Position numbers and translations under genes: made by a program. 64,000 nt of DNA from Gadus chalcogrammus. Its lineage: Eukaryota > Chordata > Actinopteri > Gadiformes > Gadidae. Shown piece after piece: positions 1 to 64,000 of the stretch; position 1 is the first letter of the stretch; every line of letters starts with the position of its first letter. The stretch lies in the NCBI RefSeq assembly GCF_026213295.1, contig NC_079414.1:12702490-12766489 (forward strand), given 5' to 3'. The notes beneath the pieces were generated by a model, which saw only the letters and a list, made by a program, of their open reading frames with translations, was not told the origin of the DNA and ran no database searches.

Positions 1-4641
<4,641 letters not shown>

Positions 4642-4659
4642 GGGAAATAACATGTTTTT

Positions 4660-4717
4660 TTTGACGGTGCCGTTAAAGTAGTAACCAATTATAAATGCTA
4701 CTTTAATGGCACCGACA
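4660..4717. repeat. Small foldback (inverted repeat)
   Basis: Arms of about 20 bp (GGTGCCGTTAAAGTAG against CTACTTTAATGGCACC, one mismatch) flank an AT-rich loop of about 15 bp. It looks like the remnant of a very small foldback element. The rest of 4642-6247 shows no gene-like feature. Confidence 0.6.
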
Positions 4718-6247
4718 ATCCGAAACCCAAGTGGAATCTAGATGGAAAAAGTGTGTAGTTCAAAACGTGGGCAGCTTTTACTTGTTAGCCACCTACAGAG
4801 TTTGTTATGTACGATCATTTAAAAACCACTTGTTATTTCCAATTTATTTTCCTCTGGTGGCGATTCAACGACACGTATTTCAAAAATTTAGAATGTGCTG
4901 TCTAATTTCTGGTGACATGCCAACCAAAAGGGTCAGCCGCACACTGTGCTGATAGTAGTCACATGTATTCATGATCCTGTCAAGAGTAAGTCAAAAAACG
5001 TTATCGCGATTTTTGTAATAGCATAAAGAACCACCACGGTCATAAACACCATCAACAACAATTTATTGTACCTTTTTAAATTACAACTAGAATGAGAAAG
5101 TTGGCACAAGACAAATATTTTGGTAAAAAAAGAACATGAATGCTTTGGTTTCCAGTTATAAATGCTCCAGTTTACTATCACATGGAAGGAGGAACAGTTG
5201 GATCAGACTACAGCTCGTTTACCATTACCATGCAAACACCCCACCGAACCGCCACCCATCATGTATATTCATCAACGTCCAGCCAAGCGGCTTTTATAAA
5301 CAGAAGAGAACGCCCGTCCCCCTGGCTCTTTGTCTTACAGAAAAGCCTGTGTACATCCATGTGAAACAGCTGTTTCAGAAATTCAGAAACTCGTTCAACA
5401 TCTAAATAGAAGCACTAAATACTGTGAACCCACAGTAGCCTACTTAACAGGAATCACGTTGTGGTTATTACGTCTACAGTGAGTAGAGGGCTTATGTCGG
5501 ATCAACAGCTTTACGTATTGAGATGTAGAATATGACGTTTGAGGCCAGAGTGCGAGGCCGGGATGGTAAACAGATAGCGGGGTGGAATAGATACAGCCCT
5601 AGCAACGGTGTGCTAATGGGAATCCAAACAGTGATCGTCAGAGGAAGCCAAGCCTCCGACTGATTGTATGTTCATCGTATGATCACACTGAATTAAAGCA
5701 ATGAGTCTGAAGCATGGCTCCCAGATCGCTGCATTTGAAATATGTTACGATCGATAACGTAAATCCTGTCTCAGCTAATTTGATGATGAATATTAAATAT
5801 ACTTAAATGTAGAGGGAGGTATTTTTGTTTTGTACAAATTATGAATGGGCATCATCTTTCTTTATTCCTCAGGGCTGGACAATATACGGAAGAGTTATTA
5901 TCGTCATAACAATTTATACAGTCGATGTTATCAAAATGATCATTACATTATTTCATCCTTTAAGAATCCCCCAAAAATGTATTACACACATTCAATTCAT
6001 CAAACTGAGCTCCCATGTGTATCAAATAAATATATCAAACATAATGTCCTATTTCAACTTAAGGAACTTAAATTTAAACGATAATTCTTGTTGTTAATAC
6101 TGTGTTTTGAAAACCAAAAAGTGATCATATATAGCCGTAACCTTGTATTGGCTCTAGCTAAATTAACTCACTGGTACCAATGGAGCAGACAAAGGTGGAC
6201 TGTTATATGATGTAAGCTGTGAAGTTTAACTTTGTGAAAGTCGTGGT

Positions 6248-9442
<3,195 letters not shown>

Positions 9443-9654
9443 CTGCCGGGGGGTCAGAGGTCAGAGGTCAGAGGTTAGAGGATGGAGGCAGGACGAGGGA
9501 TGGAGAACCAATCGGGGCATCGGTGTCCCAGACCAGAGGTTGTGTTCAGGAGAGAACCAACCGGTCTTCCATATTGATCCTCCCATGATGGAGGCTTGGT
9601 TAAAGCTCTCATTACACCGACCCTTCTGCCCTATGAAACTGGAACTCTCTTTCA
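9443..9654. other. Intron or flank upstream of last visible smarca4 exon
   Basis: The minus-strand sequence ends in a good acceptor (GGCAG at 9443-9447). A short direct repeat of GGTCAGA lies beside it. No further smarca4 exon is recognised between here and 21.8 kb. Confidence 0.6.
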
Positions 9655-10500
9655 AGATCCCATGGCATGCTACTTTATGAATGCTTTTATATAGGTGTTA
9701 GTGGGCCCCTAATACAGTACTTGAAGACGTTTAAACAATTCTGCCTTGGTGAAGAATTACAGCTACTACGAGCCAGTCCCACAATGAGCTTTCCACAAAC
9801 TAACCGTTTTTTAGAGGCGGGTCAAGGAGGAGGGTGGGGGTGTGGCCCTGAGCAGCTTGTTGCCATGGCACCATGCGCTCGTGTTCACAGTGGATGTCTT
9901 GCAATGGCGAGGTGCACACTGCCTTTGGCCGTGTGCTGTAAATATTCTAGAACACTCCGGGTGCTGCGGCGGGAGTCCTGGAGCTCTTTATCTAATTAAT
10001 ATCATATTATACATAGATATCTATGTCATATAATATATATTATCACGGCCAAAAGCTGTGTGAGCCTCCAGACGATATAATGAATCTCAAACGACTGCGT
10101 CGGGTTCTCCGACGTCTCTGGTTCTTTCACTTCCACATCAATCTGAAGTAGACTGAACTGCGACATGGAGGAGAAAGGGATTGTTGACCGTGATTGTCTC
10201 CCGCGGGCAGCGCTGAGGCACTGCGGCGGTGGAGCCTCGGCGGCGGGGCTCCGGCGGGAGACAATCACGGTCAACAATCCCTTTCTCATCCATGTCGCGG
10301 TTCATGTACTTCAGGGAGTCAAAGCCAAAGTTCCTTTCCCCCAATTCATTCTCAACCATGGCTGAGATAACCCCCAGTACGAGTATTGTTGTGGAAATAC
10401 CAGAGACGTCAGAGAACCCGACGTATTCTGCGCCATAACACCAACAGCAGAACGGTTATCCAAATAACAAAGAAGTGTACGACACTTTGTTACAGTGTGT
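9655..10500 (+). mobile_element. Degraded copy of the AGAGCCC/AGATCC TTAA element
   Basis: The left end AGATCCCATGGCATG matches the left end of the complete element at 12505 (AGATCCATGCCATT) and is preceded by TTCA, a one-base change from the TTAA target. Internal blocks match too: GTGTGGCCCTGAGCAGCTTG, the ATAGATATCTATG core and TCTCCGACGTCTCTGG. The right end is lost at the CA array starting near 10507. No gene is seen inside. Confidence 0.75.
10164..10294. repeat. Near-perfect palindrome with 40-bp arms
   Basis: The arm CATGGAGGAGAAAGGGATTG... continues to CTCCCGC and returns inverted after a GC-rich loop of about 50 bp. It is an internal part of the AGAGCCC element family; a larger version with about 400-bp arms is at 15489-16405. 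Confidence 0.85.
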
Positions 10501-10502
10501 GT

Positions 10503-10506
<4 letters not shown>

Positions 10507-10593
<87 letters not shown>

Positions 10594-10594
10594 T

Positions 10595-10681
<87 letters not shown>
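10507..10681. repeat. (CA)n microsatellite with two GTGCA interruptions
   Basis: About 175 bp. It ends exactly where the hAT-like terminal repeat CAGTGGCGGA begins, so the insertion target was probably inside a CA array and a target-site duplication cannot be read. Confidence 0.93.
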
Positions 10682-10685
<4 letters not shown>

Positions 10686-10892
10686 GGCGGACTCAGGGGG
10701 GGGCTCAATGGTTGAAAGAGCGTGCTAAAGTGCCCTTCAAGAGTGTCGAAAACGAGAGGTAATGCCAATTGGCTGCCCTTTTCACGTGCAAAACATGATT
10801 AGGTGCCCTCTAGGGTGCTCCTTCATACAATACATTTTGATGATATGCCCTCTAGAACAAGAAAATTCAATGACGTGCCTTAATTAGTGCCC

Positions 10893-10930
<38 letters not shown>

Positions 10931-11155
10931 TATTTATTTGATTAGGACAGTGCACATTAATCAATATGTCAGCCAGAGCATCAATATAAATATGCCGGAG
11001 TTAGCTTAATTGCTAATTTTCATCCGTTGTCCTAAGGCAAGTCAAGAACATAAAAACAACATACCAGTATACAAAATAGATTAAAAAAACACTTTTACAC
11101 ACAAAATAGGTCCCCACATCAAGAGTCCATGTTAAAAAATTAGAATGACCAAAGG

Positions 11156-12517
11156 TTACATATGAGAGCAGGTCTGGCTTGCTACTAACCACTGTTTAAG
11201 GTTTTTTTTAAAGGTGGTGTAAGTGGCACAGTCTCTAACATGTGTTGGTAATATATTCCAGGACTGTGTTCCTCTGATGGACACCACCATTTGACCAAAT
11301 TTGGTCTTGCGGCGTTGTATTTCGCAGTCACCTCTAGTTAGTGCTCGTGTATTTATTGTAGAGGATTTCTTCTTTATAAAATTCTGTAATGGTGGAGGGG
11401 CTAGACCGTTCAGAACCTTAAAGATTAGACAGACATCCAAAAACAGCTGAAAACTATCGAAGTCCATGATTTTGTGTTTATTTGTAATTTTACAATAATG
11501 GTAGTATATAGGTTTTTTGTCTAGTGTTTTAAGAGTTCTCTTGAATAAAGATTTGATTGGTTTTAAAGTGCTCTCAGATGTATGTGACCATGTTGTGTAA
11601 CAGTACGAGATGTGAGTAAATATCATTGCATGCATATAAGTCTTTGCTGTCTCCATAGTCAGGAAAGGTCTTATATGCTTGAAATTTGATAAATTAAATT
11701 TAATTGTGTTTTTAACTTTCTTAACATGCTGCTTAAAATTAAGGTTAGAATCGAAAATTACCCCGAGGTACTTAAAATATTCAACCACCTCAAGTCTCTC
11801 ACCACCAACCATGACTGATGGTTGCTGTCCCGCAGTTGGCTGTTGGGAGAACAACATACAGACAGTTTTCTTTGTATTCAGATGTAGACAACAGTTTTGG
11901 AGCCAATGGGACACTGGCACCATGGCTCCTGAGAGTACTGCAGCAGCTTCTTTGATTGAGCTGGCATGACAGTATAATACAGTATCGTCAGCATATAGTT
12001 GCACTTTAATATTTCTACAGACATCTGGTAAGTTATTGACATACAGGCTGAATAAAACAGGGCCCAATATTGAGCCCTGTGGTACTCCAGCAGAACAAGT
12101 TAGATAAGAAGATAATGAATCACCAATTTGAACTGCCTGTTTCCTGTCTGACAGGTATGATTTCATCCAACAGAGGGCGCTGTTTGAGAAGTTAAAATGG
12201 GTTAATTTGGCAATAAGCAAGTCATGATTGATGGTGTCGAAAGCACGCTTTAAATCTAGAAATACCGCAGCTACAAAGCCGCCTTTATCCAGCAGGCTTT
12301 TTAAGTTTTCCAGGAAATAGCAAGTAGCAGTCTCTGTTGAGTGAAGTTTCCTAAATCCAAACTGCATTGGATGAAGAGTGGCATAGCCATTATTTAAGTG
12401 TTCTGTCAGTTTTCTGGTAACCCATTTCTCTGCTACTTTGGAAATTATGGGCAAGATACTTATTGGTCGATAGTTCTCAGATTTTGTTTTGTCCCCAGCC
12501 TTAAAGATCCATGCCAT
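11156..12517 (-). pseudogene. Non-LTR retrotransposon ORF, 3' half (reverse transcriptase)
   Basis: This half continues the retrotransposon ORF after the TTAA insertion. It contains the RT motifs NYRPIS, FGFRKLHST, FLDLKRAFDT, GVPQGSILGP and the catalytic YADD, followed by a thumb/C-terminal region. Joining the flanks at one TTAA restores the frame exactly (VFK, then AGDKTK), so the RT was intact when the insertion happened. The ATG-like start at 12517 is supplied by the inserted element and is not genuine. No endonuclease domain lies on this side. Confidence 0.92.
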
Positions 12518-13057
12518 TCTATTTTATGATGCTTTAATATAGGTATTAGTGGGCCACAAACACAGTATTCAAAGACGTCCCCGAAATTCAGCTGTGGTGC
12601 AGAGTTACAGTCACTCCGAAACAGTCGCACATTGAGCTTCCCCCAAACGCGCTGTTTCGGTGGGCGTGTCGAGGCAGGTCAAGGAGGGGGGTGGGGGTGT
12701 GGCCCTGAGCAGCTTGTAGCCACTACCATGCGCTCTGTATACGGTGGGCGTGTCAAGGCAGGTCAAGGAGGGGGGTGGGGGTGTGGCCCTGAGCAGCTTG
12801 TAGCCACTGACAGTACCATGCGCTCTGTTTAGGGCCCTTACATAGTCGACGCGACGCTACGCTACGCGTCCAAAAAGCTACGCTACGCGACGCTTCGGCC
12901 GCCATTAAGCGTCGAAGCGTAGCAAAACGCGTCCTCCAAATTTTTGATACGCGACGCGCCGAACCATGCAATACCAAGCGTTGTCGGTGGGGGCGATACT
13001 GCAAATATTGTACGTTAATTTCAACTATAGGTTATAACGGAAGAAAATTCGAAAGAA

Positions 13058-14287
<1,230 letters not shown>

Positions 14288-14416
14288 TGATTTTCTTGTC
14301 ACCCGATGTTCCGATGTTCTTTCTATTACTGGCCTTATTTGTTTTAGCCTATTTTAATTTATTACGTTCACGTTCTTCATGTTCTGTGTGTTCAATTCAG
14401 TTCAGTTCAGTGTTCA

Positions 14417-14870
14417 GTTCAATTCAATTTTATTTGTATAACCCTTAATCACCATTACAGTCTCAAAGGGCTTAACAGGCCAAATATTTGTGACACCCCC
14501 CTTTACCCATGCCCCCACACGGGCAAGAAAAAACTCCCTTGAATCAGCAAGGAAGAAATTTTGAGAAGAAACGCAGTGTAGAGGATCCCTTCTACCAGGG
14601 ATGGTCACCACCATTGTACACTGTATTGTATTGTAGTATTGTATTGTAGCACTTAACTGTGTAGCAACTGCAGCAGCTGCTATCATGTCTGTAATACGGG
14701 GAATTGATCAACCTAGCGATTGTGGTACTTGCACTTGGTTCTATGAACATCCTTTCTGTACCGACAGCGATATATTGATGCACTTCTTATGACAAATGTA
14801 CTTATTGTAAGTCGCTTTGGATAAAAGCGTCTTCTAAATGCCCTAAATGTAAATGTGCCACAATTGACAT
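14417..14870. repeat. Teleost interspersed repeats (two fragments)
   Basis: About 14420-14600 carries the common teleost block starting CAATTTTATTTGTATA with AGTCTCAAAGGGCTT. About 14815-14860 carries AAGTCGCTTTGGATAAAAGC, a tail shared by many teleost SINE/LINE repeats and seen again at 52360. No RNA polymerase III promoter boxes could be defined. Confidence 0.6.
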
Positions 14871-15488
14871 ACAGGTAAATACATGCACATCATATTAAAA
14901 TGGTGATAATTTCTGTGGACATTATGCGCTATAGCTTTGGCTATAGGCGTACACTTAAATAATTAATTCATCTGTCAAGGCAGTAGCTCGTTGTATAAAC
15001 ATTTTATATGGATATGAATTAATGAGTTTGACGTAAACCAAATTAGTTAACTTGTGTAATGTGATAACTAATAAATTAGAAGTCATGCTTCCAAGTGAAC
15101 AATGCGTTTATTGGTCAGTGCCCAATCGTAGCACATTGTACTGGTGGGGAAACACGCCAGCATCCGACAGAAAATAGTCTGCCAGCTGCTCCCTGACAAG
15201 GGCCCTTACATAGTCGACGCGACGCGGTGGATGTATCGCAATGGCTCGTAGAAACCCATATTATACATAGATATCTATATCATATAATATATAATATTAT
15301 CACCTGGCCCTGAGCAGCTTGTAGCCACGGTACCATGCGCTCTGTTTACGGTGGATGTATCGCAATGGCTCTTAGAGACCCATATTATACATAGATATCT
15401 ATATCATATAATATATAATATATATTATCACGGCCAAAAGCTGTGTGAGCCTCCAGACGATAGGTTATTATGAATCTCAAACGACCGC

Positions 15489-16405
15489 GTCTACTTCAGA
15501 TTGATGTGGAAGTGGAAGAACCAGAGACGTCGGAGAACCCGACGAAGTCCTTTGTGATTCATTATATCGTCTGGACGCGCACACAGCTTTTGGCCGTGAT
15601 GTATTATTTGATATAGATATCTATGTATTATATGATATTATTTAGATATAGAGCAGAGCTCCAGGTCTGTAACGCAAGTGTTGTACACTTCCTTGTTATT
15701 TGGATAACCGTTCTGCTGTTGGTGTTATGGCATAACACGTCGGGCTCTCGTATCTGGTATTTCTACAACGAGACTCGTATTGGGGGTTATCTCAGCCATG
15801 GTTGAGAAGGAATTGGGGGAAAGGAACTTTGGCTTTGACTCCCTGAAGTAGGCTACATGAACCACGACATGGAGGAGAAAGGGATTGTTGGCCGCGAATG
15901 TATCCCGCTTGAGCCCTGCTTCCCGCCGCCTCGGCAGCGGTCAGCGCTAATCACCGCATCCTGAAGCCGAGGCGGTGGTCCATCGGCTCCGGCGGGAGAC
16001 GACCGCGGTCAACAATCCCTTTCTCCTCCATGTCGTGGTTCATGACTTCAGGGAGTCAAAGCCAAAGTTCCTTTCCCCCAATTCATTCTCAACCATGGCT
16101 GAGATAACCCCCACTACGGGTCTAGTTGTAGAAATACCAGAGACGAGAGTCCGACGTGTTATGCCATCACACCAACAGCAGAACGGTTATCCAAATAACA
16201 AGGAAGTGTACAACACTTGCGTTACAGTCCTGGAGCTCTATATCTAAATAATATCATATAATACATAGATATCTATATCAAATAATACATATTATCACGG
16301 CCAAAAGCTGTGTGCACGTCCAGACGATATAATGAATCACAAAGGACTTCGTCGGGTTCTCCGACGTCTCTGGTTCTTCCACTTCCACATCAATCTGTAG
16401 TAGAC
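15489..16405. repeat. Large palindrome with about 400-bp arms
   Basis: The left arm (about 15489-15890) and right arm (about 16008-16405) are reverse complements with scattered differences; the spacer is about 120 bp. Shared blocks include TCTCCGACGTCTCTGG, the ATAGATATCTATG core, TGTTATTTGGATAACCG and the GGTTATCTCAGCCATGG block. It forms the right part of the TTAA element. Confidence 0.85.
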
Positions 16406-16847
16406 AGAACCGCGCGCTGCCTGCTGCCTGCTGCCGGCGCAAGGCACCACGGCAACCGGTGGCAGGCAGCATGTCGCAGTTCATGTACTTCGATGTCGTT
16501 CTGCCATTGCATTCAAAATTCTGTAACTAGCCTGTTACTACGAACTAAGCAACTACCATACACGTATTAGCATTTAGCACTAGCTCAATCACGACTCCTT
16601 CAGAATTCTTGTGGGTGGTTACGAACCAACCAAGTGGGCAGGGCCATGAATAATAGTTTGACAACGCTACGTCACAGTGTCACCTTATCCAGATCGGCTC
16701 ATTTCTTCTGCCTTTTTCCTTTCATTGCCTATTGCATTCAGCAGACAAACTGCATAGATTTCAAACTTACCACAGCTCACAAACTTAATCAGACCTATGT
16801 TATTTAACAAACAACAGGAAAAATTTGATTTTAATGGCATGGGCTCT

Positions 16848-19840
16848 TTAAAGACTGGGGCGACCCTAGCAATCTTCCATGTTGATGGTACCGCTCCTTG
16901 TTTTATGGATAGATTTACAAGATGTGCAATTGGGTCAGCAACAGCCTCTTTATGGGTTTTCAAAAAGTCACTAGTAAGACCAAATGTATCTCTGGCCTTT
17001 GAACTTTTTAGGGATGAGATTATTTGTATTACCTCCAGGACAGATATTTCTTCAATGCTAAACATTGGTTTGCTTGCATCGACAGGATTGTGAGGATTCT
17101 GCGAGCAGTTAAAGTGCTTTGTCAGTTCCTCAACTGAGCTAATGAAAAATCTGTTTAGATAATTTACAATGATGTCTAGATTGTTAGTTAGCTTATCATT
17201 TACCTGGAGCTGTAGATCACTTAGATAGTTAGACTTGTCCCGTCTCAATAATTGATTTAAATTTTTCCATATTAGCTTTCCATTACCATTTGCCCCTTTT
17301 ATCGTCTCAATGTAGAACTCAGCTTTCAATTTGCGAGTCATCCTCAGAACTTTGTTTCGTAGTGATGTAAAAATGTGTCTGTCACTTGCAGTTCTTGTTC
17401 TTAGAGATTGCTTTAAAGCGTTATCTCTACTTTTCATTAATTTAATAATTTCATTGTTCAACCAGGGCAGAGCATTTTTACGTTGCTTGGAATTACCTTT
17501 TTTTGTAAAATGCGTTACAATGTCATTTCATTTTTTAATGAAACTATCTGAGCTGGCCTCGATGTCATTATTTTCTAAAATATTAGACCAATCTACATTT
17601 TGGATTTCCTCATTCAGGAATTGTTGCTGGCTTTTGGGTATGAAATAGTATTGTTGACCTCTAGTGGATGCCATTAGGTGCGTCCTCTTAATTTTCCTCA
17701 AGTACAGGATAAAATTGTGATCTGATAAGCCAGATAATAGATTAAAAGTCTTAGAAATTCTTTCAGGTTTATTAGTAAATATTAGATCAATTGTTGTATG
17801 TGACGTATTTGTTATCCTTGTTGGTCCTTTTATAATTTGCGTCAAATTGTACTTGTCTGTAAGCTGCTTAATTTTTTTCCTATCTGACTTGATGTCCCAG
17901 TTGATATTAAAATCACCAAGAATGGTGATTTCCTTTTTAGAGCTGCAATGATTTAAAATTGTCTTAAGATGGTCATAAAATACATCCTTTGCTGAAGGAG
18001 GTCGATACACGCAAATCACAGTAAAATACATTGCAGAACTAAGTGATATATTAAGACCAATACACTCAACATTAACTTCTTTAGGCCACCTTATTAGTTC
18101 ACATTTAAACTTGTCTCTGACATAGATTAATATTCCCCCTCCTCGCCCTGTTTCTCTATCTTTTCTAAATACATTATATCCTGGAATACTGATAGCTGCT
18201 GTAGATGATGAATGTGTCAACCAACTTTCAGATACACCAAGTATGTCAATATTAGAGTCACTCAATAAATGTTCCATTTGCTCAGTTTTGTTGACAATGC
18301 TGCGAATGTTAATATGGCCCAGTAGAATTCCGCTTGGTTTAGATTGTGAGTCCCAAATGGTTTTGGCATTATTAAGGGTTTTAAAGAAAGGCATTTTGTG
18401 TTGCTTCTTAATTGCCGGATTTAGCGAATTTAGTTTTTTCTTTGTTGGATGAGTTACTTGAGGTTGTAGCACATTTTGTGAACATGTCCCATATTGTGGT
18501 GAGAACTCAGTTAGAGGTGGAGAAAGCCTGGCCTGGTATGATGGAAGCCCAGCTGGTGGAGACCCAGCAGGCACTGGTAGGGACCTGGCCTGGTGTAGTA
18601 GAAGCCCAGCTTGCTGTGGTGGGAGCCCAACCTGTTGTGGTGAGAGTCTGGCCTGGTGTAGCTCAGCTGGCAATGGTGGAGGCCCAGCTGGTGGTGGTGG
18701 GAGCCTGGCCTGGTGTGGTGGTAGCCCAGCTGGCAGTGGTGGTAGCCCAGCTAGCAATGGTGGAGGCCCAGCTAGCAGTGGTGGAGGCCCAGCTAGCAGT
18801 GGTGGAGGCCCAGCTAGCAGTGGTGGAGGCCCAGCTGGTGGTGGTGGGAGCCTGGCCTGGTGTGGTGGTAGCCCAGCTAGCAGTGGTGGTAGCCCAGCTA
18901 GCAGTGGTGGAGGCCCAGCTAGCAGTGGTGGTAGCCCAGCTAGCAGTGGTGGTAGCCCAGCTAGCAGTGGTGGAGGAGGCCCATCTAGCAGTGGTGGAGG
19001 CCCAGCTGGTGGTGGTGGGAGCCTGGCCTGATGTGGTGGTAGCCCAGCTAGCATTGGTGGTAGACCAGCTAGCAGTGGTGGAGGCCAAGCTAGCAGTGGT
19101 GGAAGCCCGGCTAGCAGTGGTGGAGGCCAAGCTAGCAGTGATGGTAGCCCAGCTAGCTGTAGTGGAGGCCAAACTAGCAGTGGTGGTGGCCCAGCTAGCA
19201 TTGGTGGAGGCCCAGCTAGCATTGGTGGAGGCCAAGCTAGCAGTGGTGGTAGCCCAGCTCGCTGTGGTGGAGGCCAGGCTAGCATTTGTGGAGGCCCAGC
19301 TAGTATTGATGGAGGCCCAGCTGTTGGTGGTGGGAGCCCGGCCTGGTGTAGTGGTAGTCCAGCTAGCAGTGGTAGAGGCCCAGCTAGCAATGATGATAAG
19401 GCTAACTGTGGTAGTAGCCTAGGTAGCTGTGATGGTGGGCAAATTAGCTGTGGTTGTGGCTCATCCAAAAAATCAGAACAAAGGAGCTGAGGCCCAGGAT
19501 TTACTTCAACATCACCAGCCAAGAGCAGTATCATCAAGAGGTGAACAATTCCCGTAAAGGGACTAGTTGTGACTAATTGTTCATCTTTACCTGGGGGTGG
19601 CCTAGCATGGCCATGGTCCAGTACTCTTGTATACAGAGCATGTTGGCTCCATTTGGCTTGAAGCAGGGTCAAATCATCCCTTTTTCTTGGACAGGTCAAA
19701 CTCAGAAGAAGATATAAAGTTACAAAGACGATAGACAGAACTGTTGATGGCAAAAACCGAGGTCCTTTTTTGTATTTACATGACTTTTGACGCAGACCCA
19801 CATGACCTGCCAAACTGTGTGGCTGCTCCTCGGCGGCCAT
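16848..19840 (-). pseudogene. Non-LTR retrotransposon ORF, 5' half (2A, VNTR, endonuclease)
   Basis: The frame opens at ATG 19840. It carries a hydrophobic N-terminal stretch (residues about 30-50), a 2A-like motif GDVEVNPGP (residues about 109-117), a proline-rich PPLLAG repeat tract, then an APE endonuclease (GHINIRS near its start, ILGDFNINW, SDHN near its end) and the beginning of the RT up to VAPVFK. One in-frame TGA near 17528 breaks an otherwise continuous frame of roughly 1000 codons. It continues in 11156-12517 after the nested insertion. Confidence 0.9.
18530..19440. repeat. 21-bp VNTR inside the retrotransposon ORF
   Basis: About 40 or more copies of a 21-bp unit like GCCCAGCTAGCAGTGGTGGAG. 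On the minus strand it codes for seven-residue PPLLAGP/L repeats with HQARL variants. Being a multiple of 3 it preserves the frame. It lies between the 2A-like motif and the endonuclease. Confidence 0.93.
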
Positions 19841-19859
19841 CTTGCCTTATAGTCCCCTT

Positions 19860-20205
19860 CTGCCCGTCTGGTGCCCTTTTAGTGTCCCCTTTAGTACTCT
19901 GATAGTGCCCTTCTGCCCGTCTGGTGCCCTTCTAGTGCCCTGATAGTCCCCTTCTGCCCGTCCGGTCCTTCTAGTGCCCTGATAGTGCCCTTCTAGTGCC
20001 CTTCTTGTACCCTGATAGTGCCCTGATAGTGCCCTGATAGTCCCCTTCTGCCCGTTTGGTGTCCTTCTAGTACCCTGGTAGTGCCCTTCTGCCCGTCCGG
20101 TCCTTCAAGTGCCCTTCTGCCCATCTAGTGCCCTTCTAGTACCCTGATAGTGCCTTTGTGCCCGTCTGGTCCTTCTAGTGCCCTTCTAGTGCCCTTAGAT
20201 GCCAA
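19860..20205. repeat. GTGCCCTTCT-type irregular tandem repeats
   Basis: Repeats of TAGTGCCCTTCTGCCCGTCTGG and shorter forms fill this stretch. Related GTGCCCTCTAG motifs occur at 10780-10890, on the other side of the retrotransposon, so both belong to the hAT-like shell. Confidence 0.85.
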
Positions 20206-20866
20206 GTTAGAAAAACTTAACATTTTCAGTTTGCATAATCCGTTTAAAATGTATATACATTTTTTGAGCGTTCAAGATCATTCAAGTGTGGGTCATTTCA
20301 TGCAAGAGAGACGATAATGGTCAGCTATCACCTCAACATGAAGGAAACTTCCTTAAATGTTTCCGTAGCTGGCTGTCAGCGGTCAAAGACTGTATGGTAG
20401 CGGCACATCGAATTTTCTCCAGTCTAATTTTTACTTAAATGTTAGTAAAGATGAAAGCAGTAAGGCATCCTCCTTTCTTTGGCTGAAATGTGAAAGTGCA
20501 CAATGATGTTAACAACTCATTTTGGTGTTTATAAAGTCGCTAGAATAAGGGGAAACAGTGTCTTTGAAGCAAAAAAAATTCTGGGGAGAACTCCCAGACC
20601 CCCCGTTTAAATTATGAGCCCAACTATTCTATTAAGTGCTACATGAAGATGTAACAAGTGCCCCGAATGGGACCTTCTAGGCAGCGCTTGCTAAGGTTAG
20701 GGGATAGGACCTTCCAGGCAGCGCTGCCTTTAAGGCTCCGTTGGGGGAACAAAACAACATCAAGTAAGAAAAGCCACTGTGTCCGCTGGTGGGGCCCCAT
20801 GTTGTCCAGAATGTGCCCTTTTCATTTTTTCGCCCCTGCTCTTCAAACAGTATGAGTCCGCCACTG

Positions 20867-21865
20867 TGCGAGGTGATGCCTGGGAACTTTCCTGCTTCAA
20901 ACCAACCAGGCACACCAGCCGGTCGGGTGATGGTGGGCCAGCATGTACAAGGAGGAGGATAGGATACAATTGCAGACAACTCAGAAAACGGAACAAAAAA
21001 CAGCCTTTAATCAAGATCCTTGATCTCCATTTCATGAAAAGACAAAATAAAACCGTACAATTTAGAAACCAAGAGGAACAAGGGGCATGACAAAAACGAA
21101 GAACCAGAACAGGTGAAAGGCAGAGACTAATGGAGGAATGAGGTGTAGGTGGAAAGATTGCCAGGAAAAGCTCAGGTGAGGGAAATTAAGTGATTGCAGA
21201 CGGGAGTGACAGGAACTGCGAAGTGAGGTGGAACGTTAACATCTGATGGACAGGGGGAGAAAAAAACACTAAACATAATAAAGACAAAACATGACATTCC
21301 GAACAGTAAAACCTGTACAAAGTAGCCTACTTCATTGCATAAATTATACCGTAACTGCTGGTCATTGGTTTCTTATTATTATTGGTCATAATATAATGAG
21401 ACTATTATAAACGTTGTTGCCTCTTGTTATATCATGGAACTATTATAATGTGGTTACCTCTGATCGGTGAGATTATAAAAGGACTATTATAACTTCATTG
21501 ACTCTGATTAGTTATATTTTGAAACTATTATCATTTAGGGGGCTCTGAATGGTTATAATATGTAACTGATTTTAATTAGGCTGTCTCTGATTGGTTACAT
21601 TATAATGGGACTATTATAAGGTGGTTGTCTATGATAACCAGCGAGGAGATGACAGAGTAGGCCTAAAGGGCAGGTCCATGGAAGGAGGGGTGAGGAGGAA
21701 AGAGGACATTTTAGGATTAATAGAAAAAGTGGAGTCTAACATAAATGGCACATAGCAGGGGACAGAAGACTATGTTAAGTGAAGGGGTGATCAAACTTAA
21801 TAGTATTTTCTTTAGATAAAATCCAGTATGCCTACAGCCCCAAAAATGTAACCGTTTAACCCAAT
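20867..21865. other. Intergenic, with a 50-60-bp tandem repeat
   Basis: Between 21340 and 21640 there are about five degenerate units with GGTTATATTATAATGGGACTAT. The rest shows no gene; 21700-21865 may hold the vwa7 3' UTR, but I see no convincing polyadenylation signal. Confidence 0.6.
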
Positions 21866-24800
21866 TCAAAGCGAGAGGAGGGAGACGGCGACACCAATCC
21901 ACAGAAACGAAGACATAGTCATAGGGCGCCACCCGGTGGACGTTGTTTGAACTGCACTAGCAGTAGTAATGCCCGGCAGCGGCGCCAGCGTGGTGGGCTG
22001 TTCGATTTTCGCTTGTCCCCTGCAAGTGCCCACGTTCCCCGCCTGGTCCACAGCTACCAGCTCTACTGTCTGCGCACAGCAGGAGGCACTGAAGGTAACC
22101 ATGGTGAAGTTCTCTCCGGCTGCTCCAACCTGCTTGCTGGTGTTTAGCGTCCCGTTCCCCTGGCGGACGGAGACCGAGTCAATGCCGGTTCCGTTTGCCC
22201 CATCTGTCAACTGGGCGGAGAACTGCCACTGGGCGGAGCTACAGAGGGCGGAGCTGGAGGGACATGCGTCTGATATGGAGATCATCTGACACACGGGCCC
22301 CGAGACATCCGTCACCTGCGGCCGGGGACAAATATTTAAAGTTAGTGATTTATGGGAAATAAATTATCCAACACTCAGACATTAGCCAAACCACGTATTG
22401 CCGAAATAAGAACAACTATTGGCTTGAATAGACATAAAATCTGAAGGTTGAGGAGTTACCTTGGCAGCCAATGCGAGCCTCAGCACAGAGTAGTTGACGT
22501 CGGCGTCCTTAGCTGCTTCCACAGTCAGCGTCACGGCGCTCCCGCTCGCCGCGGTCCCTGGCACCGTCAGCTCCACCGTGCCGTTGGCTTTTCCCCCGTC
22601 GCCCAGGGTTACGGTGGCAGGCGCCGTGCTGGTGTAACCTTGGTCGTTGCTGACACGCACAGAGTACGTGCCGGTCGCGCTGGCGTTGACCACCCCGTCG
22701 GCGGTGGAGGAGACGGTGAAGGGGACTGAGATGGTGGAGCCCGGTTCTAATGAGGTGGCGTTGGCTTGGACCTTTAACCACACAAGTACACATTCAGGGT
22801 GAGCTGGTTCGGATGCCCGCTCACACTTGGGTTATTCTAAGCAACTGTTTGGTCACCACTACTAAATAATAATAATAATAATAATAATATGTTTATTTTA
22901 TATAGAGCCTTTCTCACACCAAGGTCGCTTTACAGATTCATGGGAGCACACACGGAGCAAGACTGCACAGCAAGAAGTACAACAACACAAATACAAATTA
23001 ATAATAAATACAGAGGTTCTATGCAGTGGTGGAAGAGGAGAAGTGAACTACATTCGATGGGACAATTTTTGGGTGTTAGCACGTGAGTGGCTGGAGTTAC
23101 TGAGGCTACACTGGAGGGGTGTGGTGGTGAGGTTGGGCTGGTCAGGAGGAGATGGAGTGCTCACAGAGACGGAGATGCTGGAAGTCTTGATCTGGGTGTT
23201 GGCCTGGCGTTGGAAGGTGCCGGGGGCTGACGTGGATCTTGAGGTGGTGCTAGCACTCTCTTCGCCCCTCAGACGCACCGAAAACTCCCCCTCTGGCATG
23301 TTGGGGAAGGTGACCAGGTAGTTACTGTTGCCCAGCGCCTGTGGAGGGCAGGAACCAAAACACTTGACTGAGGATTGATTGCATGGAGGTTTTATACACG
23401 AGTCAGGGTCGCTCAGTGGTTTGAAAAAGTGAGAGAAAAAAAAGTGGGAAACTCCAATTCCGCATTTTACCCGAATTGATCCATTGACCTGGCGTGACCC
23501 TGAGCCTTCGACCAGAGTGACCTCAGTGAGCTTTGCGGCGTCACTTCCTGTCACTGTCACTAGTAGGCTAGCATTGCCTCCTGGAGAAGAAAAGAGAAAT
23601 TGAGACTCAGCGGCTGGACACAAACTACAATGGAATTTAGATAGACAAAACATGCCACAACCAACCGGTTAGACTAACCAACAAGGCAGAAACACAGACC
23701 AGTTAGACCAACCAACCAGTCAGAAACACAGACAGATTAGAACAACCAACCAGTCAGAAATACAAACCAGTTAGACCAACCAGCAAGTCAGAAACACAGA
23801 CCAATAAGACCAACCAACCAGTCAGAAATACAAACCAGTTAGACCAACCAACCAGTCAGAAACACAGACAGATTAGAACAACCAACCAGTCAGATATACA
23901 AACCAGTTAGACCAACCAGCAAGTCAGAAACACAGACCAATAAGACCAACCAACCAGTCAGAAACACAGACCAGTTAGACCAACCAACCAGTCAGAAACA
24001 CAGACAGATTAGAACAACCAACCAGTCAGAAATACAAACCAGTTAGACCAACCAGCAAGTCAGAAACACAAACCAGCTAGACAAACCAACCAGTCAGAAA
24101 TACAAACCAGTTAGACCAACCAACCAGTCAGAAACACAGACAGATTAGAACAACCAACCAGTCAGAAATACAAACCAGTTAGACCAACCAGCAAGTCAGA
24201 AACACAGACCAATGAGACCAACCAACCAACAAGTCAGAAACATAAACCAGTTAGACCAACCAACCATTCAGAAACACAAACCAGATAGACCAACCAGCCA
24301 GTCGGTAACACAGACCAATTAGACCAACCAGCCAGTTGGAAACACTGACCAATAAGACCAACCAGTCAGTCGGATACACAAACCAATTAGACCAACCAGT
24401 CAGTCGGAAACACAAACCAGTTGTTAGACCAATCAACCAGTCAGAATCACAGACCAATTAGACAAACCAACCAGTCAGCAATACAAACCAGTTGGACAAA
24501 CCAACCAGTAAGAAATACAAACCAGTTTGACAAACCAACCAGTCAGAAACACAGACCAGTTAGACCAACCAACCAGTTTGAACACAAACCAGTTCATTTC
24601 CTTGAAGGTTTGGTTCCCACACCAGTGGAGGAGACAGCAGGGTTTCACCTGTGAGCGGGCGGCCCTCTTTCAGACTGTAGCCCCCGTGGCCTCCCTCATG
24701 CACCTCCATCAGGTTAAAGATGAAGTTCACTGAACTTTGACCTGGAACAGACCCAGCCCGACATAGCCCATTGCTTAAATAGTGGGACATCTGGATCGGA

Positions 24801-27800
24801 ATGGCTTAAAATGGCTTGACCAATCAATGAAATGCTGAGTAGACAGGATGTATACCGTTACACCCTAATGCTTCATTGATTGGTTGATAATCTATGGCTT
24901 GTGGGCCAATTGTGGGCTTGAAAATCTTACCAGTGACTTTGAGCGAGTAGGGATCATTGGAATTAACCGCTATCTCCCATAATCCCGTCTGATTGTCAGT
25001 GTGGAGGCTGAAGCGTCTCAGGTTGCCCACGGTGGAGAAGGTTCCCAATGGGCCGCTGGGCTGGCTGGAGTCCTGGGAGGTACCTGCACAACAGGTACAC
25101 ACAGTATAGTACAGAGCCGGCAAAAGTGCTCCAGATTTAAGGCCCAATCCCATTCATACCCCTTACCCCTCCCCAGACATGCCGTGGTACCTGAGGAGCT
25201 TGTGAGGTTAAAGGTGAGGGAAGCAGCTCCTGTGATATAGGCAGTCAGGTTTCTCATGGATCCGTCCACCTGGAAGCTGAAGGTGTCTGGCTTCCCTGGC
25301 TTCCTTATAGCCTGGATCAGTGTGACCTGCCATAGTGAGAGCAACAGAACAGGGGTTCAGCTCAACACACTGCTCATCTGGTCCACTACTGAATGGAGTA
25401 CCGTTCAGTATGAAGTTCTGCACATAGCAGAAACCTTCATGTGTAGGCTTCATTGTGCGAGTGCTAGCTAAAGTCTACACTTGCTGCAATGCAAGGTGTT
25501 CAAGCACCTTCTTTCAAGTGGTTTGAAACAGGTTTAAATTGTTTGTACTGCAGGTTGTGCTGGTATTGCAGGTTGATAGGTAACTGAACTGCCGAAGGTT
25601 GCAAGGTTGATGTCTTTCCAAAACCTTACTAGGTTACAAACATACAATTGATTTCTGTTAAAATCTCCCCTATTGTACATGTAGCTAGGTTGCCAAAATA
25701 GCAACCACTGCTTGGCAGGTTACGTTTATGCTGCAGTTTGTTTGGTTTCTGTTCTACCCCCGCCAAGTTGTGTTCGTGCCGCAGGTTTCTAGGTTACAAT
25801 CGTACCACAGCGGGGGCTGAAAAGTCTTCTATGACGCTAGTGGCCAGGGTCAGGTCTGACTTGGTGACCTCTATGGCCAGTCCTCCAGAGGCCTGAGCCA
25901 GCTCCCGGTACAGCTGGACATCTAATTGGCTCATGACCCGCAGAGTCCCTCCCTGAGCCTCACGGCGGCGCCGTCGACTGGCCGTTACATCTGTCAACAT
26001 GAAGGTCACCTGGAAGTGGGAACAATATGAAAAAGTACAGTCTTGGAGTTGGACAATCAACAGTGCCCCATGCAATCACAGATGAACCACTAACAAAGAG
26101 ACACGGATAAGACAGCCAGACAGACAGACAGACAGACAGCCAGACTTACCACAGACTTGGAGCTCTCTATGAGGGCAGTGATGGCACCTTTTAGGTGTGT
26201 GTCTTTTGCAGGAGCGTCAGTGAAGACGAAGATCTCAGAGGAGGGAGGAGCTGCCGCCAGGGCCAGCTGGTCGCAGGGACAGGAAACACGGACCAATGAA
26301 AACTTGTTAGAAGGTAGTTGGCATGCCTCACAGACCATCAGGTACTCAAGATGGAGAAGAAAGAAAAATATTAATGAAAGAACAATGAAGACGTCAAAAG
26401 ACGCAACAAGCAACTTGTTTCAAACAGCTCCATCAAATTTTCTTCTCGCTACAGAGTTATTATTTTATGGGACACTGCCGAGACTCTAGTGACAGCATGA
26501 ATGAACTGCTTTTACCTTTTTAGTCCTAAAAACGATTCAGTATTCAGTCAGTATTTGTTCCCATTATCAGTAGGAATGCACCAAGCTAGTAACCTTTCAT
26601 GGCTGATACTGCTTTCATAAACAGTGGGGGGTTTAAAACATAAGTACACTAGATTTATTGGTAGATGCCCTTTTCACGGCATCTACCAATACATTTGGAC
26701 CGTGTACATGGGAGGCTGATATTTAAACTAACAATTGCAAACCTAACAGTTAGATATTTGTCTTAATAATATCTCTAATGGATTGGGTGTGTCCACACCA
26801 GAATATTTTTTTGCACCCAAATATCTGCAGTCTATCTATATGCTTCCACATATCCTGAATCGTATTGATTTTATGAATATATGAATATATGGAACATATA
26901 TATATGTATATATATAATATACGAGTCCCACCTGCAGTCCGGACAGGCTGAGTTCTGGTGTATCTCCTCCTCCAGATGCTGTCAGCCGGTTGATGTTTGC
27001 TTTGAACACATCTGCATCTGTTGTGATGAACAACGGGCCAAAACCTGGACATCACAAAGGTGAATGAATATTAGTTTCATGGTTACGGTTGGTTGAAATT
27101 GGTCATACAGCCAGCCAGACAGACAGACAACCAGACAGTGAGACAGGCAGACAGACAGTGAGACAGGCAGACAGACAGATTGACAGGTAGCCCGGCAGAC
27201 CAACACCCAGGCAGCCAGACAGAGACCTGGATCGTTGAAGGGGACCAGGATGTAGGCTGAGGGTTCCTCCTGTGTTCCTCTCTTGCTGTCTATGATGGAG
27301 AAGGACACCCGCTTGGCCTCGGCGATGTCATCGCTCATGCTGCCCGTGGTGTCGATGACGAAGCACAGCACAGAAGACTGGGAGAGGCCCATCAACCTGG
27401 GCCAGAGCAGAGCAGGGGAGCACGGATGTAGAACACAGCCACCTCAAGGGTTCGGGTCACCCCCGATTCAGAACAAAACCCCTGGGTTAGCGGAAAGCGT
27501 CGCGCAATTTCACACACGTCCATTTCAAACCAGCTCCGTCTTCGCTCGCTTCAGACGGCTGTCCGATCGAGCCAAAGTGAACTGAAACGTGTCCCAACAT
27601 GGCTGCCTGAAGTGTCAGCCGCAACGCTCCTGGTGCTGGATACTATTAGATCCAATTTAACCACTATTCACTACCAGCCTCAAGGCTTGTCGAAGGCTGG
27701 GGAAGTCTTTTTGTATGGCGGCTGCCGCAATACAGACACCATGTAGAGCGCTTTACAGTAGGCAGGAATCACATTTAAGGAAAAGCATTTAAAGAGATTT

Positions 27801-30800
27801 AAGGGACAATCATTAAAAGACATTCTTTTACAAGAGAAACGTACAATTATAAGATTAATTTATTTATTAAGTATAAGAAGTTATATAGATAACAAAAAAT
27901 GTATCAAAGTTTGAGCACTAGTTTGTAGTATATCGTATTGAGGCAGACCGCAATGTTCTGAATACTTTTACCTAAGGGTGTGCTCCAGTATCTGGAGACT
28001 CCCTTAAAAACATTACATGGAAATTGAACCTTGCAAACCTATTACATAGATTATCAGATTATTAGTGCTATTAGTGCTATTTAAATAACTTGCAGACTAC
28101 ATACGCTACATTATATTACATTTAATGTATCTAATGTATATACAATAGCAGAAGCTTTTGTCCAAAGAGAATTACAGTAAATGCATTCAACAATGAAGAC
28201 ATACCTCAAAAAGTGCAAGAATCGTTTCGGTGCATAAAATAAACCAAATAAGCTCAGTGCTACATCGTAGAAACCAGAGCTAGAGGCCGATAGAGAGATA
28301 AATTGCTCGCATTTTTTCAATTGTATTTAGCTGCTAGCGTTCCCCACGCCTTACCGCAGGAAGTTCTTGTCCCCCACCGCCAATCGGATGTCCTCCAGCA
28401 GCTCTACGGTGGCGTCGACGGCCAGGGCGGCGGCCTGGTGGTGCAGGGCCCCGTGGGGGGATCCGGGGTCATCCTTGTTGATCCCGCCCACCGGGTCCCG
28501 CCGGCTGGCCCAGTCAAACGCCCCACCATGGCTGCACTTACCTGGTGGGGAAACGTGGGGTTGATCAGACGTGATCTGCTGGGATCGGTCTGATTGGCTC
28601 AAAATGGGTTCTGCATGGTGATGCCATGGGTGGTGATGCTCTACCCAGGTGTGCCAGGCGTCGGCCTCTCATGAGGTGCTATTGGGTCTTCCGCCTGACC
28701 GTGAGTGGCATTTGAGAGGGTCAAGAGTGGGTTGGGTGTTGACGCCATGAAAGGGTAAGTCCTAAATTACCTAACAGTCTAGTGGTTGGGTACCTGCTGG
28801 CTTGGCTGAGGAGAACACGTTGAAGTAGCCAGACGTGAGGAGTCCCTGTTGCAGAACATCTGGCAGGATGTTGTCGGTGCAGTCCCCGTCGATGCAGTTC
28901 CGACAGGTTGGGACGCTCAAGCCTAGTGTGAGTTTAGGAGAACACTTCAACTTTGAATGGTGTTGAACCAAAGACACATTCCTCTTTTAAGAGTCAAACT
29001 GCTCAAGTGTGGGTATCGTTGGAATACAGGATAACAACTATTGGTAAAGCCTTTTATACCTGTAGTGTATTGCAGTCTTATAAGGCGTTGGTTGGTGGAA
29101 TACCATTTGGCTTGTTTTGCCATGTTTAACACTTACTATCCTCCTATGTATTTGTTCACCCAGTTTGTTTTGGCCCATGAAGACTTTGTGTAAACGTGAT
29201 GCTTCTTCAAACCCTAGTTGTGGGGCCAGGAGGGCTGCCTACCTGCCAGGTTTTCCAGCTGTTGGTCTGGCCTGATGAGGGTGCTGTACGGGGCTTTGTT
29301 CCCCAGCTCTACCCAGTTACTGTGGCTGTAGAAGTCCTGGGAGAAGAATTAAAGATTACAGCGGGGCTCTACCAGCAAAACATGCTCACCATACCTCGAG
29401 TCATCATCCCATCCTAGCCCAACAATCATTCCTCCCCCCTTCCCTCCATCTCTCCACCCTCCATGCATCAATCCACCCCCCCACTATGCCACCATCTTAC
29501 CAACCCCATCCATCCAGCCACCCCTCCACCTACCACCAACTTACCAAACCCATCCATCCATCCAGCCACCCCTCCACCTACCACCAACTTACCAACCCCA
29601 TCCATCCATCCACTGGCTCTTCCATCCTTCCCTCACTCCCTCTAGCCCACCTGTAGTGTGTGACAGACGAATCCCAGGTTGAGCCTTCCAGCCACAAAGT
29701 ACCCCAGCTCCACGCTGGCCTTCACTGCAGACACGCCTATAAGCAGAAATGAACCGCTAGACCCGTTCCTACCACCCTTTGCATTGATGTTCTGTTGTGA
29801 TTATTCCTTCAAACCAGTTGTAGGGATTTATTCGTAGTGTCTTGTAATGGCAGGAATTAGTATGAATGAAATGACTCTTAGGGTGCACTCACACTAGGCC
29901 ATCTGGCCGTGGCCGTTTTCGCACCTAACCGTGCTCAAATCTGCCAGTGTGAGTGTGGCCAGTCTGGCCAGGCCGGGCCAATTTGACATTTGTCTGGAGC
30001 AGTGACGTTAAATTCGGGCTCATGGGTAATGTAGTAGATATCACGGACACAATTAGAAGTTATATTATGAAGCACAGATTCTCAGTAGTTAAGGTAAACA
30101 TTTACACTAAATGGTTTAACAGGGAGAAAAATTCTCCCCTCAACAGTTATTCTAATGGGTTGAATATGGGGGCAATCTGGAAGGAACCAAATGGCACACA
30201 GATTATTCTGACACACTCCTATAGCCCATACTTCCTGCCCCTATACCTAATGTTATGACATCACGTCCTCCCTGGAACGCCTCGTCGTCGAAGTGGAACC
30301 TTTCGTCCAGCGCCAGCACCACGTCTATTGCGGCATTGCTCAGGTATATGTTGGTGATGGCCGTCTGGAACCTGTCGGTCGAGAGGAGCGTGGATCCGCT
30401 CGTGGAGCACGCCCGCTGCACCTCGGAGATCGTCAAGCTGTCGTCTATCTGAGGAGCGGGAAAAATAGAGACTCAGGAGGGGAAAAACTACAAACTGAGG
30501 AGCGGGGAAACTACTAACTGAGGAGCAGGAAAACTAAAAACTGAGGAGCAGGAAAACTACAAACTGGGGAGCGGGTCAACTATAAACTGAGGAGTGGGTA
30601 AACTACTAACTGAGGGGCGGGCAAATAACAAACTGGAGATCCGATAAACTAAAAACTGAGAACCGATAGCTACAAAGTAAAAAGAAAACCAGGGGAGTAG
30701 AGGACTACAAATAAAAAAGAGATAAAAGTAATGATGGGAACTGCAGACCAAGAAAACCCTAAGAGTCAGGGCCCTATACATATATTTAGTCATTGCTAAG

Positions 30801-31844
30801 ATGAAACCCCATTTATAATTTCCCAATCTGGAAAAAGTAATGCACGCTTTCATCACATCACGGCTGGATAACTGCAACTCCCTTTACCTAGGATTCCCTC
30901 AATCACTCCTCTTGTGCCTTCAGATGGTCCAGAACTCTGCAGCAAGGCTGCTGACTGGATCCAGAAAGTTGGATCATATTACCCCCATCCTAGCATCCCT
31001 CCACTGGCTGCCATCCAGCACAGAATTCATTTTAAAACCCTACTTAAATGGCCTGGCCCCGCCCTAGAGCTCATCCACCACCAATCAGCTCCCAGGTCCC
31101 TTAGATCATGTAGAATTGGTCTCCCGTACGTTCCACGCGCTAGGAATGAACTACCGCCTTAAATTAGAGACGCTCCTTCCGTAACCATTTTTAAATCTAG
31201 GCTCAAAACACACCTCTTCTCCCTGGCCTTTCCTCCTCTTTTATGATATGTTGTTATTTTTACGTTTTTCATGTACTCTCTATGTGTGTGGTATGTGTTC
31301 TTTTACATGTTTCTTTGCACCATGTACGGCACTTTGGCCAGTGAAAACTGCTTTTAAATGTGCCTTATAAATATATTTTTCTTACATACTTCCTATATAT
31401 TATGATTTAATATGAATATAAAAACGATAAATAGAAATCAGTTCAGAAATGGAAACCTACAATTGTTTTTCACTCAGAAAAACTGCAGCTCCCCTGTTTC
31501 CTTATATTTGTTTAAAGGCCAGTCTTTCTCTCTCTACTATGGCGAGAACAGGTCAAAGAAGTCAATGCGGCGTCTGTACTGTATGTACTGTATATATGTC
31601 TATGGTGAGGACCCTCGGCTCCCATAAGAATACCCACCGTCAGGCTGAAGTCTCGGCCCTCTGCGGAGGCCAACGCCCGGCACACCTCGGCTGACTTGTA
31701 GAGCAACGCCCTCTGTGTGATCTCAAGGTGAGTGGAGGAATCTCCCACCAAAGAGAAGAGAGGCTGGAAGCAGAGCGCTGAGGACCACAGGAAGGAGAAC
31801 AACACCAGGGGGGGAATAAGGGAGCATGTGTGTGTGGAGGTCAT
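21866..31844 (-). CDS. vwa7: von Willebrand factor A domain-containing protein 7-like
   Basis: The gene can be assembled from 17 exons: 31638-31844, 30247-30448, 29651-29736, 29243-29336, 28794-28922, 28355-28541, 27227-27396, 26932-27044, 26150-26266, 25806-26009, 25191-25326, 24931-25083, 24649-24741, 23471-23580, 23165-23338, 22460-22771 and 21866-22315. All junctions are GT-AG, phases agree throughout, and the sum is 2937 bp (978 codons plus stop). The protein starts with a signal peptide (LVLFSFLW core). The N-terminal region contains CRNCIDGDC. The VWA domain begins near residue 305 with the MIDAS motif DTTGS and later TDAPAKD. Repeated beta-rich segments follow, and the end is a short hydrophobic tail ([11 protein letters not shown]) that could be a GPI-anchor or membrane signal. 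It matches fish VWA7-like proteins as I remember them; its molecular role is poorly known. Confidence 0.93.
23640..24605. repeat. About 34-bp minisatellite in vwa7 intron
   Basis: About 28 tandem units resembling CCAGTTAGACCAACCAACCA plus GTCAGAAACACAGA. Higher-order alternation of ACAGATTAGAAC and CCAGTTAGACC units is visible. It fills the intron between exons 24649-24741 and 23471-23580. Confidence 0.93.
27110..27215. repeat. CAGACAGA-type short tandem repeats in vwa7 intron
   Basis: Degenerate CAGACAGACAG tracts lie in the intron after the first VWA exon; a similar run is at 26118-26142 in another vwa7 intron. Confidence 0.8.
29440..29645. repeat. CCATCCATCCA/CCACC-rich tandem repeat in vwa7 intron
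   Basis: Three imperfect copies of a roughly 60-bp unit with CCCCTCCACCTACCACCAAC lie between exons 29651-29736 and 29243-29336. Confidence 0.8.
30465..30665. repeat. GAGGAGCGGGAAAACTAC tandem repeat in vwa7 intron 1
   Basis: About nine degenerate units of roughly 22-24 bp with the core AACTGAGGAGCGGG, just 5' of exon 30247-30448. Confidence 0.8.
30838..31260 (+). mobile_element. 3' fragment of a non-LTR retrotransposon (RT C-terminus)
   Basis: Broken frames read [20 protein letters not shown], then [20 protein letters not shown] and HWLP. Later pieces resemble PRARNELP and [14 protein letters not shown]. These are typical of the end of L2/Rex1/CR1-like reverse transcriptases. Frame changes and stops show it is dead. 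It sits in vwa7 intron 1 on the opposite strand. Confidence 0.8.
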
Positions 31845-32383
31845 GATGAAGGAGGAGGAGGTGGGCTGGAGACGGAGAGAGCCCTGAGTGGAAGATACAC
31901 AGTGTCCCGTTCGGGGGATTTCCGAAACTATCCAGGCGGGAGATCCGTTGGTATGGCCTTTCGGGATCTGAACGGCTTTGTTAACCAGGCGCAACGAGCT
32001 AGAGTGGCTACACCTGCGGAGAGAGAGAGACAGTCAGAGAGAAACATAACACAGACCAATACTTTTACAATAAGATGGAAACTGTAAAAACTAATAAATG
32101 CAATATATCAATATATATATATTTATTAATTGATTAGAAAATATAATAAATGTTATAATCTTCTAACCCTCTTCTTCTTAGCAAACAGGTACATATGTTA
32201 CAGAACATAACTGAATAATCCTAATTGTGTGATTATTTTATGTAAATGAACTCACCTAATACATAAATAAAAAAATGCTGACATTGTTGTGTCCAATGGT
32301 TCATACGACCAGTACCACAGCATTATTCAGGGTAAGGAAGCCTAATGCTGAAGTGAGTTGCTGAGCGATCAACTAAACTTACC
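31845..32383 (-). promoter_or_regulatory. Probable vwa7 5' UTR intron and exon borders
   Basis: On the minus strand a strong acceptor (pyrimidine-rich TCTCTCTCC then GCAG) precedes 32013, and a donor CAAG|GTAAG follows the sequence ending at 32383. A non-coding first exon ending at 32383 spliced to 32013 would give a 5' UTR leading to ATG 31844. This is inferred from splice consensus only. Confidence 0.5.
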
Positions 32384-32499
32384 TTGAAGTTCTTCTTTTG
32401 TGGTGCTGATTTGATCCTGTCACCGTAATGTATTTTAAGTGTCCGAGGAACGGACCAACCCAGACCTGTCCGTTCAAGAGGTGTACGAGGGACAGACTG

Positions 32500-32790
32500 G
32501 CCTCAGGTGAGTTTGTGTGTACAGTTTTGAGAGAGAGAGAAAGAGAAAGAGAAAGAGAGAGAGAGAGAGATAGAGATAAAGAGAGTATGTGGAAGACAAT
32601 GAGGTGCATGTTTGTTTTCTGAGTGTGGGTCATGGTTGACAACCAGCTCCACATCACAACCAGGTGAGTTTGTGTGTACAGTTTTGAGAGAGAGAGAGAG
32701 AGAGAGAGAGTATGTGGAAGACAATGAGGTGCGTGTTTGCTTTCTGAGTGTGGGTCATGGTTGACAACCAGCCCCACATCACAACCATTT
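32500..32790. repeat. Tandem duplication with (GA)n core
   Basis: Two units of about 130-150 bp share GTGAGTTTGTGTGTACAG, a GAGAGA run and GTGTGGAAGACAATGAGGTG-like sequence. They differ mainly in GA tract length and purity. Confidence 0.8.
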
Positions 32791-33917
32791 CCAGCCCTTA
32801 GTGATTTTTTCATTTACCTATGTGTTTTTTAAATAAATGGTATTTAAATATTAACAATTGTGTTATTTTTGTGCTTTTTATAAATATAAATCAATATCAA
32901 TATCTGATAATTTTAAAATATCCATAACTTTGGCTTGATATGTAAACGTTTTGAGAGAGAGATAGAGAGAGAGATATATGAAGGACTGCTGGGATGACTC
33001 GCTAGACCACACACACACACCAGCTGAATTTGCAATATAATGACAGTGAGACACGTGCGAGGGAGAGAGAAGATTTGGAGAAGCTTTACAAAAAAGAAAA
33101 TGCTATGTGAAGCAATGAATCAAAACAACCATGACATTTTGTAATGCTAACTAGCAAGCTCACTGAAACGCTAACAATGGGGAAGAGACTTACTGCAAAG
33201 AGAGAAATATCTGATCAGGGCAAATTACACCACCCCCCCCCCTGTCTTCATTACTAAGACCAAAAGAAAACAATCATTCTATTTAGTTATAACACTTTAA
33301 TATTAGCTTAAACAATGAAACGTTTTTGGCTTTATAGTTTAGGGACAAGGGTTAGCTATTTGTTTAGTCTTTTCTTCTTTTTATGGAGACGTCGGATATG
33401 GAGGGAAGTTTGAATATTTGGGGTGCCATTGCCCACCCGTGCGCATGCCTTTCGGCATCCATCAGTTGGATGGAATGACACCTAAGATAAGATAAGACTT
33501 TATTGGAATATATTAAATGGAATGATGATAAAATGCTCATCAACCGCAGCTAGTGCATATGTATCACCTTTGTACAACGTGAATTGTCACACACAAAAAC
33601 ACACACAAAAACATGCATACAAACACACACAGAAACACACGTATGAACACACACAAAAACACACAAAATGTTTCACCCGTGAGAAACATTCCATGTGTGA
33701 ATCAAAGTGTGCACACCCTGGTGTGTCAAGAGGACCCCGCCCCACTGTCACTGTAACTGCCGCACATTGTTTGTTTATTGGGTGTCAAGCAACTATGTTG
33801 CGAGACAACCTATTGTTTTTGTATGAATTCCCAACACAGTCTCACTCCCTACTCGTCAAATGTGTGACGCATGGCCACGGATCCCTGGCGTCGATTTCCG
33901 ACGAAAAATTGGTTCCT
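32791..33917. other. Non-genic stretch
   Basis: AT-rich sequence with a short C-run near 33230 and CACACAAAAACA-type repeats at 33588-33668. No coding segment or transposon end is recognised. Confidence 0.55.
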
Positions 33918-34366
33918 TTTTGGCGCGTTTTCACTGCAGGGTGCGGATCGGGTCGCGTTTCCACCGCCAAAATTGGGCGTGACCTAGACTTAGCCGTACC
34001 CGTTTTGGCCTCGTTTTCAGGACTCCTCCGTTGGGGTACTGAAAACGAGACGAGACGCCTGAAAGGGTCCCGGGAAATTCTAGCTACACATACACACCCC
34101 CTCCGTTGATTGGTCGACAGAATCATCACTTCCGGGTGACGCGGGGATAAAAACAAACAAACAGTAGCCTTGAGGTAATTATTATTTACAATTAACATGT
34201 CACGTAAAACGCTTGCTTGGGCGAACAAGTAGGTGGAGATGTTCGTCTGCATTCCTTTGGGAGGAAGACGTTGTTTACGATGTTTACGTAGCTGCCGCGG
34301 CGATCGACATCCGGCCTACCACAAAGGGTACTGTCGGCAGTGGAAACGCGACCTCGGAACTGAGCT

Positions 34367-35870
34367 GGGCCCCGTTTCCCGATAACGATGGATCTTCGCT
34401 CGTACGATCATTCTCCCGATGGATCTTGCGATCCATCGATAATTTCTTTGGAGCGTTTCCCGAAACTCCTCTTAACGTGAACGCGCATTCGCTGCACTCA
34501 CGACGTCGTAGGATTGTAACTGTCTACTGACACGGTGCTGAAATGGGCTCCGTAGGAGGGGGAGACGCAGGAATGTCGCAGGAAAATTGTTTTAAAAAGG
34601 GTTAAAATATATCCCCATCAAGGACAGCAGAGTAGCCTACGAAAAAAATAGACTGCAATTATATGAATGCTAAAGACATTAAAACACAATTGATTAGGCT
34701 TAAACCGACATATATCAGTCCTAATCCTGAATGCACTGTGCGTTTCACGGCATTTCCCCCCCTGAAATAATTCCATATGACAAAAAATTAAAAATAGCTT
34801 GTGTGACAACTACATTTATCTTAATGGGCTGATTTCTGAAACATGCTTTGCGCAGCAAAGAGAGCCGACTTAATCTGATTCCGCATAAGGGTTTCCTTGA
34901 TTGATAATTTCATTTGCTATAAAAGCCCCTCCGGAAATAGGGTAAGGTATGTATTGATGAGGAATACAACGAATCCCACCGTCTGGCCCGGTGCATCGTT
35001 GAGCGCACGATCGGGAGGTGGAAGTTGCGCTTTAGATGCCTTCACATGTCAGGCGGAGGGCTCCAGTTTTCTCCAGCCAAGTCATGCGCCGTGATTTGTG
35101 TGACGGCTATGTTGCACAACATTGCAGCTAAGACTGGGGTGGCATTGCTTGAACCGGAGGACGTTGAGGACGATGACGATGAGGAAGATCGGTGTGAGGA
35201 CGGCCTCCCTCATAACTACGCGGCTGGTTTTCATGCGCGTCGAATAATGATTTAGACTTTTTTTTAACCCCCTCCACCCTCCCTCATGTCACTAAACATT
35301 CCCGTCAACGTGACCAATCCCCACCATATCCCAGCCTTTTGCCTGCTCCTTTGTTTTTTATAATTTTTTTTATTTCTTTATTTTCTTATTTTTTTTAATT
35401 TGTTTAATTTAATTTATTTTTTACATTGTTTTATGCTACGTTTTATGAGTAGCCTATGTCAGTCTGCACAAATCCCCCCACTTTCTCTCACACATTTTGA
35501 GTGCCCTGCCTGCGCAAACATTTTCTGGACTGTCCCGTTTTATTTTGGCCATTTGAACATCTTTATTAATAAATTAATTAATAATCTTTATTAATTACCA
35601 AACTAAGAACATAAAGGCGCAATGCGTTTTAATAAAACGCATCCAATAGACGGAATGTCCGATGGTGTCGCCACTGAGGCTATAGCTGACGATGCTCTTA
35701 GCGTCCTACGAGTACCTACGAGCACCCCTGGAGTACTCGTTAGCTACGAGCGTTTTCAAGACGTTCGTTCCCCACGATGCTTTCGGGAAACGCGGTGAAA
35801 ACTCTACGATGCCCTTTCGACGCACTTCACGATCCACTTAGGTTAACGACGCTTTCGGGAAACGGGGCCC
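34367..35870 (+). mobile_element. PIF/Harbinger relic with GGGCCCCGTTTCCCG ends
   Basis: The left end GGGCCCCGTTTCCCGATAACG and the right end CGCTTTCGGGAAACGGGGCCC (with small differences) form terminal inverted repeats. The element is about 1.5 kb and encodes only a transposase C-terminus. No clear 3-bp target duplication is seen. Confidence 0.72.
34960..35255 (+). pseudogene. HARBI1-type transposase, C-terminal fragment
   Basis: The frame contains YNESHRLARCIVERTIG, where the Glu of ERTIG is the third catalytic residue of the HARBI1-type DDE domain. RFRCLH, SGGGLQFSPAKSC, VTAMLHNIA and an acidic tail ending AAGFHARR follow before the TGA stop. The first two catalytic Asp residues and the helix-turn-helix region are missing, so it cannot act as a transposase. 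The frame is otherwise open to its natural end. Confidence 0.82.
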
Positions 35871-35970
35871 TGGGCTATACCGCCCCCTCCCTACCGCACC
35901 TTTGCAATCCGATCCGTTCCGCACCCTGCAGTGGAAACGCGGCAAAAAATGTCGGCGTTTTTCAACGCAG

Positions 35971-37987
35971 AGGTCCGTCAGATAGACATTCATGTTATAC
36001 CTTTTGCGTTGTTTTTTCAACGCGGGGGTCAATCAGATAGACATTCATGTTAATCCCTCACCGTCGGATATAGACAAAAGGAAATCAATGTCTATCAACG
36101 GTGATGCCGTCACGTTATGCAACTATTGTCTATTGATTTGTTTGACAGGGTCACCATTAAACGTGTTTCTAATGACATTTCTAGCGAGAAATGTACTTTT
36201 CCCTTGAATAATCTTCAGTCAGTGAATGTGTATGATCTTTATTAATCTTTATAATCTGAATGGGAAATGCAATATTTTAGGACCGATTCACCGTTAAACG
36301 TGTTTCTAATAACATTTCTAGCGAGAAATATACTTTTTACCTGCATAATCTTCTTACTTTACAGAATAAAGAATAAATTAATTCATTATCATTCCACTTG
36401 AACATGTGTTCTTACAGTATAGAGTGGTGGAGGGATGACGTATGTTGGCCAACCCGGAAGTGAGCGTCGCCCCCGGGTGCAAGTTTATTTTTTGCAGGGT
36501 GGTAGCGGGAAGCTCGGGTATATTCATGAGGGAACTCATCCCTCATTGGCTGGGACTTGGCTCGCTGGGACTTTGTCAGAGGGCTTGTGAAAACAAAGGG
36601 CTTGTGAAAATCACGAACGCAAATAAATGAAACGTTATTATAAATCAACACAAATCATTGTATCAATAGTGTGACACATGTTATACAGTACTTGTTTTTA
36701 GACGAGTTAGCATTGCGAGCTAACGTTTGTTTTGGCACTTACAGAAAGGTAGCTATAGAGTTGCCGTGTAGTAGAAGGATTGATAGGTGAAAACCAATAT
36801 TAAAATTCATGTAGCCCTACGCGAAAACATTCTACGGTATGGCCCTTCTTTCTATAATGTAATTGGTTTTGGGGTGTGGCAGAACCACTATGAACAAATA
36901 TCAGAAATCATACGGTTTATTCTTATCCATCTACACCTAACCTCCAGCAGCTCCATCTCCTCAATGTTGACATGGGTCTAGCAGGAGGTCCGTCAGATAG
37001 ACATTCATGTTATACCTTTTGCGTCGTTTTTTCAACGCGGGGGTCAATCAGATAGAAATTCATGTTAATCCCTCACTGTCGGATATAGACAAAAGGAAAT
37101 CAATATCTATCAACGGTGATGCCGTCACGTTATGCAACTATTGTCTATTGATTTGTTTGACAGGGTCACCATTAAACGTGTTTCTAATGACATTTCTAGC
37201 GAGAAATGTACTTTTTCCTTGAATAATCTTCAATCAGTGAATGTGTATGATCTTTATAATCTGAATGGGAAATGCAATATTTTAGGACCGATTCACCGTT
37301 AAACGTGTTTCTAATAACATTTCTAGCGAGAAATATACTTTTTACTTGCATAATCTTCTTACTTTACAGTATAAAGAATAAATTAATTCATTATCATTCC
37401 ACTTGAACATGTGTTCTTACAGTATAGAGTGGTGGAGGGATGACGTATGTTGGCCAACCCGGAAGTGAGCGTCGCCCCCGGGTGCAAGTTTATTTTTTGC
37501 AGGGTGGTAGCGGGAAGCTCGGGTATATTCATGAGGGAACTCATCCCTCATTGGCTGGGACTTGGCTCGCTGGGACTTTGTCAGAGGGCTTGTGAAAACA
37601 AAGGGCTTGTGAAAATCACGAACGCAAATAAATGAAACGTTATTATAAATCAACACAAATCATTGTATCAATAGTGTGACACATGTTATACAGTACTTGT
37701 TTTTAGACGAGTTAGCATTGCGAGCTAACGTTTGTTTTGGCACTTACAGAAAGGTAGCTATAGAGTTGCCGCGTAGTAGGTGGATTGATAGGTGAAAATC
37801 CATATTAAAATTCATGTAGCCCTACGCGAAAATATTCTACGGTATGGCCCTTCTTTCTATAATGTAATTGGTTGTGGGGTGTGGCAGAACCACTATGAAC
37901 AAATATCAGAAATCATACGGTTTATTCTTATCCATCTACACCTAACCTCCAGCAGCTCCATCTCCTCAATGTTGACATGGGTCTAGC
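35971..37987. repeat. 1-kb direct tandem duplication
   Basis: Copy 1 (35971-36985) and copy 2 (36986-37987) are almost identical. The main differences are a 10-bp deletion (an extra TTAATCTTTA in copy 1 near 36240) and scattered substitutions. Both start GGTCCGTCAGATAGACATTC and end GACATGGGTCTAGCA. No gene is recognised; identical short open frames occur in both copies but have no known motif. Confidence 0.95.
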
Positions 37988-38209
37988 AAATGTTGCAATT
38001 TTTAATAAATCCTGCCATAATGCTCACCACTTGTAGAAACAGAACAGAATGGAATCTTAATGGAAATATCAAGACATGGATGGACAAACAATTAGAAAAA
38101 AAAAACTTGGAAACAATCACCAGCTGCCGAAAGCGATGCGCTATACATAACGTTATAAAACATAATACTACAGTAGCCCCTGTGACATATAACAGTTTCA
38201 CAGGGGCTT

Positions 38210-38420
38210 TTAGACGAGTGAGCTAATGTTTGTACTTACAGAAAGGTAGCTATAGAGTTGCCGTGTAGTAGGTGGGTATCATATGTCACATTATTTGTGT
38301 TGATTTATAACAACGTTTAATTCATTTGCGTTCATGATTTTCACACAAGCTCTGACAAAGTCCCAGCGAGCCAAGTCCCAGCCAACAAGTCCCGCCAAGT
38401 CCCAGCCAATCAGGGATGAG
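38210..38420. repeat. Scrambled partial third copy of the 1-kb unit
   Basis: 38218-38275 matches the duplicated unit directly (ACAGAAAGGTAGCTATAGAG). 38290-38400 matches another part of it in inverse orientation (TTCATTTGCGTTC; GACAAAGTCCCAGCGAGCC). A further inverse piece is at about 41545-41645 (TATATTTCTCGCTAGAAAT). Confidence 0.75.
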
Positions 38421-38559
38421 TTGCTATCGCGCACCCCCTCTAATCCTTACATGGCACTAAAAACCACGCGGCAAAGGAGCTGCCGTCAATTGTATTGTTT
38501 TTGTCGTAAACTAGGGTCCGATGGTTAAAAAATAGACAGATATTCCAAGGTATCCTTAA

Positions 38560-40287
38560 AGGTTGGGTATGGAATTCGCTTTTTTGGCCATTTTTGCAAA
38601 ATTACATGAAATCCTTATCATAACCCGCTTAGAGCCACTGAGTTAGAAGTACTGACATGAAAATTAAACAAGTCAATCATCTGTGGAACGGGCAGGGCTC
38701 GAAAAACTCCAGCCAATCATTTCCATTGCCACCGAGTTGCATTGGACAGTAAGTAGGCTACGTCAATCAAACGGTCGTACTGCACTCCCCCTCCCCCGCT
38801 CCCCGTGCGCGACCCCTTCGTGCAGTACTCGTGACCCAGAGCTCGTGACCCAGAGCAAGCTCCTGTTTGTTGTTATCCTGCGGTAGCTACTGGAACTAGT
38901 TAATCCACATTTGGACCTAGCAGTATAAGACAATTTCCATGGCAGACAAGACGCCACCATCCCCACCACCACCACCACCACCACCAGCAAAGAGAAGGAA
39001 AACTCTTTTTCAGAGAGTAATTGATAATAAAAACGCTGAAAGAGAAAAACTGAAATCAAGAATAATCCTAGGCGCTGCTTTCGAACGTTGGCGGCAACTG
39101 AAGGACGAGAAGGGTCTAAAAACCGATGCTTGTGTGGCGGTTGACCTAGTTTCAAAGTTTATACCGTTTATACTCGGTAATACCGGTGTTGAGACGAGTG
39201 TATTACTCGTTGTGAAAATGTCCACACCGCGGCAACCCTAGTGAAACCAGGACTTCCAATACAATTATATGAAACAAACATACATTTTCTAAAATTAGTA
39301 ATGATTTATGTGACCGTTTAATGTTTATAACATCTGGTGCAACCATAGCCGCGAGAACGTATTCTCAGCAGGGGGTGCTGGAAACTCAGCCTGCACTAGA
39401 CTCGCAACTCGTTACATTGATAAAAAAGATATGTAGCAGCGCAGCTCAATTACACCAGTGCATGCGCGCACAGTTGAAAGTCGATCGTTGTGTTCACTTC
39501 CTTCACACCATGGTTCACATCCAGCTGCTCACAGAACAAGTTTAGCGCACCACCGCTACCCTCACACTTTTTCATATAACCTTTTATAGAGCGACCACAG
39601 CCAGAGCGAACACAGCGGGGCAGAGGAGTGTCAGGAATAGTCTTTGGTGTACACATCAGTACGGCCTATTTGCACTACTGTTTAGTGGCAATGCTGTGTT
39701 TTATTCTATGCCTTTTTATTTTCATATATTATTTCAATGAATACAATTTATTTATTCATAAAAACAAGATCTGGTCTTCAAATCTTTTTTCCAAATATAG
39801 GTCGTCTTACAATGGGGTTTGTGTTTATATTCGGACCAACACGGTACAGCGAGCGCTCACATGACGTTAAGCATTTCCTGGTGCATAATGTGACGCTTCA
39901 GAACCTAAAATCTCGTTTCTCCCCGTTGACACGACAACACATAACCGGCGTTTTCAGAAATCTCCACTTTGGCCGGAGTTTTTAGAAATGATCGTTTTCT
40001 GTGATAAGACAGGGCCTCGGACAGGGGGTGTTGCAGCACCCCCAGCACCCCTACTTCCCGCGGTACTGGGTGCAACTTACAGCTGAATGTAGTGCCATGT
40101 TGTTAAACGAAAACCTACGCTAGCCTGGCTCGCTCTCGCGCATCTCTGTTCGCGCTCGTGCATGATTGCGCGTCCAGGTACTTGGAATGGGTGGAGTCAG
40201 AGGCAGCGTTGAAGGAGAGGGGGTAGGACCATTTGAGTTGTGTATTTTCAAAATCTGCTGGCGTTTCGCAAATCCCATACCCAACCT
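38560..40287 (+). mobile_element. TTAA-flanked DNA element (AGGTTGGGTATGG ends)
   Basis: TTAA flanks both ends (38556-38559 and 40288-40291). The left end AGGTTGGGTATGGAATTCG and inverted right end AGGTTGGGTATGGGATTTG are terminal inverted repeats. The element is 1728 bp. It belongs to a different family from the AGAGCCC element but has the same target preference (Kolobok/piggyBac-like). Apart from one short ORF no transposase is visible. Confidence 0.85.
38939..39241 (+). CDS. Small ORF inside TTAA element, unknown function
   Basis: 100 codons: an N-terminal proline run, a basic AKRRKT patch, then RIILGAAFERWRQLKDEKGL and KTDACVAVDLVSKF. The FERWRQLK...TDA pattern recalls short domains found in uncharacterised teleost proteins (from memory, weak). 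No catalytic motif is seen. It may be the start of a longer transposon protein whose remainder is deleted, or a spliced exon. Confidence 0.4.
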   Translation: MADKTPPSPPPPPPPPAKRRKTLFQRVIDNKNAEREKLKSRIILGAAFERWRQLKDEKGLKTDACVAVDLVSKFIPFILGNTGVETSVLLVVKMSTPRQP

Positions 40288-41973
40288 TTAAAAGGCAGCT
40301 TGGATGTTTTTATTTTCTGCAGTTTAGACTTCTTCTATAACTACTATTTTTGAAAGCAAAACACCAAGCTCATTGATTTAAGGAGGCAGGGTTATTTGAA
40401 ACAATTTATTAAATAAATATTTGTGAGAGGTCATTCCTTCTCCTGAGTTTGCTTCCTATTTATGTCTAGTGTACACCCCTACGGTCCACAAGCATCCCCC
40501 CGCCCCTCCCCATATGGATTTGGAGAATTGTTGCAACGTCCCAGTTGTGGAGGTATCATATAGGCTATATGAAAGAGGGCATTCAATTATACTACAATGA
40601 TCAATTAGGAGGCCGAAGCCCTAAAGGGAGTGATGCAATAGGTGACTGAGTCGAGAACCTGTACCTTGGGGTTTCTTATATATCAAAGGGGGTCTCAAAA
40701 GACGCATAAGCTTCAACCTGTGGCTCCAGCCCTACAGGAAATGACTCAGCAAGTGCTCCATCTCGTTGCACCTCACCCAGCGGCTCGCTTGCAAGATTTT
40801 GGCCTGAAGTTCTTCCCAGACCTACACCCTAGCCATCCAATATGCATATCTGAGAATCAGGCCTCTCTTTAATTATGACAAAAAGTTATGAGAGAAATAC
40901 ACAATAACTTTTTGTTATCTCATAAGCGCCGTGGTGCCGGCACCTTCTGACCTTTTGACCCCAGACTTCAAAAACGTGGCTACAGGCCAGCTGTGTCTAC
41001 ACACCTTAAGCCACAAATGTACACCTCCATCCCACAAAAAATAGGGACTAAAAATTAACCTCTGTCTTATGTACATTGACTGTACTGTTGGAGGTCAAGC
41101 CCCTTTTCCGGCCTTTTCGAGATAGCTAGGGATGCTAAAATGTTTACACACATTTCCCGGGGCCCCGAGAACGACATATTCGATATTTGGAGTTCTAGCC
41201 CTTAGAGAAAAAAAGTTTTCCCAAATGGACTGTCATTTGGACAAAGCCCCTCAGAAGTTTTGCCTGCAAGACGTAATGGTTCAGAATGTGGTGGAAAAAC
41301 TGTTTTTGAGATAGGAAGGTCGTACCGCCCTGAAATTAAGGGCCTAACAGGGACCCCTGCACCGAAACTTGGCCCGGTCGGACCCCGAGGGCAGGAAGGG
41401 GGGGCCCTTCCTGCCCGAAAACTGTCCCGGTCAGACCCCGAGGGCAGGCCCCCGAGGACAGGACGTAGCAACCTGACGTCGTTGAAACATGCGAGCGAGC
41501 CGATAAAATCTTCCTAATAACTATAAAACTAAAGATCAGACACAATCACTAACTGAAGATTATGCAAGTAAAAAGTATATTTCTCGCTAGAAATTTATTA
41601 TAAACACGTTTAATGATGAATCAGTCCTAAAATATTGGATTTTCCACTCAGATAATAAAGATTAATAAAAATGATACACATTCACTGACTGAAGTGGCAG
41701 GGTAAATGCTAAACCACTCAGCCAACTGCTGGTTTACAAATTTGATGGAATACATGGTATTTGATTTCTCAGCCACACCCACAGTGTCTATTCTCTATGC
41801 TAGGGTACTTACTTATCTATTCATTCAAAAATAATGTAACAATTTGCATTTGATAGTAGCAAATTGCAATAGTTTGAACAGTGTGTCCACTCATTTTTAT
41901 ATCCTTCTATATTTTTATATCCTTTTATTTATTTATTTTTTAATTATATTAATAAAATAAAAAATATATAAAC

Positions 41974-41974
<1 letters not shown>

Positions 41975-42055
<81 letters not shown>

Positions 42056-42066
42056 AAGTCTGTCTG
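41975..42066. repeat. (CTGT)n tetranucleotide microsatellite
   Basis: About 22 perfect CTGT/GTCT units preceded by an AT-rich run. Confidence 0.95.
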
Positions 42067-42899
42067 TGTATCTACCTATAGATATCAATCTTATTCATTT
42101 CAGAATGTCCCCTTGCGACCTCTGCTGACAAAGAAAGAGCATTGCATCCTTGGAAAGAAAACAATTACATAGGAACACATAAAAAAATGCTCTATAATAG
42201 CTTTCCCGGTCTGAAAGAATATTTTTTTAACACAGGGTGGTACAACAGACATATTTAGGAAAAGTCAAGAAAGTAGGGATTTGGAACGTGATCGAGTGCA
42301 AAGATATATTTTATTTTAACTCACAGGGGTCATTTGACCCCCCTCGACGGCTGTTCTAGTGTTAACTAAGCATTCCTTTTCCTCCCGAGATCCCGCTAAT
42401 GTTATTATAAAGTAAAGGGAAACAAGATATCTATTCTTCCTCCACCTCTCTCGCTTCTCTGCTTGGTGTCGCTTATAGTTTGCCTCCCTCGCTCTGGTAA
42501 CGTCACGTACGTGAAACAATTAAGCTCCGAATACTGATTTACGCTTCGAATACTCATTTTCCGAACGAGTATTCGAATATTCGAATAATTCGGGCCAGCC
42601 CTAGTGCCAAGCAACTAAGTTGGGAGACAACCTAGTGTTTTTATATGAATTCCTATTATTGGGTGTCAAGCAATGAAGTTGCGAGAAATTGCAGGTCGCT
42701 AGCCCAACAGCTCTAGCGCCACCAACAGATCAAAGTTGCACATGCATTCATGTTAATAACTTTCGACCCATTCATCCAATTTTCACACACAAGGTATCAT
42801 TGGATTCCCTGGGCCAAGCCGAGTTCAACGCACCCAATGACGTCGTTTTGCGCCATGATGGATTTTCCGCCATCTTGGTTTATGTCAAAAACCTTCAAA

Positions 42900-43108
42900 A
42901 TGCTACTTCTATCACAAATGTTGTCCAATCATCTCAAAACTTGGCACACATGATCTTCAGGGCAAGCTTGATAAAAAACATCGAATAGATTTTTCAAATT
43001 CAAAACCTTCTATCACAAATGTTGTCCAATCATCTCAAAACTTGGCACACATGATCTTCAGGGCAAGCTTGATAAAAAACATCGAATAGATTTTTAGAAT
43101 TCAAAACC
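42900..43108. repeat. About 104-bp tandem duplication
   Basis: Two adjacent copies of CTATCACAAATGTTGTCCAA and the following roughly 85 bp, differing at a few positions only. Confidence 0.93.
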
Positions 43109-43502
43109 GTTTCATACAAATTTTCAATGTCTGATGATACTATCAGACCTCCCCGTATAGCTAGTAAATTATATCTCATGGAAACATCTGCGACAGCCAA
43201 TCAAATTCGACCGCAAAGCCGCTTAACCGGAAATACGTATCAATCATATCAAATCATCATGTCTATCTGTCATACTGCATACAATCAGAACACGCATCAT
43301 CAATTTTAGTTGTGCTGAACAGCGCTCATTAATAGGTAGACACTGCACTCGTGTGGCGACAAGCGGTACTTAAAAAGTCTAATGCAACAATGACTATATT
43401 TACCATTCCGCCCGCTTACAATATAAACTGCAATTCTTACTGGATTAGATGCTTCACAAATCACCTCCAGAACGGATGCTTGTTTACATTGTGTCTCTCT
43501 TA

Positions 43503-44508
43503 TGGCCGGTTCAGACTACACGATTCTCAGACATTCCTCCACGATTTACCATGTCACACTATACGATCACAGAGTCAGGAAATCGGGCCTTGTCTTGTCG
43601 TAAGACTGGCCACACTACAAGATTCTCAGACATTCCTCCACGATTTAACATGTCACACTACACGATCTCAGAGCCAGGAAATCGGGCCTTGTCTCGTCGT
43701 AAGACTGGCCACACTACAAGATTTGAGGGTGCGATGCTCTCTATTTTGAATCAATCACGTTTGCAAGATATTTTGAAAATCTATGATTTGGAACTAACAT
43801 AAATGCTTTTTACACTTTTGTCATAAAGGTTCCAGTAGTTTTTATATCTGCTCAATGCGGCAATTCCTCACAGTAGTTGCGTTGCGCGTGACATGAACTA
43901 TACAAAGTAGACGCAGCAACAACGTAGCCTAGCAACAAAGCGTCAACAATGGGTCCTGAGTACCTAGCACTAGGCCTTATGCTGGCGGTCCTCTGAACAG
44001 AGACGGAAAGGAAGAAAAAAAAGAAAAGATTGTGGACTCGTTCTTGGGTTGAAAATGCAGGGACGTTGCTGCCGCCACATTTCCACCAATGTTGTCTCCA
44101 TTATATTGCTCTATTTTCTATCGTTTTCTTTATTAGCATTCTTCTTGTTATTGATCGCATTCATTTTTGCATTAGTTACTCCTACTCAGCGTAGTGCAGT
44201 GAAGTCAGTGGGTAAACACTGCGCGTGAGCTCCAGCTGTTCGCGGGCTTCCCTCACGCAACTGGGGGCGTGGTTCCCTCATCTCAACAATGGATACGTCC
44301 TGCGATTCCCCAAAAAATTCTGACATGCCAAACTTTTCGTCGTGGGGTTTTCGAACGTCAGACGAAAGCATCGCAGATCGCAAGCATGTCACATTACAAG
44401 ACCTCGTCTCGTCGCCGACCCGTCAAAATCGTGTACGATTCGCAAATTTGTCTGCGACGAAAGAATCGGGGCAAAATCGGGCTGAAATCGTGTAGTCTGA
44501 ACGGGCCA
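43503..44508. mobile_element. TA-flanked DNA element with GGTTCAGACTACACGATT ends
   Basis: The left end TGGCCGGTTCAGACTACACG and inverted right end TGGCCCGTTCAGACTACACG are terminal inverted repeats. TA lies outside both ends (43501-43502, 44509-44510). Inside is a roughly 108-bp internal duplication (about 43518-43722) made of degenerate copies of the terminal ACACTACAAGATT motif. No gene is visible; non-autonomous. Confidence 0.75.
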
Positions 44509-44654
44509 TAAGGGATATTGTTCCGAATACCCCTATGTACTTGTGTCATTCTGTCGGGCAGACTGTAATGCGCCCGTTCCTCTAGGTGGGGTCATTTTTC
44601 CATTTGGTAAACATTGACGCATACTTGTATAATGCTGTAGTTCATTCTGCCTGC

Positions 44655-44895
44655 TTTCTTTATTACCAATTACCGAGACGGTCGTCATGTAGCCACCTAG
44701 CCGATTATGTCAGTTCCGATTACCGATACGGTCGTCATGCAGCCACCTAGCCGATTAGGCCCGTCCGATTACCAATACGGTCGTCATGTAGCCACCCGGC
44801 CGATTGCGTCCGTCCTGCAGAATTAGGTTACTGATTACCGAGACGGTCGTCATGTGGACACCCAGCCGATTACGTCCGTCAGGGAGAATTAGCTT
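44655..44895. repeat. About 60-bp tandem repeat (GACGGTCGTCATG)
   Basis: Four degenerate units with GATTACCGAGACGGTCGTCA and AGCCACCTAGCCGATTA, spaced 55-63 bp apart. Confidence 0.9.
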
Positions 44896-45091
44896 ATCGA
44901 GTCCCATTACGCTTGACACCCACATTGCTGCATGCAGCTATATTTTAATTTGTTAACTTTTTTTTGTTCCTACCATTTATATTGGCATTGGGGCGGAACT
45001 AATTGTCGCCAGCATATGTTTCCTACACCACCCCTTTTTGCGACGTACCTTGCCCAATAGCGCCAAAGAAGCAGCACGTTCAATAAGTTTA

Positions 45092-45345
45092 AGGGACTCT
45101 CTAAATCGACGCCAATTCGACCTGGGCGGGACTTTACGTCCTACGTCACTCGCTATGGGTGTGCATGTGTGCGCGTAGCCGTTTGTCTCAGGGATCTGTG
45201 CACGAAGTTCGAACTCCCTTGCACTACAGATTACGAGCGTCAGTGTCGTACGCTACGGCTACGCGCACACATGCAAACCCATAGCGAGTGACGTAGGACG
45301 TAAAGTCCCGCCCAGGTCGAAGTGGCGTCGATTTAGAGAGTCCCG
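45092..45345. mobile_element. Harbinger MITE (palindromic) at the left border
   Basis: A 254-bp unit whose two ends are both Harbinger terminal repeats, inverted to each other, flanked by TTA at 45089-45091 and 45346-45348. Either a MITE shares the left border of the large element, or the left end of that element is a hairpin duplication. It lacks genes. Confidence 0.7.
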
Positions 45346-45546
45346 TTACAGTCTACTACGGGAGAGCGACTGGTTTGCCGTATTCAATACTACGTTACAT
45401 TTCAAGCAGGTAATTATACGTTTTTTATCGTATGTAATACTGTCATTTCGTGTTTATTTGATTCTACCGTTAGCAGCTTTATGGATTATTAGTATATTTG
45501 TTAAAGATACCCGCTAATTTGACCGATTTTCATGTTTGTTCATAGA

Positions 45547-46496
45547 TATGTCCTCCGTTGCCCAAGAAGATGCTAGAACACAGTAAGTAACCTTAACGTT
45601 AGTTAGCCAGGCTAACGTTGGCTAACGTTGTAGCTAACAAATAGGCTATTCTCAACAGTTTTGATTAGAACTATTTAACAACACCGGTATCTTAACTATT
45701 ACCTATTTTATATCCAAAACTGTGTAGTTGGTCATATGTTGAAGCTTGGTTAACTAGTTGCCCAAATGTATCTAGTGCCCCCATGGAATGGACAGAGAGG
45801 CAAGACACTTTTCTTGCCAGAGAAGTGCTAGTGTCGGAGCCATACCGATTTAAGAAGGGGAGTGTGGACAAGGGGAAGGCCTGGTCTGCAATCGCAGACC
45901 GTCTGAATAGTTCCCTGGACCTTTTATTTAGGGTGTCTCAGAGGTCTGTGAGGGAGAGGTTTGCCCTGATCCAGGACAAATTCATTAAAAAGAACAACAG
46001 AGATGAGAGGAGTTCAGGGACCTCAATAATCATGACAGAAATAGATCAATTAATTGAGGAGGTAACGGAGAAGGAGAAGGCAGCTGAAGAGACAAGAGGA
46101 GTGAATGAAAACAGAGGAAAAATAGAGGCAGACAGGGCCAAAGCAGAGGAGGCTAGGAAGACGGCCATGGAGAGGATGGGCCAAACGAAAAGGAGGCTGA
46201 GTGAGGATGGAGAGGATTGCAGGAAGCATAGGAGAAGTGGAAATGACACCCTTGCATTTTTGAGGGAGAGAAGCGCAATTGATAGAGCGCTAAAAGAGAA
46301 AGAGCTTGATTTAAAAAAACTAGAGATGGAGGAGCAAGCGAGGAGGGCACAACAGGCACAGCAGCAGATGCTAGAAATGATGCAGATGATGCAGCAACAG
46401 CAGGCTCAAATGCAGGCTACCCAGGCCATGCTCCTGCAGCAGCAGCAGCAGCAAGGGCAAGCGTTGCTTGCTGTTATTGAAAAATTAAGTAAATGA
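45547..46496 (+). CDS. Harbinger Myb-like DNA-binding protein, two exons
   Basis: Exon 1 (45547-45581) encodes MSSVAQEDART; donor CA|GTAAGT. Exon 2 starts after the TCTAG acceptor near 45775 and runs to the TGA at 46494-46496. The junction is in phase. The Myb/SANT-like region (MEWTERQDTFLAREVL, KGKAWSAIADRLN, RSVRERF) lies at about residues 15-80. A Glu/Lys coiled coil, a basic KRRLSED/RKHRRS patch and a Gln/Met-rich tail follow. In PIF/Harbinger elements this second protein binds subterminal DNA and helps import the transposase (established knowledge). AATAAA at 46673 could end the transcript. The frame is intact. Confidence 0.85.
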
Positions 46497-46794
46497 TCTA
46501 AGAGGTAATGCCTAAAGCACTAGCTATGTAGAGTCTGTCTGCTGTGCTTCTAATGAAAGCAATGTTATTACATTTTACGTGAACTCTACTTGTGAAAACT
46601 TTGTCTTGTCATGTCTTACAAATCTTGTTTTTTTTTCTCTTGCAGTGAACCTGGACTGGAGCATACTCACCAAATAAAAAAATTACATTAATTAAATAAT
46701 AATATAAGCAAATAATTTTTAGATGACTGGTGAATAAATAAAACAGAATATAATGCACTGTACACACATGTCTGGACATTGCTCTTTTTTTTAT

Positions 46795-46935
46795 TAAGGT
46801 GAGATAAGGTAACATATACCTTATCATTACATACTGTATACATTATATCCTAAGGTAACCTATATTTTATCATTACATACTATTTACATTATATCCTAAG
46901 GTAACCTATATCTTATCATTACATACTATATTCAT
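46795..46935. repeat. About 47-bp tandem repeat, three units
   Basis: Units of AAGGTAACCTATAYCTTATC plus ATTACATACTRTATACATTA lie between the convergent Myb and transposase genes. Confidence 0.88.
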
Positions 46936-46941
46936 ACATAC

Positions 46942-47245
46942 TCATGCAAAATAGTCCCGAATGTGTGGAGGATCCAATTTAAAAAAATGTGATGTTTGAT
47001 TACCATACAGGCAAGTGAGTGCATTTCGTAACAAAGCAGATACAATGTACAGTTTACCTACACTACTCAACCCAATTTTTAAATTTTTCTTAAAGTCCAT
47101 GAACTTAAAATAGTTTGCGATGTCTCCAAACATCCACTCTACAGACACTCTCACTTCACTCATGCCTTTGTTGAATGCCATCATCTGGGGAGTGAGATTG
47201 ACATTTCTAAATGGGGCCTGGAGGTGGACACGCAGTGGATATGCC
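46942..47245 (-). pseudogene. Harbinger DDE transposase, C-terminal part (split)
   Basis: From the insertion border it reads PAYPLRVHLQAPF, then SEVRVSVEWMFGD, which contains the catalytic Glu of the DDE_Tnp_4 domain, then KIGLSSVGKLYIVSALLRNA and CLYGN, ending at a stop near 46942. The open frame extends artificially into the terminal repeat of the inserted element. The N-terminal two thirds are at 58942-59835, 11.7 kb away. A TTTATT (AATAAA on minus) lies at 46790-46795. Confidence 0.88.
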
Positions 47246-47558
47246 GGTGTTGTGTCGAGATCGGTTTCCCCATCGAGATGTGTTTCCCCTAGTCCCCGCC
47301 CCCGTCCGAAATTACCCGAAGAGCGAAGGAAGCGCGCGTACACAAAAAGCTCGCCCACGAGCTGCTGTGCTCGTACCACAGAGGCACTACGGAGAGAGCT
47401 AAGGTTCAAAACTGACTTTTTTTTAGCGAGTTTTATCTGAAGATGTTGTATTGTAGATTTCTATCATTAAATTCATTTATTTTCGTGAGAGACTTTTCAT
47501 TTTGAATGTTATGGACTTTTGGAAGGAAGTGTGCTCATTCATAATACTTTCACATACA
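47246..47558. repeat. Left terminal inverted repeat (unique part)
   Basis: Matches 58631-58941 inverted, with a handful of differences. GC-rich outside (CCCCGCCCCCGTCCG) and AT-rich towards the array. Confidence 0.9.
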
Positions 47559-50235
47559 GTTCCCCCTCTGTTCCATAGGAAAGGAGGCTCACACATCTTT
47601 CAAATTCATACTGCTGACTTCTTTCCCCACAACAGATAAGTGCTGCGATTTTCAGGCTGATATCACTCAATTTGACCATTTAGAACAGGGGGAACGCATC
47701 CTGACAGCTTGGAATATTACTGTCAGATACCGTTCCCCCTCTGTTCCATAGGAAAGGAGGCTCACACATCTTTCAAATTCATACTGCTGACTTATTACCC
47801 CACAACAGATAAGTGCTGTGATTTTCAGGCTGATATCACTCAATTTGACCATTTAGAACAGGGGGAACGCATCCTGATAGCTTGGAATATTACTGTCAGA
47901 TACCGTTCCCCCTCTGTTCCATAGGAAAGGAGGCTCACACATCTTTCAAATTCATACTGCTGACTTATTACCCCACAACAGATAAGTGATGTGATTTTCA
48001 GGCTGATATCATTAAATTTGACCATTTAGAACAGGGGGAACACATCCTGATAGCTTGGAATATTACTGTCAGATACCGTTCCCCCTCTCTTCCATAGGAA
48101 AGGAGGCTCACACATCTTTGAAATTCATACTGCTGACTTATTACCCCACAACAGATAAGTGCTGTGATTTTCAGGCTGATATCACTCAATTTGACCATTT
48201 AGAACAGGGGGAACGCATCCTGACAGCTTGGAATATTACTGTCAGATACCGTTCCCCCTCTGTTCCATAGGAAAGGAGGCTCACACACCTTTCAAATTCA
48301 TACTGCTGACCTATTACCCCACAACAGATAAGTGCTGTGATTTTCAGGCTGATATCATTCAATTTGACCATTTAGAACAGGGGGAACGCATCCTGACAGC
48401 TTGGAATATTACTGTCAGATACCGTTCCCCCTCTGTTCCATAGGAAAGGAGGCTCACACACCTTTCAAATTCATACTGCTGACCTATTACCCCACAATAG
48501 ATAAGTGCTGTGATTTTCAGGCTGATATCATTCAATTTGACCATTTAGAACAGGGGGAACGCATCCTGACAGCTTGGAATATTACTGTCAGATACCGTTC
48601 CCCCTCTGTTCCATAGGAAAGGAGGCTCACACATCTTTCAAATTCATACTGCTGACTTATTACCCCACAACAGATAAGTGCTGTGATTTTCAGGCTGATA
48701 TCACTCAATTTGACCATTTAGAACAGGGGGAACGCATCCTGACAGCTTGGAATATTACTGTCAGATACCGTTCCCCCTCTGTTCCATAGGAAAGGAGGCT
48801 CACACATCTTTGAAATTCATACTGCTGACTTATTTCCCCACAACAGATAAGTGCTGTGATTTTCAGGCTGATATCATTAAATTTGACCATTTAGAACAGG
48901 GGGAACACATCCTGATAGCTTGGAATATTACTGTCAGATACCGTTCCCCCTCTCTTCCATAGGAAAGGAGGCTCACACATCTTTGAAATTCATACTGCTG
49001 ACTTATTACCCCACAACAGATAAGTGCTGTGATTTTCAGGCTGATATCATTAAATTTGACCATTTAGAACAGGGGGAACACATCCTGATAGCTTGGAATA
49101 TTACTGTCAGATACCGTTCCCCCTCTCTTCCATAGGAAAGGAGGCTCACACATCTTTGAAATTCATACTGCTGACTTATTACTCCACAACAGATAAGTGC
49201 TGTGATTTTCAGGCTAATATCACTCAATTTGACCATTTAGAACAGGGGGAACGCATCCTGATAGCTTGGAATATTACTGTCAGATACCGTTCCCCCTCTG
49301 TTCCATAGGAAAGGAGGCTCACACATCTTTGAAATTCATACTGCTGACTTATTACCCCACAACAGATAAGTGCTGTGATTTTCAGGCTAATATCACTCAA
49401 TTTGACCATTTAGAACAGGGGGAACGCATCCTGACAGCTTGGAATATTACTGTCAGATACCGTTCCCCCTCTGTTCCATAGGAAAGGAGGCTCACACACC
49501 TTTCAAATTCATACTGCTGACCTATTACCCCACAACAGATAAGTGCTGTGATTTTCAGGCTGATATCATTAAATTTGACCATTTAGAACAGGGGGAACGC
49601 ATCCTGACAGCTAGGAATATTACTGTCAGATACCGTTCCCCCTCTGTTCCATAGGAAAGGAGGCTCACACATCTTTCAAATTCATACTGCTGACTTATTA
49701 CCCCACAACAGATAAGTGCTGTGATTTTCAGGCTGATATCACTCAATTTGACCATTTAGAACAGGGGGAACGCATCCTGACAGCTTGGAATATTACTGTC
49801 AGATACCGTTCCCCCTCTGTTCCATAGGAAAGGAGGCTCACACATCTTTGAAATTCATACTGCTGACTTATTTCCCCACAACAGATAAGTGCTGTGATTT
49901 TCAGGCTGATATCATTAAATTTGACCATTTAGAACAGGGGGAACACATCCTGATAGCTTGGAATATTACTGTCAGATACCGTTCCCCCTCTGTTCCATAG
50001 GAAAGGAGGCTCACACATCTTTCAAATTCATACTGCTGACTTATTACCCCACAACAGATAAGTGCTGTGATTTTCAGGCTGATATCACTCAATTTGACCA
50101 TTTAGAACAGGGGGAACGCATCCTGATAGCTTGGAATATTACTGTCAGATACCGTTCCCCCTCTCTTCCATAGGAAAGGAGGCTCACACATCTTTCAAAT
50201 TCATACTGCTGACCTATTACCCCACAACAGATAAG
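47559..50235 (+). repeat. 173-bp satellite array, left arm (about 15 units)
   Basis: Sixteen occurrences of GTTCCCCCTCTSTTCCATAG at 173-bp spacing from 47566 to 50155. Units differ at a few fixed variable sites. Each contains GGGGGAACGCATCCTGACAG, a roughly 12-bp AT-rich loop and CTGTCAGATACCGTTCCCCC, an imperfect palindrome. Every unit also gives short open frames on both strands, but 173 is not a multiple of 3, so they do not chain and are not genes. Confidence 0.97.
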
Positions 50236-52359
50236 TGCTGCAACAGAACCAATAGATGTTTCGGCTCCAACAGAACTATACACAACACCGGCGCCGCAGC
50301 AACACAGCAACCCACCAGTTGTTCCCGTCCCTGCTCCTGTCCCTCCCATAGCCCAAGAGACGTCACCGGCGGCACCACAACAACAAACACTAACTCTGCG
50401 GCCTCCTCAAGTGAACTGGCTGAGTTTTCTGCCAAAGCAGTTCTTAAAAGTCATAAATCAGGCTGACCGGGAGTGGATCGCACAGATCCTATATGACCGA
50501 ACAGGACAGCTAAAACAAAAGCTCACTCAGAACTGGTACCATCCTCCAAGCCCCACTAGATCCACCTCACCTTCAGATCCACTGCACTACTTTAGGCAGC
50601 GGATGTTCCTGTGGGCTCCAATGAGGATGTGGAGCATCCCTCTTAAATGCACATTGTGTAAAAGGAAGATGCACCACTCTGGCATTTACACAAAAGTGAG
50701 AGAGGTGATAGATGTGGACTCCAGATATTATCTGGTAGGTGGAGACTACCCAAGGTGCAGCAAATGCATGATCCCTGTCTGCCCTTGGAGTAGTGAGATC
50801 TTGCAGCAGCTGGATCCCTCCCACCGTAACAAGTTTCCTGCTGTCCTAACGACACAGCAGGCACTGGACAGGAAGTGTGTCACAATGTTGCGACCACGCA
50901 CGGTAGGGAACAGCTCCAGCTACTCGCAACAGGTCTTGCAGGAGGTGCACAGCGAGGAGTGGGCGAGGCGTACTATAGACTACCTCACTGATTGTGAGGT
51001 CCATAAAAAGTCGTGCGTCCTCACCCAGTCCGAACCTGTATATCAACAGCCACCCACCTTCAGTCGTCTGCCCCTGGCTCAGTGGTTTGAAACCGTCCAC
51101 ACGAATGAGGTTCTTGGCCACCTGGAGGAGTTGAACGGTGTTATAACATCAACTTATGGCAGAATCTTAAAGCTGGACTCCACCAAGAAGGTAAAAGATA
51201 ACTGATGTAAATTTGTTCTCATTCGTGTTTATTAGTATGTCCAATGATTTGCTAATGTCTTCTGTAGATCACTAAAAAGCTGGCAGGTGGCATTGAGAAC
51301 ACGGCCACGTGGATGAGCAACATCGGCAATGAACTTGGCCAAGTTCTCAACTCAGTGCTGACCACTGGTGAGGGGGCTGGCCTTGATGACCTGTGCCAAG
51401 GCGTTGTCCGGAGGTACAGGGATGCTGGTGAGCCAGAGCCAGATGCCATACATGGACAGGGACTGCTGCAGTGAGTCAGGTGTGTTGCCTTCAATTTGTG
51501 CTGGGATGTTTCTTATGAATTTGTTGTTTGATGAATAGTTTTAGCAGTATATTAATGAAATTGGTAATGTGTTGACTGGAAACAATCTGAATTACTTGTA
51601 TTTATGGCGTGTTGTTTATTATAGGGGAGAAACCCAGTTCTCACTTGGTTTCGTCCATGGACCTTCACAGTGAGACTGGATGTGTTTCATTTCATGAGGC
51701 GTTTCACCAATGGCCTGACCACTGAGCATCCTTCCACTATATGGCACATTCTGCTCAAAACTTTCCAGCTGCATTTTCAAATGGGACAAAGCAGACATTG
51801 AAAAGTTGCAGCAGGCCAAGAGGGCAGAGCTGGTGAAAAAACACCCGGGTCACAATCCTACCCACAGCCAGGTGTTAGCGAGCATCACCTCCAGCGAACT
51901 GGCTAAGCACTGCCGCAGGAAAACGCAAGGGGTTGAGGAGACTCGCGCCCTCATCCAACAACTGTTGGACTCCATGTGGGACCTCACAGACACCACAGGG
52001 TTATCGCTCATCAACAAGGAGAGCATGTCTCGTGTGTGGGAGGTGCAGCAGAAGCACTTGCCCTGCATCCAAGATCCAACTGGTGTACAGTTGTACATCA
52101 ACACCGGATCAAAGTTGGAGAAGGGGGATAAAGCACTTGACGTCCTGAGATGTGCCAGAGGGTCCTCCTCTCTCGAGAGCTTTCATAAGCATCAATGCTG
52201 TTTCATCCCAGGCAAGTTGAAACACTTAACATTTAAAATACTTTGTTAATGTATCAAGATGTGATTAAGCTGTGTCTTACTCTTAAGTATTAAAATCTGC
52301 ATTTATTATTACACTAATGTCCATGTTGCAATGTATTTTGAATGTTATATCTCCCTTGT

Positions 52360-52505
52360 GAGTCGCTTTGGATAAAAGCGTCTGTTGAATGACTAAGGCC
52401 CAATCCCATTTCTACCCCTTACCCCTTACCCTTACCCCTCCCCCTTGTTTTGAAGGGGGAAGGGGGAAGGGGAAGGGGTAGGGGTAGAAATGGGATTGGG
52501 CCTTA
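52360..52505. mobile_element. SINE-like tail plus 110-bp hairpin element in intron
   Basis: GAGTCGCTTTGGATAAAAGC (52361-52380) is a common teleost repeat tail. Directly after it 52396-52505 is an inverted repeat (AAGGCCCAATCCCATTTCTA and its complement at the other end) with a GGGGAAGG-rich centre. A single arm of the same sequence lies at 25138-25175 in a vwa7 intron. Confidence 0.8.
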
Positions 52506-53897
52506 ATGTAAATGCAAGTTGTTTTAACATTCTTTTTTTTCGTTTTCGTTAATACCTTTTTCTTGCCAGGGTGGAGATGTAATGCTCTGCACACGCAAAT
52601 GTATATGCTGGAGGGGTTGTCCAGATGGAACATCAATCGGGCCCAGCAGGCTCTGAATATGAGTGTCACGTCACAAACTCGAATTTATGGTGTTCGTCTG
52701 ATGTCCAGTGTGAACGCCCTCAGCAACAGAGTCCTGGGAAGTGCACTTCTTCAAGAGTTTACACCCCCGGGTAAACCTACCGGTAAGATTCTCATGGCAA
52801 CAAAAGAACAGATGCTGAACAATATTCTATTAGTGCCAAACTGCCAGATCATGATGGTTACACTCACTCTTTCTACTTCAATCTTATTTTTCCTGGTGAC
52901 TACTTATGGCAGGTGAGCTTATTGCGGTGGAGTATTTGCTGGCCCAGTCCAACAGAGGAGATCTGCTGAGTGCGCCTGACGCAATTGGCGCCAACCTGCC
53001 AGAGGGGCCGGAGGAAGTTCAGGAGGATGAGTTTCCGGATGAGACAATACCTCAGGCCACTGATATTCTTTTCCCTTCTTCTTCTCAGGTAATGATGTGA
53101 TAGCCCTTTGATAATCTATCAGAACATCCTCCTCATCGTTACCCGCTTATCCGGGGTCGGGTCGCGACCTATCTATCAGAACATTTTCACTGTAAATCTA
53201 ATTTGATAAGGGTAATTCCTTTGTGTTACATGGGCACAACAAAGTTCACCTCACTGTACTCTCATTCACTTCTTTCAAATAATTCCCTTTAGGAACCTAC
53301 GGCTGAAAGTGAAGGTGCATCTCAGAGTCCTGTCAGCTCCCCATTTGAGGACAGTGGGCCTATCACTTGAACTCCGGTAAAGTAGCTAATGTCTGACAAT
53401 TAGAAATGCTTATTCCTTCAGTGTTTCTCTTAATTTAGCGATACAAACTGTTTTTGTTTTCATTTCATATGACAGGATAGTCGGTGTGATCCCAGAGGCA
53501 TTCCCGGATGGGAGGCAGTCGATGCCTTGGCAGGGTACCTTGTCAGCCTCAACCGGACGATAACTGCTCTTTCGAACCAAGAAATAGCAGATATACTGAG
53601 GTTGTACTCCAGCCTGGATGGAATCGACAAGTCCCCAACAAAGTACTCCCTAAGAAATAAGAAGACGACCTTGCCAGGGCCATGGAGAGCTTCTCGGAAA
53701 CGCAGTGGCTCTGCTCCAGGCCAACAAGCAGCCGAGAGGTACCTGCAAACAATCAGCTTCAAGTATATGTGTGTAGCTGTGTGTTCATGTGTAATTAACT
53801 GCATACACATACACTTTAATGGTGTGTGTATATATACATTTAATATACTTGTAATATATGTGTGTAAAAGTGTGTTTGTACATTTGTATGTAACATA

Positions 53898-53901
53898 CAG
53901 G

Positions 53902-53947
<46 letters not shown>
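53898..53947. repeat. (TA)n microsatellite in transposase intron
   Basis: About 25 AT units followed by CACACACA in the intron between exons 53476-53738 and 54034-54291. Confidence 0.93.
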
Positions 53948-53958
<11 letters not shown>

Positions 53959-54529
53959 CCACAAAACAAACACACACATTTTGTGTTTACAGTACACACA
54001 CAATGTTAGTTATATTATCTTGCCTTTTCGCAGATTGTTCATGGTTCATGGCCAGGCTGCCCATAGACCCGATTACACCAGGGTCTCTGAGTGTGTTGCA
54101 CTGAAGCTTTTCAAGGAGTTCAAGGAAGGCAGAAATAGACCAAAAGACCCTAAGGGGAGGACATTTGCAATTCCTCAGGCTATTGTCATGACGTATGGTC
54201 ATATTAAACAATTAATTGAGGATTGCCAACAAATCCTGCAAAGCACCAACCTGGTACTGGTGACCATAAATAATGCAACAGTCTCTTCTTGGTGAGTTAA
54301 TTTTTACTGCTTCATATATTCCCTTCAAAAGGACTTATAAATTCATAGGCACATGCATTCAAAACGTATAATGACTAAAAAACAATGTGAAAAACTCTGA
54401 TCCCCCCCCCCAAATAGGCTGCAGGATCGGCAGAAGAGGGCCGACCGCGATTCTCTGCTTCAAGGGGTGGAGCTTCCTCAGCAGGTCCACGTGGCAGAGG
54501 AATCCCTCCTGGAGGCCCTGGACATCTGA

Positions 54530-56340
<1,811 letters not shown>

Positions 56341-58630
56341 CTTGTCTGAGCCTCCTTTCCCATGGAACAGAGGGGGAACGGTATCTGACAGTAATATTCC
56401 AAGCTGTCAGGATGCGTTCCCCCTGTTCTAAATGGTCAAATTTAATGATATCAGCCTGAAAATCACAGCACTTATCTGTTGTGGGGTAATAAGTCAGCAG
56501 TATGAATTTCAAAGATGTGTGAGCCTCCTTTCCTATGGAACAGAGGGGGAACGGTATCTGACAGTAATATTCCAAGCTGTCAGGATGCGTTCCCCCTGTT
56601 CTAAATGGTCAAATTTAATGATATCAGCCTGAAAATCACAGCACTTATCTGTTGTGGGGTAATAAGTCAGCAGTATGAATTTCAAAGATGTGTGAGCCTC
56701 CTTTCCTATGGAACAGAGGGGGAACGGTATCTGACAGTAATATTCCAAGCTGTCAGGATGCGTTCCCCCTGTTCTAAATGGTCAAATTGAGTGATATCAG
56801 CCTGAAAATCACAGCACTTATCTGTTGTGGGGTAATAAGTCAGCAGTATGAATTTGAAAGATGTGTGAGCCTCCTTTCCTATGGAACAGAGGGGGAACGG
56901 TAACTGACAGTAATATTCCAAGCTATCAGGATGTGTTCCCCCTGTTCTAAATGGTCAAATTTAATGATATCAGCCTGAAAATCACAGCACTTATCTGTTG
57001 TGGGGTAATAAGTCAGCAGTATGAATTTCAAAGATGTGTGAGCCTCCTTTCCTATGGAACAGAGGGGGAACGGTATCTGACAGTAATATTCCAAGCTGTC
57101 AGGATGCGTTCCCCCTGTTCTAAATGGTCAAATTGAGTGATATTAGCCTGAAAATCACAGCACTTATCTGTTGTGGGGTAATAAGTCAGCAGTATGAATT
57201 TGAAAGATGTGTGAGCCTCCTTTCCTATGGAAGAGAGGGGGAACGGTATCTGACAGTAATATTCCAAGCTATCAGGATGCGTTCCCCCTGTTCTAAATGG
57301 TCAAATTGAGTGATATCAGCCTGAAAATCACAGCACTTATCTGTTGTGGGGTAATAAGTCAGCAGTATGAATTTGAAAGATGTGTGAGCCTCCTTTCCTA
57401 TGGAACAGAGGGGGAACGGTATCTGACAGTAATATTCCAAGCTATCAGGATGTGTTCCCCCTGTTCTAAATGGTCAAATTTAATGATATCAGCCTGAAAA
57501 TCACAGCACTTATCTGTTGTGGGGAAATAAGTCAGCAGTATGAATTTCAAAGATGTGTGAGCCTCCTTTCCTATGGAACAGAGGGGGAACGGTATCTGAC
57601 AGTAATATTCCAAGCTGTCAGGATGCGTTCCCCCTGTTCTAAATGGTCAAATTGAGTGATATCAGCCTGAAAATCACAGCACTTATCTGTTGTGGGGTAA
57701 TAAGTCAGCAGTATGAATTTGAAAGATGTGTGAGCCTCCTTTCCTATGGAACAGAGGGGGAACGGTATCTGACAGTAATATTCCTAGCTGTCAGGATGCG
57801 TTCCCCCTGTTCTAAATGGTCAAATTGAATGATATCAGCCTGAAAATCACAGCACTTATCTGTTGTGGGGTAATAGGTCAGCAGTATGAATTTGAAAGGT
57901 GTGTGAGCCTCCTTTCCTATGGAACAGAGGGGGAACGGTATCTGACAGTAATATTCCAAGCTGTCAGGATGCGTTCCCCCTGTTCTAAATGGTCAAATTG
58001 AGTGATATTAGCCTGAAAATCACAGCACTTATCTGTTGTGGGGTAATAAGTCAGCAGTATGAATTTCAAAGATGTGTGAGCCTCCTTTCCTATGGAAGAG
58101 AGGGGGAACGGTATCTGACAGTAATATTCCAAGCTATCAGGATGTGTTCCCCCTGTTCTAAATGGTCAAATTTAATGATATCAGCCTGAAAATCACAGCA
58201 CTTATCTGTTGTGGGGTAATAAGTCAGCAGTATGAATTTGAAAGATGTGTGAGCCTCCTTTCCTATGGAACAGAGGGGGAACGGTATCTGACAGTAATAT
58301 TCCAAGCTATCAGGATGCGTTCCCCCTGTTCTAAATGGTCAAATTGAGTGATATCAGCCTGAAAATCACAGCACTTATCTGTTGTGGGGTAATAAGTCAG
58401 CAGTATGAATTTGAAAGATGTGTGAGCCTCCTTTCCTATGGAACAGAGGGGGAACGGTATCTGACAGTAATATTCCAAGCTGTCAGGATGCGTTCCCCCT
58501 GTTCTAAATGGTCAAATTGAGTGATATCAGCCTGAAAATCACAGCACTTATCTGTTGTGGGGAAAGAAGTCAGCAGTATGAATTTCAAAGATGTGTGAGC
58601 CTCCTTTCCTATGGAACAGAGGGGGAACTG
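56341..58630 (-). repeat. 173-bp satellite array, right arm (about 13 units)
   Basis: Fourteen occurrences of TGGAACAGAGGGGGAACGGT at 173-bp spacing, inverse to the left array. The outermost unit on both sides shares the CTTTCCCC variant (GGGGAAAGAAG here). A run of variant units (TAGGAATATT, GACCTATTAC, TTTCCCC) occurs in both arms in the same outside-to-inside order. Confidence 0.97.
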
Positions 58631-58941
58631 TATCTGAAAGTATTATGAATGAGCACACTTCCTTCCAAAAGTCCATAACATTCAAAATGAAAAGTCTCTC
58701 ACGGAAATAAATGAATTTAATGATAGAAATCTACAATACAACATCTTCAGATAAAACTCGCTAAAAAAAAGTCCGTTTTGAACCTTAGCTCTCTCCGTAG
58801 TGCCTCTGTGGTACGAGCACAGCAGCTCGTGGGCGAGCTTTTTGTGTACGCGCGCTTCCTTCGCTCTTCGGGTAATTTCGGACGGGGGCGGGGACTAGGG
58901 GAAACACATCTCGATGGGGAAACCGATCTCGACACAACACC
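58631..58941. repeat. Right terminal inverted repeat (unique part)
   Basis: Inverse of 47246-47558 with few differences. It ends within the Harbinger transposase exon 2. Confidence 0.9.
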
Positions 58942-59835
58942 TGTTCTCCATATAGGCACATTGGATGTCCCGCAGGGGACACTGCATGCTCTTCCAGCAC
59001 AGGTAGCAAACCAGAGTCTGCTAAAAGGCCAGAATCATGTTTCCTTCCCTCTGCAATACAAAATAGGTAAACATGTATCACATCAAACACAGCAATAGGA
59101 GTATACCTAAATGTGACCCCCCCCCCCCCCCCCCCCCCATGTAACACGTTGTCACATAAGACCTAACTTACCTACTGGACCATGCAGATTGGCGATTAGG
59201 CCATTTGGGATGGCAACTGCCTGGAATTTTAGGCTGTGTACCCTTTTGTGGCCATTGTACAACACCCGTTGGTTTAATCCCGGTCTGGCGATAGGTCGTA
59301 CTGTGCCGTCAATAAAGCCAAAACAATTGTCCAGTGGTGCGCCCATCTGCTGGATGCAGTCCGCATATGTTTGCAAAGCGACTGGATTCAAAATACTGTT
59401 GTTCCACTCAGTAATTTTGTGATGGTGAATATCATATAAGAAATCCAGCACGCAATTCGTTGCCATACACAAGACTGGTACTGGTCGCTGCCCAAATCGC
59501 TGCATCATGTCGCTGTAACGGCATGGGTATGCTAACCTCTTCAGTAACATGCACAGCGCCTCTGTGCCATCCACCACACTTCTCTGCTCGCAGACGAACT
59601 CGGTGGGTATGCCGAGAGCCTCCACCAGCAGTGGTATGTCTGCTTTTCTTACCCGGAACTCCGCAAGGCATTCATCGTCCTTCATTTCGACCAGATTAAA
59701 GGGTCTATAATCGTTGTATGGCAAGTCTAAATTGCTGGACCGGTTCTCTTCGTAGAGTAATACAAACTCCTCGTCCGTAATTAAGTTGTCATCCAACGCA
59801 AATATCAAATGCTCTCGGGCCATTTTAAGAGACAT
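58942..59835 (-). pseudogene. Harbinger DDE transposase, N-terminal part (two exons, split)
   Basis: Exon 1 (59172-59835) starts MSLKMAREHLIFALDDN and contains a helix-turn-helix-like region (RLAYPCRYSDMMQRFG) and the first catalytic Asp in FGFIDGTVRPIARP. A 121-bp intron (GTAAGT...TTGCAG, with a long C/G run) is followed by exon 2 (from 59050) with the second catalytic Asp in SGLLADSGLL, then SPAGHPMCLYGE. There the 11.7-kb insertion begins. The rest, with the catalytic Glu, is at 46942-47245. No other lesion is seen, so the gene was probably intact when hit. Confidence 0.9.
59120..59140. repeat. Poly-C run in transposase intron
   Basis: About 20 consecutive C in the small Harbinger transposase intron. 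Confidence 0.95.
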
Positions 59836-60160
59836 AATGACCTAATACGTACTTTTAGATACTTTTAGTTTAAAAAAAACCTTTAACATCGGATCAGGTG
59901 GACGAATACAGAATACGAAATACAGAAAGATGTCCGCAAGAAGTAGCCGTTGACAGTTACAATGTTGCTTAATGATAGTGGATTACCACTACTACGGCAA
60001 CTCGTTGGAATGTTCGGGGACGCCGTAGCCGTCCCTCTACCGTCGCTGCTTAAAGTCCCTATTGGGACAAACGGCTGCGGCGCACACATGCAAACCCATA
60101 GCGAGTGACGTAGGACGTAAAGTCCCGCCCAGGTCGAAGTGGCGTCGATTTAGAGAGTCC

Positions 60161-60612
60161 TATAAGTAAAAAGTAAAAGTTAAAGAGAAGAAGACTAAAG
60201 GACAAGGAAGAAGTATACAATAAATTCTCTCCTTAGTAGTTAGCAGTGGATGAGGTATGTTTATCTTTATTTATGTCTATGAAGGACGTGAATGATCGTA
60301 TTGTGTTGCATTCCATTGCATGGTTGGTGCGTGATTTGCATATTGTCCATTGTATTTATCTATTTGAATTATTTTTTCTTTTAAACCCAGTTCTCACGGG
60401 TTGGTTCGACCTGGAATTAAGACCCCGTTCATAACAAGGACCTCTGGCCTCGCATGTACTACTTGGGAGCCACAGTGAGAACTCGACTGCTCTGCATGAG
60501 TAGCCGAGGAAGACGCAACCAGACGGCAGCGGCAGTAGCCATCTCCATGTCGCATGTGTATCTTCTACCACCGTCAACGCAGCAACACAGGAAGAGCAAG
60601 CTCACATGATGG
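60161..60612. other. Non-genic spacer between two elements
   Basis: Lies between the Harbinger right end and the TTAA element at 60613. It contains CAGTTCTCACGGGTTGG and a GC-rich stretch without gene features. Confidence 0.5.
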
Positions 60613-60616
60613 TTAA

Positions 60617-61632
60617 AGAGCCCATGCCATTAAAATCACATTTTTCCTATTGTTTGTTAAATAACATAGGTCTGAATAAGTTTGTGAGCTGTGGTAAGTT
60701 TGAAATCTATGCAGTTTGTCTGCTGAATGCAATAGGCAATGAAAGGAAAAAGGCAGAAGAAATGAGCCGATCTGGATAAGGTGACACTGTGACGTAGCGT
60801 TGTCAAACTATTATTAATGGCCCTGCCCACTTGGTTGGTTTGTAACCACCCACAAGAATTCTGAAAGAGTCGTGATTGAGCTAGTGCTAAATGCTAATAC
60901 GTGTACGGTAGTTGCTTAGTTCGTAGTAACAGGCTAGTTACAGAATTTTGAATGCAAGGGCAGAATGACATCGAAGTACATAAACTGCGACTTGCTGCCT
61001 GCCGCCGGTTGCCGCGAGGCACCACCGCCGCGAAGCACCACCGCCCGGCAGCGGGCAGCCGGGCGGTGGTGCCTCGCGCCGGCAGCAGGCAGCAGGCAGC
61101 AGGCAGCAGGCAGCAGGCAGCAGGCAGCAGGCAGCAGGCAGCAGGCAGCAGGCAGCAGGCAGCAGGCAGCAGGCAGCAGGCAGCAGGCAGCAGGCAGCAG
61201 GCAGCAGGCAGCAGGCAGCAGGCAGCAGGCAGCAGGCAGCAGGCAGCAGGCAGCAGGCAGCAGGCAGCAGGCAGCAGGCAGCAGGCAGCAGGCAGCAGGC
61301 AGCAGGCAGCGCACGGTTCTGTCTACTACAGATTGATGTGGAAGTGGAAGAACCAGAGACGTCGGAGAACCCGACGAAGTCCTTTGTGATTCATTATATC
61401 GTCTGGACGTGCACACAGCTTTTGGCCGTGATAATATGTATTATTTGATATAGATATCTATGTATTATATGATATTATTTAGATATAGAGCTCCAGGACT
61501 GTAACGCAATTGTTGTACACTTCCTTGTTATTTGGATAACCGTTCTGCTGTTGGTGTGATGGCGCATAACACGTCGGACTCTCGTCTCTGGTATTTCTAC
61601 AACGAGACTCGTAGTGGGGGTTATCTCATCTT
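60617..61632 (+). mobile_element. Second AGAGCCC/TTAA element copy, right-truncated
   Basis: It starts AGAGCCCATGCCATTAAAAT next to TTAA (60613-60616) and follows the inverse of 16847 to about 16095 closely. Similarity stops after GGGGGTTATCTCAT at 61632. The heptamer array listed next is an expansion within it. Confidence 0.88.
61080..61310. repeat. (GCAGGCA)33 heptamer array
   Basis: About 231 bp of perfect 7-bp repeats. The equivalent position in the copy at 16410-16440 has only two or three units. Seven is not a multiple of 3, so the LLPAACC-like open frames in all frames are artefacts. Confidence 0.97.
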
Positions 61633-61639
61633 TACTACT

Positions 61640-62010
61640 GAGTTAATTACCAAGCTAACAATAATATTGAATTCAAACCAAACTAAAGTAACCCAAGTAA
61701 TATTTCCGAGTTTGAGCGAGCCCCTGAGTGACGAAGAAGGTGTCAGTGATGATGACATTAAGCAGCACTGCACAGAAGCACAACCACGAACGACCAAAGG
61801 TATTGAAGCTGATATCCCCACTTCCACACAAGAGCCACAAAGAGGCCAAACGGTTCGTAAATTGACAGAAAGGGGCCAAGAACTGCACTATGAGCAAGTA
61901 AGAAAGGTTGCACATCGTTTCAATGTGAGCTACGAGAAGTGGAAGACTATCATTAAAGACGCCAAAGTTACGCTGAGTGGTCAATGCTCAAACGACCTGC
62001 TGCATGAACA
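61640..62010 (+). pseudogene. BEL/Pao-like gag N-terminal fragment
   Basis: The frame reads PLSDEEGVSDDD, then VRKLTERGQELHYEQVRKVA and FNVSYEKWKTIIKDAK, then SNDLLHE. The LTE(K/R)G...ELH...F.VSYEKWK pattern is typical of the start of teleost BEL/Pao gag proteins (from memory). The frame runs into a CA repeat at 62012 and then the segmental duplication. No LTR, protease or RT is present. Confidence 0.6.
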
Positions 62011-62031
62011 CGCACACACACACACACAGTC

Positions 62032-62870
62032 AAGCCTACTATCATTGCTTGTGTATCTCGGTATTCCTTCTTCTTTTTGCTCCAGTCTGTCTCCCTCTAT
62101 TGGTGTGTGTGTGTGTGAGGTGTCGGTGGGTGTGGAAGTCCATTCATTCTCCCGGCTCCCACATCTTTAATCCCATTCACCTGTCCCAAGCCTATCTCCC
62201 TCTCACTCTCTCTCTCACTATCTCTCTCACTGCTCCATGGACAGTCTTCACAGTGGCCTCAACGTCCCTACTGGGCGCAGTGGAGCCTGCAGGGGCCCTT
62301 CAGGGATGTTTCGTAAAACTTCCAAGTCGGTCAAAAGACACACTAATGCACCAATCATGTTCTCTGCGAATGGTTCTATTCTGATTTAACTGAAACGTTA
62401 CCCTGCAATATTGTACAGCCATTTGGGAATTGGTTGTTTTTTATGTGTGATCTTAGAGTTTACACTGCAATGGTGTTTAAGTAGAGGGAAGTGTTAAGTG
62501 TACACACACAGACAAAATATATATAAATATAAATCACCTTTTTGGATTTGGCCTTTGTATTTCCCCTAATATTACCCTTCATTCCCCTCTGTGGGTGTGT
62601 TTTGGTTTCTGTGTATCAGTGCAACACGTGGACGGTAGATGGAAAGAAGACGTCATTCTAGGTAGTAGGTAATAGGGATTCATGGGAACATTTATGCAGT
62701 GAATCAGGAATAAAACACACTAAGTGGAAGGTTTTTGTGCATTTGTGGATATGTGGGCGTGTGTGTGTGTGTGTGTGTGTGTATGAGCGGAGGGGGTCTG
62801 GGGAGTGGAAATTACCTGGTAGCAGGAATGTGGAAAAGGCTGTTTGATTATCCCTACATACACTCACTAT

Positions 62871-62910
<40 letters not shown>

Positions 62911-63595
62911 TCATATGTGCCTTCATACCATCAACTCTGCTCTTGAAGTAATATATATTATTTTACTACATCTACAATAAGAATATGTCAGTACTTGATT
63001 GAAGTACTGATTGAAACTGTATCCTAGAAAGGGAGGATCTTGAGGATCTCACGTTATGTTATTATAATCATCTTGGCATGTCACCTTATACACACTGATG
63101 TTATACACACTGATATGACCTTCTCTATAATGTACAGAGAATGAAAGGAGACGGGCCATTCAGGGCCATCGGTCAGACGCATCAGCGTTATGATGGCTTC
63201 AAACACATTCAACATGATTAGTGCGTTGTTAACCCAACCACCAAGCAATCAGTTACAGGGACACGTGTATATGTGTGGGGGGTTCTGTTTGTGGACATGT
63301 ATATAGGTGTGTTGTATGTGTGTATGAAACATGTATATGTGTGTGTACATGTATACATGTGTAGTGTGTGTGAACAAACATGTTTATTTGTATTGTGTGT
63401 TTGTTTATGTGTGTGTTGGGGTCTGTGTTTGTACATGTATACATGTGTTTAAATGTGTCTGTCTTTTTATGTGTAAACACTGGTTTGAGGGTTTGTGTAT
63501 GTGTATACATATGCATTCATGTGCGTGTGTACACACGTTTGTGTGAGGGTCTGTGTGTGTATGTGTGTATAAATATGTATACATGTGTGTGCATA

Positions 63596-63641
<46 letters not shown>

Positions 63642-64000
63642 AAGGTTACCAAAGGCAGGCCCTAATCAGGCTGACCCTGACAGTTTGTTTCCTTAGATAA
63701 CCTTAAATCATATCGCAGCCCATAATCACACATGTGCTCTTCTCTGCCCAAGGGACATAACAACTGAAACAGAAACAGAGTATAGGCATGCCTGTGGTAT
63801 ATTTGACCTTGTCAAGCATCTTCCATTAAAAACTAAACCAAACGTGCAGTCTTTCCTCTGTGTTATTTATAGCTGCTCCTGCTAATTCCCATTCGGGGGA
63901 CGACCCCCCCCTGCATGGAAGCCCCGACCCCTTCCAATAGACCTCTGAAGAATAAGTCCTGGGGAGTGAGGCTCCTGGTTCCATCGGTCAAATGTCTATG
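62032..64000 (+). repeat. Segmental duplication, copy B (runs off window)
   Basis: Direct copy of 2557-4641. All internal GT/CA arrays are shorter here: for example the array at 3978-4029 is missing (63407-63419), and the array at 63600-63640 is about 40 bp against 65 bp in copy A. Scattered substitutions are present. The copy is still similar at the last base. Confidence 0.92.

What the first reader, a model, noticed from the sequence alone, without database searches (positions are those of the whole stretch)
47246..58941. 11.7-kb transposon whose inverted ends are built of 173-bp satellite arrays
Two arms of 2.6-3.0 kb, mainly 13-15 units of a 173-bp satellite each, in inverse orientation, enclose a single multi-exon transposase-like gene. 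Borders are exact because the element splits a Harbinger ORF. Long arrays inside terminal inverted repeats could supply many transposase binding sites or seed satellite DNA elsewhere. I do not know a described family with this layout.
Basis: partly seen in the sequence, partly recalled or inferred. Interest (0 to 1): 0.93.

Follow-up and report, generated by a model that had tools for sequence, protein, structure and literature searches.

The report
Fish transposon with satellite-built inverted arms
An 11.7-kb jumping gene in a fish genome, likely Alaska pollock, has two inverted arms built mostly of a 173-bp repeat around one broken gene predicted to encode its transposase; shorter repeat-armed copies sit elsewhere in the same genome, and such elements would offer a way to study how transposons make and spread satellite DNA.

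The parts
47246..47540 (+). left outer tip, 295 bp, begins GGTGTTGTGTCGAGATCGG; contains two 18-bp repeats
   Evidence: matched in 28 other loci of the same genome
47541..50240 (+). left array, 15.6 copies of the 173-bp unit
50241..54905 (+). multi-exon DUF6729 gene, predicted DDE transposase; frame breaks near 51455 and 51727; upstream exons of some relatives not found; the stretch before about 50440 is weakly supported
56232..56342 (+). 111-bp inner segment next to the right array, shared in whole or part with four other copies (L047, L051, L055, L058)
56343..58646 (-). right array, 13.3 copies of the 173-bp unit, inverse orientation
58647..58941 (-). right outer tip, 295 bp
46942..47245 (-). 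one half of the interrupted Harbinger gene
58942..59841 (-). other half of the interrupted Harbinger gene; its first letters TGTT stand where the three uninterrupted copies have GGAT

Best explanation
This is an 11,696-bp DNA transposon that split a Harbinger gene at a CCGG site in a fish genome (likely Alaska pollock), with inverted arms made of a 295-bp tip plus 13 to 16 copies of a 173-bp unit, and it was likely moved by a predicted DDE-type transposase of the DUF6729 family, of which it carries a broken copy. Shown: the borders, the uninterrupted sites, the target, the other copies and the state of the gene. Predicted: the RNase H-like, ISCth4-like fold of DUF6729 relatives with conserved D, D, E residues. 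Inferred: the transposase recognises the tips, with the array units perhaps as extra sites, cuts the element out and joins it at CCGG, leaving either a 4-bp CCGG duplication (ends TGTTG...CAACA) or none (ends GGTGTTG...CAACACC). Short copies, which keep tips and one to a few units, would arise by internal deletion and move in trans. Array length would change by unequal exchange and by conversion between the arms.
Confidence: 0.6

Rival explanations
1. Composite or passenger: the DUF6729 gene was captured between two non-autonomous foldback-type arms, and an unrelated transposase moves these ends.
For: No second copy found with gene and ends; different interior in L047 and L058 beyond 56232; tip-like stretch at 50289 minus; DUF6729 has many copies elsewhere in the genome.
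Against: The unit as a whole sits in one otherwise uninterrupted site, so it moved as one or was rebuilt inside; DUF6729 is itself a predicted DDE transposase; among the open frames listed from single-ended copies I recognised no other DNA transposase, by eye only.
Confidence: 0.3
2. A hAT-derived foldback element, as the similar Atlantic cod MITE was classified.
For: Cod family gadMor-hAT-1784 has about 600-bp inverted repeats of 167-169-bp units and was called hAT-derived; one of 120 listed DUF6729 relatives, P0042 of Gadus morhua, also bears PF05699 (name recalled), perhaps a fused gene model.
Confidence: 0.08
3. Assembly artefact joining unrelated arrays.
For: Arrays are hard to assemble.
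Against: Three uninterrupted sites, a restored frame, and 28 further loci with the same tip.
Confidence: 0.02

Closest known systems
gadMor-hAT-1784 / gadMor-hAT-8043 (Atlantic cod, PMC12368964; section 8 and passages read)
   Same: Same genus if the species inference holds; inverted repeats made of tandem units of 167-169 bp; short non-autonomous copies.
   Different: Unit here is 173 bp; the cod consensus has no ORF and was called hAT-derived; the paper's main text holds neither 'TSD' nor 'target site'.
Tetris foldback transposon (Drosophila virilis, PMC4079207; abstract and section 10 read)
   Same: Outer domain, then about 220-bp tandem repeats inside long inverted ends, variable middle, a MITE-like relative.
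   Different: Tetris has no apparent coding capacity and 8-9-bp duplications (9-10 in rearranged copies); here a DUF6729 gene and a CCGG target.
Galileo (P superfamily, PMC4168063; passages read)
   Same: Long inverted ends that can hold direct tandem repeats (about 140 bp in D. willistoni; expansion also reported in D. mojavensis); transposase gene in some copies.
   Different: P-superfamily transposase with THAP domain and mostly 7-bp duplications; in D. willistoni the tandem repeats are in one copy, without transposase segment.
Muta1 (MULE, Aedes aegypti, PMC5225508; passages read)
   Same: Subterminal tandem repeats inside the inverted ends; classed there as a type 2 foldback element; encodes its transposase.
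   Different: Units of 12 bp, 145-bp ends, 8-9-bp duplications.
Spy (PHIS superfamily; through passages of PMC4482050)
   Same: DDE transposon reported without target duplication.
   Different: Target AAATTT; Harbinger-like transposase.

Membership tests
Foldback-type architecture | long inverted ends with internal tandem repeats, outer domain and variable middle | tested here: met
Foldback-type architecture (Tetris kind) | 8-9-bp target duplication | tested here: not met
   none in the 18 copies tested; uninterrupted sites of the window copy
DDE/RNase H transposases | RNase H-like fold with conserved D, D, E | tested here: met
   predicted model of a relative and conserved motifs; no activity tested
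MuDR/MULE superfamily | 8-10-bp target duplication | tested here: not met
   definition from a passage of PMC5225508
MuDR/MULE superfamily | IS256/MULE-like catalytic domain with C/DxxH motif | tested here: inconclusive
   best fold match ISCth4 (that it is IS256 family and that IS256 is MULE-related is recalled), LDxxH in 104 of 120 relatives, but no Pfam MULE match at E up to 10 in 25 relatives
hAT superfamily | 8-bp (5-7 in variants) target duplication | tested here: not met
   definition from a passage of PMC12730594
hAT superfamily | hAT transposase domain | tested here: inconclusive
piggyBac/Kolobok kind | TTAA target and duplication (recalled) | tested here: not met
   target is CCGG
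Spy | insertion in AAATTT without duplication | tested here: not met
   target is CCGG
Dada | 6-7-bp duplication, insertion in small RNA genes | tested here: not met
   the window copy lies in a Harbinger gene; definition from passages of PMC8869645
gadMor-hAT-1784 | sequence identity to the cod consensus | not testable with these tools
   consensus not held; only text of PMC12368964 was read

The most novel reading that the evidence does not exclude
DUF6729 proteins are the transposases of an unrecognised superfamily of animal DDE transposons that insert at CCGG, whose inverted ends grow by satellite amplification into arrays of transposase-binding units; the ORF-less repeat-armed MITEs at Atlantic cod inversion breakpoints are derivatives of the same kind.
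Probability: 0.3. Interest if true: 0.8.

Novelty: new variant of a known kind. Interest (0 to 1): 0.62.

Why it matters
The closest repeat-armed elements found here in print, Tetris and the cod MITE, have no transposase of their own. In this genome a copy with a predicted transposase gene, a defined target (CCGG), uninterrupted sites and dozens of derivatives with different unit counts occur together, so array growth, arm-to-arm conversion and mobility can be compared copy by copy. If the family is the one, or a sister of the one, at Atlantic cod inversion breakpoints, it offers a candidate enzyme and a testable insertion rule for elements proposed to have caused large inversions. It would also suggest a function for the DUF6729 domain, a name that no paper in the held library contains.

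Tried and rejected
Chance or artefact: rejected by the reversed-pattern control (0 against 9) and the uninterrupted sites. Viral contigs: one 19-nt match, L001, shares nothing more with the window than the 19 letters and short chance matches; the DUF6729 exon and the satellite core found nothing in viral contigs, and the satellite core nothing in prokaryote contigs. Shared motif of tip and unit, as evidence for binding sites: not significant (485 of 2000 shuffles as good); two inverted copies of a CGTTCCCC..CTGTTC motif inside the unit are (4 of 2000; stretches chosen by eye beforehand) but unexplained. Zero target duplication: I first read the copies with CA or TG flanks as proof of no duplication; the three uninterrupted sites have CCGG where the window has CC..TG, so that proof fails for the window and I leave the duplication open. 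Sequence search of solved structures with the family profile: one match, E 0.17, a 70-residue chain named DBAct553_1, not significant. Pfam on 25 relatives: besides DUF6729 and, in one member, ExoX-like_C (5.4e-06), only weak matches, among them zinc ribbons and CxC3 of KDZ transposases at 0.16 in one member. The P0002 model gave no clear fold match; the shorter P0017 model did. Another mobile gene inside the single-ended copies: open frames were listed and read by eye only; a LINE-like fragment in L051 is such a by-eye reading. Literature: DUF6729 in no held paper; searches gave the precedents named; I make no claim about print beyond those searches.

Full report
What was checked. The two arms are real and exact. 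Tandem Repeats Finder gives arrays of period 173 at 47541-50240 (15.6 copies) and 56343-58646 (13.3 copies); the arms 47246-49844 and 56343-58941 are 98% complementary. Each arm is a 295-bp tip followed by the array. The two tips differ at 2 of 295 positions. The arrays align in register: 13 unit pairs differ by 2.0 on average against 4.7 for all left-right pairs, with two extra units on the left. This fits recent common origin or conversion between the arms.

The host site. The element splits a Harbinger gene. Joining the flanks gives an open frame. The joined 160 nt match three other places of the same genome over the full query, C18 and C13 at 99% and C7 at 97%. Sixty to sixty-six letters of each show GCC|GGATCTCC at the junction, with no bases added or lost, so the target was CCGG. 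At the window's right junction the letters GGAT are TGTT, so that the joined frame reads E-Q where the uninterrupted copies would read D-P (my translation). The whole 11,696 bp therefore came in at one point, or was rebuilt inside afterwards.

The genome. The window lies in contig C3 of a 629.9-Mb assembly. Contig C1 is 28,941,121 bp, the same length as the source contig of protein P0071, named Gadus chalcogrammus. I infer that species; no call states it.

The family. The 19-nt tip occurs 9 times, the reversed control 0. The 295-bp tip gives 51 matches (40 of 72 candidates scored, so a lower bound), which I group into 29 loci including this one. All 28 others were fetched. In 27 of 28 the 173-bp unit is present beside the tip, the exception being L057; 17 of 28 show both inverted ends in the DNA fetched; 11 have one end or a broken end. 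Two-ended copies are 453 to 1,214 bp long (1,259 if the outer tip of the nested L053 is counted). In the 454-479-bp copies L061-L067 tips of about 78 and 51 bp enclose two units. A search with one unit gave 134 matches (40 of 60 candidates scored) and, by my grouping, 18 further loci; six were fetched, five have tips at both ends and one, L103, is a free-standing unit; the other 12 were not read. No array longer than the window's was listed.

Target. Of 49 intact tips in held DNA (L050, a duplicate of L049, left out), 38 are preceded by CC, 10 by CA, 1 by CG. In 19 copies with both flanks the joined letters are CCGG 12, CAGG 2, CCTG 1, CATG 1, CCGA, CTTG and CGTG 1 each. Related uninterrupted sites were found for L063 (90 of 104), L064 (66 of 79) and, in a minisatellite, L049 (84 of 94); the L063 and L049 sites differ from the joined letters at or beside the junction. 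At a CCGG target, ends GGTGTTG...CAACACC without duplication and ends TGTTG...CAACA with a 4-bp CCGG duplication give the same letters. Copies with CA flanks look like evidence for no duplication, but 7 of the 10 read AACA (1,078 of 10,918 NNCA words in held DNA do), and in the window this flank differs from all three uninterrupted copies. TGTT is also letters 3-6 of the tip. A junction repaired with letters copied from the tip is my guess; that the parent copy already differed is not excluded. I leave the duplication open. A search for duplications of up to 12 bp in 18 two-ended copies showed none of 7 or more.

The gene. Pfam finds DUF6729 at E 2.9e-82. Relatives: 540 proteins at E up to 0.001, the best 120 listed, from fish and also lancelets, scallop, pearl oyster, brachiopod, sea urchins, starfish, priapulid and a sea anemone. 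Alignment of 13 relatives places exons between about 50,213 and 54,905; the stretch before about 50,440 is proline- and glutamine-rich and weakly supported. The frame is broken near 51455, at VDRDCC, and near 51727. Exons for the N-terminal zinc-finger part of some relatives were not found; the N-terminal matches elsewhere in the window look like simple repeats. Motif patterns in the 120 listed relatives: DSTKK 104, VDRDCC 80, SLESFH 104, LDxxH 104, three acidic motifs together 61; several of the 120 are fragments. One of the 120, P0042, also bears PF05699, recalled as a hAT domain. [quoted passage not shown]

Is the gene the mover of these ends? Not shown. This genome has 137 DUF6729 matches, counted stretch by stretch; by coordinates none but the window's lies between the tips listed. 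The closest pair that I saw is a short copy on C17 about 8 kb from a DUF6729 match. L047, L051, L055 and L058 share all or part of 56232-56342 with the window and then leave it at 56232; L047 and L058 go on alike. A tip-like stretch stands at 50289 minus. So a captured gene or an exchanged centre remains possible (0.3). For the cognate reading speak the position of a predicted transposase in the one long two-ended copy and the insertion of the whole unit at one site.

Arrays. Nearly all tip loci read keep at least one unit, as expected if units help mobility, but common descent explains it too. The tip shares no significant motif with the unit (485 of 2000 shuffles as good), while the unit holds two inverted copies of a CGTTCCCC..CTGTTC motif (4 of 2000).

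Elsewhere. Four predicted proteins from other public contigs are readings of the unit and five of the tip. P0125-P0128 run into different flanks, so other copies exist in public data; P0129 is a diverged tip (read by eye).

Comparison. Foldback-type elements already have this layout: Tetris (abstract and section 10), Galileo (passages), Muta1 (passages). Closest is gadMor-hAT-1784 of Atlantic cod, about 600-bp inverted repeats of 167-169-bp units, no ORF, at inversion breakpoints of chromosomes 1 and 7, called hAT-derived (section 8 and passages). The present element differs by unit length and by carrying a DUF6729 gene. I file it as a new variant of a known kind.

Noticed in passing
58942-58945 and flanks of L043, L046, L053, L102: AACA/TGTT letters beside some ends; in the window they stand where three uninterrupted copies have GGAT. 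Could be repair copied from the tip.
   Followed up: partly
50270-50289, minus strand: A tip-like stretch (first 10 letters exact, 3 mismatches in 17) at the left inner border, preceded by GCC.
   Followed up: partly
52394-52505: A short palindromic repeat nested between exons of the gene, with pieces at 25137-25174.
   Followed up: no
L103 (C13:22741950-22742480), 181-353: A single free-standing 173-bp unit with no tip in the 531 bases fetched.
   Followed up: no
G000 C1:0.29-1.36 Mb, C7:0.19-0.37 and 4.76-5.07 Mb, also C5, C14, C17, C18: DUF6729 matches cluster in a few regions of the genome.
   Followed up: no
61075-61377: A minisatellite of 7-bp step that matches the flank of copy L049/L050.
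   Followed up: no
L049 and L050: Two copies on C15, 0.55 Mb apart, with identical 30-nt flanks and different unit numbers (about 1.5 and 2.5): likely a duplicated insertion whose array changed length.
   Followed up: partly
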